Source: Fibrobacteria bacterium AD312
GTDB lineage: Bacteria; Fibrobacterota; Fibrobacteria; Fibrobacterales; Fibrobacteraceae
NCBI GenBank assembly: GCA_001462345.1
Contig: LIUM01000005.1
Location: 1 to 64,000 of the forward strand
Direction of reading: 5' to 3'
DNA length: 64,000 nucleotides
The position numbers and the translations under genes are program-made. Positions 1 through 64,000 of the stretch are shown one piece after another. Below the pieces are notes generated by a model. The model searched no databases. It saw only the letters and a list, made by a program, of their open reading frames with translations, and had not been told where the DNA came from. Numbering within the stretch: position 1 is the stretch's first letter; every line of letters begins with the position of its first letter.

Positions 1-1
1 T

Positions 2-1450
2 TTGCCAACAGGTTCTATTGGCTGGAAAAATACTACTGTATCTTATGATCCCATTTGGTTTACCATGTTTACAGACCAAACTTGGAATTATAATCGTTAT
101 CAAATAGGCAATATTTTTGAAGTACTTGCTTATGCCGATGTGGCTTTCGATCTCGAAAAGCAAGGAATCCAACTTCCAAATATTTCTTCTCCTGATTGGA
201 AAGCAGATGAAATGTTCCAATTAGGCGTTAATCAACTAAACTATATGCTCGGTGTAAATCCTTGGGATGTTTCTTTTATTTATGGTATTGGCGATAAAAA
301 CGATAATCACCCCCATCATAGAGCATCAAATCCTGAAGGGAGAAACACTGCTTTTCTTGAATATAAGTACGTTCCACCTGTTGGAGCTCTTTATGGAGGA
401 ATCACTCCTGACAATAATAATTCAATTGTTCCAAGCAGCATGAGTTGGATAGATTACATGCAATCAGAAGTCTCACTTGATGCATCTGCAATGCTTTTAT
501 CTGCTCTTAGTATTGTTAGCAATGGTGGTAGCAAATACTACGAAAAGAAGTGCGAAAGCTGTAGTACACAAGACCCTACACCGATTCCAGAAAACAGCGC
601 TTACGCCTCAACGTTCCTTTATACTTTTTCTGAAATGGACTACTTGCAATTAAAGATTCAAAATACATCTTTTAAAAAACTAGATAGTGTTGTGGCCTAC
701 TTCTATTTTGAGGCCTCTGAAGAAGACATAGATCAATGTAATATCATGTTTTCGTTAGATATCTGCCAAACAGTCGATCTTGTTGGATTCAATAAAGATT
801 GTAGTAATTATAAACTCATTCAAGAGAACCTTTTTCCCGAAAAAGTCGATGAGTCTTACAACAAAGAGAATAAAACATACACCTGGGCTTTGCCTATCGT
901 GATTGATTCCCTGTCTTTGGGTTCTAGCATTAGTCTAGATATAGGAGCCACTTCAGGTATAAAAATGGACAACAAATGTGTATCTTTAAATCATCCTACA
1001 GAGGCAGACATAAGCCAAAGCTGGAGTCTAAGAGAACATTCCATTACTGATAAAGAGCCTATCTACTACGCTGGAGCGCCTAGTTGGAACAAAGATGAAC
1101 TAACGCCCGCTCCAAAAGCCCCTTACATCGTTATCCGTAGCAAGGCAAATTTGTTATGGGGTTATGGCCCTTATAAAACGACAGACGATCGTGTTGGATT
1201 CTTCCATACGCCTATTGTAAGTAAAGCCATGATTCAAGTCAACAACAATAGACTCTTTGTGGAAGCAGAAGCGAATGGTTCCAAAACAGTGAAGATTTTT
1301 GATCTTTTAGGCAACGAGCTTTTAAGCAAAATATTTGAGGGGTCTTCTACTGAAATAAATCTTGCTCCTCTCGCTCACCGTGGGACATTAGTAGCAAGGC
1401 TTATGACTAACGGAAAACTTACCGCTACAAAAGCATTTAAGAGCCGATAA
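2..1450 (+). CDS. GH9 family cellulase, C-terminal part (5' truncated by window edge)
   Basis: C-terminal 482 residues of a glycoside hydrolase family 9 enzyme (endo-beta-1,4-glucanase or cellodextrinase). The frame is open at the left edge, so the start and the N-terminal Asp catalytic base region lie outside. Visible GH9 signatures are the NHPHHR motif (about residues 102-107 of the visible part, substrate-binding His/Arg) followed by NPEG, and the general-acid Glu in QSEVSLDASA (Glu about 156). Residues 200-390 form a beta-rich region I do not recognise. The last 75 residues (a KIFDLLGNELL segment, then NLAPLAHRGTLVARL) resemble the C-terminal sorting tail of type IX secretion substrates, so secretion or surface attachment is inferred. 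A terminator follows the stop codon. Confidence 0.9.
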   Translation: MPTGSIGWKNTTVSYDPIWFTMFTDQTWNYNRYQIGNIFEVLAYADVAFDLEKQGIQLPNISSPDWKADEMFQLGVNQLNYMLGVNPWDVSFIYGIGDKNDNHPHHRASNPEGRNTAFLEYKYVPPVGALYGGITPDNNNSIVPSSMSWIDYMQSEVSLDASAMLLSALSIVSNGGSKYYEKKCESCSTQDPTPIPENSAYASTFLYTFSEMDYLQLKIQNTSFKKLDSVVAYFYFEASEEDIDQCNIMFSLDICQTVDLVGFNKDCSNYKLIQENLFPEKVDESYNKENKTYTWALPIVIDSLSLGSSISLDIGATSGIKMDNKCVSLNHPTEADISQSWSLREHSITDKEPIYYAGAPSWNKDELTPAPKAPYIVIRSKANLLWGYGPYKTTDDRVGFFHTPIVSKAMIQVNNNRLFVEAEANGSKTVKIFDLLGNELLSKIFEGSSTEINLAPLAHRGTLVARLMTNGKLTATKAFKSR

Positions 1451-1477
1451 ACAATTCATTGAATAAAACCTAGTTTG

Positions 1478-1509
1478 AACTGGTAGCTGCAAAGTTTGCC
1501 AGTTTTTTT
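1478..1509 (+). terminator. Rho-independent terminator of the GH9 gene
   Basis: An AACTGG/CCAGTT stem (1478-1483 with 1499-1504) is followed by a T run. It lies 28 nt after the GH9 stop codon. The stem is short and the loop long, so strength is uncertain. Confidence 0.6.
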
Positions 1510-1546
1510 ATTTTAAATCAAATTTATTTTTTCAAAATGTATTTAC

Positions 1547-1573
1547 AAAAAAAGTCTGCTTTTGAAGCAGACT
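1547..1573 (-). terminator. Rho-independent terminator, minus strand
   Basis: A perfect 7-bp stem AGTCTGC/GCAGACT (1553-1559 with 1567-1573) is followed on the minus strand by seven T residues. It sits 40 nt beyond the stop of the Lys-rich small protein and probably ends that transcript. Confidence 0.85.
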
Positions 1574-1612
1574 CTAAAATAAACAGAATGAATTGAAGTG
1601 AACTAAAAGAGC

Positions 1613-1918
1613 TTAGTTTGCTCCGTACTTGGCACTTGCTTTCTGAACTTTTGGATCAGACTGAGCGTCTTTAATCTTACGTTTAATACCATCTTCAACG
1701 TGTTTTTTCAATTTCGCAGCTAAAGCAGGAAAACGATCTTCAAGGGAATCAGCAAAAGTCACAGGCTTTTTGTTAGAAGGTGCTCCCTTCTTAAAAGGAT
1801 GGTTCGCTTTCGATGAACGACCTGCATTAGAACGTTTTTTCTTGGCAGGAGCTTTTTTTTCTTGGGATTTAGTTTCTTGAGGCTTGCTTTCTTGTTTATT
1901 TTTTTCAGTATCGGACAT
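1613..1918 (-). CDS. Lys/Ala-rich small hypothetical protein
   Basis: A 101-residue protein of unknown function. The start at 1918 is chosen because GAGG lies 5 nt upstream; an in-frame ATG at 1957 has no better signal. The first 55 residues are highly charged and probably disordered, rich in Lys, Glu, Ser and Gln (for example KKAPAKKKRSNAGRSSKA). Residues 60-95 look helical with basic and acidic side chains. Such a basic tail could bind nucleic acid, as histone H1-like bacterial proteins do, but that is inference. It has its own downstream terminator and a 160-bp gap separates it from mnmG upstream. Confidence 0.7.
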   Translation of the reverse strand: MSDTEKNKQESKPQETKSQEKKAPAKKKRSNAGRSSKANHPFKKGAPSNKKPVTFADSLEDRFPALAAKLKKHVEDGIKRKIKDAQSDPKVQKASAKYGAN

Positions 1919-2079
1919 GAGAACCTCGGGGTATGTAAATAACAGAACGGCTCGCAATATAGCAAAAATGCAAAGTATTTAAAGGTTTTGATCTTAGAGA
2001 GTTCTAAATATTCATTTATTATCAAACAATTCTATGGCATTTACGTTCAAATGGAAGCAAATAATAATATAACCTTAGA

Positions 2080-3945
2080 CTATTTGCTTGTTTCAAGCCA
2101 ATGAGCTAATACAGTGATATCTGCTTGACGTACACCAGGAATATGACTGACTTGACCCATCGTCAAAGGTTTTCGAGCCATTAATTTCTGCCTCGCTTCA
2201 AAACTCAATGCAGAAATAGACATGTAATCAATACCTGAAGATAGCCTAATCTTCTCCATTTTCTTTTGATGTTCTATTTCTCTTAATTGACGTTCAAAAA
2301 AGCCTGCATAGATTTCTTCTGAGTACAAAAACCATTGGTCTCGGCGAGTCATTTTTTTATCTGGGCACGCCACATTAAAAAAGGCTTCTGGATCAATTCC
2401 AGGACGACGTAACACTTGAATCCAACGAACACGATCCGAAACAAGAGCCTGGCCACTACGCTCAAGAATAGGGTTCACTTGTGATGGTGTTCCTGATTCT
2501 TTAGACAAAAAGTCATGAACATCTCGCATCATTGTTTCGCGCATAATCCAATCTTGCCAATCACGATCTGAAATCATGCCTATTTCACGCGCTTTGGCTT
2601 TTAAACGAACTTCTGCATTATCTGATCTTAAAAATAGACGGTATTCCGCACGGCTTGTGAACATTCGATATGGTTCATCTAATAAAATATTCACCAAATC
2701 ATCGACCATCACACCGATGTAACTTTCAGAACGACCTAGAATAAAAGGTTCTTCGCCTTTCACTTTCAGTGCCGCATTAATTCCAGCCATTAAGCCTTGA
2801 CCAGCCGCCTCTTCATAGCCACTGGTACCACAAACTTGACCCGCAAAATAAAGTCCTGAGTAATTACGGCATTCAAAAGTGGGGTTTAACTGCGTGGCAT
2901 CTACAGAATCATATTCTACAGCATAACCAATTTGTAAAACCTTAGCACGTGTAAGACCAGGCATCGTATGCAAAGCAGCAAGTTGAATATCCGCTGGTAG
3001 ACTTGAACTAAAACCATTCACATAGACTCTACCAATATCTCGAGTTTCAGGTTCTAAAAAAAGCTGGTGACCGTCTTTGTCGCCAAAACGATTAATTTTA
3101 TCTTCAATACTAGGGCAGTAACGAGGCCCCTTTCCATGAATACGCCCCGAAAACATAGGGCTATCTTTAAACCCAGAACGTAAAATATCGTGCGTTTTCA
3201 AATTCGTTCGCGTGATCCAACAAACGCCGTTATTATTCAGAGGAACTTGTTCTCGATCGCTAAAAGACCAAGGGTCTTCATCTCCATGCTGCACTTCGCA
3301 TTCATCAAAATCCAAAGAATCTGGATCCAAGCGAGAAGGCGTACCTGTTTTTAAGCGACGTAATGTAATCCCAGCAGAGATAAGATTTTCTGAGAGCTTA
3401 TCAGAACTTGGCTCCCCCACTCGACCACCGACACTCGTATCATTACCAGTAAACATTTTAGATGCCAAAAATGTACCACTAGTCACTACAAATGTTTTTG
3501 AAATATATCTTGAGCCATCAAGCAAGACTAACTCAAAGCGTTGATCTGGTAACCTTGAGAAAGAAGCCAATTCCCCTTCAATCAGAGAAAGGCCTGGTAA
3601 AGAGGTCATTGTCTCTTTAGCGAGTTCACTGTAATAGTTCATATCACATTGAGCACGAGGCCCCCAAACGGCAGGCCCCTTACTTTTATTTAACATGCGA
3701 AATTGAATTCCTGCTTTATCGGTCAGGATTCCCATCAATCCACCAAGGGCATCTATATCTCGAACAATTTGTCCTTTTGAGATTCCACCAACAGCAGGAT
3801 TACAAGACATCCGACCAATAGCATCAATACTCATTGTGAGTAAAGCGGTTTTAACCCCTAGCTTCCAAGCAGCGTGGGAAGCTTCAATTCCAGCGTGCCC
3901 ACCGCCTACAACAACGACGTCAAATTCCGCAAGAAAGGCGCTCAT
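2080..3945 (-). CDS. mnmG: tRNA uridine-5-carboxymethylaminomethyl modification enzyme MnmG (GidA)
   Basis: A 621-residue, full-length MnmG. With MnmE it installs the carboxymethylaminomethyl group on wobble U34 of certain tRNAs, using FAD, NADH and methylenetetrahydrofolate. The N-terminus carries the FAD-binding VVVGGGHAGIEAS (about residues 11-23), then the family-typical SCNPAVGGISKGQIVRDIDA and, late in the protein, DEPYRMFTSRAEYRL. The C-terminal helical domain with IPGVRQADI is intact. The start ATG overlaps the stop codon of the upstream lipoprotein gene by 4 nt (ATGA), so translation is probably coupled. MnmE is not in the window. Confidence 0.97.
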   Translation of the reverse strand: MSAFLAEFDVVVVGGGHAGIEASHAAWKLGVKTALLTMSIDAIGRMSCNPAVGGISKGQIVRDIDALGGLMGILTDKAGIQFRMLNKSKGPAVWGPRAQCDMNYYSELAKETMTSLPGLSLIEGELASFSRLPDQRFELVLLDGSRYISKTFVVTSGTFLASKMFTGNDTSVGGRVGEPSSDKLSENLISAGITLRRLKTGTPSRLDPDSLDFDECEVQHGDEDPWSFSDREQVPLNNNGVCWITRTNLKTHDILRSGFKDSPMFSGRIHGKGPRYCPSIEDKINRFGDKDGHQLFLEPETRDIGRVYVNGFSSSLPADIQLAALHTMPGLTRAKVLQIGYAVEYDSVDATQLNPTFECRNYSGLYFAGQVCGTSGYEEAAGQGLMAGINAALKVKGEEPFILGRSESYIGVMVDDLVNILLDEPYRMFTSRAEYRLFLRSDNAEVRLKAKAREIGMISDRDWQDWIMRETMMRDVHDFLSKESGTPSQVNPILERSGQALVSDRVRWIQVLRRPGIDPEAFFNVACPDKKMTRRDQWFLYSEEIYAGFFERQLREIEHQKKMEKIRLSSGIDYMSISALSFEARQKLMARKPLTMGQVSHIPGVRQADITVLAHWLETSK

Positions 3946-5147
3946 TTTTTCAATAACGCCTTCACGTCAGCTTCAATTTCATTGATGTTATCTTCAAAGG
4001 AAGCATATCTTTTGTAAGAACCATCTGGATAAACAAGATAAAACTTAGGCACATAACCATCACCATATAGTTCTCCAAAAATACGTTCCTCATCTAACAA
4101 GACTTCCATATGTTTAATTTTAAATTCATCACTAAAACGACGAATGTTTCTTTTTGGTGTTCCGCCTGTGGTAATAGCGACAGTAGTTAAACCATCCGCT
4201 TTATGTTGTCCTGCAAAGGCTTCGACTTTAGGAGTTGTATTACGACAATGTCCGCAAGTAGTGGAATAGTAGAACACAAAAAGTGGCTTACCAGCATAAG
4301 GAGCAAAAGATTCAATCTTTGAATTCAGGGCACTCATTTTTATTGTGAAATTAATTTTTGCAGGTGTACCATCAGGAAGAGTATCTCCAACTAAACCAGC
4401 CACTTTGGCTTTTAATTTTTCTTGTTCTTCCATCATTTTTTTATTGGCCTCCTCTTGAAGAACTCTTCCTTTTTCTGAAAAACGACGCCCTACTGCACGG
4501 AGAGAATCTTCTGGCAACTGGAGCTGATATGAAGAATCACGATAAAAGCGAGCTCCATCCATTAAACCGACTTTGAATATTTCTGCTGAAAGAGAAGTAT
4601 TTAATTGAGAGGCAATGGTTCCAAATTGAGTACCGAACTCCGTACCTAACATATAAGAAAACTTTTCAATATCAGAAGAAGATTCCGTTATTTTTACGGC
4701 TTTCCCTGTTCCTGGTTTTGTAGCTTCCATAGGTAATAATTTCAACAAGGAATCGGATATATGACGCAATTGCCTTGGATTCGGATTATTAGCAATTGTA
4801 GCGGAATCAGGACGAGCCTTTTCTAAACGTTCCCTTGCCACATTGGAAAAGCGATCACTGACAGCTTTCAAAGAATCATCAGTGATTTGAATTTGCTTTG
4901 TAGTATCATTATAAGCTAGAGCCGCATCAAGAGCTCCTTGAAAGGTATAATCTTCCTCTAATTCGTGGCCCATTTGTTGAGGCACTAAACGAAATGCTTG
5001 ACGACCGAATTGAACGCCTAGCATGTAAGAAAACTTTTGCTCATCCGATGAATTTGAAGAAACCGCAAGATTTGCGCTTTCTTTTGTTTGACAAGCCATA
5101 AATAAAGAAGAAACTAGTACCAATAATATCAACGATTTTAATTTCAT
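3942..5147 (-). CDS. Lipoprotein with two FKBP_N-like domains and a thioredoxin-like domain
   Basis: 401 residues. The signal peptide ends in a lipobox, LFMAC, with Cys19 as predicted lipidation site. Two related segments follow (about 36-115 and 160-245), each with FSYMLGxxFG and a DDSL/EDSL...RF pattern, resembling the dimerisation domain that precedes FKBP-type prolyl isomerases; no FKBP catalytic domain follows. Residues 265-401 are an AhpC/TlpA-type thioredoxin fold with TTCGHC (Cys298 and Cys301). An envelope thiol-disulfide role is inferred. The start is strong: AAGGAGG 6 nt upstream. The stop overlaps the mnmG start by 4 nt. Confidence 0.88.
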   Translation of the reverse strand: MKLKSLILLVLVSSLFMACQTKESANLAVSSNSSDEQKFSYMLGVQFGRQAFRLVPQQMGHELEEDYTFQGALDAALAYNDTTKQIQITDDSLKAVSDRFSNVARERLEKARPDSATIANNPNPRQLRHISDSLLKLLPMEATKPGTGKAVKITESSSDIEKFSYMLGTEFGTQFGTIASQLNTSLSAEIFKVGLMDGARFYRDSSYQLQLPEDSLRAVGRRFSEKGRVLQEEANKKMMEEQEKLKAKVAGLVGDTLPDGTPAKINFTIKMSALNSKIESFAPYAGKPLFVFYYSTTCGHCRNTTPKVEAFAGQHKADGLTTVAITTGGTPKRNIRRFSDEFKIKHMEVLLDEERIFGELYGDGYVPKFYLVYPDGSYKRYASFEDNINEIEADVKALLKK

Positions 5148-5276
5148 TAGAAGCCTCCTTAAGGTTCTTTTTAATGGTACCTAAATTAGCAAAAAGGCAC
5201 GCTCTTAGTTAGATACAAGTGATAATATTTATACTTTTTTACTAAATTTATCCGAAAATTAACAAACAGTACTTTT

Positions 5277-6968
5277 ATGAAACTATCTCGTTTTTTCTAC
5301 ACCACCTTACGTGAAACACCTAGCGAAGCCACCATGGCTAGCCACATCTTTTTAATGCGCGGGGGCTACATTAAGCCTCTTTCTACAGGAATTTACAGTA
5401 TTTTGCCCATTGGACACCGAGTGATGAAAAAAATTGAAAACATCATTCGAGAAGAAATGAATCGAATTGGCGGTCTAGAATTAGACCTTCCTATTGTCCA
5501 GACGGCAGAACTTTGGAGTGAATCTGGGCGTTATAATGCCATTGGAGAAGAACTCTTACGATTTAAAGATCGTAACAATCATAACATGGTTTTAGCGATG
5601 ACCCATGAAGAGGCCGTCACCGATGCTAGCCGCTATGTATTATCAAGCTACAAGCAACTTCCTTTTATGCTTTATCAATTCAAAACAAAGTATAGAGATG
5701 AAGCGAGAGCCCGTGGTGGTTTGATTCGTGTTCGTGAATTTCTAATGAAAGATGCCTATAGTTTTCACGCCACACAAGCAGACCTTGATGTCCATTATGA
5801 AGAACAATATCAAGCTTACTTACGCATTTTCCGTCGAGTAGGAATTGAACCTGTTGTTGTGCAATCCGATACTGGTATAATGGGTGGTAAATTAGCACAC
5901 GAATTTATGCTAGATACCCCTAATGGAGAAGATTATCTCATTCTCTGTAAGAAATGTGGTTATCAAGCAAATCGTGAAATTGCCAAGTTTAATAGATATC
6001 CTTATACAAATAACGCAGAAGCCGCTTTAGAAAAGGTCGCCACGCCAAATAAAGAAAGTATTGAAGAAGTCTCTTCCTTTTTACAAGTGCCTCCAGAAGC
6101 CACCGCCAAATGCGTGTTTTTTGATGTCGAAGGCAAGCTTGTGACCGTTTTAGTTCCTGGTCATCTTGAAGTTTCAGAAATTAAACTCCGTAACATTTTA
6201 AAAACAAAAGAGCTTATTCCTGCAGATGAAACCTTAATCAAATCATGCGGCATGGAACCTGGTTTTGCAAGCCCTATTGGAGCAAAAAATACAAGAGTCC
6301 TAATTGATCTCGCTCTAGAAAATGCTAACGATCTAGTCGTTGGAGCAAATGAAAAAGGCTTCCATTTTATGCATAGTAATCCTAAGCGCGACTTCTCCAA
6401 CTATGAAGTATTAGACCTCGCCGAAGCAAGCGCTCTCTGCCATTGCCCTAATTGCGATGAGATGCTAACAGAAACTCGCGGCATTGAACTTGGTAATATT
6501 TTTAAGCTCGGTACCAAATTTTCCGAAAGCATGAAAGCCACCTTCTTAAACCCTGAAGGTCAAAGCGAACCTGCTGTAATGGGATGTTACGGCATTGGAG
6601 TCGGGCGTTTAATGGCCAGTGTCGTTGAAAATTCTCATGATGATTTTGGCCCCATCTGGCCTAAAAGCATTGCCCCTTTCCAAGTGGAAATCGTCTCTAT
6701 TGGTAAAGAAGCCAATGTCATCGAAGCCGCAGATAAACTCGAAAAAGAACTGACATCGCTTGGTTTTGATGTATTGTTAGATGATCGAGAAGAAAGACCT
6801 GGAGTCAAATTTAAAGATGCTGATCTTTGGGGAATTCCAGTAAGAATTGCTATTGGCAAAAAAGGTCTTGACCAAGGGCAAGTCGAATGGAAACTTCGCT
6901 CCGAAAAGAACTTTGAGATGGTCGATTTAGATCAAATCACTGAAAAGCTTCGACTATTTTATAATTAA
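5277..6968 (+). CDS. proS: Prolyl-tRNA synthetase
   Basis: 563 residues, the usual size of bacterial-type ProRS. It charges tRNA-Pro with proline. Class II motifs are visible: motif 2 around YRDEARARGGLIRVREF (residues 139-155) and motif 3 GCYGIGVGRLMAS (about 440-452). The region between them (about 235-385) is the YbaK-like editing insertion that hydrolyses Ala-tRNA-Pro. The C-terminus is an anticodon-binding domain with DDREERPGVKFKDADL. It is divergent from the lipoprotein-mnmG operon across a 129-bp AT-rich gap and ends in a good terminator, so it looks monocistronic. Confidence 0.97.
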   Translation: MKLSRFFYTTLRETPSEATMASHIFLMRGGYIKPLSTGIYSILPIGHRVMKKIENIIREEMNRIGGLELDLPIVQTAELWSESGRYNAIGEELLRFKDRNNHNMVLAMTHEEAVTDASRYVLSSYKQLPFMLYQFKTKYRDEARARGGLIRVREFLMKDAYSFHATQADLDVHYEEQYQAYLRIFRRVGIEPVVVQSDTGIMGGKLAHEFMLDTPNGEDYLILCKKCGYQANREIAKFNRYPYTNNAEAALEKVATPNKESIEEVSSFLQVPPEATAKCVFFDVEGKLVTVLVPGHLEVSEIKLRNILKTKELIPADETLIKSCGMEPGFASPIGAKNTRVLIDLALENANDLVVGANEKGFHFMHSNPKRDFSNYEVLDLAEASALCHCPNCDEMLTETRGIELGNIFKLGTKFSESMKATFLNPEGQSEPAVMGCYGIGVGRLMASVVENSHDDFGPIWPKSIAPFQVEIVSIGKEANVIEAADKLEKELTSLGFDVLLDDREERPGVKFKDADLWGIPVRIAIGKKGLDQGQVEWKLRSEKNFEMVDLDQITEKLRLFYN

Positions 6969-6989
6969 AAAGCTGTCGATTGTATTTAT

Positions 6990-7024
6990 AAAGGTTTGTT
7001 GAATATTTCAGCAAACCTTTTTTA
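6990..7024 (+). terminator. Rho-independent terminator of proS
   Basis: A 9-bp stem AAAGGTTTG/CAAACCTTT (6990-6998 with 7012-7020) runs into a T tract, 22 nt after the proS stop codon. Confidence 0.9.
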
Positions 7025-7158
7025 TATGCTTCATTTAAAAAGATTTCATTTCATATAAAAAAACCTTTTTTTATGATTTTATAAATACCGTTTTTTAGCT
7101 AATTTCATGTAAATTAAGCTTTTTTGAATACAGGGGTTTTTAAAGGCTTCTTTGTGTC

Positions 7159-7195
7159 AAAAAAAATCCCGCCCTTAGAATAAACTAAGGGCGGG
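7159..7195 (-). terminator. Strong minus-strand terminator without an annotated gene
   Basis: A perfect 11-bp GC-rich stem CCCGCCCTTAG/CTAAGGGCGGG (7168-7178 with 7185-7195) with a 6-nt loop is followed on the minus strand by A and then eight T residues. On the plus strand no T run follows, so it terminates a leftward transcript starting somewhere in 7200-7630. Confidence 0.9.
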
Positions 7196-7205
7196 AAGAC
7201 GAGCT

Positions 7206-7325
7206 CTATTGCAAATTAATGCATGACTCCCCCAAAAGCGTGAATCCAATAAAATAATGCTTTATTGGAATACAAGTCTTACAACCAACCACGAAATAAA
7301 GATAACTTATTCTTACAAATCTCAT
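7206..7325 (-). CDS. Possible 39-residue peptide, unknown
   Basis: ATG at 7325 with AAAGG about 5 nt upstream, stop TAG at 7206-7208. The predicted peptide starts MRFVRISYLYFVVGCKTC and contains three Cys and many aromatic residues. The start codon and ribosome site lie in a dyad (7324-7345), which could hide them in a hairpin. Coding potential cannot be judged from one sequence; the same stretch may be only a structured RNA. Confidence 0.25.
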   Translation of the reverse strand: MRFVRISYLYFVVGCKTCIPIKHYFIGFTLLGESCINLQ

Positions 7326-7345
7326 ATAATCCTTTAGGATTATAT
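7324..7345. repeat. Perfect inverted repeat, 9-bp arms
   Basis: ATATAATCC, loop TTTA, GGATTATAT. It covers the predicted minus-strand -10 box and overlaps the ATG of the 39-residue ORF, so it could be a repressor operator or, in RNA, a hairpin masking the start codon. Confidence 0.7.
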
Positions 7346-7369
7346 TTGGAAATTTTTGTAATTAATCAA
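7339..7369 (-). promoter_or_regulatory. Possible sigma70-type promoter of the small transcript
   Basis: On the minus strand TTGATT (7369-7364) and TATAAT (7344-7339) are separated by 19 nt, slightly longer than optimal. Transcription would begin near 7332. Confidence 0.4.
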
Positions 7370-7631
7370 CGTAATTTTTTATTTAATTACACTAAAAAAA
7401 TATTCATTCAATAATATCTCAATACCAATAGATTGCGGATTTTGCGCTATAATCATCTATTTTCTTCCTGTAACGTCTTTTTTTTATTCTGTACACAAAT
7501 TCAGTTATTGAATTTTCATTCATTTTTAATAAACGAATTTACGCTCAATATCTATATGTTTTTGCTTATTTTCTTCTTTTAAAATCAAATAAAAAAGCTA
7601 AATCCTTGCTTTATTTTCTAACATTGGAATC

Positions 7632-8114
7632 ATGATTTTGAAAGCAAAAACAGTCAAAGAATCCATCATCGAGACCAATGATATCGTCCATCCAAGTGAC
7701 GTGAACGCTTATGGTTTTGTTTTTGGTGGCCATTTAGTCTCTTTAATGGACAAAACGGCATGCATGGCTGCTTTTCGTCATTGTGAATCTAAAGTGACTA
7801 CCGTTTCTGTCGACGGGATTCATTTTTTAAGACCCGCTCCAGTGGGTACAATGCTTACCATTCATGCATCCGTAAACCGTGCTTTTAGAACTTCAATGGA
7901 AATTGGTTTAAGAGTAACTGCATGGCTCCCTGGAAAACCAAATGAAGATATTTGCAGAGCTTATATGACGTTTGTTGCCATTGATGAAAATGGAAAGCCC
8001 AAAGAAGTGCCTGCTATTATTCCTGAAACGGAAGAAGATAAAAGACGTTATAACAACGCTGAAATTAGAAGAGCCGCACGTCTTGAACTAAGAGAAAAAC
8101 TCTTATCCAAATAA
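7632..8114 (+). CDS. Acyl-CoA thioesterase, YciA/hotdog family
   Basis: 160 residues, a single hotdog domain of the YciA/BFIT type that hydrolyses acyl-CoA esters. The family pattern is clear: NDIVHPSDVNAYGFVFGGHL then a helix DKTACMAAFRH, with Asp/Asn positions expected of the active site, followed by VSVDGIHFLRPAPVG and a VNRAFRTSMEIGL strand. The C-terminal 25 residues are charged helix. No strong ribosome site precedes the ATG, although ATTGGA lies near. The following MATE gene is 93 bp downstream on the same strand. Confidence 0.88.
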   Translation: MILKAKTVKESIIETNDIVHPSDVNAYGFVFGGHLVSLMDKTACMAAFRHCESKVTTVSVDGIHFLRPAPVGTMLTIHASVNRAFRTSMEIGLRVTAWLPGKPNEDICRAYMTFVAIDENGKPKEVPAIIPETEEDKRRYNNAEIRRAARLELREKLLSK

Positions 8115-8207
8115 GAACACCTATTTTCTATTATCTGTTTACAAAAAGAACCTATTAATTTTTCTGCCCCATTCCAAGTACCTCTCCGCATTTCTAGAAT
8201 TTAACTT

Positions 8208-9533
8208 ATGCAAGTCAAAGATCGCTCTCTCTTTAGTCTATCTTGGCCATTGATTCTAACATTTGGTGTTGGCATGTTCCAACCCATTATGGATAGTTGG
8301 TTTCTCTCGCGTACCTCTGAAGTAGCCGCTGCAGGAGTTGGAGCCGTTTTGCCTATTTTAGGCGCTTTATTCATGGCAATACAAGCATTTTCTCAAGCAG
8401 GAGCAAGTATCGCCTCACAGTACCTTGGAGGCAACTATAGCAGACATGCTCGTGTTACTCAAACAATGATTATCATTGGGAGTTTCCTACTTGGCATCAG
8501 CATGACATTACTTATTCTGCCTCTCTCTTCCTCTATTTCAAAATGGATTGGATTAGAAGCGACTCCTGCGGCTTATGCTGAAGAATTTTTATTTGTCACT
8601 GCTTTTGGTTTTGCTTTTAGAGCATTACAGACAACTTATACCGCGTTAATTGCAACTCATGGTTTAACCATATGGAACTTGATTGGAAATATTATCACCA
8701 TTGCAAGTAATGCCATTCTTAACGTCATCTTTTTGGAAGGCTGGTTTGGTTTACCTCAATTGGGTGTGCGCGGCGTCGCTTTAGCCACGGCTATTTCATG
8801 GTTAATCTCAGCCCTTTTCCTTGGTTATATTCTTAAGAAAAAGCTACATCATAACACGAAAAAAAGTGATTTTAAAAGAGTCCGCGTGATATTACCCGAT
8901 TGGATTCGTATTGGCCTTCCTGCGGCTGCAGAACCTTTTAGTTTTCAATTATTCCAGATTTTTATTACCGCCATGGTCGTAAGCTTAGGAACCATTGCGA
9001 TGACCTCTCGAATTTTTAGTGCGAATTTAGCAGCTCTCGCCGTAATATTAAGCGTAGGTCTTGGGAGTGGAAACCAAATTCTTGTAGCTCATCTCGTGGG
9101 TGCACACGACTACAATAAAGCAAATCGTCGCCTTCATCAAAGTTTAATTATAAGCTGCATTAGTTCCTTTTTGATTGCTTTATCTGTGGCGCTTTTTGGT
9201 GCTCATTTAATGACTTTTTTTACCGATAATCCAGAAGTCATTCGAATTGGAGCGGCGTGCCTCTGGTGCGATGTCGTTCTTCAGCCTTTTAAAGCCGCGA
9301 ATATTGTGATTACAAGCTCTCTACGAGCAGCTGGCGATTCTTCGTTCCCTGCAATCGTTGGTTCTGGTATGATGTGGACTTTAGGTGTTGGCTCTGCTTT
9401 ATTTCTGGCCTTTGTTTTAGATTTGGGGATTATAGGCCTTTGGCTTGGAATGGCTTGCGATGAATTTTATCGTTCTATTGTTAATTATATTCGCTGGAGA
9501 AAGGGTCGTTGGAAAACTCTTGGAGTCATGTAA
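8208..9533 (+). CDS. MATE family multidrug/Na+-coupled efflux protein
   Basis: 441 residues with about twelve hydrophobic segments in two similar halves, the MATE layout. N-terminal cues are SWPLILTFGVGMFQPIMDSWF and QAGASIASQYLGG; the second half has GLGSGNQILVAHLVGA at the equivalent position, matching the family repeat. It would sit in the inner membrane and export drugs or metabolites in exchange for H+ or Na+; the substrate cannot be told. dnaG starts 25 bp downstream, so both may be co-transcribed. Confidence 0.92.
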   Translation: MQVKDRSLFSLSWPLILTFGVGMFQPIMDSWFLSRTSEVAAAGVGAVLPILGALFMAIQAFSQAGASIASQYLGGNYSRHARVTQTMIIIGSFLLGISMTLLILPLSSSISKWIGLEATPAAYAEEFLFVTAFGFAFRALQTTYTALIATHGLTIWNLIGNIITIASNAILNVIFLEGWFGLPQLGVRGVALATAISWLISALFLGYILKKKLHHNTKKSDFKRVRVILPDWIRIGLPAAAEPFSFQLFQIFITAMVVSLGTIAMTSRIFSANLAALAVILSVGLGSGNQILVAHLVGAHDYNKANRRLHQSLIISCISSFLIALSVALFGAHLMTFFTDNPEVIRIGAACLWCDVVLQPFKAANIVITSSLRAAGDSSFPAIVGSGMMWTLGVGSALFLAFVLDLGIIGLWLGMACDEFYRSIVNYIRWRKGRWKTLGVM

Positions 9534-9558
9534 GCGCGGATTAATTATCTTTTAGCTT

Positions 9559-11433
9559 ATGGCATTTTATAATGACGACTTAATTCAACAATTAAAAGCA
9601 CACGCTGACATCGCTCTTATTATAGAACGATTTGTGCCATTGAAAAAATCAGGCGTGGGTCGATTCATTGGAAAATGCCCGTTTCATGATGACCGTTCTC
9701 CTTCCATGAATGTGAATCCTCAACTAGGGATTTATAAATGCTTTGCTTGTGGCGCTGGTGGAGACGTTTTTAAGTTTATCATGGAACATGAAAAGCTCGA
9801 TTTTAAAGCGGCCGTAGAATGGGTGGCTCAAGAAAGTGGTTTTTCTTTACCCGTTCTTGGAGAACCAGAAAAAACAGAAATAACGGAAGAAAGAGCTTTT
9901 GTTCGTCACTTGAATGAGCTTGCGGCTAATTGGTTTGAAAATCAACTTTCACTAAATGCACCTGCCTTAGAATACCTTGCTAAAAGAGGAATCACAGAAG
10001 AAATTCGTCATGAATTCCAGATTGGTTATGCTCCTGAAAATCCTTCTGATTTTATTTCTCTTGCAGCTAAAGAAGGCTTCTCGCCTCGACAAGTGGTTAA
10101 AGCTGGCCTAGCCATGGAAAAAGAAAATGGAGGCATTTCGGATAAATTTCGTGGACGCTTAATGATTCCCATTCATAACTTATCTGGAACCGTTGTCGGT
10201 TTTGGCGGGCGTATTATGAAAGAAAATACTAAAGCGCCCAAGTATATGAATAGCCCAGAGACTATTTTATATTCCAAAAGTGATATTCTCTTTGGATTAA
10301 ATCACGCTAAAAATTTTATTGCTAAAGAAGAAGCGGTTATTCTCGTAGAAGGTTATTTTGATTTAATTTCTCTCTACCAAGCAGGGATAAAAAATGTCGT
10401 CGCCGTTTCTGGAACAGCCCTCACAGATAGTCATGCTAAGATTCTCGCTCGCTATGCAAAAACAGCCTATCTAGTTTTTGATGGTGATGCCGCTGGTAAA
10501 AAAGCCACCATGAGAAGTTTAGAAATCATCTTGCCTCATAACATCGCGCCACGTATTTTCTCTCTATCAAAGCCCAATGGAGAAAAAATAGACCCTGATA
10601 ATTTTATTCGAGAACAAGGTGCCGACGCTTTTCTTGAAGAAATTAAGAAAGCCTCCGATTGGCTTCATTATCTTTCTATCGAAAAAGAAACAGAAAGTCC
10701 AGAAGAAAAAGCGGCATTTGTAAATCATGCGAAAACACTCATCGCCGCAATCCAAGATGTTGAATTAAAACGACAATACCTCAATTTACTTTCCGAGCGG
10801 TTTCATACCTCTCGTTCGCTCGCTAATGTGCGTCCTGTAGCCCCTAAAAAGAAACCTACTGAAGGGAATCTTCTTCCAGAAAATAACGTTCCTCAAGTGG
10901 CTTGGAATACCCTTTCTGGTGTGGAACTTCGTTTTGTCAATCTCATCTTAAAAAATGCTGACTTATGGAAACCCGCTAGTCGATTTTTTGACCTTGATTT
11001 TATTGCACAAAACTTACCTCTTTTAGAATCCCCTCTTTTAGAAGAATTACTTGGCAATGGCTTAGCTTTATACGCAGAGAACCAAACAATAGATCTTATA
11101 AAATTACATGATAGCTCTAATCCCCCTATTCCTGAAATTTTAGAAGGGCTTCCCGAAGAAATCTGGACAGGACCAAACGCTCAAAAAGAATTTTTGGAAA
11201 CACTACTCATTTTATTTAAGCGCAAGTGTGATTTTTTTTGTAATGAATTAAAACAAAAAGTAACTGAAGAATCTACTTTACTACGTTTAGAAATCAATTT
11301 ATTCTCTAAGGCCCAACAAAAACTTTTAAAAGAAAGTAATATGGGTCGGATTGATGGTAGTTTTTTATTTCAAAAAATTTTAGAAAACCGAAACCTTTTA
11401 CTTGAATTTCACAATAGAATTCAAGAAGGGTGA
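9559..11433 (+). CDS. dnaG: DNA primase
   Basis: 624 residues, typical DnaG length. It makes RNA primers at the replication fork. The N-terminal zinc finger has Cys40, His43, Cys61 and Cys64 (KCPFHDDRSPSMN, then YKCFACGAGGDVF). The catalytic core shows GRLMIPIHNLSGTVVGFGGR and a Toprim domain with ILVEGYFDLISL and VFDGDAAGKKA. The last 150 residues form the poorly conserved helicase-interaction region. sufC follows after 18 bp, an unusual partner; rpsU and rpoD, the frequent companions of dnaG, are absent here. Confidence 0.97.
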   Translation: MAFYNDDLIQQLKAHADIALIIERFVPLKKSGVGRFIGKCPFHDDRSPSMNVNPQLGIYKCFACGAGGDVFKFIMEHEKLDFKAAVEWVAQESGFSLPVLGEPEKTEITEERAFVRHLNELAANWFENQLSLNAPALEYLAKRGITEEIRHEFQIGYAPENPSDFISLAAKEGFSPRQVVKAGLAMEKENGGISDKFRGRLMIPIHNLSGTVVGFGGRIMKENTKAPKYMNSPETILYSKSDILFGLNHAKNFIAKEEAVILVEGYFDLISLYQAGIKNVVAVSGTALTDSHAKILARYAKTAYLVFDGDAAGKKATMRSLEIILPHNIAPRIFSLSKPNGEKIDPDNFIREQGADAFLEEIKKASDWLHYLSIEKETESPEEKAAFVNHAKTLIAAIQDVELKRQYLNLLSERFHTSRSLANVRPVAPKKKPTEGNLLPENNVPQVAWNTLSGVELRFVNLILKNADLWKPASRFFDLDFIAQNLPLLESPLLEELLGNGLALYAENQTIDLIKLHDSSNPPIPEILEGLPEEIWTGPNAQKEFLETLLILFKRKCDFFCNELKQKVTEESTLLRLEINLFSKAQQKLLKESNMGRIDGSFLFQKILENRNLLLEFHNRIQEG

Positions 11434-11451
11434 AACGACGGAGAACCTCTT

Positions 11452-12198
11452 ATGTTATCAATTCAAAACCTTAAAGCTAGTCTTAAAGACGGTACATCCA
11501 TATTAAAAGGAGTGAATCTCACTGTTCGACCAGGAGAAATTCATGCTATTATGGGGCCCAATGGTTCTGGCAAAAGCTCCCTTTTTAAGGCCATCAGCGG
11601 GCATCCTTTGTATCAAATTGATTCTGGGTCTGTCACATTGAATGGAAAAGATATTTTGAATCTAGATATTAGTGAGAGAGCCAATTCTGGCCTATTTATT
11701 AGCATGCAATACCCTATTGAAATTCCAGGAGTAAAAAACATCGACTTTTTAAGAATGGCTCTTGATTCTAAAAGAGCTTATTTAGGTTTAGAAAAAATCA
11801 AAGATTCTGAATTTAACGAATTGATGGATCGCTATACTTCTCTTCTTGAAATGGATGATCGTTACAGAAATCGAGGCGTCAATGAAGGGTTTTCTGGCGG
11901 TGAAAAGAAACGAAACGAAATTTTACAGATGGCTATCCTCAACCCTCTTGTGGCTTGCCTTGATGAAACAGATTCTGGTTTAGATATTGATGCATTACGT
12001 ATTGTGGCTCGAGGGATTAACGAATTAATGACTCCCGAAAAAAGTGTTATTCTTGTCACTCACTATCAACGTCTTTTGGACTATGTGAAGCCACATTTTG
12101 TCCATGTTTTACGTCACGGAAAGATTGTTCAAAGTGGTGGACCCGAACTTGCTCTTCAATTAGAAGAACAAGGTTATGATTGGATAGGAGAAGTGTAA
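11452..12198 (+). CDS. sufC: Fe-S cluster assembly ATPase SufC
   Basis: 248 residues. ABC-type ATPase that drives the SufBC2D scaffold for Fe-S cluster assembly in the cytoplasm. Walker A is GPNGSGKS (35-42), the SufC-type signature is FSGGEKKRNE (147-156), and Walker B is VACLDETDSGLD (167-178). There is no membrane domain. A GGAG ribosome site precedes the start. The stop TAA overlaps the sufD ATG (TAATG), a coupled pair. sufB, usually next to these genes, is not in the window. Confidence 0.97.
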   Translation: MLSIQNLKASLKDGTSILKGVNLTVRPGEIHAIMGPNGSGKSSLFKAISGHPLYQIDSGSVTLNGKDILNLDISERANSGLFISMQYPIEIPGVKNIDFLRMALDSKRAYLGLEKIKDSEFNELMDRYTSLLEMDDRYRNRGVNEGFSGGEKKRNEILQMAILNPLVACLDETDSGLDIDALRIVARGINELMTPEKSVILVTHYQRLLDYVKPHFVHVLRHGKIVQSGGPELALQLEEQGYDWIGEV

Positions 12199-13223
12199 TG
12201 GATACTAAGCAAATAGCCTATTCTCGATTTACAGAAATTGGTTTACCAAAGCCACGAAATGATGATTGGTTCTTTTTTCCAAATGCCGTTCTTAAAAATA
12301 TCCTTGTGCAACCCGTAACAGAATCTTCTTCAGAGTCTATCGCCAAAGAATTTGATTTAGGGGTTGAAACGGAAAAAAATATAGCGGCTTTAATTCCTCT
12401 GATTCAAACTCGTAAAGCGTTTGTAAAAAAAATTCCAGCAAACGAACAAGAAACAGGAATTCTTAAAGCTAGAGATGATTTTAGCCATACGCTATTTCAT
12501 ATTCAAAAAGGCGCCGACGTTTCTCTTGAAATTTTAGACAATAAAAACGAACACGATTTTACAGCAGAACGTCTTGATTTTTTCTTAGAAGAGAATGCTC
12601 AATTAGAACTATTCTTTTGTAATCCGCCTCAAAAGCATAATTTACAATTTAGACATATTCGAATCGTTGCCGCAGCAAATGCATCGATCAAGATCTTAGG
12701 CGTTCAACAAAACACAGGCTGTTATAGGCAAAGTTTTGATCTCTTTTTAAATGGCGAAGATTCCACGGTAGACTTTCGTTTATTAAATAAATTAGAAGAC
12801 GACACCGAAGCACACTACCACTTAATCATTCATCATAACGCCCCTCATACTAAAAGCAATCAGCTTGTACGTCAAATCTTAAATGGAAAAAGTCATGTCA
12901 GTTATGATGGCGCTGTTCATGTAGGGAAAGATTGTACTGAGGTCAATTCAGCCCAACTAATCAACAGCATTCTTCTTTCAGAAGAGGCTAAAGTTTCGAT
13001 AAAACCAGTTCTTAAAATTTACCATGATGATGTAGAGTGTTCTCATGGAAATACTTGTGGAGAATTAGATGCAGAAAGCTTATACTACCTGCAATCTCGA
13101 GGGATAGATGCAAAAAAAGCAGAAGATATTCTGCTTCAAAATTTTGCTGTTAATACTTTTTCTGAACTAAATTCAAGTGTGGGTTCTAAACGTATTTTAA
13201 GTGCAATAACAAATAGAGCTTAA
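12198..13223 (+). CDS. sufD: Fe-S cluster assembly protein SufD
   Basis: 341 residues. Component of the SufBC2D scaffold. The start at 12198 (MDTKQIA) is taken because it overlaps the sufC stop as TAATG; an earlier in-frame ATG at 12180 lies inside sufC. The C-terminal SufB/SufD core is clear: VECSHGNTCGELDAESLYYL followed by QSRGIDAKKAEDILLQNF. SufB also contains this core, but the length and N-terminus fit SufD better. The last 4 nt overlap the end of the convergent permease gene. Confidence 0.88.
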   Translation: MDTKQIAYSRFTEIGLPKPRNDDWFFFPNAVLKNILVQPVTESSSESIAKEFDLGVETEKNIAALIPLIQTRKAFVKKIPANEQETGILKARDDFSHTLFHIQKGADVSLEILDNKNEHDFTAERLDFFLEENAQLELFFCNPPQKHNLQFRHIRIVAAANASIKILGVQQNTGCYRQSFDLFLNGEDSTVDFRLLNKLEDDTEAHYHLIIHHNAPHTKSNQLVRQILNGKSHVSYDGAVHVGKDCTEVNSAQLINSILLSEEAKVSIKPVLKIYHDDVECSHGNTCGELDAESLYYLQSRGIDAKKAEDILLQNFAVNTFSELNSSVGSKRILSAITNRA

Positions 13224-15064
13224 GGGTAAAAAGGGAAAATGAGTGGTAAAGCAAATACCATCACGACTCCCATGACTATTTGCAAAGGAAGACCTACACG
13301 AATATAATCCATAAAGGTATAACGACCTGGATTCATCACAAGTGCATTCGGTGGCGTGGAAAATGGAGAGGCAAAACACATACTCGCTCCCACACTCACT
13401 GCAAATAAAAATGGATAAGGGCTTGCTCCAACTCCTGTAGCTGCCGTTAACGCAATTGGAGCTAACAAAACAGCGGTAGCAGTATTACTGATAAACATGG
13501 TGATTAAAGAAGTGGTGAAGTAAATTCCCGCCAATAAAGCATAGTTTCCATAAGAGCCCACAGAAGAAACTAGGGCACTTGATAACGAGGCAGAAAGCCC
13601 TGTTTTTTCTAACGCAATCGACATCGGTAACATGGCGGCAATTAAAACAATACTTTCCCAATTGATGGATTTATAAGCATCTTCCACATTACGGAAGCAC
13701 CCAGAAAGAACCATTAAAATAGCGGCCAGAAGAACCGCTGTGACAGCAGGAACGATATTGGCTACCATCAGCACCACCATAGCAACCATAATAAAAGCAG
13801 CGAGAGGCATCTTATGATCTAAAGTTTCTTTTGCTGCTTCTTCTAATGGCCGCCCTAAAACGACCCAATTATTAATTTCTTCAGAAAGTTTACGAATATC
13901 ATCCCAACTGCCCTGAACTAATAAAGTATCTCCAGATAAAAAAGGAAGGCTTTTTAAATCCTTTACAATATAATTACCCTTGCGCTGCACGCAAAGAATA
14001 TTGACTCCATAGCGCGTTCTAAATTGAGCATCTAAAACAGTTTTATTTTCTAAAAAAGAATCCGGAAGTAACAAGACTTCTGCTATTCCAACTTTGAAAA
14101 ACTGGAATGATTTATTGTTGCCTTCTTCTGATTCTATCAATTGTAGATTATTCTCTTTTGCAAAAAAAGCGACATCTTTTGAAGCCCCTAACAAATGAAT
14201 GGTATCGCCTGCAAAAAATACCGTACCTGCGCCAGCAATTTCTTGTTGCACTTCCTTCATTAATAATCTAGAGGAACGAGAGTAACGACGAATCTCTGTC
14301 ACAATTAAGTTGTATTGCAAAGGAAGATTGAGATCAATAAGTTTTTTTTGTACAATGGGTGAATTTGCAGGAACGCGTACTCGGTATATGCTATCGACTA
14401 ATTGATATTCATTCGCTAACTGATTCAGAGATTTTTGACTGGCTTTATTTTTGTCTTTATTTTTGTTCTTCCCTTTTAATAATTTGGATAATGGGATAAG
14501 CATGGCAAGACTCACCACCAAAGCCACAGCACCCACTGGTGCAAATGAGAAGAATAGAAGGCCATTTTCTCCAGCTTTGAGTAGAGTTTCATGAATCACC
14601 ATATTGGGCGGCGTTCCTATCAAAGTAAACATACCACCAACACTGCTTGCAAAAGCTAAAGGCATTAGTAAGCGTTCTACTCCTATTTTAGCATTAGCCG
14701 CTAAACTGACAACAATAGGAAGCATCAAAGCCACAGTCCCTGTATTGCTCACAAAACAGCCCATAAAAGCGGTTACCAAGAATACGACTAATAAAAGGCT
14801 TGTTTCATTCGTTCCAGCAAGATTCACTATACGACTACCTATCCATCTTGCTAGACCTGTTCTAAAAACACCTCCACCCACAACAAATAAGCCTAACATC
14901 ATGATCACGATAGAACTAGAAAATCCAGAAAGAGCCTCTGGTACACTTAGAATACCTGAAAGCATCAAAAGCACCGTCGCCGAAAGAGCAACTATATCAG
15001 AACGAATTTTGCCCTGAATAAAAAAGACCATGGCTAACAAGAGAACTATAAGAGTGAAATACAT
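13220..15064 (-). CDS. SLC13/DASS-type permease with central TrkA_C (RCK_C) domains
   Basis: 614 residues. Hydrophobic N- and C-terminal halves flank a soluble middle region (about 205-400) with two TrkA_C-like segments, including VRVPANSPIVQKKLIDLNLP and a second around VLLPDSFLENKTVLDAQF. SLC13 motifs are visible twice: NTGTVALMLP with FTLIGTPPNMV, and ISNTATAVLLAP with FSTPPNALVMNPG. Proteins of this design carry sulfate, other divalent anions or dicarboxylates. A SulP permease and a TusA-domain gene lie upstream on the same strand, which favours sulfate, but this is inference. Confidence 0.88.
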   Translation of the reverse strand: MYFTLIVLLLAMVFFIQGKIRSDIVALSATVLLMLSGILSVPEALSGFSSSIVIMMLGLFVVGGGVFRTGLARWIGSRIVNLAGTNETSLLLVVFLVTAFMGCFVSNTGTVALMLPIVVSLAANAKIGVERLLMPLAFASSVGGMFTLIGTPPNMVIHETLLKAGENGLLFFSFAPVGAVALVVSLAMLIPLSKLLKGKNKNKDKNKASQKSLNQLANEYQLVDSIYRVRVPANSPIVQKKLIDLNLPLQYNLIVTEIRRYSRSSRLLMKEVQQEIAGAGTVFFAGDTIHLLGASKDVAFFAKENNLQLIESEEGNNKSFQFFKVGIAEVLLLPDSFLENKTVLDAQFRTRYGVNILCVQRKGNYIVKDLKSLPFLSGDTLLVQGSWDDIRKLSEEINNWVVLGRPLEEAAKETLDHKMPLAAFIMVAMVVLMVANIVPAVTAVLLAAILMVLSGCFRNVEDAYKSINWESIVLIAAMLPMSIALEKTGLSASLSSALVSSVGSYGNYALLAGIYFTTSLITMFISNTATAVLLAPIALTAATGVGASPYPFLFAVSVGASMCFASPFSTPPNALVMNPGRYTFMDYIRVGLPLQIVMGVVMVFALPLIFPFYP

Positions 15065-15285
15065 ATTCTTACCTTATTCAATAATGATCACCTCTAAAAA
15101 TTCATTTTCAAAATACAACCAGTATTCGTTACTTTTCGTTCCTGCTTTCGTTCGGTTGCAATCAAATTTCTTCACCAAACTCAAAAGATTCTTAGAACAA
15201 TATACTCATTTCAATGAATGTATTCAATGCATTAAAAAAGACGGTATTCACCGACTTTTATGAATTCCATGGATAAGCCAAATTA

Positions 15286-17193
15286 TTATTCTTTGGACTC
15301 AGTTTCTTTGGATTCTGTTTCTTCTGCTACTTTTTCTGCAATGACTTCGCTTGTGGATTCAGCAACAGAACCGTTCGCATGATTAGGAAGCCATGGTTTA
15401 TCGAGATTCTTTTCCCAAGAAACACTCGGGGACTCTTCCATTTCTGAAGGCTCGATCATTTCTATTCCTAAAATTTCTCTAGCTCTATTTAGGGCAGCAT
15501 CGATATTAGCAAGCACATTTTCTTCCCCTATCATGGACATTACCCCAGCACGAGTGAGGGCCACGACAGGTTGAGTATGTACACCAGAAAGAAGTAACTG
15601 AGTATTTTGCTTTTTTGAGCGAATCAAAAGTTCTTCAATCATTTGAATGCCAGTAGCATCAATGGAATGCACTTGCCGCATTCGTAAAATAAGGATTTTT
15701 GGATTATCCGCTACTTGTTCTAAGGTTTCTTTAAACTTGTCTACTACACCAAAAAAGATAGAGCCTGCGATTTCATAGACAACCACGCCTTTTGGTACTT
15801 GACGTGAGCCAAGATTATAAGAATCAGCCACTTCTTCGTCATCGTCTTTCAGAGCTTGCGTTACAAAATCCACTTGAGCGACTTCTGACATTCTACGAAT
15901 AAAGAATATGGCCGCAAGTAAAACGCCTACTTCAATAGCAACGGTTAAATCGAATAATACGGTTAAAGCAAAAGTCATGACAAGAACAGTCACATCACTC
16001 TTTGGAGCCTTAAATAACTTAATAAAGCTTCTGTAGCCCGACATATTGAAAGCCACTTGGAAAAGAATCGCAGCAAGAGCGGCCATCGGAATCATTTCTG
16101 CATACTTACCAAAGATGAGCATAATTAAAAGTAAAACGAGGGCATGAACCACACCAGAAATAGGACTAAATGCCCCATTACGGATATTCGTTGCTGTTCT
16201 AGCAATCGCACCAGTCGCAGGAATACCACCGAAAATTGGGCTGAAAATATTAGCAATACCTTGCCCAACTAGCTCTGTATTAGAACGATGTTTGCTTCCA
16301 GTCATTCCATCCGCAACGACAGCACTCAAAAGAGATTCTATAGCGCCAAGAATGGCAATAGTTAAAGCAGGTTGAAAAACCTTACGCATCATTTCTATAC
16401 TAATATTAGGCAATTCTGGAATAGGAAAACCTGTTGGAATATGATTTTTTGCCCCAATAGTAATTACCCCAAATTTTTCATCTAAGCCCAATGTTTTCAC
16501 AAGAATCGTCGTTACAAGAATTGCAACTAAAGATCCTGGTACTTTATTCGTTAGTTTTGGCCAATAAAGACAAATAACGAGAGCCAAACCACCTATTAAA
16601 AAGGAAACCCAATTAAAAGAAGTAATACTTGAGGCATATAGTTTTATTTTTCCCCAGGCTTCTACTGGTTCTTTGACGCCTTCTGGAAAAGTAAGACCTA
16701 AGAAATTTGGAACCTGGCCTAAAGCAATAATAATCGCGATTCCAGCGGTAAAACCAACCGTTACTGGATAGGGGATGAACTTAATAATACCACCTAACTT
16801 CGCGAGTCCAAAAATCACAAGCATCACGCCAGCCATCAATGTCGCTGTAGCAAGACCATCATAACCATATTCACGAACAATACCAAAAACAATCACAATG
16901 AAAGCACCGGTAGGACCCCCTATTTGAAAGCGAGTTCCTCCGAGAACCGATATTAATAAACCAGCAATAATCGCTGTGTATAAACCTTTTTCTGGACCAA
17001 CGCCCGAGGCAATTGCAAAAGCAATTGCAAGTGGTAGCGCGAGAATCCCGACAATCATGCCAGACATCGCGTCACTCATCAAATTAGACTTGGTATACCC
17101 TTTTTTTAGTACCTTATACAATTCAGGCGTACAAACTCCTGAAAAACCAGATACAAAAGTTTTTATTGAAACAAAAAAACTAGGCTTCGACAT
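15286..17193 (-). CDS. SulP family anion permease with STAS domain
   Basis: 635 residues. The membrane part (about 30-430) has the SulP hallmarks: DAMSGMIVGILALPLAIAFA near the start, GGTRFQIGGPTGAFIV, and FGGIPATGAIARTATNIRNG. The C-terminal STAS domain (about 465-570) contains VVYEIAGSIFFGVVDKF and ILRMRQVHSIDATGIQMIEE. Substrate could be sulfate, bicarbonate or another anion. The last 60 residues are acidic and end with a repeated KETES segment. GGGAG lies ahead of the ATG. A 221-bp gap separates it from the SLC13 gene downstream; I see no clear element there. Confidence 0.94.
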   Translation of the reverse strand: MSKPSFFVSIKTFVSGFSGVCTPELYKVLKKGYTKSNLMSDAMSGMIVGILALPLAIAFAIASGVGPEKGLYTAIIAGLLISVLGGTRFQIGGPTGAFIVIVFGIVREYGYDGLATATLMAGVMLVIFGLAKLGGIIKFIPYPVTVGFTAGIAIIIALGQVPNFLGLTFPEGVKEPVEAWGKIKLYASSITSFNWVSFLIGGLALVICLYWPKLTNKVPGSLVAILVTTILVKTLGLDEKFGVITIGAKNHIPTGFPIPELPNISIEMMRKVFQPALTIAILGAIESLLSAVVADGMTGSKHRSNTELVGQGIANIFSPIFGGIPATGAIARTATNIRNGAFSPISGVVHALVLLLIMLIFGKYAEMIPMAALAAILFQVAFNMSGYRSFIKLFKAPKSDVTVLVMTFALTVLFDLTVAIEVGVLLAAIFFIRRMSEVAQVDFVTQALKDDDEEVADSYNLGSRQVPKGVVVYEIAGSIFFGVVDKFKETLEQVADNPKILILRMRQVHSIDATGIQMIEELLIRSKKQNTQLLLSGVHTQPVVALTRAGVMSMIGEENVLANIDAALNRAREILGIEMIEPSEMEESPSVSWEKNLDKPWLPNHANGSVAESTSEVIAEKVAEETESKETESKE

Positions 17194-17297
17194 TTAGTTC
17201 TCCCATAAATTAAGGCGCGTAACTAAAAACCGAAGCAAACTTACAATAAAAAGCCCATTTAGTGCAGGGGTAAGTGCAACTTAATGAAAAGAATCTT

Positions 17298-17630
17298 TTA
17301 ACGAAGCTTACGTAAAGCACCACGCAAAAGGTTTTTTACCTGTCTATCTGTTGGAGGAGGAGGGGCATTTTCATTTCGCTTGTCTTTTGGAGCACATTCT
17401 GGACAGAGGTGTTTTACCACTGAACCAAAGCTTGCGGCACCGTCCGTCCGATCCGTTTGACGAAAACGATAGGATTTTACCATGGCTTCTTTTTTGCATT
17501 TATCGCAAATTCCTGAGACTGGTTCTGAAGAATGATGGCCTTTTTTTTCTTTCTTTTTTTCTACGGAATCCATTTCCCAAGCCCGACTCATTGCTGCATT
17601 TTTTGCTGAAAATCGTTCAAAATCACTCAT
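17298..17630 (-). CDS. Small zinc-ribbon-like protein, unknown function
   Basis: 110 residues. Start at 17630 chosen because AAGGAGATATC precedes the ATG, an excellent ribosome site, and the ATG overlaps the upstream stop as ATGA. Two CxxC pairs, Cys42/Cys45 (ICDKCKKE) and Cys76/Cys79 (HLCPECAP), would bind one zinc ion. The C-terminal 20 residues are basic, with LLRGALRKLR, and a proline run (PPPP) precedes them. I do not recognise the family; nucleic-acid or protein binding is possible. Third gene of the operon starting at 18757. Confidence 0.8.
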   Translation of the reverse strand: MSDFERFSAKNAAMSRAWEMDSVEKKKEKKGHHSSEPVSGICDKCKKEAMVKSYRFRQTDRTDGAASFGSVVKHLCPECAPKDKRNENAPPPPTDRQVKNLLRGALRKLR

Positions 17631-18208
17631 GATATCTCCTTGATTTCTTTTAGTATTCGTTCTTGTAAAAATAAGCCGAGCAACATATGACATAAGGAAG
17701 TCGCACGAGAGTCTTCACTATATAGACGCCTTGCAAACTTCCCTTTTTGTAATTGAGTTTCTTTAAATTGTGCTGCCCTATCTGCAAAATCGAGCACAGT
17801 GATTCTAGGGTGAGAAATCGTCTTTAATAACTGATTCCACTCCGTCACTTGCAGAATTTCTTCCTTAAACGCCTCTTCGGGCAAAGTCACTAAGTTTAAG
17901 TGCGCCTTTGTTTTAGAAAGTAATTCTTCTAAAAAAACCTGGTATGTCTTAAAAATAACAGAAGCCTTTTGATGTAAGCGCAATTCTCTTAAACCAAGGC
18001 CTAAAACGATTCGCCCTGCCTGTTTTCCAATAATATCAGAAGGAGCTCGTTGTAACAAGGATTCTAAAGGAATTAAGACTGGCCCTGGAAGGACAAACTG
18101 CACCGATAAATCTGAAGCTAAACAAAGCAATAACTCTGAAAAATGAGAAGCGACCTCGCCATTATCACCAAAAAAGTCATCCGCTATTACTAGTATTCTG
18201 TTTTCCAC
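17627..18208 (-). CDS. Hypothetical protein, weakly SGNH-hydrolase-like
   Basis: 193 residues with GTG start (GTGGAAAAC). The sequence opens with ILVIADDFFGDNGEVASHFSE and has GRIVLGLGLRELRLHQ near residue 85, an order faintly like blocks I and III of SGNH/GDSL hydrolases, but the catalytic Ser and the DxxH end are not visible. No signal peptide or membrane segment. If the fold is right, activity is probably lost or altered. It lies between the TusA-domain gene (9-bp gap) and the zinc-ribbon gene (4-nt overlap), so all three are likely made together. Confidence 0.65.
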   Translation of the reverse strand: MENRILVIADDFFGDNGEVASHFSELLLCLASDLSVQFVLPGPVLIPLESLLQRAPSDIIGKQAGRIVLGLGLRELRLHQKASVIFKTYQVFLEELLSKTKAHLNLVTLPEEAFKEEILQVTEWNQLLKTISHPRITVLDFADRAAQFKETQLQKGKFARRLYSEDSRATSLCHMLLGLFLQERILKEIKEIS

Positions 18209-18217
18209 AACATTAAT

Positions 18218-18757
18218 TTACTTTGGTTCTTCTTCTTTGAGTACGTTTATTATCCAATAATCGTCTTTTTTTTCTCTTTTTTTGATAATATACCCTTCTG
18301 CGACCAGTGTTTGGGGCACATTTTGTATTGGATAACCCTCATCTAAAGCAATTTGAAGCTCACTCCCTTCTGGTAACCCAGCTAAAACCAGTTTAGCTCG
18401 AACCGCATTTCCTGGGCAAACAACACCTCTAAGATCAAGCATTTCCTTAAAATACTCGTTTTCACATCTTTTTTTATTACGCAGTGTAATACTAGAAGCT
18501 TTTTCACAAAAGTCCACAATAGAAGATGCATATTGAAGAGGATTACTCATCCAATCAAGCATCGGCACATTCAGTTCTTCTTGATAAAACAAAAAAAAGA
18601 GTGAAAAAGCCTTTTCTAACGAAAAAACAGGCTTATTTGGAAAATTTCGTCGTAAAATATCCACACAAGCATGCCCCAAAAGAGATTGCAAAGCTTTATC
18701 AAATTCGGGTAAATTTCTATTTACATGAAGCCATTTTTGTATTGGTGTTTGATTCAT
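18218..18757 (-). CDS. TusA/SirA-like domain protein with a novel N-terminal domain
   Basis: 179 residues. Residues 105-172 match the TusA fold: LDLRGVVCPGNAVRAKLVL with the sulfur-carrying Cys114, then LPEGSELQIALDEGYPIQNVPQ and a final EGYIIKK strand. TusA proteins shuttle persulfide sulfur. Residues 1-104 are a helical domain with several aromatics and Cys31, Cys84 and Cys98; I do not recognise it. Standalone TusA is about 80 residues, so this is a fusion. First gene of a three-gene operon, and divergent from the GT2 gene. Confidence 0.82.
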   Translation of the reverse strand: MNQTPIQKWLHVNRNLPEFDKALQSLLGHACVDILRRNFPNKPVFSLEKAFSLFFLFYQEELNVPMLDWMSNPLQYASSIVDFCEKASSITLRNKKRCENEYFKEMLDLRGVVCPGNAVRAKLVLAGLPEGSELQIALDEGYPIQNVPQTLVAEGYIIKKREKKDDYWIINVLKEEEPK

Positions 18758-18856
18758 AATAAAAATGAAGTGTTTTTCTTTAAAGAATGTAGCAAAGTTT
18801 AAATACCCTTTCTATATTTGGCACCCAAGCATACAAGTGCAAAAGGCTTTTTTATA

Positions 18857-20410
18857 ATGAACCAATTTTTACTGAATCTTATGTTTGTAGTTTATGTGAT
18901 CGCCGGTATCGGTCTGATTGCATATGGTTTTAACTGCTATGTCAGTATTTATCTTTTCTTAAAGAATAGTCGACGCGTTCGACTCACTGACCGTAAAAAC
19001 ATTCTTCGTTTTTATAGAGATCATTCCATGGATGATCTACCTATGGTCACCACACAACTTCCCGTTTATAACGAAGCCAACTGCGTCGAGCGCTTAATTG
19101 ATGCTGTTTGTGCTATTGATTATCCTCGTGATCGCCATGAGATTCAAGTTCTAGATGATTCCACCGATGAATGCCTCGAAGTCACTACTCGTAAAGTAAA
19201 TGAAATGAAGGCCAAAGGCTATAACATTACTTTAATTCATCGTACCAATCGCAAAGATTATAAAGCTGGTGCATTAAAAGAAGGTATGCTTGTTGCCAAG
19301 GGCAACTTCCTCGCCATTTTTGATGCTGACTTTGTTCCAGAAAAAGACTTCCTTTTGAAAACCGTTCCATACATGGTTATGGATCCAACCATCGGTCTAG
19401 TTCAAGGTCGCTGGGGACACTTAAACCGCACTGAATCTGGTTTGACCTTAGCTCAATCTATTGGTATTGACGGTCACTTTGTGATCGAACAGTCCGCTCG
19501 TAGCTGGGGTAACCTATTCATGAACTTCAACGGTACCGCAGGTATCTGGCGCAGACAAGCAATTGACGATGCTGGTGGCTGGGAAGGTGATACCCTTACA
19601 GAAGACATGGATCTTTCTTATCGCAGTCAGCTTGCTGGTTGGAAAATGAAATTCGTTTTTGATGTAATTGTCCCTGCTGAACTTCCTAACGACATCAATG
19701 CCTTTAAGGCACAACAATATCGCTGGGCTAAAGGTTCCATTCAAACAGCTAAAAAAGTTCTTCCTTTAGTAATGAAAGCAAAAGTACCTCTTCGAGTAAA
19801 GATTGGAGCTTTTATGCACACCACTCATTACTCCATCCACCCTTGCATGCTTTTCACTGCTATTTGCGCTTTCCCTCTTCTCGCTTGGTTTGAACCTATC
19901 GCTCAAGTACCAAGCTTTGTTTTCGCTATTGGCTTCGCCTTTATCTTCCTTGCAGCCATCGCTCCTTCTACCCTATATTTTGTAGCACAACGTTGCTCAG
20001 GCTATACTGGTTGGAAAGTTCGCTTACTTTCTCTACCTATTTTAATGGCTGTTGGAGTAGGTATTGCCGTCAGCAATTCACGCGCAGTCATGTCTGCTGT
20101 TTTAGGTCACAAAGGCTCTTTTGTTAGAACCCCTAAAAAAGGTCAAAAGCATTTAAGTTCTTATGCTCAAAAATTCCCAATCATTGCTTCTCTTGAATTG
20201 CTCGTTGGTGGCTATTGTATCTTTGGTTTGTTAGAATATATCGGTGCTCAGAAATTTATTATCGGCCCATTCTTAGCCCTCTATTCTATTGGCTTCCTCT
20301 CTGTAGGTGTTTTAAGTTTCATGCATTACTTCACTAACTTACTCGAAGTACATCGCGATAAAAAAGCACAAGCCCAAAACATTGAGATCCAGCCAGAAGT
20401 CCCTGTCTAA
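18857..20410 (+). CDS. Processive family 2 glycosyltransferase (cellulose synthase-like)
   Basis: 517 residues, starting at ATG 18857 (MNQFLLNLM), which directly begins the first membrane helix; an in-frame TTG at 18818 is less likely. The cytosolic GT-A domain has TTQLPVYNEANCVERLIDAV, VLDDSTDE, FDADF (metal-binding DxD type), TEDMD (base) and QQYRW, the Q(Q/R)xRW motif of processive beta-glycan synthases. About four membrane segments follow. The layout resembles CslA-type glucomannan and related synthases. The product cannot be told; an exopolysaccharide or envelope glucan is likely. Codon choice is cleaner than in neighbours, suggesting high expression. Terminator follows. Confidence 0.9.
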   Translation: MNQFLLNLMFVVYVIAGIGLIAYGFNCYVSIYLFLKNSRRVRLTDRKNILRFYRDHSMDDLPMVTTQLPVYNEANCVERLIDAVCAIDYPRDRHEIQVLDDSTDECLEVTTRKVNEMKAKGYNITLIHRTNRKDYKAGALKEGMLVAKGNFLAIFDADFVPEKDFLLKTVPYMVMDPTIGLVQGRWGHLNRTESGLTLAQSIGIDGHFVIEQSARSWGNLFMNFNGTAGIWRRQAIDDAGGWEGDTLTEDMDLSYRSQLAGWKMKFVFDVIVPAELPNDINAFKAQQYRWAKGSIQTAKKVLPLVMKAKVPLRVKIGAFMHTTHYSIHPCMLFTAICAFPLLAWFEPIAQVPSFVFAIGFAFIFLAAIAPSTLYFVAQRCSGYTGWKVRLLSLPILMAVGVGIAVSNSRAVMSAVLGHKGSFVRTPKKGQKHLSSYAQKFPIIASLELLVGGYCIFGLLEYIGAQKFIIGPFLALYSIGFLSVGVLSFMHYFTNLLEVHRDKKAQAQNIEIQPEVPV

Positions 20411-20431
20411 GGAATTTATTTTATTTTTTCT

Positions 20432-20704
20432 CTAAAAGCGGCATCGATATGCCGCTTTTATTTTATTCTCTTTTTGTAACTGGATTTCTTTATCTGTATA
20501 AAACAGAAAACATTTTGATCTAAGTCGTTGTTCTATTTGCATTACTTGAAGAGCATATTCTAAATCCTTAATTTGTCTATTATAAAATGAAAAAGACGTA
20601 CGATGCATTTGAGAAAAAAAAGAAAGACAAATGGAAAGAGAAATACCTGTAAGGATAACGCCAACGCATAATTCAATTAAAGTAAATCCTTTTTTTATTG
20701 ACAT
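20432..20704 (-). CDS. Minor pseudopilin with class III signal
   Basis: 90 residues. The N-terminus KKGFTLIELCVGVIL has the prepilin-peptidase site (cut before Phe, with Glu at +5) and then a hydrophobic helix. The rest (about 60 residues) is short for a pilin and basic at the end. The start overlaps the preceding pseudopilin gene by 10 nt. The last nine codons run through the terminator hairpin of the opposing GT2 gene. Likely a GspH/J or PilV/W-like minor pseudopilin of the same machine. Confidence 0.78.
   Translation of the reverse strand: MSIKKGFTLIELCVGVILTGISLSICLSFFSQMHRTSFSFYNRQIKDLEYALQVMQIEQRLRSKCFLFYTDKEIQLQKENKIKAAYRCRF
20434..20459 (+). terminator. Rho-independent terminator of the GT2 gene
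   Basis: An 11-bp stem AAAAGCGGCAT/ATGCCGCTTTT with a 4-nt loop, followed on the plus strand by a T-rich tract. It lies inside the 3' end of the opposing pseudopilin gene. Confidence 0.88.
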
Positions 20705-21045
20705 GGCAGAACCCTCTCTAACTGAGATAAAAGCTGTTTATGTTCTTTAGATAATACTTGAACACGAATAAATAGCAAAGGCACATTTTCTTTTATTCTA
20801 GTGCTACTCCATTCCATTTCACCCCAAGAACGAATAGGCGAGCGAACAACTTCCTCAATACAAGAAGGAGGATAATCCATTTTTATTTCTATTAAACTAG
20901 CGGCTTCGCGAAACGCTTCTAAGCGTTTTTTTTCAAAAGAACGAATCTCTCTATAACCATCTAAAAACAGGAAGAGGGATGTAGATAAAACACCTAGAAG
21001 AATAAGGCTTACAAGCACTTCAATCAAAGAAAATCCCTTGTTCAT
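20695..21045 (-). CDS. Minor pseudopilin (GspI/PilV-like)
   Basis: 116 residues. Start at 21045 (MNKGFSLIEV), because this ATG overlaps the upstream stop as ATGA; an in-frame ATG at 21057 lies inside that gene. The KGFSLIEVLVSLILLGVL class III signal and hydrophobic helix are typical of type IV pilins and type II pseudopilins. The soluble part has two Cys (near IDYPPSCIEEV and the final LPCQ), possibly a disulfide. Sixth gene of the operon. Confidence 0.82.
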   Translation of the reverse strand: MNKGFSLIEVLVSLILLGVLSTSLFLFLDGYREIRSFEKKRLEAFREAASLIEIKMDYPPSCIEEVVRSPIRSWGEMEWSSTRIKENVPLLFIRVQVLSKEHKQLLSQLERVLPCQ

Positions 21046-21896
21046 TTTATGGCCCAAGAAAAAATACGTAATGGGTTTTGGTTAGCAAGATCTATTGGTA
21101 AAAAGAGAGAGTCTTGACTTTCGATTGTTCTCGCTGCATTAGACCAAAAAGGAATACCAAAAGTTTTTTCGCTCACCAAAACGGTATCTTCACTTAGAAA
21201 AACACCACGAGCCTCCACTGGATCTGAGATTTCTATTGTACCGCGTGCATAAAGACTCGCCTCATTTATTTTTATTAGACCAGAAAGCGAAATAGATCCT
21301 GTTGAAAACAAGTGCAAAGAATCAATTATTCCCTCTCCCTCAATTAGAACATTCCCTTCCACATAAAACGCTATTTTTGAAAATCGATTTTTTTGCAAAT
21401 CTATTTTTAAGTCCCCAAGAGCCACATAAAATGTTCCTAAAAAATCATCCTTTTTGGGATTATAAAAATAGGTGTTTCCATACAAAGTGTCTTTATAGGA
21501 TTCACTCTGCCAACGTTCTTGATAATACAAGAGACACCTTGACTCTGCTTGTAATAAGTCCTGATGTGAAAAAGGTGGATTGTTTTTTGAAGTATAAAAA
21601 CCTGCATAGGCAAACACTTCTCGCTCCCCTGCTTGTGTTTTTAGAACAAGCCATGGGCCCAATGTATCTGTTAAAACATTAGGAAATGAATTTTTAGAAT
21701 TAGAAAAACGTACATGATAAAGCTTTAATAAAATGGCGGACTCGGCATTATATTGCACTTGCAATCGAGATTCAAAATGAGTCACCCGCGAAAGGAGCGC
21801 CCCAGTGGAATGAAGAAGAGCAGAGAAAATAAACGTTAATGCTAAAAAAAGCAACCATACGAGTGGTAGAATCGCGCCCTTTTTATTCTTATTCAT
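21042..21896 (-). CDS. PilX/GspK-like protein with a possible beta-solenoid domain
   Basis: 284 residues. The first 60 residues look like the PilX N-terminal segment: KKGAILPLVWLLFLALTFIF then a helix with YNAESAILL. From about residue 150 there are short repeated beta-strand units (NVLIEGEGIIDSLHLFSTG, then ISLSGLIKINEASLYARG and IEISDPVEARGVFLSED), a spacing seen in right-handed beta-solenoids such as bactofilins. It is coupled by ATGA overlaps to genes on both sides. A role as pilus or pseudopilus tip/assembly component is inferred. Confidence 0.68.
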   Translation of the reverse strand: MNKNKKGAILPLVWLLFLALTFIFSALLHSTGALLSRVTHFESRLQVQYNAESAILLKLYHVRFSNSKNSFPNVLTDTLGPWLVLKTQAGEREVFAYAGFYTSKNNPPFSHQDLLQAESRCLLYYQERWQSESYKDTLYGNTYFYNPKKDDFLGTFYVALGDLKIDLQKNRFSKIAFYVEGNVLIEGEGIIDSLHLFSTGSISLSGLIKINEASLYARGTIEISDPVEARGVFLSEDTVLVSEKTFGIPFWSNAARTIESQDSLFLPIDLANQNPLRIFSWAIK

Positions 21897-22777
21897 AAAG
21901 ACCTTGATACCGTATCTTTTTCACAACTCAATAATACTCGATTCGTTTCAATTTTATGGACACGATAATCTCCAATAAAATCACCTACTTTATAAATCGT
22001 TTTATTTCCAGTCCCTTGAAGATGAAAAACGCGCCCTGCAATAGCCCCCTTGATTTGAAATGAAGGCAAAAGACAACGAGGTTTTTTCTTTTTTAACATA
22101 GGAGAAACTTTTTTTTCAGAGTCAAAGGGATTTCCTTTCAAGCGAAGACTTTCTCGTTTAAGAGCATTCAGTTCGTGTGCGTTTCGTTCGTTTATGTTTC
22201 GCTCGTCTGCATTTTGCTGGTGTGCGTTTCGCTCAAAAGCGGAGATTAATTTCCCTAACTTATCCTTGACTTCAAACTCTTGTATTTTTTGAGAGCTAGA
22301 CTCCGTTGTATTTTGATTCATTCGCCGTAAGCACACTTGATTTAAGAAATAAACGTTCGGTTTCGATGATTTCACTAATTCAAATTGTTTGAAAAACCAA
22401 TCAGGTGCCTTTTTCCCTATTGTTTGAATAAATGAAAAAATGGAATAGAAATCTCCTTCGACTTGAAACCGATATTCATTGCCATTCGACTCCACTTGAA
22501 AATGGTGTAAAACTACAGAAGCGCCTAATGCGAATGACACTAAAGAATCAGGAGAAAATGGATTGGTATGATATTTTTCTTTCCATGGTTTCCATGAGAG
22601 CATTAAAGAATCCCATAAGGGTTTATAAACATCCATCTCTTTTTGAACAGATCTTATTTTTTTTCTTTCTAGCCCATTTTGAATGGTTGGGTATAAAAAA
22701 TAATAGGAGCCAAAGAGAGTTATAACCCCTAGTATTAAAAAGCAAATCACCACCTTTTGTTTTTGGCTTAATTTCAT
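21893..22777 (-). CDS. Fused PilO/GspM-like and PilP/GspC-like inner-membrane protein
   Basis: 294 residues. A membrane helix at about 8-28 (VVICFLILGVITLFGSYYFL) is followed by a PilO/GspM-like region with a coiled segment and FQVEGDFYSIFSFIQTIGK, a pattern typical of PilO. A repetitive linker (about 180-206; see the tandem repeat) joins a C-terminal domain, GAIAGRVFHLQGTGNKTIYK then VGDFIGDYRVHKI, which fits the homology region of PilP/GspC that contacts the secretin. Such a fusion would bridge inner platform and secretin in one chain. Stop and start overlap neighbours by 4 nt. Confidence 0.68.
   Translation of the reverse strand: MKLSQKQKVVICFLILGVITLFGSYYFLYPTIQNGLERKKIRSVQKEMDVYKPLWDSLMLSWKPWKEKYHTNPFSPDSLVSFALGASVVLHHFQVESNGNEYRFQVEGDFYSIFSFIQTIGKKAPDWFFKQFELVKSSKPNVYFLNQVCLRRMNQNTTESSSQKIQEFEVKDKLGKLISAFERNAHQQNADERNINERNAHELNALKRESLRLKGNPFDSEKKVSPMLKKKKPRCLLPSFQIKGAIAGRVFHLQGTGNKTIYKVGDFIGDYRVHKIETNRVLLSCEKDTVSRSL
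22160..22234 (-). repeat. 15-bp tandem repeat within the PilO/PilP-like gene
   Basis: Five imperfect 15-bp units (22160, 22175, 22190, 22205, 22220) encode five-residue repeats such as ERNAH, QQNAD, ERNIN, ERNAH and ELNAL. The period keeps the reading frame. It makes a flexible, polar, probably helical linker between two domains. Confidence 0.85.
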
Positions 22778-23871
22778 AAAAACAGATCCATTTGAAAACT
22801 GACTCTTCCTTCTGTATTCGATTGAACAGAGCCCACTATTATTTTTTTGATTTTAAAAAATCGACTGTTTTTTAGTTCTCGCTCTAATTTGGAGGACTCC
22901 TCAAAATGAATTGCAGAAAAGCTTAAAACAAAATGGAGCCCCTCTTCTGAAGGAATTTTCTTTAAGGACAAAAGCCTTGTTCCTTTTCCAGAAGCAGTTA
23001 CAATCTCATTGATGAGAAGATCTAAATCTAAAGGAGTAGGCATACTTAATATTTGATTTTGAAATTCTAATATTTTTTCTCGAAGAGAATCCTGCTGAAT
23101 CTGTTCTTGCACTTGCCTTGCTAAAAAGCTTTCTTTTGAAGAAAAAAGAAACTGATTTAAGAAAAAGATTCCCGTCCATAAAATGAAGACCAAAATAAAC
23201 GCATAAAGGAAACGCCTCTGCAATCGTTTCCATGCACGTTCCTTAAGCTCTATAGAAGGATCTAAATCCCAATGACGCCAAAAAGGATCTAACAAAGCCT
23301 TCTCAAATAAACTGGACACAGCCGATTCAGAAACAATAGAGACAGGAGGGTCTCCTAAGCGTGAAAGAAAAGCATCTCCTTGAATAAAAAGCCTAAGTCG
23401 ATGTAGCCTTTGATTTAGATCTATTGTTTTTTCTTCTACTTGTTCTTGAATCCAATGCACTAATTTCCCTTCACAGAAAATCAATAAAAACAAATGACCT
23501 TTTAAGTAACCACCACATATTAAATTTTCAAACCCTTCTTTTTTTAACATTTCTTCTTCTGCGTAGGCGGTAAAAGCAATCGCCAAAGGTAAGACTCGAT
23601 CACAAAAAGGGCGATCGATAGAAAAGTCTTTTAATGAAAAGGCGACAAGAAAACGATGCGTTCGGCCCATGGAACTATTAAAAGAAATTAAAGGCAAAAA
23701 AGAAATCCGATGATGGACTCGCTCACAAGAAAGAGGCAATTCTTTTTTTATATGATTTACAATCATTGCCTCGTGGGGTTCTTCGCCAAAGGGCGTTTGC
23801 ATTTCTAAAGTAAGAGTAAAACAATCTGAAACTCCTTGGATGATTTCTTTTCCTTTTTTGACTAAAATCAT
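22774..23871 (-). CDS. GspL/PilM-PilN-like assembly protein
   Basis: 365 residues. A cytoplasmic region (1-215) without obvious motifs, one membrane helix at about 220-240 (FLYAFILVFILWTGIFFLNQ), and a periplasmic part with a coiled coil followed by a ferredoxin-like PilN/GspL segment (TRLLSLKKIPSEEGLHFVL). This is the layout of GspL, which in type IV pili is split into PilM and PilN. The actin-like ATP motifs of PilM are not evident. It follows the secretin gene with a 4-nt overlap. Confidence 0.65.
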   Translation of the reverse strand: MILVKKGKEIIQGVSDCFTLTLEMQTPFGEEPHEAMIVNHIKKELPLSCERVHHRISFLPLISFNSSMGRTHRFLVAFSLKDFSIDRPFCDRVLPLAIAFTAYAEEEMLKKEGFENLICGGYLKGHLFLLIFCEGKLVHWIQEQVEEKTIDLNQRLHRLRLFIQGDAFLSRLGDPPVSIVSESAVSSLFEKALLDPFWRHWDLDPSIELKERAWKRLQRRFLYAFILVFILWTGIFFLNQFLFSSKESFLARQVQEQIQQDSLREKILEFQNQILSMPTPLDLDLLINEIVTASGKGTRLLSLKKIPSEEGLHFVLSFSAIHFEESSKLERELKNSRFFKIKKIIVGSVQSNTEGRVSFQMDLFL

Positions 23872-25601
23872 TTTGCCGCCTTGGATTTGTTTTTACGAAT
23901 CAAACGTGGTGTAATAAAAACGGCAAGCTCCATAGTATAATCTTCATTGGTATGGTAACTAAACCATTTTCCAACCCAAGGGAGGCTCCCTAAAAAAGGA
24001 ATCGCAGAACGAACTTTAGCAGATGTTTTTCGAATTAGCCCACCTAGACAAAACGTTTCCCCTTCTTTTAAAGAAACGGTTGTTTTTAAGTTTCTTGTAC
24101 TAATATCTCTTGGCCCTTCTCCAGAACTTCTAGCCGATGTTTTAATCTCAGGAATAATTTCTATGGTAATTTCTCCACTTCGAGCTACAGAAGGTGTAAT
24201 TTCTAGGCTGACGCCTTCATTAAAAGATCTATAATCCGTTATAGGAAAACCATCTGCAGAGACTTGACTCACCATATAGTAAGTGGTATTCGTCACGTTA
24301 ATGCTTGCTTTATTTCCATTTAAGGTGCTAATACTTGGCCTTGCTAAAATTTCGGCTTGATTATTTTCTTCAAGAGCCGCCAATTCAAAATCAAATTGGT
24401 CTGAAAGAAGCCCTATTTCACCAAATCCCCTGCCCCAAAAACGACTTTTGTCCGAAATACGAATAAAACTATTTATGCCTAGCCCTCCTTCGCTTGTCTT
24501 TTTTGCCGATCCAGAGCGAAAACCAAATTCAAATTGTTTCCCCTTATTAAATTCAACGATGATGCATTCCAGTAATACCTGTAACGTTTCTACATCTATT
24601 TTTTTTAAGAAATGAGATGCCGATTCTATTTCTGTAGAAGCTCCCATCAACAGCAATGCATTTTGTTCTTTCACTTCTAAAATGCGAAGCCCTCGATCTT
24701 GATACGCCTTGGTAAGTAATAGAAGTGCTTTCTCAGAATGAATATGTTCTAGATAATACAATGAATTCGCTGCAATGGCCGAAGGAGCTCCCCGTTCTCC
24801 GACTAAAATAGTGCCCAGAGAATCAAAAGTATAAGTGTAGCGACTCCCTTGAAAAAGCATTTTCAATAACGCATTCAAAGGTAGAGAATCCGCTTTAAGA
24901 TACACGTTTTCACGAAGCTCTCCATAGACCGCTAAATTCAAATGAGCGAGCGTAGCCATCTCATTCAAAACGTTTTTAAGAGACGCCGCCTCCAAATCCA
25001 CAAAAAATAAAGAATCTCTATAAGCAAGTTCCACAATAGAAGATGATTCTTCTTTTGGTTGCTTTTCTTCTTCTACAAAAAAGCAATCTGGCCCAGAACG
25101 CACTCGAAAACCATGGGCTTTCATTAAAGAAACTAACGCAGAATGCGCAGGAAGACCTTGTAAACGCCCACTAATTTTCACTTTAATTTTTGGATCAATT
25201 AAGATGTTCAAATTGGTATTCGCAGCATATTCTTTAATAAACTCTTGAATCTCTTTATTTTGAACATCGATAAAAACAAGACCGTCTTTGGAATAAAACC
25301 GATTCTCTCCTCGTTCTATTTTTTTTCGAATTCGATATAGAGCCCCTTCTTGAATCACTTCAAGCCCATTGGCATTTGCAATCGCCGAAAGCCCTTCAAA
25401 AAGGCCAACGCTATCTAAATGAACCGTTATGTTTGCCGAGATATTTTGATCGACAAGAATCGCCATATCATAGGCCGCAGAGATCGTCCGCACCACCTCT
25501 TTGATATCTGTGTTTACAAAATCAAGAGAAAGCTTAGGAGCCAAAGCATTAGCTAAAGCAACACCCCAAAAGAATAAGAAAAAGAAAGACCGGCTGAACA
25601 T
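23868..25601 (-). CDS. Secretin (GspD/PilQ family)
   Basis: 577 residues. Start at 25601 (MFSRSFFF) supported by GGAGG 4 nt upstream; signal peptide ends near ANALA. N-terminal STN/N0-like domains contain LDFVNTDIKEVVRTISAAYD and a second similar segment FIDVQNKEIQEFIKEYA. The secretin core ends with the classical block SLKEGETFCLGGLIRKTSAKV and IPFLGSLPWVGKWF. It would form the outer-membrane ring. No pilotin gene or S-domain is obvious. It heads the run of coupled genes down to 20432. Confidence 0.92.
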   Translation of the reverse strand: MFSRSFFFLFFWGVALANALAPKLSLDFVNTDIKEVVRTISAAYDMAILVDQNISANITVHLDSVGLFEGLSAIANANGLEVIQEGALYRIRKKIERGENRFYSKDGLVFIDVQNKEIQEFIKEYAANTNLNILIDPKIKVKISGRLQGLPAHSALVSLMKAHGFRVRSGPDCFFVEEEKQPKEESSSIVELAYRDSLFFVDLEAASLKNVLNEMATLAHLNLAVYGELRENVYLKADSLPLNALLKMLFQGSRYTYTFDSLGTILVGERGAPSAIAANSLYYLEHIHSEKALLLLTKAYQDRGLRILEVKEQNALLLMGASTEIESASHFLKKIDVETLQVLLECIIVEFNKGKQFEFGFRSGSAKKTSEGGLGINSFIRISDKSRFWGRGFGEIGLLSDQFDFELAALEENNQAEILARPSISTLNGNKASINVTNTTYYMVSQVSADGFPITDYRSFNEGVSLEITPSVARSGEITIEIIPEIKTSARSSGEGPRDISTRNLKTTVSLKEGETFCLGGLIRKTSAKVRSAIPFLGSLPWVGKWFSYHTNEDYTMELAVFITPRLIRKNKSKAAK

Positions 25602-25661
25602 ACATCCTCCATAAGACAATGCAGTCTTTTCTATAAGAAAAGCCCCCTGCAAGGGATGTAT

Positions 25662-25685
25662 AAAAAAACCAGCTCTTAAAGCTGG
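25662..25685 (-). terminator. Terminator between the secreted-protein gene and the secretin gene
   Basis: CCAGCT/AGCTGG stem (25669-25674 with 25680-25685), followed on the minus strand by seven T residues. It lies 60 bp upstream of the secretin start, so it may end or attenuate the transcript of the preceding gene. Confidence 0.8.
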
Positions 25686-25723
25686 CTTTTAATTTATAAA
25701 AAATAAAAGGAAAAAGAAAGGAG

Positions 25724-26656
25724 TTAATCTTGGACAAAAATACGATGCCAAGAGCCTTTTTCAATAGAAATAAAGTAAACTCCAGCAGAAACGGGAACAT
25801 TTCCAGAAACGGAGGTTCCATTCAAAAGCCTTAAACTAGGTACTTCCCCTTTAGGGCCACGAATTAAAACACCCCCATGAGTCCTCTGCATAGAAAACGA
25901 TGGCCGTTGATTTGGAGTGGACTCGATTATACGAATAGGAGGGTCTTCTACAATTAGTTTTTCTTCTGCTAATACGAATTTTAACATTTGACGATAAATC
26001 ACTTTATTATTTGTCTCAGCCAAGGCTCCTATTGCTCCCGTAGCTGATTCTAAAGAATCGACATTCCTAGACATCCCTAACCAATAACGAAAACCTCCTC
26101 CATCAACAGTATCCACAACATAAGCGATGGTAAGCCAACTTGAGGCCCTCATTTCTGGGGTCACAGATAAGAGAATATCCGTTTGATTCACAGGGTCATT
26201 CGCGCTCCAATCCTCAAAACGATATTGAATCCAGTTATAAGAATTGGCTGAATCATATACATCAAAAAGAGATTCGTGAATATCATAAATTTGAGTCACA
26301 CAAGAGGTATCTTTTGCCGCCCATTTTTTGGCGTTCGCATCATAAAATGCAATAGAACAGGCATTGTTAGATTTTAAGCATTGGGATTCAATAGAAACAG
26401 GAATAGTTAAATTCGAAAAACTATTACCTCCTCTAATAAGAGAAAGATCCTCAATGGAACGATAGAAATGAGAGTTTATCTGATTATCATTTTCGAATCT
26501 AAAATCATAAATGGTATCCAGACTAATCTTCATTGTTCTTTCTTCTGTCGTTTCACCAATACGAAGAGTATCGCATAGGTTTCGAATATTATCAGGAGCT
26601 TCTTGTGCCATAAGAGAAGCAGCAAAAAGCAAAGTGAAAAAGATTATTGTATGCAT
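25724..26656 (-). CDS. Secreted protein with type IX-like C-terminal sorting tail
   Basis: 310 residues. Signal peptide MHTIIFFTLLFAASLMAQ. The middle has Asp/Ser-rich beta regions and three to four Cys (SQCLKSNNACSIAFYD, DTSCVTQIYD). The last 60 residues (MQRTHGGVLIRGPKGEVPSL, then PVSAGVYFISIEKGS) match the sorting tail of type IX secretion substrates. Function unknown; an outer-surface protein is inferred. It stands between its own promoter and a terminator, upstream of the secretin operon. GAGGG precedes the ATG. Confidence 0.75.
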   Translation of the reverse strand: MHTIIFFTLLFAASLMAQEAPDNIRNLCDTLRIGETTEERTMKISLDTIYDFRFENDNQINSHFYRSIEDLSLIRGGNSFSNLTIPVSIESQCLKSNNACSIAFYDANAKKWAAKDTSCVTQIYDIHESLFDVYDSANSYNWIQYRFEDWSANDPVNQTDILLSVTPEMRASSWLTIAYVVDTVDGGGFRYWLGMSRNVDSLESATGAIGALAETNNKVIYRQMLKFVLAEEKLIVEDPPIRIIESTPNQRPSFSMQRTHGGVLIRGPKGEVPSLRLLNGTSVSGNVPVSAGVYFISIEKGSWHRIFVQD

Positions 26657-26716
26657 AATTTTCCCTCATGGATAGAATCCAAAAACGACTTTTATTTTTC
26701 AAAACGCACACCACAT

Positions 26717-26745
26717 TTTATCACAAAAATCATTTTTAGAGACAA
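26717..26745 (-). promoter_or_regulatory. Probable sigma70-type promoter
   Basis: On the minus strand TTGTCT (26745-26740), a 17-nt spacer and GATAAA (26722-26717). Transcription would start near 26710, 55 nt ahead of the secreted-protein gene. Confidence 0.5.
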
Positions 26746-26875
26746 ACTTGTATAAAACACACATTTTAAAAATAATCTTTAAAGAATCATTTAAGCAATA
26801 AAGATTATAACTAAGCAAATAAATGTGCGAAACAACAAAGAGAAATGAAAGACAAATGAATCTTATTCTAAAAAA

Positions 26876-28957
26876 CTATGTATTTGTTTTCAAAAAATCA
26901 CGACAAGCTTGTTTATATTCAGCTAAGTACGCTCTTGCTTTTTCTGCAACCGCCTCAGGAACATAACCAAATTCTTTTTCAAGAACAGGTGCTGGTGCAG
27001 AAGCTCCAAAACGTTCAAGACCAATTGTTTTACCCATACCACCAACAACTGCTTGGAATAATAAAGGCAAGCCACTAGATAAGGCCATTACAGGCCTCCA
27101 TGGTTCAATGACTTGGTTTCGATAAGATTCTGGTTGCATTAAAAAGAGCTTAGGGCTAATCATAGAAACGGTGCGAACAGAAAGGCCTTCTGTTCTTAAA
27201 ATTTCTGCGGCCTTATGATTTAAGTACACATCAGAGCCATTGGCCACCAAAATCAAATCTGGCTTTGATCCAAGTTTTGTATTATCGCTAACGATATAAG
27301 CGCCTTGTTTTGCTTTTGTAGCACGAGCATAATGAGAAGCCCCATCGCTTGGTAACACATCTACATTTTGACGAGTCAAAATAAGAGCGGTAGGACTATC
27401 GGTATTTTCAAAAGCCATTTCCCAAGCTACTAATGTTTCATAAGCATCTGCTGGTCTTAAGACAAGCATCTCAGGCTTTCCGTTCGCTTTAGTTAACCCT
27501 TCTAAAAGACGAATTTGAGTTTCGTGTTCTATAGGTTGATGAGTTGGACCATCTTCGCCAACTCTAAAACTATCGTGAGTAAAGACATACTTTACAGGGA
27601 GTCCCATCAAAGCAGCCATACGAATGGCTGGCTTCATAAAATCACTAAACACGAAGAATGTGGCGCAAATAGGATAAAGCCCGCCATGAAGAGCAATACC
27701 ACAAGCGATGGCACCCATCGTGAGTTCTGCGACACCAACTTGTATGAAAGCACCCTTAAAATCTTTAGGACGGAAAATACCTGTACGATCTAAGAAAGCT
27801 TGTGTATTATCACTATTAGAAAGGTCTGCAGAACTACAAATAACATTCTTATAATTATCTGCTAAATGGGCAAGAACAGAGCCCGAAGAAACACGAGTGG
27901 CTACCCCTTCTTTGATTGGTAAATCAGAAAGGTTTAAACGTGGACCTTGACCAGAAAGCCAAGAATTTAAAAGAGAAGATAATTCGGCATTTTCTTTATC
28001 CCAAGCCGCTTTTTTAGTTTCCCATTTTTTTGCTTCTGCACGAAGTTCATCTAAACGAACAGCAAAAGCCTTTTTTACTTCTGGGAATATCTGGAATGGG
28101 TCTTGTGGATTTCCACCTAAACGAGCAATGGTAGCTTCAGTAGAGGCTCCTGCTGCATTAAGAGGTTGACCATGGGTGCTCACCTGACCTTCATAAGAAG
28201 TCCCATCTTCAGCGATAGCCCCTTTCGCCATAATGGTATGACCAATAATAATCACAGGATGTTCTGTTTCGGCCCAAGCCGTTTTAAAGGCTTGGCGAAG
28301 GGCGTCTATATCATTGCCATCGACTTCAAGAACCTTAAAGCCCCATGCCTTATATTGATTTGCTACATCAAAGCACATGACATCTGTTGTTTTGCAAGAG
28401 AGCTGTACTTCATTGGCATCATAAAATAAAATAAAGTTGGACAATTGAAGGTGCCCAGCCACACGACCAACACCATAGGCTATTTCTTCTTCAATACCAC
28501 CATCAGAAATTAAAACGACAGTCTTATGCGATACAATATCTCCAAAACGTTCTACCATAAAACGTTCTGCAATGGCAGTACCAAGAGCCATGCCATGCCC
28601 AAGACCTAGTGGCCCTGATGAGTTTTCAATGGCACGATGCACCGCGAGCTCTGGATGGCCTGGCGTTTCGCTATTAAGTTGTCTAAATTCAGCAAGATCT
28701 GAAAGAGCCATAAACCCAGTTAAAGCAAGTTCAGAATAAAGAAGAGCGGACATATGCCCTGGATCCATAAAGAAGCGATCGCGCCCCATCCAGTTTGGTT
28801 GATCTGGATTAAATCTTAAAAATTCAGCAAATAAAAGAGTTATGGCATCGGCAGCACCCATCGCTCCACCAGGATGGCCCGATTTGGCTTTCTGGACCAT
28901 GGCGGCTGAAAGGATTCTAACATTGTCTGCTGCTTTAAGTATAAGCTCATTTTGCAC
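26876..28957 (-). CDS. tkt: Transketolase
   Basis: 693 residues, full length. Thiamine-diphosphate enzyme of the pentose phosphate pathway that transfers two-carbon ketol units. The start is GTG at 28957 with AGAGG 7 nt upstream. N-terminal KSGHPGGAMGAADAITLLF and SGPLGLGHGMALGTAIAERF are present, with VVLISDGGIEEEIAYGVGRV in place of the usual GDGELQEG-type ThDP motif; further on come AELTMGAIACGIALHGGLYP and THDSFRVGEDGPTHQPIEH. It stands alone, divergent from a glycosyltransferase gene. Confidence 0.95.
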   Translation of the reverse strand: MQNELILKAADNVRILSAAMVQKAKSGHPGGAMGAADAITLLFAEFLRFNPDQPNWMGRDRFFMDPGHMSALLYSELALTGFMALSDLAEFRQLNSETPGHPELAVHRAIENSSGPLGLGHGMALGTAIAERFMVERFGDIVSHKTVVLISDGGIEEEIAYGVGRVAGHLQLSNFILFYDANEVQLSCKTTDVMCFDVANQYKAWGFKVLEVDGNDIDALRQAFKTAWAETEHPVIIIGHTIMAKGAIAEDGTSYEGQVSTHGQPLNAAGASTEATIARLGGNPQDPFQIFPEVKKAFAVRLDELRAEAKKWETKKAAWDKENAELSSLLNSWLSGQGPRLNLSDLPIKEGVATRVSSGSVLAHLADNYKNVICSSADLSNSDNTQAFLDRTGIFRPKDFKGAFIQVGVAELTMGAIACGIALHGGLYPICATFFVFSDFMKPAIRMAALMGLPVKYVFTHDSFRVGEDGPTHQPIEHETQIRLLEGLTKANGKPEMLVLRPADAYETLVAWEMAFENTDSPTALILTRQNVDVLPSDGASHYARATKAKQGAYIVSDNTKLGSKPDLILVANGSDVYLNHKAAEILRTEGLSVRTVSMISPKLFLMQPESYRNQVIEPWRPVMALSSGLPLLFQAVVGGMGKTIGLERFGASAPAPVLEKEFGYVPEAVAEKARAYLAEYKQACRDFLKTNT

Positions 28958-29095
28958 TGAAAAACCTCTTTAAGGCTAAAAAACATTTTGCGACGCAAAT
29001 TTAATTTTTCTTTACAGTTTGTACAAGCGATAAAACTTAAAAAACCTATATTCTTACTCAATCTAACGTTTTTTATTTTGAATTCTAATTTAATT

Positions 29096-31627
29096 ATGAA
29101 ATCCTTCTTTCATTTATTCAAAAACTTAGCTCATCCTGTTGGACTCATAGGCACTCTCTTCGCCGTATTAATTCCGTTTTTTATATACCTTTTGCCCAAT
29201 GTCGGGCAAAAAGAGTTCATTCGAAATGCTGACCTCCATTTTCCTATTTGGCTTTTCATCGTTCAATTCATTGCCATAGTCAGCATTCTTATTTATTTAC
29301 ACAAAGATCTTTCGGAATGGGTTCGCAGTCATTTCCCATCAAAACGTCTTTTTATAGCGGTTATCGGATTTACAGTCATTGCCACTATTTTTGCAGGAAC
29401 GCAAATAGAAGCGAGACACCGTGTTCAAAGTGATGAAAGCGTCTTTCTTTCTGTAGCCCAAAATCTGTACTACAACCAATCTTCTGGCACATGCAATCAA
29501 GGAGAATTCCAAGACAGCAATTTAAAGTGCCATGTTGTTTCCAATAGTTTCAAAACAAAAGGGCAGCCTTTTTTATACTACCTGGGGATGTACCTATTTG
29601 GAACAGACCTCCAATGGATTTTTAGTGCTCAACTTTTAATGTTTGCAGCCACACTACTTCTCTTTTTTCTTGCCGTTTTTGTCTGGACGAAAGAGCCCAT
29701 CCTTTCATTTTTATCTGTTATTTTAATTGCAGCACAGCCGACGATTTTATTCCAATTTCGCTCCATGTCGGTAGAGCCTCTCTATTTCTTCTTGTCTGCA
29801 CTTTCCATTTTAGTTTTAAAATGGGCACACGAAAAAAACACCTTAATCCACTGGATTTTACTTGGACTCGTTCTTGGCTTTTTTGCCCAAACACGTCAAG
29901 AGACTATTTTCTGCTTGTTTGCCTTTATCCTGTTCTCTCTACCGAAGCTATTAGAACGTAAAGATGAGAAAGCCCCTGCCTTTTTCCTCACTCTTTCCAT
30001 TTTCACATTACCAGCCCTCTTAACCATTAGCTTTTTCCAAGGTTATAATTTCCAAGGGGGCGAATTTAACGCCCATGGTCACTTTCTAGAACACCTTATT
30101 AGCAACTGGGACGTCATGACAAAGCCTCTTCAAAATGGAGAGCTCGTCAATCCCTTTTTATCTTACTTTAATTACCTCTTTCTTTTTGGTGTTTTTGCCC
30201 TTGTATTTTCTGCTGTTCGCGAATGGCAAAAAGGCAAACTCGGTTTTTCATTCTACTCCTTGTTCTTCTTATTACTTTACCATATCCAAACCTATGCCAT
30301 TTTAGAAAATGTCTCTGGTGATTTTTCCATTGAAATCAACCAAAGGTATAGCGTCGTCATGCTCCCTACCATGGCATTTATAGCAGCCTTTGGTATTCAA
30401 TTTTTAATTTCAATTTTATTAAAAGCAACAGGAACTGAAAATAAATTTTCTAAAGCAACCGTTTCAGCAGTTGTTATTCTTCTAAGCGCTATAGGATTTT
30501 TTGGATACACGATGAGCTATAAAAGTAGTTTCAACAAAAACATCATGTACAATAGAAACCACTTGACTATAGAAGAAAAAAATATTTTAACTTGGCTTGA
30601 AACAGAACCAGCCAAAAAAAGACTTTTTATTTATGGTAGGCCTTGGCATTTTATTGGCTATGGCATTTCTTCTGTTCACTATGATTTTGCTCGAAGCCAA
30701 AACGAAGCCGTATTAAAAAAATGGATTGACGACTATGATGGCGAAGTCTACTACGTACGGGGCCTAGATTGTTGGGACAGTAAAACATACCATCAAAAAG
30801 CAGTAGAAACACGTATACCCACCACTTGCGATGTTTTTGAAAGAGAAATGCAATTAGAATCCGTTAAAAACATTCTCATTACCAATAATTATTGGCTACA
30901 AATTGCCAAATTTAAGGGACGAAAAACATACCAATACGATCAAGTTCTTCAAGTTTCTCCTCTTACCATTGATTCTACAAAAAAAATTACAGTCTCATAC
31001 ACACAGCGCCATACACAGGCAACGCCTTGGCAAACCAGAATCTATCTAAACCAAACTCTTCTTTTGCAAGAGCCCTATACTGCAAATACCTTTAGTCGGA
31101 CTTTAGAAAACGCAAGTCCTGTTCCTGGTTATAACACCCTTGAGTTTTTTATTGTAGACACCCTCAAAAGAGAAAATGTGGCCTACCATCAAACGATATT
31201 TTTCGATCAAAACCAAGGAGCCACTAAACTCACCGATTTGGCTGTGGTTTCTCACAGACAAGACTGGGGCGAATTAAAGAAAAATACTACCATAGAAGAT
31301 AATCCATTTACTACCGCAGGAAAAAAATATACCGAAGGTTTTGGCACACATGCAGCCTCCACTACCGTTTTCTTACTAGATAAGCCATACTCTAAATTTA
31401 CAGCTCTTGTAGGCTTAGATGATGAAAGCCTTTGTAGCGATGGCGTTCAATTGATCCTCGAAGGAGATGACAAGCTTCTATATCAAAGTCCTACCATCGA
31501 ATCACAAAAAATGATCTCTATTGAAACCTCTCTTAGCAACGTAAAAAAACTTACCTTAAAAACGCTTTCACTACAATCACGCGATTGTGATCATGTGAAT
31601 ATCATTTACCCAACACTATACGAATAA
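29096..31627 (+). CDS. GT39-like membrane glycosyltransferase fused to an NPCBM domain
   Basis: 843 residues from ATG 29096; an in-frame ATG at 28988 would add a basic tail and is less likely. The N-terminal 470 residues have about ten membrane segments with the ArnT/PMT-like layout, including the luminal ARHRVQSDESVFLSVAQNLY (Asp/Glu expected to be catalytic) and QTRQETIF. The C-terminal 100 residues resemble the NPCBM/NEW2 galactose-binding-like domain: YTEGFGTHAASTTVFLLDK and FTALVGLDDESLCSDGVQL. It would transfer a sugar from a polyprenyl carrier outside the cytoplasm. The next gene, 14 bp on, is a polyprenyl-phosphate sugar synthase type enzyme that could feed it. Confidence 0.8.
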   Translation: MKSFFHLFKNLAHPVGLIGTLFAVLIPFFIYLLPNVGQKEFIRNADLHFPIWLFIVQFIAIVSILIYLHKDLSEWVRSHFPSKRLFIAVIGFTVIATIFAGTQIEARHRVQSDESVFLSVAQNLYYNQSSGTCNQGEFQDSNLKCHVVSNSFKTKGQPFLYYLGMYLFGTDLQWIFSAQLLMFAATLLLFFLAVFVWTKEPILSFLSVILIAAQPTILFQFRSMSVEPLYFFLSALSILVLKWAHEKNTLIHWILLGLVLGFFAQTRQETIFCLFAFILFSLPKLLERKDEKAPAFFLTLSIFTLPALLTISFFQGYNFQGGEFNAHGHFLEHLISNWDVMTKPLQNGELVNPFLSYFNYLFLFGVFALVFSAVREWQKGKLGFSFYSLFFLLLYHIQTYAILENVSGDFSIEINQRYSVVMLPTMAFIAAFGIQFLISILLKATGTENKFSKATVSAVVILLSAIGFFGYTMSYKSSFNKNIMYNRNHLTIEEKNILTWLETEPAKKRLFIYGRPWHFIGYGISSVHYDFARSQNEAVLKKWIDDYDGEVYYVRGLDCWDSKTYHQKAVETRIPTTCDVFEREMQLESVKNILITNNYWLQIAKFKGRKTYQYDQVLQVSPLTIDSTKKITVSYTQRHTQATPWQTRIYLNQTLLLQEPYTANTFSRTLENASPVPGYNTLEFFIVDTLKRENVAYHQTIFFDQNQGATKLTDLAVVSHRQDWGELKKNTTIEDNPFTTAGKKYTEGFGTHAASTTVFLLDKPYSKFTALVGLDDESLCSDGVQLILEGDDKLLYQSPTIESQKMISIETSLSNVKKLTLKTLSLQSRDCDHVNIIYPTLYE

Positions 31628-31641
31628 TTGTCGGAGAACTT

Positions 31642-32553
31642 ATGCTTTTATCAGTCATTGTCCCTCTATATAATGAAGAAGAAATCGTTGAAAAGACTTT
31701 TTTGACTTTAGAAGAAGAACTCAAAAACATAGAGCATCAGATTATTTTCGTGAATGATGGATCCAAGGATAGAACAAGAGAAATTCTGGAGCAACTTCTA
31801 CAAAAAACTCCTTATAACGAGCTTGTTAATTTCAGTCGCAATTTTGGCCATCAAGCCGCTTTTAGCGCGGGCTTACAACACGCCAAAGGAGAAGCCGTGG
31901 TGATTATTGACGGCGATCTTCAAGACCCTCCCAGTTTAATTCACGAAATGCTTGCAAAATGGCAAGAAGGATATCAAGTCGTTTACGCCCAGCGCCATAA
32001 ACGTCGAGGCGAATCTCTTTTCAAACGTTTTTCTGCCTTTTGCTTTTATAGAATCATCCATTCCCTCACCAATATTGAAATTCCTCCAGATACGGGCGAT
32101 TTTAGATTGATGGATCGCGTTGTTGTAGACCAACTAAACAGTCTCCCTGAACGCAGCCGTTTTTTAAGGGGTTTAGTATGCTGGGTTGGATTTAAGAAAA
32201 CAGGGATTCTCTACGATCGAGCAGAAAGAACAGCGGGAGTTTCAAAATACCCTCTTCGTAAAATGATTAGGCTTGCAATTGATGGGATTACAGGCTTTAG
32301 CACTACCCCATTAAAAATCAGCTTTCTCATTGGAGTTCTCGCTACCATCATTGCTTTTGGTGTTTTTATATGGAGTATTCTTGAAAAGATTCTATTCCCA
32401 GAAACTACTGTTCCTGGGTGGGCTTCACTCATGACAGCCATCGTCTTTTTTGGTGGCATACAACTCATTTCTATTGGTATTCTTGGAGAGTACATCGGAC
32501 GCATCTACGATGAAGTCAAGCAACGCCCGCTATACATTGAGGATAAAAAGTGA
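31642..32553 (+). CDS. Polyprenyl-phosphate glycosyltransferase (DPM1/GtrB-type GT2)
   Basis: 303 residues. GT-A domain with VIVPLYNEEEIVEKTF, VNDGSKDRT and DGDLQDPP, and two C-terminal membrane helices around 228-250 and 262-288, the GtrB/ArnC arrangement. It should load a sugar onto undecaprenyl phosphate at the inner membrane. GGAG precedes the start. Its stop overlaps the gmk start as GTGA. The upstream GT39-like enzyme is the probable user of the lipid-linked sugar. Confidence 0.9.
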   Translation: MLLSVIVPLYNEEEIVEKTFLTLEEELKNIEHQIIFVNDGSKDRTREILEQLLQKTPYNELVNFSRNFGHQAAFSAGLQHAKGEAVVIIDGDLQDPPSLIHEMLAKWQEGYQVVYAQRHKRRGESLFKRFSAFCFYRIIHSLTNIEIPPDTGDFRLMDRVVVDQLNSLPERSRFLRGLVCWVGFKKTGILYDRAERTAGVSKYPLRKMIRLAIDGITGFSTTPLKISFLIGVLATIIAFGVFIWSILEKILFPETTVPGWASLMTAIVFFGGIQLISIGILGEYIGRIYDEVKQRPLYIEDKK

Positions 32554-33119
32554 GACATCGTTTATTTGTGATGAGTGCGGCGAGTGGCGCAGGGAAAACC
32601 ACCTTAAAAGACTTGGTGATTCAAGAGTTCCCTGACATTTGCTATTCTATTTCAGCAACCACAAGAGCCCCTCGAAAAGGCGAAGTCAACGGCATTCATT
32701 ATTTCTTCAAAACCAAAGAAGAGTTTGAAGAGATGATTTCAAAGAATGAGCTCGTCGAATGGAATCAAGTTCATGGCAATTACTACGGTACACCCAAATC
32801 ATTTGTAGAAAATCAACTGGCTCAAGGGAAACGCATCTTATTTGATTTAGACGTCTTTGGAAAAGTCAATTTTGATAAAGTCTACCCTGACGCAACAGGT
32901 ATTCTTATTTTGCCCCCGTCTGTAGAAGAATTAAAAAAACGCTTACTCCAAAGGGCTACCGATTCAGAGGCTGTCATTCAACTTAGACTAGAAAACGCCA
33001 TTAAAGAAATGGACTTCGCCAAAGCCCATGGCAAATACGAATACACCATTATTAATGATGATTTGCAAAAAGCCGCTCAAGAATTAAGAACAATTCTTAA
33101 GGATCCACGTCAATCTTAA
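32550..33119 (+). CDS. gmk: Guanylate kinase
   Basis: 189 residues with a GTG start inside the overlap with the preceding stop. Converts GMP to GDP with ATP. The P-loop is SAASGAGKTT (9-18); ISATTRAPRKGEVNGIHYFF binds GMP; the LID region has RLLQRATDSEAVIQLRLENA. Length is normal. The last 23 nt overlap the 3' end of the opposing priA gene. Being coupled to a glycosyltransferase is unusual for this housekeeping enzyme. Confidence 0.96.
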   Translation: MRHRLFVMSAASGAGKTTLKDLVIQEFPDICYSISATTRAPRKGEVNGIHYFFKTKEEFEEMISKNELVEWNQVHGNYYGTPKSFVENQLAQGKRILFDLDVFGKVNFDKVYPDATGILILPPSVEELKKRLLQRATDSEAVIQLRLENAIKEMDFAKAHGKYEYTIINDDLQKAAQELRTILKDPRQS

Positions 33120-35151
33120 CTTCCACATTCATTGGAAAGCCAAGAGCTTTTAGATTGCCTTGTAAGGGTTTTAAAGCGTTTCTTAAAGCAGCTGATGATT
33201 CTCCCTTTAGAAGAAAACGCATCCAAAACATTTTTTTAAGCATGGGGATAAAACCTTCTACAGGCCCTAAAACTTGAATATCTTGATAAGGTGAAATCAT
33301 GGATTCTATTTTTTGCACCGTTTGTTGCAAAATGATTTGGTCACGCGCCCCGACATCAATAGCCACTAATTTACAAAATGGAGGATAACACGCTTCTCGA
33401 CGTTGTTGTATTTCCATTTCTACAAAATGATTATAATCATGAGTTAAAGCAAAACGCATCAATGGATCCGTTGGATTCATTGTTTGAATCCAAACTTCCC
33501 CGCCTTCTTGATTTCTGCCCGCACGGCCTGCCGTTTGACTTAGCAATTGAAACAAACGTTCACTCATTCTAAAATCGGGAATACCACTTCCATTATCAGC
33601 ACCAACAATTCCCACCAATTGCACTCTCGGAAAATCATGCCCTTTGGCCACCATTTGTGTTCCTAAAAGCACATTATAATCTTGATTTCTAAATGAAGAT
33701 AAAATCGTTTCTGCAGCACCTACGTTTTGAGTCGTATCTCGATCCATTCGGATCACTTTTGCACTAGGAATCCAAGAGACTATTTCTTCTTCGAGCTTTT
33801 CAATAGCACCTCCTTGAAATTCAAATGTAGGTGACCCACATTCAAAACAAGGAGCATCCATCCGATGTAAACTACCGCAATAGTGGCATAGCAAACCACG
33901 ATGTTGCTTATGAAAAACAAGAGGAATATGGCAATTTTTACAATACAAAGTAGCACCACAACTAGTACATACTCTTGTTTTAGAATACCCACGACGATTC
34001 AATAAGATAATCGCCTGATGCCCTTCTTCAAGGCAAGCCGTTAAAGCTTCTCTAAGTGCCGAAGACAAAAGAATTCCAGCCTGCTGCAAAGGAGCTTCTT
34101 TTTTCATATCAATTAAATGCACTTTTGGCATTTGAATATCGGTAGCTCGCTTGGATAAATGAAGATAAGTAAGGTTCCCTTCTTGGGCATACAAGAATGT
34201 TTCCACAGAAGGAGTAGCACTTCCTAATACCACTAAAGCGCCATGCTTATGAGCCAAATGAAAAGCGAGTTCTCTGCAATGATATCGCGGTGCAGGGTCT
34301 TGTTGTTTATAAGAGGAATCATGTTCCTCATCTAAAATAACGACATCAAAATCAAACGGTGATAAAATAGCACTTCTTGTACCAAGCACTACTTTTGCTC
34401 TTCCAAGAAGAATTTCCACCCACGTTTTTCTTTTTTCTGGCACAGATAAAGCAGAGTGTAAAACAAAAACAGGCTCATTTAAAAAATCCGAAAAGCGAGC
34501 CACACTTTGAGGTGTTAAACCAATTTCTGGAACAAGAATAAGGACTCGTTTTCCTAAGGATAAAGCCTTTTGAACTAATTCTTGATATACCCTTGTTTTC
34601 CCTGATCCCGTAACCCCATGTAATAAAGCACCCCGAAAGGAATTACCTTCTAGCAATAACGTTAATTTATCTAAAGCCTCTTTTTGTTCTATTGTTAAAC
34701 AAGGAGAAACTGGCTTTGATTCTAAAGATTTTTTTATGATTGGCTCACTTGCATAAGCCATCATCGCGTCTAAAAAAGTCGAAAAATCCGAAGGCAAAAA
34801 TACATGAAGAGTTGTCATTGGAGAAGACAAATAATACTTAGAAACCCACTCTAAATTCTCCATGTAACGTTCAGAAAAAGCATAAGCACTTTGATGAGGA
34901 ACAGCACTTTTTAACTTAAAAAGAGGGGGCTCGGAAAAGACTCTAGAAACAACGGCAAGCCCAATTTTACGCCTATTAAACTGAACCCAAACAACACTGC
35001 CTTTTTGTACAGATGCCCCTTTTTGAACCCCATAAGTATAAACCTGAGGAGCCTGTGGAATATAGACGTCACAAAACAAATCAAATGACTCTGGAGTCAA
35101 GACCTTATCGATATTTTCTGGAACAGGGGTTTTTGGTATTCGTTTAGCCAT
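33097..35151 (-). CDS. priA: Primosomal replication restart helicase PriA
   Basis: 684 residues from ATG 35151, preceded by GAGGGG; another ATG at 35175 lacks a ribosome site. PriA reloads the replisome at stalled forks. N-terminal DNA-binding domain has YGVQKGASVQKGSVVWVQF; the helicase has Walker A LLHGVTGSGKTRVY, VILDEEHDSSYKQ and GSATPSVETF; the zinc region carries eight Cys in pairs (CTSC, CKNC, CHYC, CFEC); and LLGTQMVAKGHDFPRV and SQTAGRAGR complete the C-terminal helicase lobe. Confidence 0.96.
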   Translation of the reverse strand: MAKRIPKTPVPENIDKVLTPESFDLFCDVYIPQAPQVYTYGVQKGASVQKGSVVWVQFNRRKIGLAVVSRVFSEPPLFKLKSAVPHQSAYAFSERYMENLEWVSKYYLSSPMTTLHVFLPSDFSTFLDAMMAYASEPIIKKSLESKPVSPCLTIEQKEALDKLTLLLEGNSFRGALLHGVTGSGKTRVYQELVQKALSLGKRVLILVPEIGLTPQSVARFSDFLNEPVFVLHSALSVPEKRKTWVEILLGRAKVVLGTRSAILSPFDFDVVILDEEHDSSYKQQDPAPRYHCRELAFHLAHKHGALVVLGSATPSVETFLYAQEGNLTYLHLSKRATDIQMPKVHLIDMKKEAPLQQAGILLSSALREALTACLEEGHQAIILLNRRGYSKTRVCTSCGATLYCKNCHIPLVFHKQHRGLLCHYCGSLHRMDAPCFECGSPTFEFQGGAIEKLEEEIVSWIPSAKVIRMDRDTTQNVGAAETILSSFRNQDYNVLLGTQMVAKGHDFPRVQLVGIVGADNGSGIPDFRMSERLFQLLSQTAGRAGRNQEGGEVWIQTMNPTDPLMRFALTHDYNHFVEMEIQQRREACYPPFCKLVAIDVGARDQIILQQTVQKIESMISPYQDIQVLGPVEGFIPMLKKMFWMRFLLKGESSAALRNALKPLQGNLKALGFPMNVEVKIDVDP

Positions 35152-35201
35152 GGAGCCCCTCAAAAATAGCTTCATAAAGCGATAAAAAACGTTTTTTTTT
35201 C

Positions 35202-35230
35202 TTACATGACCTCTAGTTTTATTAGATTAT
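35202..35230 (+). promoter_or_regulatory. Possible promoter of the DUF349 gene
   Basis: TTACAT (35202-35207), 17-nt spacer, GATTAT (35225-35230). The start point would be near 35237. Confidence 0.4.
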
Positions 35231-35239
35231 GATGAGTTT

Positions 35240-35259
35240 CATTTCCTAAAAAGGAAATG
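35240..35259 (+). other. Stem-loop at the 5' end of the DUF349 mRNA
   Basis: Perfect 7-bp stem CATTTCC/GGAAATG with loop TAAAAA, just after the predicted start point and 21 nt ahead of the ATG. No T run follows, so it is not a terminator; it may protect the mRNA end or affect translation. Confidence 0.5.
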
Positions 35260-35280
35260 CCATCTTATATGGAGATCCTT

Positions 35281-38196
35281 ATGAGCTTATTAAATGTATT
35301 TAGACCTAAATGGCAGCACTCTGACCCTGAAGTACGTATTAAAGCTTTACAAGAACTTGGCCCTGAAAATCAGGATGTATTTGAAACCGTCGCCACCACC
35401 GATGAAACCATCGAAGTCCGTCAAATGGCCTTACGTAAATTAACGACCATTACAGTTCTTCGTCAAATAGCCAAAGAAGATAAAGACCCTATAATAAAAC
35501 GTACTGCTGAAAATAGGTTATATGAAGAGCTCGTTAAAATATTAAAAGATTTTCGTGGAACCGCTTCCGATGTTGAACTTGGCTACGTGGATGAAATTGC
35601 ATCCACTCGCTATGCAGAAGATTTATTAAAAAGCATGCCATCATCAGAATTACGTTTAGCTTTAGTAAAAAAATGTAATAAGCCTGGTTTTTTATCTGCT
35701 GTCGCATTAAAGGATTCTAAAGAAGAAGTAGCGATTGCTGCTGTTGAGACAATAGACAGCGAAAGTATATTGCAAGATATAGCCAAAAATTCTAGACACA
35801 ATAGCGTTAGACAAAAAGCCAACGAAAAATTAAAAGTTCAAAAAAATGATTCTCAAGCAAACGTTTCTGCAAGCATGATGCTCTTTAAAAAGAGAGAAGC
35901 ATTAATTCAGCAAGCAAAACGGATTAATGAAGACAAGTCTAGTATATCTCATGCAGATGAATTTAATGCCCTTATGGAAGAAGCCCTGGCTCTTGGTATG
36001 GGGCCTGCTCAAGGAGAATTAGATTCATTACACAATACATTCAAAGAAAAGTGCAGAGAAGAACTTAAACGAGTTGAAGAAGAGCTTAAACAAAAGCAAT
36101 TATTAGAAATGAAAGTGGGGCAACTCGATAAACTCATCGAAGAATTCGAAAAACTCTTAAATGATAACAAAGCAAAGAACAATAAGTTACGCATTACTGA
36201 AATCATTGATTACTGGAACCTTCATAAAGATGGTGTGCCAAGCTCATTGATTAAACGTTTTGCTGCTGCCATTTCTCGTTATGATCGACTCACTCTTCAA
36301 AAAGAAGCTCCTCTAGAACAACCTGCTGAAGAAAAAGTCATGGAAACTCATGATGACTCTATTGTACATTCTATGCGCTTAGAAATCATTGAACAATTAA
36401 AACACCTTGCTCAAAAGGATTTTTCTGAAGTAGTGAACCGCCAAGTCAGAAGCTTAATACGGAATTGGGAGTCTCTACCAGAAATACAAGAAACGGACCC
36501 TCTTTATGAATCATTTGGTTCTATTAAAGAACAGATTTCAAATACGTTTGATAAAGCAGGTGCCTTACAAGAAGAAATCTATCAAGCAAACCTTCTCAAG
36601 CTCCAAGGCTTAATCAAAAAAATCAATGCCATTGATGAAACAGAAAACTTCCGTGATATTGCAAAGACATTAAAAGATACTTATCAAGAATGGAAAGAAA
36701 TCGTTGGAGAAGATAAATACCGTTACCAAGAAATTTGGAAGGAGTATAAAGAAGCCACTTCTCGATTCCAAGAAATGCAACAATGGGAATCATGGCACAA
36801 TGAACGAGATCGTGAAAGCATTCTTGAAGAAATGGCCATTCTCCTTAGAGAAGAACCAAGCAAAGATGTTCTATTCAAGCTCCGCACGTTAAGCAATCAA
36901 TGGAAAACAATGGGGCCTGTAGCTCCAACTCGAATTAATGAATTACGTGAACAGTTCAAAGAATTATTCGAAAAGATTATGGAACGTTGTTCTCCTCTAC
37001 TAGAAGAACAAAATGCCGAACGTCAAAAGAATTTAGATAGCAAAGAAGCCCTTTGTGAACGCGCTGAAGCTTTAATCAAAGATGAAGCCACTTCTTGGAA
37101 AGATAAGTTTAAAGAATTTGTAAACTTACAAAACGAGTGGAAAACCATTGGTCAAGTTCCTAAAGAAAAAAATCAAATTCTTTGGGATCGTTTCCATGCG
37201 GTAACAGATTCCTTCTATGCTGAGCACAAAGAAAAAATAAAGCAAGAAGATCTTGTTAGACAAGAAAACTATCAGAAAAAGCAAGCTCTTTGTGAACAAG
37301 CAGAAAAACTGCAAATTTCTGAAAATTGGAATGAAACATCCAATAAGCTAAAGAAGCTACAAGAAGAATGGAAAGCCATTGGCCCAGTTCCTAAAAGCCA
37401 ATCTGATGAAATTTGGAATCGTTTTCGTACCGCTTGTGATCGTTTCTTTGAGCAGAAAAGATCTCACTTTGAAGAAATGGACGAAGAAAAACAAAAGAAT
37501 CTAAAAGCAAAAGAAGCTCTCTGCGAGAAACTCGAAACTATGGAAATAGATTTTTCTCAACCAGAGACTCTTGCCAATTTACGAGCCATTGAATCTGAAT
37601 GGAAAACCATTGGTATGGTTCCTAAAGAAAACATCGATTCTATTTGGGAACGTTTTTCTTCTATTGCCAATAAAATTCTAGAAAGCTATGCTGAAATTAA
37701 TGAAGAGACAAGAAATCGTCTCAACGAAATTAAAGCAAAAAAGAAAGCCATGATAGAACAAATTGCAGCGTTAATGGATAATGCTGGAGCAAATCAAAGT
37801 GCAGACATCACAAGAGCTCTTCAACAAGAATGGAAAACATTAGGTTCTTGCGGTATTGAAGATTTTGATTTGTATAAAGAATTCAAAGCTATTTGTGATG
37901 AATTTTTCACTCGTCGCCGTGACCAGCTCGATATTCAAGAACATGCCAGAAAGAATAATCTTCAAAAGAAGTTCATGCTCTGTGAACAAGCCGAACAGCT
38001 TCTTGCTAATTTGAATGATTCTAATAAAGAAGATTCTATGAACCAAGTAAAGCACCTCCGTCGACTTTGGAAAGAAGTAGGTGCCGTGCCTAGAGAACAT
38101 TCCGATAAAGTTTGGAAGCGTTTTAATAAAGCCTGCGACGCTATTTTTGGTAAAGATTCTTCAAATACTGAAACGACAGCTGCTCCGGAAGCTTAA
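35281..38196 (+). CDS. Large DUF349-repeat protein with HEAT-like N-terminus
   Basis: 971 residues, start at 35281 with GGAG 6 nt upstream. The first 190 residues show short helical repeats (SDPEVRIKALQEL, ETIEVRQMALRKL, DPIIKRTAENRL) like HEAT repeats. From about 440 on there are seven DUF349 units of roughly 75 residues, each with a Trp-Lys core (EWKEI, QWKTMGPV, EWKTIGQV, EWKAIGPV, EWKTIGMV, EWKTLGSC, LWKEVGAV) followed by a WxRF-type helix. No signal peptide. DUF349 proteins are cytoplasmic, helical and poorly understood. The stop overlaps the sua5 start as TAATG, linking it to tRNA modification by context only. Confidence 0.88.
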   Translation: MSLLNVFRPKWQHSDPEVRIKALQELGPENQDVFETVATTDETIEVRQMALRKLTTITVLRQIAKEDKDPIIKRTAENRLYEELVKILKDFRGTASDVELGYVDEIASTRYAEDLLKSMPSSELRLALVKKCNKPGFLSAVALKDSKEEVAIAAVETIDSESILQDIAKNSRHNSVRQKANEKLKVQKNDSQANVSASMMLFKKREALIQQAKRINEDKSSISHADEFNALMEEALALGMGPAQGELDSLHNTFKEKCREELKRVEEELKQKQLLEMKVGQLDKLIEEFEKLLNDNKAKNNKLRITEIIDYWNLHKDGVPSSLIKRFAAAISRYDRLTLQKEAPLEQPAEEKVMETHDDSIVHSMRLEIIEQLKHLAQKDFSEVVNRQVRSLIRNWESLPEIQETDPLYESFGSIKEQISNTFDKAGALQEEIYQANLLKLQGLIKKINAIDETENFRDIAKTLKDTYQEWKEIVGEDKYRYQEIWKEYKEATSRFQEMQQWESWHNERDRESILEEMAILLREEPSKDVLFKLRTLSNQWKTMGPVAPTRINELREQFKELFEKIMERCSPLLEEQNAERQKNLDSKEALCERAEALIKDEATSWKDKFKEFVNLQNEWKTIGQVPKEKNQILWDRFHAVTDSFYAEHKEKIKQEDLVRQENYQKKQALCEQAEKLQISENWNETSNKLKKLQEEWKAIGPVPKSQSDEIWNRFRTACDRFFEQKRSHFEEMDEEKQKNLKAKEALCEKLETMEIDFSQPETLANLRAIESEWKTIGMVPKENIDSIWERFSSIANKILESYAEINEETRNRLNEIKAKKKAMIEQIAALMDNAGANQSADITRALQQEWKTLGSCGIEDFDLYKEFKAICDEFFTRRRDQLDIQEHARKNNLQKKFMLCEQAEQLLANLNDSNKEDSMNQVKHLRRLWKEVGAVPREHSDKVWKRFNKACDAIFGKDSSNTETTAAPEA

Positions 38197-39164
38197 TGCC
38201 CTATTTTCCGCCTTGGACGAGCGTTGCCGAAGCAGCCGCTTTGCTTGCTTCGGGACATATTGTAGCTATACCCACCGAGACCGTTTACGGTCTTGCTGGC
38301 AACGCGCTTGATCCACTCGCTTTAGCCAAAATATTTGCTGCTAAAGGGCGCCCCGTTTTTGACCCATTAATAGTGCATATTGCAGATATTGATTCTTTAG
38401 AAAATGTAGCTCAACAAATTCCAGAGTCGGCGTATGCTCTTGCTCGTGCTTTTTGGCCAGGGCCCTTAACACTCGTTCTTCCAAAACAGCCCTGTATTCC
38501 AGACCTGGCGACAAGTGGGCTTTCTACCGTTGCAGTAAGGCTTCCACAGCATCCAATAGCCCAAGAAATTATTCGTAAAGCCGAAGTTCCTCTTGCGGCG
38601 CCTAGTGCAAACCTATTCAAACACGTAAGCCCTACAACTGCAGAACACGTAGCAGCTCAATTAGGCTCTAAAATAGATGGGATTGTTGACGGAGGCCCTT
38701 GTACAGTTGGTGTAGAAAGCACCATTGTGGCTTTTGAAGACGATACTCCTGTTATTTTAAGGCCTGGAGCGATTACTCCGTTGATGATTGAGTCTATAAT
38801 AGGAAAAGTCAAACTAAAAAATTCTTCTTCTAATCCAGGCGAAGCTATGGTATCTCCAGGAACAATGGATACCCATTACCAACCTCGCATTCCTCTTTAT
38901 TATGGGGCTCTGCCAAAGGATTTTGTAATACCCACAAATACAGTTCGTATTGCATTTGGAAACACAAAGTCCTCTATTCCTGCATCTTTAAACCTTTCTG
39001 AAATAGGAAATCTAACAGAAGCAACGGCAAATTTATATGCCTACATGCATCAATTAGATACACCTTCCAACGGTTTTATTTTAGTAGACCCTATCCCAAA
39101 TGAAGGTTTAGGAATTGCGCTAAATGATCGACTACGAAGAGCTTCGATAAAAAAACTTTCCTAA
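38196..39164 (+). CDS. L-threonylcarbamoyladenylate synthase, Sua5 type
   Basis: 322 residues. Makes threonylcarbamoyl-AMP from threonine, bicarbonate and ATP for the t6A37 modification of tRNA. The YrdC core shows VAIPTETVYGLAGNAL, KGRPVFDPLIVHI, FWPGPLTLVL and APSANLFKHVSPT. The Sua5-specific linker SPGTMDTHYQPRIPL (about 222-236) and a C-terminal domain follow, so this is the long Sua5 form, not TsaC. Translation is coupled to the DUF349 gene. Confidence 0.95.
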   Translation: MPYFPPWTSVAEAAALLASGHIVAIPTETVYGLAGNALDPLALAKIFAAKGRPVFDPLIVHIADIDSLENVAQQIPESAYALARAFWPGPLTLVLPKQPCIPDLATSGLSTVAVRLPQHPIAQEIIRKAEVPLAAPSANLFKHVSPTTAEHVAAQLGSKIDGIVDGGPCTVGVESTIVAFEDDTPVILRPGAITPLMIESIIGKVKLKNSSSNPGEAMVSPGTMDTHYQPRIPLYYGALPKDFVIPTNTVRIAFGNTKSSIPASLNLSEIGNLTEATANLYAYMHQLDTPSNGFILVDPIPNEGLGIALNDRLRRASIKKLS

Positions 39165-39168
39165 GTTT

Positions 39169-39927
39169 TTAAAAAGACACTTTCGAAAAATTAGCTCGCA
39201 CGTCTTTTGTTAGTAGCGCATTAAAGTGCCACCATTCACTAGGCAAAGAAATAAAACCCGCTTGAATCATCACCTGACGAAGTATTGTTCGATTTTTTAT
39301 TTGCTCTTCCTTTAAGCGCCCTTCTTTTAATGCTCGGGCTTCGCCTTGTTTACCTGCACAAGATTCAAAAGAATCAAAATCCGTTCCCATATCTAAAAAT
39401 TTCCCTGTGGAATCCGCAATAGACAAATCAATCGCTAATCCAAAATTATGAGCACTACCCGAACCGGGGCTTGTGACATAATGAGAAAAAGGCGTGCCTC
39501 TCACCATCGCTCGAAGCGCTTCTTGAGCATATAAAGGGCGCGTGGCATCAAAAATGACAAAATGATAATCAGGGTAATTCTTTTTCAAAAGACGAATGGC
39601 TCTTTTGAATTTTGTGGCCGCTTCTTGGTGTAAAAAAACACGCTTAGAACCACAATACAAATCATGGCCTGTGACATTATTAAAAGACGCATAACGTAAA
39701 TCGAAAGCAATATCACGCCAATTGGTTATTTCCACAAAAGCAGAATCTGCTTGGATTGATTTTAGAAAAAGATTATTTGCTTTACAAAAACGAAGTGGCT
39801 TTTCTGGAGGCGTAGGAACAAAAACAGAATCACTTGCAAAAGCCATGAACGGAAAAACAATCAATAGAAATAATAAATTCAAAAACCTTAAAGAGGTTCC
39901 AAAAATAGACTGTCTAAAAAGCGTCAT
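39169..39927 (-). CDS. Secreted D-Ala-D-Ala dipeptidase-like peptidase (M15D, VanX/DdpX type)
   Basis: 252 residues with an N-terminal signal peptide ending near MAFAS. The zinc-binding and catalytic motifs are present: SAHNFGLAIDLS (His and Asp ligands) and EWWHFNA (Glu base, His ligand), with DATRPLYAQEA supplying the conserved Arg. M15D enzymes cut D-Ala-D-Ala; exported ones recycle or trim peptidoglycan peptides. Vancomycin-resistance partners (vanH, vanA) are not here, so a housekeeping wall role is more likely. It ends 4 bp from the end of convergent sua5. Confidence 0.88.
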   Translation of the reverse strand: MTLFRQSIFGTSLRFLNLLFLLIVFPFMAFASDSVFVPTPPEKPLRFCKANNLFLKSIQADSAFVEITNWRDIAFDLRYASFNNVTGHDLYCGSKRVFLHQEAATKFKRAIRLLKKNYPDYHFVIFDATRPLYAQEALRAMVRGTPFSHYVTSPGSGSAHNFGLAIDLSIADSTGKFLDMGTDFDSFESCAGKQGEARALKEGRLKEEQIKNRTILRQVMIQAGFISLPSEWWHFNALLTKDVRANFSKVSF

Positions 39928-39963
39928 AAATAAAAAATACTTCTAATAAACAAGCTTGTGAAC

Positions 39964-42312
39964 TTAAATACTGAATGTGCCTTCTACACCAAACTGAATA
40001 AATAGCCCCATCCCTTTAGCCATAAACGGAACGACATCATATCCATTTTGATGATTAGAATCATTATCTTGAGTGACAACCGACCGCTCACGAGCGTTAT
40101 CACTGCCTAAGAAGCGAAGAGCAGGCACATCTAAGTTCGCCAAAATGTTGTTGGCTTCAATATAAAAACGAACATTTCTAAAGATTCCCTTTTTTCCAGG
40201 GAGATCTAAATTGACTCGAAGATCCGTTCTAAATAAATCCGTAAATTCACCTAAATCATCTACACGCCTAGTACCATAAACGCGTTCCCCATCTTCAATG
40301 CCCGATGGTGTGATCTCAAAATAATACAAAGGCCTATGCCAAGCCGCATGATGAGAAAGAATAAAAGAGAATAACGAATCTTTTCTAGGATAAAAACGGA
40401 AATGAGAAACCATATCTAAACGAGCATTGGCCTGCCAAGGGAGTGAACGATCCTCAGAAAGTTCATACTCACCATATACAGAGCTTACATTGGTTCCCAT
40501 AGAAAAATGATGAGATGTTTTCCATTCGACCTTCGCTTGCACGCCAGAAACCCAAGCAAAATCAACGTCTGTTTGTTCTAAGTAATGAACATACGCTTTA
40601 GGTTGTGGAAGCATTGGATTCACGTAATAACGCCCAAAACCATGAGCTTGAACATCAAGGTACTTTGTCCTATAGCCTACACCTGCTTTTGCAGAGGCGC
40701 CTTTCACAAGAATTCCATCGATGTCATTCTGTTGATATACAGGAGTCCAATCGGCTCTCCAGGCCGCATTTCCAAAAATGCGCCAGTGGCTTTGTTCTTT
40801 TGAAAATAAATTTCGTTCTATATCAAAAGACGCTAATGGAGAAGCATGGCCATCAAAATCAGCCACAGCCCCTAACGCAAAAACCATATTTTGTTGATCA
40901 GAAAGCCATCCCATTCGAGAAGCTCCTGTTAAAACATTTCCATTACCCTTCATTTCTTGAATAGCTGAAAAATCAGGATACTCGCGTTCCATAATATGGT
41001 GTTCAAATAAAAGAGAACTACTTAAGTCGGCGCCTAAAATACTCCCTTGAAAAGACTTTTCAGCACCTGCACTAATGGTGGAATGAACATAATCAAACCC
41101 ATCAATAAATGAAGCCGCTTCTCCAGAAGAACCCGTTCTAAAGCCTGTTGTATCACGAAGTGTATCCGATAGCGCTTCCCTTACAAAACCAACGTTCCAA
41201 CTTAAACCCCATTTGGAATTATAGTCTAAGCCCAAAACCAAATACCTCTGACTGCCTTTAATAATATCAATACTATTCACTTCACTCATTAAATTAGAGG
41301 TGTCTTGACGAATCACATAATCATCGGCACTATATAATAAATGTAAACCCCAAGTATTACCTAGAGAATCCGAACCACTTAAAGCACCAAATAAATCATA
41401 GGAGCTCAAATTAAAAGGATCCGAAGATTTAACAACGTCATCAGAGCCACTATCATCTCTTTTCTTAAATTCAGTAAAGAACTTTTCGCCCATATTTTTA
41501 AGCATCGCTTCATCTAAACGACGGAATGCAAAGCGGAAACCATCCCAAAAAAGAAAGGGGCCTTCTATCACAATTTCTTGTAATGTAACACCCACAGAAA
41601 GTTTGGCAGAAAAATCTTCACCTTCCACTGGTTCTGGTAAGTATTGGATTGACGCCGCAAGACCTTGGCTTAAAGGACCTTTTCCATAATGGTCATGAAC
41701 TTCTATTCCACTTAAAACGCGAGGATTAATCACAGACAAGTTCCCAGGGAACCCCACATCTAAATGACGCATATTAGGAACGCGTAAACGCCCTAAATGA
41801 TAATTCACATCTTCTGCTCTGGAGCCATCGTAAAATAAGGCACTAGAAAAATCTTTTTGGCCAGAAATCCCTGGCATTTGACTTAAATGTTCTGCTAAAT
41901 CAAATCTCATCCCAGCAGCATCTTCGAGCTTTTCTAATTCCACCCGACGCACGTTTTCCCACTCCACAATATTTTCGCCACCAATAACGGTGCTTTGGCC
42001 TAAATCACGAACATTAGTCGAAATGATTATGACCATGTCCAAAAAGTCAGAAAATTCGGCTACATTGACAATTAAACTGTCATAGCCTTCCTTTTTTACC
42101 CATAAAACGGCATTTGCAGAAGAAACTTCTATTTCAAAACGACCACGGGCATCAGTAGATGCAATTTTCTTACCAGACTTATATAAAAGATCCACATCCG
42201 CCACTGGACGATCAGAGCCAGCTTCTAACACAACGCCCACTAATCTGGTGGGAGCGGCTACCACTATTATAGACGCCATTAATAAAAAAAGAATAGATCG
42301 CATAAAATTCAT
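39964..42312 (-). CDS. TonB-dependent outer-membrane receptor with carboxypeptidase-regulatory-like domain
   Basis: About 782 residues from ATG 42312 (MNFMRSILFLLM); ATG 42303 is equally possible, as neither has a strong ribosome site. A signal peptide is followed by a CarboxypepD_reg-like domain (RLVGVVLEAGSDRPVADVDL, then STDARGRFEIEV), a plug region (LAEHLSQMPGISGQKDFSSA) and a long beta-rich barrel ending in an aromatic-hydrophobic strand (GLFIQFGVEGTFSI). The ligand is unknown. A VanX-like gene follows 36 bp downstream on the same strand. Confidence 0.87.
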   Translation of the reverse strand: MNFMRSILFLLMASIIVVAAPTRLVGVVLEAGSDRPVADVDLLYKSGKKIASTDARGRFEIEVSSANAVLWVKKEGYDSLIVNVAEFSDFLDMVIIISTNVRDLGQSTVIGGENIVEWENVRRVELEKLEDAAGMRFDLAEHLSQMPGISGQKDFSSALFYDGSRAEDVNYHLGRLRVPNMRHLDVGFPGNLSVINPRVLSGIEVHDHYGKGPLSQGLAASIQYLPEPVEGEDFSAKLSVGVTLQEIVIEGPFLFWDGFRFAFRRLDEAMLKNMGEKFFTEFKKRDDSGSDDVVKSSDPFNLSSYDLFGALSGSDSLGNTWGLHLLYSADDYVIRQDTSNLMSEVNSIDIIKGSQRYLVLGLDYNSKWGLSWNVGFVREALSDTLRDTTGFRTGSSGEAASFIDGFDYVHSTISAGAEKSFQGSILGADLSSSLLFEHHIMEREYPDFSAIQEMKGNGNVLTGASRMGWLSDQQNMVFALGAVADFDGHASPLASFDIERNLFSKEQSHWRIFGNAAWRADWTPVYQQNDIDGILVKGASAKAGVGYRTKYLDVQAHGFGRYYVNPMLPQPKAYVHYLEQTDVDFAWVSGVQAKVEWKTSHHFSMGTNVSSVYGEYELSEDRSLPWQANARLDMVSHFRFYPRKDSLFSFILSHHAAWHRPLYYFEITPSGIEDGERVYGTRRVDDLGEFTDLFRTDLRVNLDLPGKKGIFRNVRFYIEANNILANLDVPALRFLGSDNARERSVVTQDNDSNHQNGYDVVPFMAKGMGLFIQFGVEGTFSI

Positions 42313-42426
42313 AACAAGGAATAAAATAGAAAAAGATCCATTTTGGAAATGACTTTTTAAGGAGAAAAGCCTAAAACGAGAAAGAACCTTATTATTTAGC
42401 TTAGTATTTGTTAGTTTTATTTTAGT

Positions 42427-43236
42427 ATGGCAAAAGTATATCTTGTCCAAATGGACATTCTCTGGTGTAATAAAACCGCGAATTTTGAGACAGTTCGTCG
42501 TTTATTACAATCTAAGACTATAGAAAAAGGCGGGCTCATCGTTTTACCAGAAATGTTTGCCACTGGTTTTGTGGGGCGCCCCAAAGAAGGGATTGAAGAA
42601 TCCTTTGAACATGCGGAAAGCGGCATCACAGCCTCTTTTTTAAGCAAACTTTCTCAAGAAACGGGTTGTTTAGTACAAGGCAGCGGGATTAGAAAGCAAA
42701 ATGGACAATTCCGTAATCATGTAAGTGTTTATGGGCCTGATAGCCAAACAGAAATCACAAGTTATGACAAAATTTACCCTTTTCATACAGAACAGAAGCA
42801 TTTTGAAGCTGGTGAAGCGATTAAAACCTATAAGTTTGATTTATTTAACGTCGCCCCTTTTATTTGCTATGACTTACGTTTCCCAGAGGTTTTTCGAGCA
42901 GCCATGAACTATAATATTGAACTTTTTACAGTAGTTGCCTCTTGGCCTACTAGTAGAGAATCTCAATGGGCAACCCTTTTAAAAGCTAGGGCCATTGAAA
43001 ACCAATGTTATGTTCTTGGAGTAAACCGCATTGGAGAAGATCCTTATACAGAATATAATGGAGGGTCTATAATTGTAGGGCCAACAGGAGACATAATTGA
43101 TTCTCTCGGTTCTGAAGAAGGGATCCTTTCTGCCGAAATAGACTATGCTATATTAAGAGAAAAACGTCAAAATTTCCCTGTTTTAAAGGATGCTAAGCCT
43201 TTTTTCTCTTTCCCAATAAAAAAAGGCGTGATTTGA
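42427..43236 (+). CDS. Carbon-nitrogen hydrolase, omega-amidase (Nit2/YafV-like)
   Basis: 269 residues. Nitrilase-superfamily enzyme; close relatives hydrolyse alpha-ketoglutaramate and alpha-ketosuccinamate. The Glu-Lys-Cys triad is visible: Glu42 (VLPEMFATGF), Lys115 (SYDKIYPF) and Cys147 (FICYDLRFPEVF). Typical ASWPTSRESQW and ENQCYVLGVNRIG blocks follow. Divergent from the TonB receptor gene across 114 bp. A hairpin overlapping the stop codon ends the gene. Confidence 0.9.
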   Translation: MAKVYLVQMDILWCNKTANFETVRRLLQSKTIEKGGLIVLPEMFATGFVGRPKEGIEESFEHAESGITASFLSKLSQETGCLVQGSGIRKQNGQFRNHVSVYGPDSQTEITSYDKIYPFHTEQKHFEAGEAIKTYKFDLFNVAPFICYDLRFPEVFRAAMNYNIELFTVVASWPTSRESQWATLLKARAIENQCYVLGVNRIGEDPYTEYNGGSIIVGPTGDIIDSLGSEEGILSAEIDYAILREKRQNFPVLKDAKPFFSFPIKKGVI

Positions 43237-43247
43237 ATCACTTTTTT
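43228..43247 (+). terminator. Short terminator overlapping the amidase stop codon
   Basis: GTGAT/ATCAC stem with the stop codon TGA in its loop (43228-43241), then six T residues. Confidence 0.65.
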
Positions 43248-43401
43248 ATTTAGCGTCAAAATTCTTAACTCATTGATAATCAATTAAATGCGATTTTTTG
43301 TGGATTTTCTGTATCCATAAAAACAATTATGGGGCTTTTTATTCCTTTTTTTAAATACTAAGTTATTGTAAACAAATTGAAACACTCTTAAAGGAACAAC
43401 T

Positions 43402-43542
43402 ATGAGTAACAATGAATATGCAAAAATAAACTACGCAAAGGCATTGATTCGTGCAGGTGTTCGAAAAGAATTGATTCTTAAAATCACAGACATTTCTACG
43501 TATCAATACTCTCTCATCCAAAGAGAATTGCAAGTCGCCTAA
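43402..43542 (+). CDS. 46-residue protein, possible helix-turn-helix
   Basis: A short ORF with a good ribosome site, AAAGGA 7 nt before ATG. The product MSNNEYAKINYAKALIRAGV continues with RKELILKITDISTYQYSLIQ and RELQVA. The spacing of hydrophobic residues, Gly in the first turn and Ile-Ser before the last helix fits a minimal HTH as in small DNA-binding domains, although without a dimerisation region. It lies 20 bp upstream of a hypothetical gene and the cysE-nth pair, and 160 bp after a terminator, so it probably opens this operon. Confidence 0.6.
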   Translation: MSNNEYAKINYAKALIRAGVRKELILKITDISTYQYSLIQRELQVA

Positions 43543-43562
43543 TAATTTCTATTTTCAAGAAT

Positions 43563-43925
43563 ATGGAAATTGTTCTTGAAATTGCACCACAAAAAGCGAC
43601 CCATTTAAAAAAAAGACTAGCCGTTCTGGAACAATGTTTCCAGGATGGCTCTTTATTATTAAGCGCTCGTGATGGGGGAAAACCAGCTCAATTTGTGCTA
43701 AAATCAACAGATTCGTTTCCTTGGCTTGCTCTTTTTAAGAAATTACGCGTATTTTGGTGGACATCTTCTCATCAAAATATTCCTTATGCTTTCCGTTTAC
43801 AGAGAAGAGTTCCTGAAGAGCTTTTAACTGAAATGGATTTTTTAAGAGAACCAGAATTATTAAATGCTTTAGCAACTTTAAGAGCGAATAAATATTTTCC
43901 CCCTCTCCCCAAGAGTCCTTTCTAA
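43563..43925 (+). CDS. Hypothetical protein, 120 residues
   Basis: Not recognised. It begins MEIVLEIAPQKATHLKKRLAV, has a central basic-aromatic stretch (FKKLRVFWWTSSHQNIPYAF) and ends with a proline-rich tail. No signal peptide, membrane helix or metal motif. Position between the 46-residue HTH-like gene and cysE (13-bp gap) suggests co-transcription. The ribosome site is weak, so its start is uncertain. Confidence 0.6.
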   Translation: MEIVLEIAPQKATHLKKRLAVLEQCFQDGSLLLSARDGGKPAQFVLKSTDSFPWLALFKKLRVFWWTSSHQNIPYAFRLQRRVPEELLTEMDFLREPELLNALATLRANKYFPPLPKSPF

Positions 43926-43938
43926 AGCTACATTAAAC

Positions 43939-44745
43939 ATGAATGTTGAGGTGGTTGTGACCATAAATGAAATTGAAAAAGAACTAATTAAAGCAGCTAA
44001 AGAATTAAGAAAGACGGAACCTCTTTCAGAAAGTATCTTAGACTGGCAAATTCTTTCCAAAAAAAACTTTGGAGAGATGCTTGCTGCAACCCTTGCCCAA
44101 CTATTAGGCGGCGAACTCATTCAAAAAAATGACCTCGAAAGGCTTTTTTTAACACAATTTCAAAAACACCCTTCTATTTTAATAAATGCTGCTTACGATC
44201 TCGAAGCGACAGTGGAAAGAGACCCCGCTTGTTCAGATTATTTGGAGCCACTCCTCTTTTTTAAAGGATTTCAAGGGATTCAGGCTTATCGTACGGCCCA
44301 TTCTCTTTGGAATGAAAAAAGAACGTTCCCTGCAAAAATGCTCCAGAGTATTGTTAGTCAAAAATTTGGAATGGACTTACACCCCGCTGCTAAAATTGGA
44401 TGCGGCATTCTTCTTGACCACGCCACCAACATTGTCGTTGGTGAAACGGCTAAAATTGGCGATAATGTCTCCATTTTCCATGGCGTGACTTTAGGTGGTT
44501 CAGGAAAAGAAAGTGGCGATAGGCATCCAAAAATAGGCGATGGCGTTATGCTTGGTGCTCATGCCCAACTTTTAGGCAATATTCGCATTGGTCGAGGCGC
44601 AAAAATTGGTGCTGGAGCCGTTGTATTAAAAAATGTACCAGCACATACCACTTTTGCTGGTGTTCCAGCCGTTCAAGTAGGGCATCCAGAAAATGATATG
44701 CCTAGCCTTGAAATGCAGCAAGATTTTACTCTAGACGCCCAATAG
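43939..44745 (+). CDS. cysE: Serine O-acetyltransferase
   Basis: 268 residues from ATG 43939. A GTG at 43957 has a better ribosome site (GAGG 5 nt upstream) and may be the real start. The enzyme acetylates serine with acetyl-CoA, the first step of cysteine synthesis. The N-terminal helical domain ends with FKGFQGIQAYRTAHSLW; the C-terminal left-handed beta-helix has GMDLHPAAKIGCGILLDHAT, FHGVTLGGSGKESGDRHP and a hexapeptide run to GAGAVVLKNVPAHTTFAGVP. Same strand and close to nth. Confidence 0.95.
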   Translation: MNVEVVVTINEIEKELIKAAKELRKTEPLSESILDWQILSKKNFGEMLAATLAQLLGGELIQKNDLERLFLTQFQKHPSILINAAYDLEATVERDPACSDYLEPLLFFKGFQGIQAYRTAHSLWNEKRTFPAKMLQSIVSQKFGMDLHPAAKIGCGILLDHATNIVVGETAKIGDNVSIFHGVTLGGSGKESGDRHPKIGDGVMLGAHAQLLGNIRIGRGAKIGAGAVVLKNVPAHTTFAGVPAVQVGHPENDMPSLEMQQDFTLDAQ

Positions 44746-44762
44746 CCGAACAAAAGCTTTAA

Positions 44763-45377
44763 ATGAATCGTGCAGAAAAGATCAATTTTATTGCAAGTAA
44801 GCTGGATGAATATTTTCCAAACCCACCTATTCCTTTGATTCATGAAGATGCGTACACCCTATTAATAGCCGTTCTATTAAGTGCGCAATGTACAGACGCT
44901 CGAGTCAATCAGGTCACCCCGATTCTTTTTAAGAAAGCTAAAACCCCAGAAGCCATGATCAAGTTAAAAGTGGAAACCATCATGGAAATCGTCAAACCTT
45001 GTGGCTTTTTTAGAACGAAAGGCACAAACATATTCAATTTATCAAAAATCCTAATCGAAAAGCACCAAGGGCAAGTGCCAAGATCATTTGAAGAACTAGA
45101 AGCTCTCCCTGGAGTAGGCCATAAAACGGCAAGTGTGGTGATGAGCCATGCTTTTAAAATCCCTGCTTTTCCAGTAGATACTCATATTCATCGCCTTGCA
45201 GCGCGCTTTGGACTTAGCAATGGAAGTTCTGTAGAACAAACAGAAAAAGATTTGAAAAAAATATTTCCAAAAGAAGAATGGGAAAAGCGCCATTTACAGT
45301 TCATCTATTTTGGGCGAAACTTTTGTAAAGCTCGTGGACACATCGTCTCAGAATGCCCAATTTGTAAAGTGCTCTAA
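44763..45377 (+). CDS. nth: Endonuclease III
   Basis: 204 residues. DNA glycosylase/AP lyase that removes oxidised pyrimidines. The helix-hairpin-helix LPGVGHKTASVV holds catalytic Lys121 and VDTHIHR holds catalytic Asp139. The C-terminus has Cys188, Cys198 and Cys201 (FCKARGHIVSECPICKVL), whereas the usual [4Fe-4S] pattern is Cys-x6-Cys-x2-Cys-x5-Cys. The protein stops three residues after the last Cys, so the fourth ligand is missing and the first spacing is longer. It ends 1 bp from the convergent UDP-xylose synthase gene. Confidence 0.93.
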   Translation: MNRAEKINFIASKLDEYFPNPPIPLIHEDAYTLLIAVLLSAQCTDARVNQVTPILFKKAKTPEAMIKLKVETIMEIVKPCGFFRTKGTNIFNLSKILIEKHQGQVPRSFEELEALPGVGHKTASVVMSHAFKIPAFPVDTHIHRLAARFGLSNGSSVEQTEKDLKKIFPKEEWEKRHLQFIYFGRNFCKARGHIVSECPICKVL

Positions 45378-45378
45378 A

Positions 45379-46317
45379 CTATACCCCTGAAGAAATCGAA
45401 CGATCAAAATAAGTAATCGTTTTAATAAGACCTTCTTCTAAAGAAACGACTGGTTCCCAATTTAATATTTCTTTTGCTTGTGAAATATCTGGGCGACGTT
45501 TTTGAGGGTCATCTCCAGGAAGTGGCTGGTAGACAATTTTGCTTTTACTTCCAGTTAAACGAATGACTTCTTCTGCAAGTTGAAGCATAGTGAATTCTGA
45601 AGGATTCCCTATATTAATAGGGCCAACTGTTTGTGTTTGATCCATCATGGAAATAAAGCCAGAGATTAAATCGTCGACATAACAGAAGCTACGTGTTTGT
45701 AAACCATTTCCATAAATGGTAATATCTTGACCTTGAAGCGCCTGCACAATAAAATTACTGACGACTCGACCGTCATTGGCAAGCATTCTTGGGCCATAAG
45801 TATTAAAGATTCGAACGATACGAATATCCACTTTATTTTGACGGTGGTAATCCATAAAAAGAGTTTCGGCAACTCGTTTGCCTTCGTCATAACAACTGCG
45901 AATCCCAATTGGATTGACATTACCCCAATAGCCTTCTTTCTGAGGGTGTTCTGTAGGATCGCCATATACTTCACTTGTACTTGCTTGAAGAATACGTGCA
46001 TGGACTCGTTTTGCAAGACCAAGCATGTGAATGGCTCCCATGACACTTGTCTTAATTGTCTTCACAGGGTTATGTTGGTAATGCACAGGGCTTGCTGGGC
46101 AAGCTAAATTAAAAATCAAATCAACTTCAAGAAGAATGGGTTCTGTAACATCATGGCGAATGATCTCAAATCGAGAGATATCTCTTAAATGCGCAATATT
46201 ATCCATGCGTCCAGTAAAAAAATTATCTAAACAAATCACTTCATGACCACTTGATAATAAGCGTTCACAAAGATGTGACCCTAAAAAGCCAGCTCCACCC
46301 GTCACGAGAATTCTCAT
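45379..46317 (-). CDS. UDP-glucuronate decarboxylase (UDP-xylose synthase)
   Basis: 312 residues. Short-chain dehydrogenase/reductase that converts UDP-glucuronate to UDP-xylose with bound NAD. The nucleotide site is [13 protein letters not shown] (6-18), and the active site has STSEVYGDP and Tyr143/Lys147 in [26 protein letters not shown] is typical of this family and separates it from UDP-glucose 4-epimerases. The start overlaps the coaX stop by 4 nt. UDP-xylose could feed envelope or exopolysaccharide synthesis by the nearby transferases. Confidence 0.92.
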
Positions 46318-47126
46318 TCGTCATCTCCTTCTTCGTCAACAACAACAGCTCCCTCGCCATATAGAGCCACTAAACGGATGCCGTTTAATGTTAAGTACGG
46401 ATCATATGTATCTATACATTCTGTACGGCGAGCAATCGTTTTACCCCAACCCCCTGTTGCAAAAACAGGAATATTTTCTTTCGTGAATTCTTTTTTAATC
46501 AATGCCACAATCGATTCTAATTCGGCCTTAAAACCAAATAACAAACCCGAGCGGATGGCGTCATCTGTATTGTTTGCGATCAGATTTTCGGGCCATTCAA
46601 TGGTGACAGGCAATAATCGTGCGGCCTTTTCAGTTAAAACATCAAGACTGGCACTAATTCCAGGAATAATCAAACCACCAGCAAAACCACCATCTTTCAT
46701 GACATCAAAAGTGGTGGCTGTTCCCATATCCACAATAATGGCATCCGTATAACCACGTTCCCGAAGCGCAATCACGTTACAAAGTCGGTCTGAACCAGCC
46801 ATAGAAGGGTTCAAATAGGCAATCGGTAATTGAAGGCAATTATCCGAAGAAACGACCTGAACTGGTTTATCAAAAAGAAAAGTTAATGCTTTAATCCAAG
46901 GACGTTCTTGAGAAGGAACCACAGTACTCAAACCAACATGTGTTATTTGATTGGGTTTAATTTCAGAAAATCGAAGTAAACCACTCACTCGATTCAAAAC
47001 TTCATCTGACGTTGTGTTTGGTCGTGTCGTTAGGCGCCAGTGATCCACTACTTTATCGCCTCTAAAAATCCCAACAACGGTATGGGAGTTTCCAACATCA
47101 ACCACAAGAATAACGCCTTTTGTCAT
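46314..47126 (-). CDS. coaX: Type III pantothenate kinase
   Basis: 270 residues. Phosphorylates pantothenate, the first step of coenzyme A synthesis. The ASKHA-fold phosphate motifs are [14 protein letters not shown] (8-21) and [26 protein letters not shown] and [15 protein letters not shown] are family-typical. Last residues are acidic. The start overlaps the nadC stop by one base, and the stop overlaps the next gene by four. Confidence 0.95.
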
Positions 47127-47989
47127 TAAATCCTCATTGAAATATCAAGTGCTTTTACACTATGAGTTAAAGCCCCTACGGAGACAAAATCCACTCCAAT
47201 AGTTGCAATTTCACGCAGACGTTCTAAGTTCATATTACCACTTGCTTCTAATTGGACCTTATCGCCACTTTCACGAACAATTTGAACGGCTTTTGCCATC
47301 GTTTCATTGTCCATATTATCAAGCATGATTACATCAACACCTTGATGAAGTAAGCGTTTTAAATCGTCTAAATTTTCTACTTCTATTTCGACTCGAACAG
47401 AAGAATTATTATTCTTTTTGACTACAGCAAGCGCTTCTAAAACGCCACCGCAAGCGGCAATATGATTGTCCTTTACAAGAACCATATCAAAGAGACCCAT
47501 TCGGTGATTTAGTCCACCCCCTGCACGAACAGCATATTTTTGAAGCGTTCTAAAACCAGGAATTGTTTTACGAGTATCTAAAACGTGAGTGGAGCCCGCT
47601 TTTAATGCCTCCACATAACGAGCCGTAATGGTAGCCACACCAGAGAGTTGTTGAATGAAATTCAACAATGTACGCTCCCCAGTTAAAAGGGCTCTTGTAG
47701 TTCCAGAGAGTTCAGCGATTAAATCTCCAGCAACAACAGCATCGCCATCTTGTTTATAAAGTGTAACAGAAACAGTTTCTTTTAATTCTTGAAAAACAAG
47801 ATCAATAATAGATAAGCCCGCAAGAACACCTGACTCTTTTGCAATTAATCTGGCTTTTTGTTTTTGGTCCGCAGGAATTGTCCAAGCACTAGTGATATCT
47901 CCAGTACGCACATCTTCTTTTAAAGCAAGACGTATCATCGTTATAGCGTCTTCTACTGGAAAACTTTCGATTAGTTTTGAATTGGACAT
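47126..47989 (-). CDS. nadC: Nicotinate-nucleotide pyrophosphorylase (carboxylating)
   Basis: 287 residues. Converts quinolinate and PRPP to nicotinate mononucleotide in de novo NAD synthesis. Signatures include EDVRTGDITSAW, the basic site TRKTIPGFRTLQKYAVRAGGG, HRMGLFDMVLVKDNHIAACG and the barrel segments VEIEVENLDDL and DVIMLDNM. A coupled nadC-coaX pair is common; birA, sometimes found between them, is absent. Confidence 0.96.
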   Translation of the reverse strand: MSNSKLIESFPVEDAITMIRLALKEDVRTGDITSAWTIPADQKQKARLIAKESGVLAGLSIIDLVFQELKETVSVTLYKQDGDAVVAGDLIAELSGTTRALLTGERTLLNFIQQLSGVATITARYVEALKAGSTHVLDTRKTIPGFRTLQKYAVRAGGGLNHRMGLFDMVLVKDNHIAACGGVLEALAVVKKNNNSSVRVEIEVENLDDLKRLLHQGVDVIMLDNMDNETMAKAVQIVRESGDKVQLEASGNMNLERLREIATIGVDFVSVGALTHSVKALDISMRI

Positions 47990-47993
47990 AAAG

Positions 47994-49445
47994 CTATTGG
48001 GCTCCTTTACCTGTAATCACCACATAAACTGTACGGAATAAAATTTGAATATCAAGCACAAGAGACATGTTTTCATAATAATACATATCGTACTGTAATT
48101 TCTTTTGCACATCTTCAATGCTCGTATCATAATGATGACGTACTTGAGCCCAACCAGTCAAACCTGGTTTAATCTTCAATCGGCTAATATAAAAAGGCAC
48201 TTGTTCTCGAAGCTGTTCAATAAAAACGGCTCTTTCAGGCCTTGGCCCAACCATGCTCATATCGCCTTTCAACACGCATAGTAATTGAGGTAATTCATCA
48301 ATTCTTGCGCGACGTAAAAACATTCCTATACGAGTGATTCGAGGATCATTTTTTGTAGCCCACTGAGCTCCATTTTTTTCAGCATCCACTTTCATGGTTC
48401 TAAACTTATGAATCATAAAACGGCGGCCATATAAACCGACTCGTTCCTGGCTATAAAAGATAGGGCCTTTTGAATCTAATTTAATGGCAAGTGCAGCGAG
48501 CAAAGAGATAGGAGAAGAAAGAATCAATAAACCAAGAGCAATGATAACATCCATGACGCGCTTGACTCGCACTTGCCACAAAGGCATATTGAATGGGAAT
48601 AATTCTTGAAGTTCAAAACCGTGAACAAGGTTCGCCTTAAAATGGCCATGAACGACATTGTATAAATTCGGGATAATATAAATATGGACAGGTAAATCGC
48701 AAAGCCAAACTAAGATTCGCATGATCTCTTGAACAGAAGTACTATCATGAGAAATAATAATTCCTCTCACATGATTTTCACGCACAATACGAGGCAAATC
48801 TGAATATTTACCAAGCAATGGTAAATTAGCGTATTCTTTTGGCAACACTTGGTAACGCTCATCTACAAAGCCAATCACTTTTTGACCACGTTCAGGGGTA
48901 GCCATAAAAGAATCAGCCACACGAGCACCCATCTCTGTAGCGCCCAGAACAAGCATTCGATTCGCCCCAAAACCATTCCTTAGCAAGCGTCGTAAGAATA
49001 AATAGATCGACATCCGAAACGATACGACTAAGAAAAAGGCTAATAAGCCATAAGCAAAAATCCAAACAAAGCGAGAACCGTAAATATACCCTTCTGTTAA
49101 TGGCGCCGAGGCCATGATTTTGCCAATAAATTCACTTCCAAAAAGACCCACAATGAGGAATACAATTCCAAACAAAATGGTCATTAAAACATAAAGAGCT
49201 TGTTGAGTTCTTGAAAGTAAAAGCCAAGAGCGGTAAAGACCTGTTAAAAAGAAGAAAAATACCCAAGTGGCACTCAAAAGAAGGCCCGCTGGCAAATAAT
49301 CTAGCAGTTGCCTAGTAGTATCTAATTTATCTGCAATCCAGCCACTGTAAAACTGAACCCAAAATGCGATTACAAAACAAATGGAAAACGCAATAAAGTC
49401 AGATATTACTAGTAAGGTCCGTTCTAGAGTAGTTGCTCGAAACAT
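47994..49445 (-). CDS. Undecaprenyl-phosphate sugar-1-phosphate transferase (polyisoprenyl-phosphate hexose-1-P transferase family)
   Basis: 483 residues. Five N-terminal membrane helices, a Rossmann-like middle domain (LVLGATEMGARVADSFM), then a catalytic PglC-like domain: KRVMDVIIALGLLILSSPIS, GPIFYSQERVGLYGRRFMIH, KFRTM, RRARIDELPQL and KGDMSMVGPRPER. It transfers a sugar phosphate from a nucleotide sugar to undecaprenyl phosphate, starting synthesis of a repeat-unit polysaccharide. It ends in VITGKGAQ, similar to the end of the other sugar transferase at 52017. Confidence 0.92.
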   Translation of the reverse strand: MFRATTLERTLLVISDFIAFSICFVIAFWVQFYSGWIADKLDTTRQLLDYLPAGLLLSATWVFFFFLTGLYRSWLLLSRTQQALYVLMTILFGIVFLIVGLFGSEFIGKIMASAPLTEGYIYGSRFVWIFAYGLLAFFLVVSFRMSIYLFLRRLLRNGFGANRMLVLGATEMGARVADSFMATPERGQKVIGFVDERYQVLPKEYANLPLLGKYSDLPRIVRENHVRGIIISHDSTSVQEIMRILVWLCDLPVHIYIIPNLYNVVHGHFKANLVHGFELQELFPFNMPLWQVRVKRVMDVIIALGLLILSSPISLLAALAIKLDSKGPIFYSQERVGLYGRRFMIHKFRTMKVDAEKNGAQWATKNDPRITRIGMFLRRARIDELPQLLCVLKGDMSMVGPRPERAVFIEQLREQVPFYISRLKIKPGLTGWAQVRHHYDTSIEDVQKKLQYDMYYYENMSLVLDIQILFRTVYVVITGKGAQ

Positions 49446-49460
49446 AAAATTCCTTTTTCT

Positions 49461-50741
49461 CTACATTAAAAAACGAATCACCTGACTTTTATTCGAAACA
49501 CTTTCTAATGCATCAATGCATGCAATTGCAGAACTAATCTTTTTTTCTTTTGTTTTCTCTGTAATCACCACGATGCTTACTTTTCCTGGGTCTTTTACAT
49601 CTTTTTGTATAATAGACTCAATCGAAATTTGATTTTGAGCAAGGATGCTAGTAATGCTTGCTAAAACGCCACAAGAATCTTGTGTTGTAAAACGGAAATA
49701 ATAACGAGCCTCTGTTTCTTCAATAGGAACAAGATCAGCCTCATTCTCTTTCTGAAACCAACCCATTGGAATAGATTCTCTTTTACCAGCGGAACGAGCA
49801 AGAGAAACGAGATCGGCAACAACAGCACTTGCCGTAGGTAAACGACCAGCACCTGCACCTGTTTGTAAAGTAGGGCCTAAATTATCACATTCTAAAAATA
49901 CGGCGTTTAACACCCCATTCACACTAGAAAGCAAATGATCATTAGGCACAAGACAAGGATGGACACGAGCGTCCACTCGATCGCCTGCTGCATGATAAAT
50001 ACCTAGTAATTTAATAGAGCAATCTAATTCTTTGGCATAAGCAATGTCGGCACTCGTAATGCTTGAAACCCCAGTCACATGAATCTTTTCAAAATCCACA
50101 TGTTTTTTGCTGCATAAGCTTGCAAGCAAAGCGGTTTTATGAGCAGAATCAATCCCTTCAATATCAAACGTAGGGTCTGCCTCGGCATAACCTTTAGCCT
50201 GAGCGTCTTTTAAGACACTTTCAAAGGAAAGGGCTTCTTTTGACATTCGAGTTAAAATGTAATTACAGGTACCATTGATAATGCAGCTTAAATGCTCAAT
50301 TTTACTACCAACAAAACCTTCTTGAATACTTCTGATAATTGGAATACCACCACCGACAGCGGCTTCAAAAAGAATATGACAACCCTTTTGTTCTGCTAAA
50401 GGAAATAATTCATGTCCATACTTTGCAAGAAGAGCTTTATTGGCGGTAACGACGTGTTTCCCTTCATTTAATGCGGCCGTAATCCACTTTCGTGGCATTT
50501 CATAGCCACCAGCTAATTCGACTAAAACATCAATCGAAGGATCCTTAATCATTTCGTTTGCATTTGTAGTGACGGCATAACCTCTAGCTTTATATGGAGC
50601 CACTTCTTCTTCTGATTTTGCACAAATACAAGCAAGCTCTAAATCTAAACCAAGTTCTTCTTTATATGACTTTGATTTTAACTCGAGAATATCAATTACT
50701 CCACCACCAACAGTGCCAGCACCAATTAATCCAATACGCAT
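49461..50741 (-). CDS. hom: Homoserine dehydrogenase with ACT domain
   Basis: 426 residues. Start at 50741 (MRIGLIGAGTVGGGV) with GGAG 6 nt upstream; an upstream in-frame ATG at 50852 is inside the neighbour's promoter region. It reduces aspartate semialdehyde to homoserine for Thr and Met. The NAD(P) site is GLIGAGTVGGGV; VVTANKALLAKYG and CNYILTRMSKEALSFE, with AKGYAEADPTFDIEGID, are the catalytic region; an ACT domain covers about 350-426 and should give Thr feedback. It is the only amino-acid gene between the two sugar transferases, and starts 15 bp upstream of the first. Confidence 0.96.
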   Translation of the reverse strand: MRIGLIGAGTVGGGVIDILELKSKSYKEELGLDLELACICAKSEEEVAPYKARGYAVTTNANEMIKDPSIDVLVELAGGYEMPRKWITAALNEGKHVVTANKALLAKYGHELFPLAEQKGCHILFEAAVGGGIPIIRSIQEGFVGSKIEHLSCIINGTCNYILTRMSKEALSFESVLKDAQAKGYAEADPTFDIEGIDSAHKTALLASLCSKKHVDFEKIHVTGVSSITSADIAYAKELDCSIKLLGIYHAAGDRVDARVHPCLVPNDHLLSSVNGVLNAVFLECDNLGPTLQTGAGAGRLPTASAVVADLVSLARSAGKRESIPMGWFQKENEADLVPIEETEARYYFRFTTQDSCGVLASITSILAQNQISIESIIQKDVKDPGKVSIVVITEKTKEKKISSAIACIDALESVSNKSQVIRFLM

Positions 50742-50844
50742 AAAGGTCTCCGATCTAAAAATACGGTCACAAGATAGAAAAACAGCGGAAATAAAGCAGT
50801 ATTTTTTCTCACAAAGAAGATATAAAAAGTTTATATTTGTAGAC

Positions 50845-52017
50845 GTGAGCAACGATTCGACTAAAAACCATTTGGATTCTTTGATTTCTTCTCAAAACCT
50901 TGGGAATCCCATCTACCCTGCCAAATTATTCCAGGCAAGACTTAAAGAGGAATTTTTAAGAACAAATCGAATTCAAAGACCGTTTCTTTATATTAAAATT
51001 TTTGCCCGTCAGTTTGATATTTTTGGCTGGGCTAAACCAGACGACATTATCTTACGAACTTGGAGCATTTGCGTTTTATCCATGCTCTCTCAAACCAAAT
51101 TCACCGATGTTGTCGGTTATCTTTCCGAAGGGAGTGGTCTTGGGTTAATTCTACTAGATTCTGATGTTTCTACACTGGAACAAATCCGTAAACAAATGCT
51201 TCGCAATCTTCATGATGCGAACTTGCTCTCTCAGCTTCGAGAAAACAAGCCCAAGGCTCCTGTATTTAAGGCCTACGTTTATACAGGTCTTTTAGAGAAA
51301 AAAGACCAAGAACTGGATTCCACCATTGAAGAATTCAACAAAAGCAGCCAAGGGTTTATAGCTCTTTCTAGATTATTTTATTCAAATGTCATGCACCATA
51401 GCCAAAAAAATGTTTTGCGCTATATCATTAAACGAACAGTAGATCTTTCTTGTGCTATTATAGCTCTTCTCCTTTTATCTCCTCTGCTTTTAATCATTGC
51501 TCTAGCGGTCAAAATCAGTGATCACAAAGGCCCTATTATTTTTAAGCAAACTCGTGTGGGTAAAAACGGAAAACTCTTTACCATGTATAAATTCAGAAGC
51601 ATGTACGCCGATGCCGAAGAGCGAAAAGCGGCTCTCCAAGAGTACAACGAATCTGGCGGCCCCACATTTAAAATGAAAAACGACCCTCGCATTTATCCTT
51701 TTGGTCGTATCTTACGCAAGTTTAGTTTAGATGAACTTCCTCAGTTATTTAATATTTTAAAAGGCGATATGTCTGTTGTTGGTCCAAGGCCTCCTGTTCC
51801 TGCAGAAGTCGCTGAATATTTGCCTTGGCATAAGATGCGCCTTTCAGTTACTCCTGGGCTCACTTGTTTTTGGCAAGTCAGTGGCAGAAGTAATGTTACC
51901 TTTGAAGAATGGATGCGTCTTGATAATCAATACGTACGTCACGGCAATTTTGGAGTAGACGCCCAATTGATTGCAAAAACTTTTAAAGTCGTAATCAAAG
52001 GCGATGGGGCTTATTAA
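50845..52017 (+). CDS. Sugar transferase (bacterial sugar transferase domain) with unusual N-terminus
   Basis: About 390 residues from GTG 50845; the start is uncertain because no clear ribosome site precedes it. The C-terminal half has one membrane helix (TVDLSCAIIALLLLSPLLLI) and the PglC-like catalytic domain: GPIIFKQTRVGKNGKLFTMY, KFRSM, RKFSLDELPQLFNILKGDMS, VVGPRPPVP and the final IKGDGAY. The N-terminal 190 residues lack the usual membrane helices and show a soluble alpha/beta pattern (FLYIKIFARQFDIF, SEGSGLGLILLDSDVSTLEQ) somewhat like a degenerate GGDEF domain. Divergent from hom. Confidence 0.85.
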   Translation: MSNDSTKNHLDSLISSQNLGNPIYPAKLFQARLKEEFLRTNRIQRPFLYIKIFARQFDIFGWAKPDDIILRTWSICVLSMLSQTKFTDVVGYLSEGSGLGLILLDSDVSTLEQIRKQMLRNLHDANLLSQLRENKPKAPVFKAYVYTGLLEKKDQELDSTIEEFNKSSQGFIALSRLFYSNVMHHSQKNVLRYIIKRTVDLSCAIIALLLLSPLLLIIALAVKISDHKGPIIFKQTRVGKNGKLFTMYKFRSMYADAEERKAALQEYNESGGPTFKMKNDPRIYPFGRILRKFSLDELPQLFNILKGDMSVVGPRPPVPAEVAEYLPWHKMRLSVTPGLTCFWQVSGRSNVTFEEWMRLDNQYVRHGNFGVDAQLIAKTFKVVIKGDGAY

Positions 52018-52100
52018 ACGATTTCCTCTATTGATTAAAGGCGATGGGGCTTATTAAGCAACGGCGTCTATTAATCAAAGACGACAACGCCTTAAGTAAT
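51994..52100 (+). repeat. 40-bp tandem repeat, about 2.7 copies, covering the gene end
   Basis: Units start at 51994, 52034 and 52074, exactly 40 bp apart. Copies 1 and 2 share ATCAAAGGCGATGGGGCTTA (with one difference) followed by TTAA and TCTATT. The third is degenerate. Copy 1 holds the last codons and stop of the sugar transferase; copy 2 repeats these codons (IKGDGAY plus stop) in another frame. Confidence 0.85.
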
Positions 52101-52139
52101 TTTTCTCGTTATATCGACTCAAAACAATTCAAAAAAAGA

Positions 52140-52166
52140 AAACCCTAAATCATCAATTTAGGGTTT
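52140..52166 (-). terminator. Bidirectional terminator between the sugar transferase and ilvE
   Basis: AAACCCTAAAT/ATTTAGGGTTT stem of 11 bp with a 5-nt loop. The minus strand continues with TCTTTTTTT, so it mainly ends ilvE, and may also stop the rightward sugar transferase transcript. Confidence 0.9.
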
Positions 52167-52193
52167 CTTATTTTGTGAACTTTAATTAAAGAA

Positions 52194-53216
52194 TTACTTA
52201 AAATCAATCACTTCTGTCCAACCAAATGGATCTGGACTTTCGCCAAATTGAATTGCAGTATATTCTTTGTAAAGATGAGTACAGACTGGGCCAGCTTCTC
52301 CATTACCGTATGTGAATTCTTTACCTGCAACTGGATCCACAATGCGTTTGATTGGGGTAATCACCGCTGCTGTACCACATTCAGCCGTTTCATCAAATTC
52401 AGCGAGCTCTTCAAATGGAACTGGACGACGTTCGACTTCGTAGCCTAAATGAGTGGCAAGCTGTTGTAAGCTCATGTTTGTAATCGAAGGCAAAACACTT
52501 TCTGATTTAGGCGTAATATACTTTTTCCCTTTGATTCCAAAGAAATTAGCAGGGCCACATTCATCAATATATTTCTTCTCACGAGCATCTAAATAGATGG
52601 TCGAAGAAAAGCCTTTTTGTTTAGCTAATTCTAAAGACATTAAGCTAGCAGCATAATTACCACCGACTTTAACCGTTCCTGTACCCAGAGGAGCAGCGCG
52701 ATCAAAATCACGGCAAATCATCATATCCACAGGCTTAAAACCGTCCTTAAAATAAGGGCCCACAGGCATTACAAACATAATTAACAAATATTCTTTTGAA
52801 GGACGCACGCCAATTTCAGCGCCCGTACCAATCAAAAGAGGACGAATATAAAGAGTAGCTCCATAACCATAAGGAGGGATAAAACGACGATTCAATTGAA
52901 TCACCTGTTTAACCATTTCATGAAAAAGCTCAACAGGAGGAGGCGCCATTAATACACGTTCAGCGGTACGCTGCATACGCTTCGCGTTTTCTTCACAACG
53001 GAAAATTCGAACTTGACCATCTTTTCCAGTATATGCTTTTAAACCTTCAAAACCTTCTTGACCGTAATGAAGACTTGTTGCTGCCATGTGCATATTAATC
53101 GTATTAGACGAAGAGACTTCTATTTTCCCCCAAGAACCATTGCGATAATAGCACCGAACATTATAATCCGTTTCTGAAAAGCCAAAAGGAATGTTTTTCC
53201 AATCGATTTCTTGCAT
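52194..53216 (-). CDS. ilvE: Branched-chain amino acid aminotransferase
   Basis: 340 residues, fold-type IV PLP enzyme for the last step of Val, Leu and Ile synthesis. Signatures: LHYGQEGFEGLKAYTGKDG with IFRCEENAKRM, VKVGGNYAASL containing the PLP Lys, YLDAREKKYIDECGPANFFG and AECGTAAVITPI. Length and eukaryote-like long form fit the IlvE type II class. The ribosome site AGGTAGG lies somewhat far upstream of the ATG. Confidence 0.95.
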   Translation of the reverse strand: MQEIDWKNIPFGFSETDYNVRCYYRNGSWGKIEVSSSNTINMHMAATSLHYGQEGFEGLKAYTGKDGQVRIFRCEENAKRMQRTAERVLMAPPPVELFHEMVKQVIQLNRRFIPPYGYGATLYIRPLLIGTGAEIGVRPSKEYLLIMFVMPVGPYFKDGFKPVDMMICRDFDRAAPLGTGTVKVGGNYAASLMSLELAKQKGFSSTIYLDAREKKYIDECGPANFFGIKGKKYITPKSESVLPSITNMSLQQLATHLGYEVERRPVPFEELAEFDETAECGTAAVITPIKRIVDPVAGKEFTYGNGEAGPVCTHLYKEYTAIQFGESPDPFGWTEVIDFK

Positions 53217-53595
53217 AAAAGATGCCTACCTGAAAAGAATGAAACAATGGTTAAAAAATACATTTATCCCCATTCTTTTGGCAAAAGAGGGGTTAAAAAA
53301 TGAGAAAAAAATTGTTTCTGAAGTTATTTCTTACAAAAATCACAAGTATTTCAGTCCATCCTTATATAAAATAGGGCCAAGTTACAGCACTTGACTCATG
53401 AAGTCTTTTTGTTACACTTAATCTTGATTCCACCATTTTTTATGACAAACGATTGCAAAGTGTTAAATCCTATCCCTTAATTAGTTAAATCCCTTATTAT
53501 TATTCTCTTTTTTTTGTTCAGGGGGATACAAGGAAGCTCCTATTTTTTTTATTATTCAGGCGTTTGCTCACCTTTTAACCTACATAGGATTTCAG
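53217..53595. other. Divergent intergenic region, ilvE / aminotransferase
   Basis: 379 bp without a gene. The right half carries a good sigma70-type promoter for the rightward genes (53391-53418), giving a leader of about 170 nt with no hairpin-plus-T-run, T-box or riboswitch core that I recognise. The left half must hold the ilvE promoter; TTGCCA with TGTATT around 53246-53280 on the minus strand is a weak candidate. Confidence 0.7.
53391..53418 (+). promoter_or_regulatory. Sigma70-type promoter of the aminotransferase-gltA operon
   Basis: TTGACT (53391-53396), 16-nt spacer, TACACT (53413-53418). Transcription would start near 53425, about 170 nt upstream of the first ATG. Confidence 0.6.
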
Positions 53596-54897
53596 ATGAC
53601 TCTTCATCCACTTGCCCAAGCCCTCAATCAAGATCTTTCTGCTGAAGGATGCTCTATTCTGGACACGCTTTCCTCTCAGGGGAAAGCCATTTTTTTCCCC
53701 AGTAAAGGGATTTTAGGACAAGGAGCGGAAGCTAAAGATGCCGCCATCAATGCAACGATTGGAACCGCTCTAGAAGATGATGGTTCCGCCTTAACATTGC
53801 CTTGCATTCAAAAGTCGATGAATCTAAATAAATCAAGCTTTTTATATGCCCCTAGTTTTGGAGATCCTAAACTTCGCGAAGCTTGGAAAGCACAAATTCA
53901 AAAAAAATGTCCTAGTTTAGGGAATACAAAAATTTCAAATCCTGTCGTCACGGCAGCCCTCACGCATGCCCTTTCTTGTGCCGCTTATTTATTCCTTGAT
54001 CCAGGCGATGAGATTATTATGCCTGACCTTTATTGGGATAACTACGAGCTCGTCTTTGAAAACGGCCGTGGTGCGAAAATTAAAACGTTCAACACCTTTG
54101 TAAATGGTGGATTTGATGTCGAAGCCCTTCGCTCGGCTCTTCAAAATTCCAAATCTTCTAAAAAAGTCGTCCTATTAAACTTCCCTAATAACCCTACAGG
54201 TTATACTGCTACCGATGAAGAAGCTAGTGCCATCGCCAAAGTTCTTAAAGAATCTGCCGATGCTGGTAATTCGGTTGTCGCTCTATTAGACGATGCTTAC
54301 TTTGGCCTTGTGTACGAACAAGGTGTTTATAAAGAATCTTTATTTTCTAAACTAGCAGACTCAAGCCCAAATCTTTTAGCTGTAAAACTAGATGGCCCAA
54401 CTAAAGAAGACTATGTTTGGGGTTTCCGTGTTGGATTTGTCACCTTTGCCTTTAAGGGTGCTACTGATGCTCAATTAAAAGCACTTGAAAATAAAATTGC
54501 TGGTGTTGTTCGTGGTAATATTTCAAACGCCCCTAGCATATCTCAAAAGATTCTTTTAGCCGCTTATACTTGTAATGAATACGAAGTAGAGAAAAAAGAA
54601 AAATACGCCACACTAAAAAAACGATACGACATCATTAAAGAAGTTCTCGCCTCTCACCCAGAATACAAAAAAACATTTACACCAATGCCTTTTAATAGTG
54701 GTTACTTTATGTGTATCCGCCCCATTGGTATTGATGCGGAAACGATTAGAAAAGACCTCATTGCAAACTATAGTACTGGGGTGATTGTTTTGTCTGGATT
54801 AATCCGTCTCGCGTTTTCTGCTGTTCCGACCGATAAAATTCCACTTTTATTTGATAATATCTATAATGCTATTTCCAAAAGGCAAAATCATGGGTGA
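53596..54897 (+). CDS. Class I/II PLP-dependent aminotransferase
   Basis: 433 residues, fold-type I. NFPNNPTGYTATDEEA (PLP-phosphate and substrate region), ALLDDAYFGLVYE (Asp-Tyr pair) and KLDGPTKEDYVWGFRVGF, where the Lys of GPTKEDY is the likely Schiff-base residue. The N-terminus with GILGQGAEAKDAAINATIGT and SFLYAPSFGDPKLREAW resembles aromatic or aspartate-type aminotransferases, but substrate cannot be told. The gene ends inside the start of gltA (8-nt overlap), suggesting a link between amino-acid and TCA-cycle carbon flow. Confidence 0.87.
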   Translation: MTLHPLAQALNQDLSAEGCSILDTLSSQGKAIFFPSKGILGQGAEAKDAAINATIGTALEDDGSALTLPCIQKSMNLNKSSFLYAPSFGDPKLREAWKAQIQKKCPSLGNTKISNPVVTAALTHALSCAAYLFLDPGDEIIMPDLYWDNYELVFENGRGAKIKTFNTFVNGGFDVEALRSALQNSKSSKKVVLLNFPNNPTGYTATDEEASAIAKVLKESADAGNSVVALLDDAYFGLVYEQGVYKESLFSKLADSSPNLLAVKLDGPTKEDYVWGFRVGFVTFAFKGATDAQLKALENKIAGVVRGNISNAPSISQKILLAAYTCNEYEVEKKEKYATLKKRYDIIKEVLASHPEYKKTFTPMPFNSGYFMCIRPIGIDAETIRKDLIANYSTGVIVLSGLIRLAFSAVPTDKIPLLFDNIYNAISKRQNHG

Positions 54898-56182
54898 AAA
54901 AGTCTCTCTAACATACAAAGACAAAACATACGAATACCCTGTCATTACAGGGACTGAAAATGAAAAAGCCTTTGATACTTCTAATCTCCGCAAAGAGACG
55001 GGTTTAATTACTATGGATTACGGGTATCAAAATACCGGTAGCACCAAAAGTAGCATCACATTCGTGAATGGAGAGGAAGGCATTTTACGTTACCGCGGTT
55101 ACCCCATCGAAGAGCTTGCCGAAAAAGCCACTTTCCCTGAAACCGCTTGGTTATTAATTTATGGAGAGCTCCCTACGGAATCCCAACTAACGTTATTTCG
55201 TCGCTTGCTCACTGAAAATTCTCTCGTTCATGAAAATTTATTGCATTTCTTTAGAGAGATGCCTCCTTCTGCACACCCGATGGGAATTCTCAGCTCTATC
55301 GTGAATGCTCTAGGGCTTTTCACACCTCGTTTTTACGATGCAGAAAGTAAAGCAGATGAATTTGATTTAATGGTCGCTGGCCTTGTTTCTAAAATCAGAA
55401 CCATAGCTGCCTTCTCTTATAAAGCAAGCATTGGTGAACCATTTGTTTACCCGGAAGCCGATCGCAGTTATTGCAGTAACTTCTTAAACATGATGTTCTC
55501 TAGCCATACCAAGCCTTATGTAGTCAATCCATTAATGGAAAAGGCATTAAATGCACTCTTGATTGTTCATGCAGATCATGAACAGAATTGTTCTACAAGT
55601 ACAGTTCGTATGGTCGGTAGTTCTCAAGCGAATCTTTATGCGAGTATTTGTGCTGGTATATGCGCCTTGTGGGGCCCTCTTCACGGTGGTGCAAATCAAG
55701 CTGTTTTAGAAACATTGATTCGCATTCAAAAGAGTGGCATGACCATTAAAGAAGTCCTTGAACGTGCTAAAGACAAAAAAGATCCTTTCAAGCTTTCTGG
55801 TTTTGGCCATCGCGTTTATAAGAGCTATGATCCAAGAGCAAAAGTACTCCAAGGGCTTATGGAAAAAATCTTCGATCAAGAAGATTATCACGATCCTTTA
55901 CTCGATATTGCAAGAGAACTCGAACACCAAGCCCTTCGCGATGAATACTTTATGGAACGCAAGCTATACCCTAACGTAGACTTCTATTCTGGTATTCTTT
56001 ATCGTGCCATGGGAATTCCTACAAACATGCTCACCGTGATGTTTGCGATTGGTCGTTTACCTGGCTGGATTGCCCACTGGAAAGAAATGCATGATGATGG
56101 TCATTTAAAGATCAATAGACCTCGTCAAATCTACACTGGCCCAAATGAAAGGCACTGGGTAGAACGAAAAGACCGCACTTAA
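54890..56182 (+). CDS. gltA: Citrate synthase
   Basis: 430 residues from ATG 54890 (MGEKVSLTYKDKTYEYPVIT), overlapping the aminotransferase end by 8 nt. It condenses acetyl-CoA and oxaloacetate. The bacterial type II features are present: N-terminal small beta domain, YRGYPIEELAEKA, LIVHADHEQNCSTSTVRMVGS, WGPLHGGANQAVLE, GFGHRVYKSYDPRAK and the C-terminal ARPRQIYTG-like segment (INRPRQIYTGPNERHW). Catalytic His (LHGG and GFGHR) and Asp (near PNVDFYSG) are intact. Followed by a strong terminator. Confidence 0.97.
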   Translation: MGEKVSLTYKDKTYEYPVITGTENEKAFDTSNLRKETGLITMDYGYQNTGSTKSSITFVNGEEGILRYRGYPIEELAEKATFPETAWLLIYGELPTESQLTLFRRLLTENSLVHENLLHFFREMPPSAHPMGILSSIVNALGLFTPRFYDAESKADEFDLMVAGLVSKIRTIAAFSYKASIGEPFVYPEADRSYCSNFLNMMFSSHTKPYVVNPLMEKALNALLIVHADHEQNCSTSTVRMVGSSQANLYASICAGICALWGPLHGGANQAVLETLIRIQKSGMTIKEVLERAKDKKDPFKLSGFGHRVYKSYDPRAKVLQGLMEKIFDQEDYHDPLLDIARELEHQALRDEYFMERKLYPNVDFYSGILYRAMGIPTNMLTVMFAIGRLPGWIAHWKEMHDDGHLKINRPRQIYTGPNERHWVERKDRT

Positions 56183-56184
56183 AA

Positions 56185-56219
56185 AAAAAGGCTAATGGAA
56201 AACTCCACTAGCCTTTTTT
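56185..56219. terminator. Bidirectional terminator between gltA and the glycosidase gene
   Basis: AAAAAAGGCTA/TAGCCTTTTTT stem, 11 bp including the A/T ends, with a 14-nt loop. T runs are available on both strands; it lies 3 nt after the gltA stop and 13 nt beyond the glycosidase stop. Confidence 0.88.
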
Positions 56220-56231
56220 ATTACCTTAAAA

Positions 56232-59159
56232 TCATCTTAAACGTCGCAGGCCGAGCGGCATTTTTACTTCTTCGCCAGACTCACCTAAGAAATAGATGTT
56301 ATCTATGCTTATATAGCCTTTGCCTTCAAAGCGGCCACGGAACGCAAAGTCGCGTATTTGTGTGGGGTCTAATTCTGGAATCATTTTTCCCCAACCTTCT
56401 TGGCTTATATCTGACCAAATGACCGTATCACGGACCCAAGCGCCTCTAGTATTTTTTAAGCGGAACATAAATTCATCATAATCTTTTACTTGATTTGAGA
56501 GGAATAATACCTCATGGTATCCCTTTGGATTATCATGAGTCGTCGCATAATCAAAGACAACGCCGACTGACTTTTTTACCTCTTCTGGAGCGGGGTAATG
56601 AGCACCCGCAAAATTAGGCCATGTTTGAGTTGGAGGTTGTTCAATAAAGAAATCATGACGTATATAACCACCATTTGGAGGGCCTCCTGGGAACACTTTA
56701 GCATTGATCTCTGTTTTATTATCTCCGTTCGCCACTGGGAACCAAGACACTGAATCTAAGCCAGCATCAAAGTTTTCCATAATGCCTATTGTACGGTATT
56801 TTCCACGAATTTTAAAAGGCCATTTCCAAGAAGATGTTTTTCCACCAAGACCCATCACCTCTAAAAGGACATTCTTTTCACCAAGTTTCACGTTAGCAGG
56901 AATAGGAATCTTCACATGGAAAGACTCTACTGCCGCATTCCAAGCGCCATCTTCAGGTAAGATTTTTTGAGAAACACCTAATTCACGAATGGTGATTTTT
57001 CCATAAGTCAATTGCCCGTCTTTTTGATAGACTGTGCCCCATAATTCTAAAGTATCCGAAGCGAGCAATACTTTTTTAACCATCAAAGCATGCAATAATC
57101 CAGGGGCGTTCTTCTTTTCAAGAGCAGGCGCAAAATGAACAACAGCCAGCCCAAACGCAGGGACTTTCAATTCAGCCGAAGTACCATTTTTCAAACGACG
57201 CCCAGAAGGCCCCATTCCAGGACTAGAATATGCTTTTTCAGAAGTCCCTATCCATTTGTATTGATCATTTCCGAAAACTTCCGCCTGAATACGAACAGAT
57301 TTTTTTGAATGATGATCTACCTTCACTTCTTGATCTGTACCAGTAAAATTAATTAGAAGCACACGGCTAGAATCTCCACGAACAAGAGTATAAGCAGCAA
57401 TAGACGAGTCAGAAGAAGTCGTCGGCAGTACAGACCAACCATCACGTATCCAACGCATATACGTCATATAAATTCCATAATATTCCGTGGTTGGTTCTAA
57501 AGCCCCCCAACTACTAAAAGCACCATCCCGTTTAAGAATAGAAAGACTCATTGTACCAAAAGTACTATCTGGGCCTTGATGCATTCCGCCATAAGTATCC
57601 CAAGGCAGTAAATGAAGGCGATCCCCAAAGCGTTCCACAAACTGGGCCGCAATATTAGCGACCGCCGCGGCTTGCACTGGTTCCATTAAAATGGAAGTCC
57701 CTTGAACCGTAGAAGAAAATTCGGACAAGTGTACTCGACGTTTGCCTTCGAGGTATAAACCCATCCAAGCAGAAAGCGTATCTAAATTAGGCCCAACGAA
57801 ACGACTCGCATTCATCATGTCCTTCGCATTCAAACCTTTGGGAGTCCAATAAGGATACGTATGCATATCCACTACATCTAAATATCGACGGCCTTCTTTC
57901 TTTTCCACCTCGCCCACAATTCTTAAAAATTCAGCCATCCAAAAACGACCATCTAAAAAGCCCGCCCCTTTTTGACGCATTAAGAAGCTGCTAAAAAGCG
58001 GACCATGCAATAGAATGGTACTATCTACGGCTTTCATGGCACGAGCAAACTCTAAAAAGCGAGCCGCGTAATGCCTAGCTGATAATGGGCCAGACTCTTC
58101 CCATTCCCCATCTAATTCATTACCCACTTGCCAATTCTTAATGTTGTACTTTTTCACATGATTAGCGTATCGCACCCAATCCGCCGCCTCTTTGGCTGTT
58201 CCTGTGCCTGCGTTTACACAAATCACGGCTTCAGAACCAGGAATTTTTTGAATATAATCCATGAATTCCTTAAAATCCCATTTAATGCCTGTCCAATCCG
58301 TACGAGCAAAATCTCCATAACGAGTCGACATCGCAAAAAGCTTTGTCTTTGGATTCATTAATAAGTTACTCCCTTGACTATAAAGGGCCATTTCTTTAAT
58401 TTGCACCCCTTCAGAAGGCAAATCAGAGGCTTTAAAACGAATCGCAAAATAACGGGATTGGATTGCAGAACGCACACGACTTATGGAAGAACGAACAGGT
58501 TCTTGAGAATGGACTTTCAAATGATTTTCAAGTGCCTGATGCACTCCAGGGTATGGCGCATATTCTTTAGTCCAATAAGACCATTCAAACTTTGAAGGGG
58601 CGTGTTTTCCCCAGTGGATTGCCAAAGAATCAATGGAAGCCATCTCAGGGAGTTCTATCACCAACCAAGGAGGGTCATTTTGATCATAAACAGCGCCCCA
58701 CCAGATAGTAGAAGTATCGCCATCGGCTAAATGAGAGCGTCTAATAAAACCCCAGTTGTCTTTAGTGGTACCACGGTATTTCGTTTCACCCAAAAAACCC
58801 GAAGACCAAGACGAATCACTGGCTGTCCAGACACCAGTACTATCATAACTCCCGGAGCCATTCCAATGATAATCATTAGACAAAGAACCGTTAGGAAAGC
58901 GGAAAAAGGTGAATCCGCCCTCGATGATGGCTGGCTTTAATTCTTGATAGCGCGTAGGAGAATTCCAGATGGCAAGATCGGCGGCAAACATCAAATCGCT
59001 CGAAACGGTAAGCTTGGGTTCTAAAGTGCCGACTTGCACCGAAATGGGCGAAGCCACCACAGAAAGAGCTGCAAAAAGGATTATAGATACTAAAAACAAG
59101 TATTTTTTTACACCTTTCGATGATTGAGGTATCAGTGATAAAACCTGATATTTTTTCAT
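56232..59159 (-). CDS. Secreted glycosidase, clan GH-A-like (GH51/GH44-type), with discoidin-like insert
   Basis: 975 residues with signal peptide (cut near VVASP, residue 37). A TIM-barrel of retaining clan GH-A type is indicated by NWQVGNELDGEW (acid/base Glu348 of the Asn-Glu pair), DMHTYPYW and HLSEFSST (candidate nucleophile Glu480). Residues 130-262 look like an F5/8 type C (CBM32-like) domain inserted after the first barrel strand (HLADGDTSTIWWGAVYDQND through YFAIRFKA). After the barrel come a beta-sandwich and, at about 800-960, a galactose-binding-like domain. Likely acts on plant polysaccharides such as arabinoxylan or glucan; exact family is unsure. No sorting tail seen. Confidence 0.75.
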   Translation of the reverse strand: MKKYQVLSLIPQSSKGVKKYLFLVSIILFAALSVVASPISVQVGTLEPKLTVSSDLMFAADLAIWNSPTRYQELKPAIIEGGFTFFRFPNGSLSNDYHWNGSGSYDSTGVWTASDSSWSSGFLGETKYRGTTKDNWGFIRRSHLADGDTSTIWWGAVYDQNDPPWLVIELPEMASIDSLAIHWGKHAPSKFEWSYWTKEYAPYPGVHQALENHLKVHSQEPVRSSISRVRSAIQSRYFAIRFKASDLPSEGVQIKEMALYSQGSNLLMNPKTKLFAMSTRYGDFARTDWTGIKWDFKEFMDYIQKIPGSEAVICVNAGTGTAKEAADWVRYANHVKKYNIKNWQVGNELDGEWEESGPLSARHYAARFLEFARAMKAVDSTILLHGPLFSSFLMRQKGAGFLDGRFWMAEFLRIVGEVEKKEGRRYLDVVDMHTYPYWTPKGLNAKDMMNASRFVGPNLDTLSAWMGLYLEGKRRVHLSEFSSTVQGTSILMEPVQAAAVANIAAQFVERFGDRLHLLPWDTYGGMHQGPDSTFGTMSLSILKRDGAFSSWGALEPTTEYYGIYMTYMRWIRDGWSVLPTTSSDSSIAAYTLVRGDSSRVLLINFTGTDQEVKVDHHSKKSVRIQAEVFGNDQYKWIGTSEKAYSSPGMGPSGRRLKNGTSAELKVPAFGLAVVHFAPALEKKNAPGLLHALMVKKVLLASDTLELWGTVYQKDGQLTYGKITIRELGVSQKILPEDGAWNAAVESFHVKIPIPANVKLGEKNVLLEVMGLGGKTSSWKWPFKIRGKYRTIGIMENFDAGLDSVSWFPVANGDNKTEINAKVFPGGPPNGGYIRHDFFIEQPPTQTWPNFAGAHYPAPEEVKKSVGVVFDYATTHDNPKGYHEVLFLSNQVKDYDEFMFRLKNTRGAWVRDTVIWSDISQEGWGKMIPELDPTQIRDFAFRGRFEGKGYISIDNIYFLGESGEEVKMPLGLRRLR

Positions 59160-59160
59160 A

Positions 59161-59318
59161 ATGACCGTCCTGACAAAATATTTTATGAGGCGACCGCTAA
59201 AAATAAATCAATCAATTCAAATGACGCATTAGCATGACGTGTCGACATCGATTTTTTTAAAATGATTGCATTTTTATGACCGAATGACGCCATCAAGATT
59301 ACGTGTAATAATTATTAC
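59161..59318. promoter_or_regulatory. Repeated ATGAC boxes and a palindrome upstream of the glycosidase
   Basis: ATGAC occurs at 59161, 59221, 59234, 59276 and 59284, all in the same direction (GTCAT on the coding strand); four are followed by G or C. A perfect 14-bp palindrome, GTAATAATTATTAC, lies at 59305-59318. Such an array could bind a regulator of the glycosidase gene. The -35/-10 boxes are not clear. Confidence 0.45.
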
Positions 59319-59364
59319 TGGTTGCCTCAAGCAATAATATAACTGCGAAGAGAGCAAAACAAAA

Positions 59365-59405
59365 GCACAAAACCTTCGCTTTTTCGTTTTGCGAAGGAAT
59401 TGTGC
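59365..59405 (-). terminator. Terminator of the giant surface-protein gene
   Basis: Nested stems GCACAA/TTGTGC (59365-59370 with 59400-59405) and CCTTCGC/GCGAAGG (59373-59379 with 59391-59397), followed on the minus strand by TTTTGTTTT. It lies 13 nt beyond the stop codon. Confidence 0.8.
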
Positions 59406-59417
59406 AAAAAACTAGAG

Positions 59418-62400
59418 CTACCAATCTTTAGAACATTGTAAAGTATAACCAGGGTTCACAATAAAGGTGGCTGAAGTCACTGAAGTGGATACAGTTCCTT
59501 GAGTATTCCATGCAGGGATAGTAAGACCTGTTCCATTAAAGGTAGCCACTGTTCTATCATAATTAACTGAAGCTCCTATTATACACCTAAAGACAGAACC
59601 GTCAGGGATTAATGATAATTGATAAGTCCCTGATGTAAAGAGAACGTAACTGTTATAGCCTATATTAATAACTGTTCCTCCACTTGAGCTTGCAGGAGTT
59701 ACAGAGCTACTTGAAGCCACTACACTGCTGCTGGATGGCGTGATTGTTCCACCAGAGCAATCAGGATTACCTCCTGTTCCTCCGTTCACTTTCCACCAAT
59801 CACCACCAGAGCGATACGCATAACAGCCTCCATCACCTGCATGAGTCGAGCTTACATTTTGATAAACACTGCATGGCGATTTAATAAAGAAGCATTTATT
59901 GGCATTCCAATCAGTAGCTCCTGGAGGACAAGAAACGCCACTACAATTATTATCATAAGTTCCGCTAGGTAAAATGAGTACATTATTAAAGGCTATTCCA
60001 TTACACCAGCTGGATTGGTAAGCACAACCAGCTGCACTTGAGCTTGATGCCACAACACTGCTTGATGAGACATTGATTGCCACCGTGCCACAGCTCCTGC
60101 TATAACCACCAATGTATACAGAATAAACACCCGCTTGTGTGGGGTAGAAATTAGAAGTACATTGATTACTATTAACAGTTGGAGAACCGCTAGTATAGTC
60201 TGTTCCACCAGAATGTTTTATCGCACAAGCCGTTCCATTAGCGATTTTATCTGTTGTTGCAGTAAATGTGACATTTTCTCCAGAATTAATAGTCGTAGGT
60301 GTTAAAGTACAAGCCGAAATAGATCCTGCAACAGTCAACGTACTAGTACATGTTTCGTTACCATTTAATTTTAGTTTATAGAAATAAGTACCTGCAACAG
60401 ATGGACTATATTTTGTATAGGAGATAGTTCCACTTCCTGTTGTCGTTGCAGAAAGAGCTGATGTGTGAAGAGTATTCCCAATATTATCAGTCACTACCAC
60501 TTGATAGTACCAACCCACGTTATCTGGATCTGAAACCGTTGCAGTAAATGTTCCAGCAGAAGTAACTCCACCGCAAGAAGCTGTTGGAGGAGTCCCTGCC
60601 ATGACTTTTAAATCAGCATTACAAACCGTATTTCCATTGACAATAGCCGTATAGGTGTAATCACCCACAGCTTTGGGTGTATTAAACGTGGCCGTCCCGA
60701 CAATTCCTGTGCCAGTAGCCACCACAATATTATTATGATTTTTGATTTCATAAGCACAACCACTAGTAGGGCAATCTGAGAAATTCGCTGTAAATTGAGC
60801 AGATCCTGTAGTCGTTGCCGTTAAAGTAGGAGGAGACCACGAACAAGTGCCAGAAGGAGCCTTAATTGTTACAGTATCAGAGCACGTTTTTGTGATGGAT
60901 GGATCTTGGAAATTCTTAGCCGTAATATCCCAAGTCAGGGTTTGCCCAGCGTAAGAAGACAAATCAATCTCTTTAGTAAAGGTCCAAGAGTCCTTGCAAG
61001 AGATTGTTTCAGAAAAACCATAAGATCCAGAAATAATACAGTTTTGAGCATTCGAAGCATTCCCAGTAAAAATCAATTTAGAGCCATTATAAGTAACATC
61101 ACAATCACTTAGTTTAAGAGTATTAGAACAAATACTCCTTAAGTTATTGACATCAAAAGACAACCCGTTTTCCGATTGAAATAGAACTTTTGAAATTTGT
61201 TCAGGGTTAAACATATCCACATCAATATAATCGACAACAGAAAATTTATTAACCCCAGGTTGAGCAAGATATGCCTGGCTTTTAATCCCTTTATCATCAA
61301 GCAAATACACTCTTATTACATCGATACCACTATTAAGAGTCAAATCGAATTCTAAAGAGGCATCTCTAAAATTAGAAGTTTCTGTTAGAGGGTACTCACA
61401 GTTGGTATAATTTCCACAATACAGTGATGTATTAATCAAAATATCTTCTGTACAAGACATTCGTTCTCCTACATAAAAAATACCGCAAGGGACCTCATCG
61501 AAATTTTGTGAACCTACAGCATTAGCGCAAGATGCACTCGCTTTCACTGTGGATTCAGGATAAGGTTCAGATTTTGCGGCAAATTCCCTAGGGTTTGGCC
61601 CAATAAAAGTATAAGTGCAACATTCTGTCCCTATATCACAATAATTACTTACAAAAGCCCAAGGAGTTACAATAGTATCAGCAGGAACACGCCCACCAGC
61701 ATAATTTGCCTTAAAAGAGCAATGTAATTCTGGATCCCAACAATTATAAGTGGAAGACTTCCAAGAAAGAGAATAATACCTTACATGCTCCCCATATAAC
61801 TTAAACCCAATATACTCATTTTCAGTTTCAGATACGCCTACAGCTCCAAATTTTGGATTAGTTAAATCAAACTCTGTTTCAGGGATATAAATACTTCCAT
61901 CTTCATCCACAACAAAAACACGAAGTTTATCCCCTTCAAGAATCGCTGTTACTGTATAAGTTTGGATATCATCAATACTGGAACCACTCCAAACACCGAC
62001 TGCATCTCCATCACGCATGCAATGATCCTCACTACCAATATGAGCGTCCGTGCCATAACAAACGCGAATTAAATCCGTTCCTTTTACACCTTGTTTTACC
62101 GCTAAAATCGATAAAGAGAAATAAGAAGTTCCATCTGCATTTGATCTAAATACAAGACCTGTGTTCATCGAGTGATTTGACGATATATTGTTTTTGCGGT
62201 AGGTTCGAATTTGAGTAGTATAGGTACCATTGTAACCAGCAGCCACTGGTTTTAATATAAAGGCAGGATACTTACTATACCCAGCATAAGAAACTTCACC
62301 TTCATTATCAACAATGTCTAACTTTTCAAAATCACCATTTTTATTAGCATAAACCATAGTCCAAGCCGCTTCACCAGGATAATACCCACCATTTACAGAA

Positions 62401-64000
62401 CAGTTATTCCCTGTTTTGCACTCATCTACACAACGCCCATTTGTAGCAGGACAATCTTCTTGAAGCCCTTTAAAATTTTCAGTAAAGCAAGGATTTGTAT
62501 TAGAAAAAATAGCCGTCAAGATATTATTATCTGCGCTAGGGGTAATTGTTGCTGGATTTGGTAAATCTGAACGAGAACAGGAGGCTCCTTCACATATCCA
62601 CCTAGCATAATAATCAGTGGGAGGTGTTACTGTAATTTCGTAAGTCACTCCATGAAAGACCTCTATAGATTTCGTTTCCCCTGCAGAGATTGAAAAATTA
62701 TTCTCAACAACTCCATCAGAACCTTTAACATTAACATTTACTGTTGAACTTGTACCCGCTGTTTTCAAATTCAATGTATAAGGGATTCGTTTATAATCGG
62801 CATATAAAGTGTAATCTTGTTCTATTGGATTTTCAATCTTATTATTATCTGGTTGGTACACTCTACAACCAAATATTGGAATCCCTCTTAATTCAATAGC
62901 AGAATTAGTTTCTGTTATTGGACAATGCCATTCATAATTAGTAGTAACATTGTTACAATTCTGAATCGCTTCTACCCATTCCGTAGTATTATCAAAACAA
63001 GCAGGATAAGCACTCCATTTCATTAAAGAATCTTTATTAGGATCAGAAGGATTCTCAACTAAATAATCACTTAAAGATTTGCGTACAACAGTTGCAGTTC
63101 CATTAAGGGTAAGATAAACTGTTTTATGGATGAACTTGACACCTTCAAAAGGAGTGACTAATTCAAAAACAACCGCACCAGTAGCACTTGTTTGTGTTGA
63201 AACACCAAAAAGTTTAATCTTTTTTGCACCAGGTTTAATTGTAAAATAATAAACATTTCCAGATTGAGAAATATCAATAATATTAGCATCAAGACCCACA
63301 GAAGTAATCGTCCAACCAGAAGGAATAGTACTTGGTTCAATTTTAACACCAAATTTCAAATTATTCGCACCACTGCCAGAAATATGAGCGAATATATCAT
63401 GAGACTCACCTGCAGTAAAATCGAGGTCATTGGAAACAATTCCCGTTTGATCTAGAGAAAGCGAAACACTGTCGCCTTTTCCCAAAAGACCTTCTACAAT
63501 AACATAAAAATGACTGTCATCATATTTTGAATTACCTGGTGAATATGTACATGTATAAACACCTGCAGTAGAAACATTCAGAGCACCACTTGCATTTAAA
63601 CCAGTAGGACAAGAAACAGAGCCTAAATTAATGTTTTCATTTGCCCCATTTAAGTTTAGTACTGAAAAGTATTGTTTTAAAGTCCCTCTCGCATCTGTAG
63701 GTAAATAAATCGTTCTAGGCATTACTAAAATAGAAGGCTCTAGAAGATCATAAGAAGAAGAGGTTAGTTTTTCTGTATCTATTTCTTTATTTACATATTG
63801 AGTTTCTAGACTCGTTTTAAGGCGAGGCGCAACAGCAATATAATATGCATCAAGACCATTTGAAGAAATCGAAGAACTAGATCCAGGAGTACCTCCCGTT
63901 GGGCTACCACAAGCAGAACCATCATTAGGGCAAAGAATATTTGCCGTAGATAATTCATCTAAAAGTTTTTGATTGAAATCTAGTTGAGTAGTGCCGCTAA
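59418..64000 (-). CDS. Giant modular secreted protein, C-terminal >1,500 residues (5' truncated by window edge)
   Basis: The frame stays open from the stop at 59418 to the right edge, so the start is outside; an ATG at 63722 is internal. The visible part begins with a Ser/Gly linker (PGSSSSISS), then beta domains, a Cys-rich stretch, a laminin-G/ConA-like region with the segment VYANKNGDFEKLDI, then several Ig-like modules of about 95 residues each holding Cys pairs and ATTTGS-type strands, a Cys/Trp-rich module resembling small carbohydrate-binding domains (CYAYRSGGDWWKVNG), and two SSSVVASSSS linkers before a C-terminal beta domain ending in LQCSKDW. An adhesin or scaffold role is inferred. 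No enzyme motif is visible. Confidence 0.75.
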   Translation of the reverse strand, partial: SGTTQLDFNQKLLDELSTANILCPNDGSACGSPTGGTPGSSSSISSNGLDAYYIAVAPRLKTSLETQYVNKEIDTEKLTSSSYDLLEPSILVMPRTIYLPTDARGTLKQYFSVLNLNGANENINLGSVSCPTGLNASGALNVSTAGVYTCTYSPGNSKYDDSHFYVIVEGLLGKGDSVSLSLDQTGIVSNDLDFTAGESHDIFAHISGSGANNLKFGVKIEPSTIPSGWTITSVGLDANIIDISQSGNVYYFTIKPGAKKIKLFGVSTQTSATGAVVFELVTPFEGVKFIHKTVYLTLNGTATVVRKSLSDYLVENPSDPNKDSLMKWSAYPACFDNTTEWVEAIQNCNNVTTNYEWHCPITETNSAIELRGIPIFGCRVYQPDNNKIENPIEQDYTLYADYKRIPYTLNLKTAGTSSTVNVNVKGSDGVVENNFSISAGETKSIEVFHGVTYEITVTPPTDYYARWICEGASCSRSDLPNPATITPSADNNILTAIFSNTNPCFTENFKGLQEDCPATNGRCVDECKTGNNCSVNGGYYPGEAAWTMVYANKNGDFEKLDIVDNEGEVSYAGYSKYPAFILKPVAAGYNGTYTTQIRTYRKNNISSNHSMNTGLVFRSNADGTSYFSLSILAVKQGVKGTDLIRVCYGTDAHIGSEDHCMRDGDAVGVWSGSSIDDIQTYTVTAILEGDKLRVFVVDEDGSIYIPETEFDLTNPKFGAVGVSETENEYIGFKLYGEHVRYYSLSWKSSTYNCWDPELHCSFKANYAGGRVPADTIVTPWAFVSNYCDIGTECCTYTFIGPNPREFAAKSEPYPESTVKASASCANAVGSQNFDEVPCGIFYVGERMSCTEDILINTSLYCGNYTNCEYPLTETSNFRDASLEFDLTLNSGIDVIRVYLLDDKGIKSQAYLAQPGVNKFSVVDYIDVDMFNPEQISKVLFQSENGLSFDVNNLRSICSNTLKLSDCDVTYNGSKLIFTGNASNAQNCIISGSYGFSETISCKDSWTFTKEIDLSSYAGQTLTWDITAKNFQDPSITKTCSDTVTIKAPSGTCSWSPPTLTATTTGSAQFTANFSDCPTSGCAYEIKNHNNIVVATGTGIVGTATFNTPKAVGDYTYTAIVNGNTVCNADLKVMAGTPPTASCGGVTSAGTFTATVSDPDNVGWYYQVVVTDNIGNTLHTSALSATTTGSGTISYTKYSPSVAGTYFYKLKLNGNETCTSTLTVAGSISACTLTPTTINSGENVTFTATTDKIANGTACAIKHSGGTDYTSGSPTVNSNQCTSNFYPTQAGVYSVYIGGYSRSCGTVAINVSSSSVVASSSSAAGCAYQSSWCNGIAFNNVLILPSGTYDNNCSGVSCPPGATDWNANKCFFIKSPCSVYQNVSSTHAGDGGCYAYRSGGDWWKVNGGTGGNPDCSGGTITPSSSSVVASSSSVTPASSSGGTVINIGYNSYVLFTSGTYQLSLIPDGSVFRCIIGASVNYDRTVATFNGTGLTIPAWNTQGTVSTSVTSATFIVNPGYTLQCSKDW

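Follow-up and report, generated by a model that had tools for sequence, protein, structure and literature searches.

The minus-strand operon at 25601-20432 of a 64,000-nt stretch of Fibrobacteria bacterium AD312 DNA (the whole stretch analyzed, here called the window) probably (at roughly 70%) encodes the envelope-spanning part of a machine resembling a type II secretion system (T2SS), with the assembly ATPase GspE encoded apart and with a platform, pilin, and prepilin peptidase that would be borrowed. It consists of six genes, encoding GspD, GspL, a GspM-GspC fusion, a GspK/PilX-like protein, and two minor pseudopilins (Table 1). The GspM-GspC fusion operon is a real, conserved, and new variant of the T2SS.

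Table 1. Genes of the operon and the hairpins at its borders (positions in the window)
Feature	Position	Strand	Remarks
GspD-like secretin, 577 aa, signal peptide	23868-25601	-	Start ATG 25601, SD GGAGG upstream
GspL-like bitopic protein, 365 aa	22774-23871	-	PilM/actin-like cytoplasmic domain, TM, ferredoxin-like periplasmic domain
GspM-GspC fusion, 294 aa	21893-22777	-	TM, GspM/PilO ferredoxin-like domain, linker, GspC HR-like beta domain
GspK/PilX-like, 284 aa	21042-21896	-	Prepilin-like N-terminus without Glu5, beta-repeat C-terminus
GspI/ComGE-like minor pseudopilin	20695-21045	-	ATG 21045 (ORF list: TTG 21057); N_methyl PF07963 1.4e-7
GspJ-like minor pseudopilin, 90 aa	20432-20704	-	N_methyl 6.5e-4; ComGF/GspG models ~1e-6
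Terminator-like hairpin, operon end	20433-20460	+ (site)	Overlaps the last codons of J; suits the convergent plus-strand gene
Hairpin upstream of gspD, after the gene at 25724-26656	25669-25685		T run after the hairpin on the minus strand

The genes are as tightly coupled as the original prediction held: the junctions, read directly, show 4-nt ATGA overlaps at D/L, L/MC, MC/K, and K/I (the last counted with gene I from ATG 21045, not TTG 21057) and a 10-nt overlap at I/J. A fixed ratio of the products does not follow from such overlaps; in known systems the copy numbers of secretins and minor pseudopilins are widely unequal. Terminator-like hairpins flank the operon on both sides. The identical six-gene order recurs in L008 and L009, of the same kind as the window (the L009 sequence starts part-way through gspD), and in L095, from another genus. 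Pairwise dN/dS between the window and L008 is 0.11 to 0.30 in all six genes, which together with the recurring order argues that the operon is not a chance arrangement. Within the family it is present in 53 of 66 genomes, with one stop in three of the listed copies. Directly upstream of gspD, at 25724-26656 (minus strand), lies a gene for a secreted-looking 310-aa protein that holds the same place in L008 and L095, has no Pfam match, and has a C-terminus that, judged by eye, is like a T9SS-type sorting tail. A TusA-domain protein and a 193-aa protein (17627-18757, minus strand) are neighbors of the operon across the family, and a convergent glycosyltransferase gene (18818-20410) stays with this pair beside it.

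Domain and fold matches place the operon among T2SS and type IV pilus (T4P) relatives, as had been predicted. GspD has a secretin domain (PF00263, 3.8e-39) and a GspD-type N0 domain (PF21305, 1.8e-15) and scores alike with PilQ and GspD models (~1e-55). A longer gspD reading frame from TTG 25652 was a mechanical call, and the ATG preceded by GGAGG is preferred. The 365-aa product had zero matches in a Pfam search and a weak profile match with outgroup GspL (0.026). The N-terminal half of its AlphaFold model resembles PilM (5eou, E 1.7e-6) and the C-terminal part resembles the periplasmic domain of EpsL (2w7v, TM 0.71 by target), with a transmembrane segment in the same chain. These fold matches correspond to the standard layout of GspL and rule out a fusion here; of the two fused proteins predicted, the 294-aa one (21893-22777) is a true fusion, while the 365-aa one is an ordinary bitopic GspL.

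That the 294-aa protein combines a PilO/GspM-like and a PilP/GspC-like domain agrees with both profile and fold matches. Its AlphaFold model, of modest confidence (pLDDT 57, below 50 in the HR part), matched PulM (7ze0, TMt 0.72), EpsM (1uv7, 0.77), and PilO (2rjz) in Foldseek, with E-values of which the best is 6.8e-3 and none passes 0.001. By profile, the M part matches the PilO-family M of outgroups (E 1e-5) and the C part matches outgroup GspC (E 6e-5). The GspC part is assigned on weaker evidence, the GspC model matching the small beta domain of the fusion weakly (0.0018). The linker between the two domains contains an imperfect 15-bp repeat in about four copies (22173-22234), which L008 and L009 lack. 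The GspK/PilX-like protein had no match in a Pfam search and is identified by its place in the conserved order and because its profile matches K genes of outgroups (E 2.4e-5). The GspK-like proteins of outgroups (as at L112:11483-12853) show weak bactofilin or ice-binding-like matches, unlike standard GspK.

No gene for GspE, GspF, GspG, or a peptidase occurs in the operon or its neighborhood, in line with the original prediction. Where, then, are the missing parts? The genome encodes three secretins, namely the window GspD, that of a second T2SS-like operon on C4 (L015:11139-18558), and, within a type IV pilus locus (C41), PilQ. Of its three assembly-type ATPases, one is on C4, one is the PilB at C41, and the third is a lone GspE from a further contig (C9:4585-5934). 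In outgroups, GspE adjoins GspD of this operon's type. In the GspE tree, the family's lone GspEs group in a single clade (100/100) that is sister (99/95) to the GspD-adjacent GspE of G093 and stands apart from C4-type GspE and from PilB, which rules out a motor shared with the pilus. Among 66 family genomes, 50 have both GspD and a lone GspE, 3 have GspD only, none has GspE only, and 13 have neither (Fisher p 2.7e-11, with kinship not corrected and counts that are not phylogenetically independent), so that a lone GspE accompanies 50 of the 53 operons and occurs in 0 of the 13 other genomes. Outgroup adjacency, the tree, and this co-occurrence therefore indicate that the motor gene left the operon. 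On such sequence evidence, the lone GspE is a dedicated motor that belongs to the operon by descent, and it replaces the shared motor that had been proposed.

The three genomes with GspD only form one clade (0.996). Search misses were ruled out with a closer query; two of the three are only 89% complete. Residues E17, N55, G59, R60, and H126 of GspL (numbering of the L098 protein) are changed only in these GspE-less genomes and are kept in 31 to 33 of 33 other proteins. Since the cytoplasmic domain of GspL binds GspE in known systems (PMC11981180), their loss fits the loss of the GspE partner. The coupled GspL change in this clade is a single evolutionary event.

The search of the rest of the genome recovered the motor, and found GspF only as the PilC of the pilus and no GspG. 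The platform family (PF00482) is represented by one protein in the genome, beside pilT on C22, and 64 of the 66 family genomes gave exactly two domain matches, equal to one protein; several of these genomes are in 9 to 20 contigs and ~100% complete. No GspG (PF08334) is found in the window's own genome, and only 2 of 121 genomes of the phylum have one. The genome has one prepilin peptidase, unlinked to the operon, and nine prepilins: two of major type (C25) and three minor ones of T4P type (C5), with each T2SS-like operon contributing two more. The reduced nature of the machine is upheld, with no dedicated GspF or GspG found. A platform shared with the type IV pilus would be the simplest and likeliest account of these counts; the peptidase also looks shared, and perhaps the major pilin, which could stand in for GspG. 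In a deeper relative (G002), C4-type T2SS operons (L140, L141, and L142) carry their own GspF and pilins, and a loss of GspF is likely because of this. No report of a GspF common to a T2SS and a pilus was found in the literature searched, which does not prove its absence.

Comparison with relatives places the operon in a series of reductions. The outgroup order is E-D-L-M-C-K-I-J, with PilN, PilO, and weak T2SSC matches, and outgroups such as G038 have separate L (418 aa, PilN match), M (190 aa, PilO match), and C (165 aa) genes. G093 has L followed by a fused M-C (296 aa), with GspE still adjacent. The window, L008, L009, G009, and G027 have L followed by a fused M-C (256 to 294 aa), with GspE elsewhere. 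In a large sister genus (g2), probably Fibrobacter proper, the operon comprises D, a single 339- to 439-aa protein, K, I, and J. This single protein resembles GspL over the cytoplasmic domain only (E 3e-36) and M-C over the HR domain only (E 2.5e-13), making it a GspL-GspC chimera, which is present in all 30 g2 genomes read; the operon no longer includes GspM or the periplasmic domain of GspL. Searching PDB sequences with profiles of the chimera and of M-C gave nothing useful. A single in-frame deletion that starts after the GspL transmembrane segment and stops short of the HR domain would produce such a chimera. We infer that the window operon is an intermediate between separate L, M, and C genes and the L-C chimera, passing through L plus M-C. 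We found no report of a GspL-GspC or GspM-GspC fusion in the literature searched, and absence is not proven thereby.

How might such a machine work? The cytoplasmic domain of GspL would hold the hexameric ATPase GspE encoded on C9, and GspM-GspC would couple GspL to the secretin through contact of the GspC HR domain with the N0 domain of GspD; binding of GspC HR to GspD is known from other systems (PMC3169554). GspE would drive, through the platform, a short pseudopilus capped by K, I, and J, and substrate would be pushed out through GspD. Lacking its own GspF and GspG, the machine most likely uses PilC of the pilus locus, a major pilin of the pilus, and the single prepilin peptidase. Growth of Fibrobacter succinogenes S85 on cellulose goes with higher expression of genes annotated as type II secretion (PMC4668043). 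Many cellulases of F. succinogenes have been proposed to bear T9SS signals (PMC6851124), so cellulases need not be the substrates. More tentatively, and with the odds slightly against it, the filament machines of the Fibrobacter family (the type IV pilus and two T2SS-like systems, three at most) may keep separate ATPases and secretins but run on one PilC and one pool of pilins, with L, M, and C collapsed in g2 into a chimera that would tie motor to secretin 1:1 and make GspM and the ferredoxin-like domains dispensable.

A different reading takes the operon for a module of the type IV pilus serving adhesion or DNA uptake, with a second secretin, an alignment complex, and a minor-pilin tip, exporting a surface filament. 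The seemingly borrowed pilin and platform, the equal scores of the secretin with PilQ and GspD models, and the implication of pilins in adhesion of Fibrobacter to cellulose (PMC3079729, PMC6851124) would suit it. We nevertheless hold it to be unlikely, because the secretin has a GspD-type N0 domain and GspL unites in a single bitopic chain what T4aP divide between PilM and PilN, because no retraction ATPase is linked (the PilT-type genes lie at C22 and C26), and because a PilM-to-PilQ locus exists elsewhere in the genome. The original prediction was to fall if separate PilN/O/P proteins turned up with a normal operon; this is half the case, since a standard PilM/N/O set with PilQ exists apart from the operon, at C41, though it belongs to the type IV pilus, another system.

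It is also rather improbable that the machine has a platform and major pseudopilin of its own elsewhere, either hidden in an assembly gap or diverged beyond the reach of PF00482 and PF08334. The searches were profile based only, and in a genome that is 99.3% complete but in 50 contigs such genes could escape; however, a single PilC recurs in nearly every family genome, including the near-complete ones in few contigs, and all nine prepilins of the own genome are accounted for. Nor is the operon at all likely to be a decaying, functionless T2SS remnant. The missing GspF and GspG, the fusions and domain losses, the short pseudopilins, and the three relatives without a lone GspE could be read as decay, but against this stand the wide distribution of the operon with few interrupted copies, its conserved order and low dN/dS in every gene, the conservation of the chimera in 30 genomes, and the response to cellulose of the genes annotated as type II secretion in S85 (PMC4668043).

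The T2SS-like reading, with a dedicated motor and a borrowed platform, bears on two matters. How many copies of GspC accompany each GspL (6 or 12), and how a six-fold platform fits a 15-fold secretin, are open questions (PMC11981180). The g2 chimera has the GspE-binding half of GspL and the GspD-binding half of GspC in one chain, which would fix their ratio at 1:1, and a natural chimera of this kind would reveal which domains are dispensable to the link between motor and secretin. Furthermore, the generic model used to search for this superfamily (PMC6668835) requires an ATPase together with a platform and a major pilin, and systems like the window operon are therefore likely to be missed or misfiled. 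One platform for three ATPases, if true, would change how such systems are detected.

Compared with the T2SSs of Klebsiella (Pul), Xanthomonas (Xps), and Vibrio (Eps), the operon has the same GspD with N0, bitopic GspL, GspM and GspC domains, K/I/J-like pseudopilins, and GspE paralogue. It differs in the fusion of M with C (and, in the sister genus, in an L-C chimera without M), in a GspE encoded apart, and in having no dedicated GspF, GspG, or GspH. With the PilMNOPQ system of T4aP, also present in this genome at C41, it shares a secretin, an alignment complex of PilM/N/O/P type, and minor pilins, but its PilM-like and PilN-like parts lie in one protein, as in GspL, its GspE clade is distinct from PilB, and it has no linked retraction ATPase. 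The second T2SS-like operon, on C4, has an E-D-L-M-C-K-I-J content and likewise no GspF or GspG, whereas its GspE is adjacent, its M and C are unfused, and its secretin is only 28% identical to the window GspD. The chlamydial T2SS has been described without GspL, GspM, and minor pilins (PMC6668835) and is similarly a reduced system with an incomplete L/M set, but its losses are others and a GspL-GspC chimera has not been reported for it.

Two further observations concern pilus-related genes of the same genome. An adjacent PilT-like pair (L015:3971-5581 and 5593-6597), in the first member of which Arg replaces the Lys of Walker A, has weak tandem relatives in G051, G099, and G094. In the pilus locus, a 616-aa protein encoded between PilO and the secretin (L016:12721-14571) has an SH3 match only; it is PilP-like by position, and its N-terminal part may derive from PilQ.
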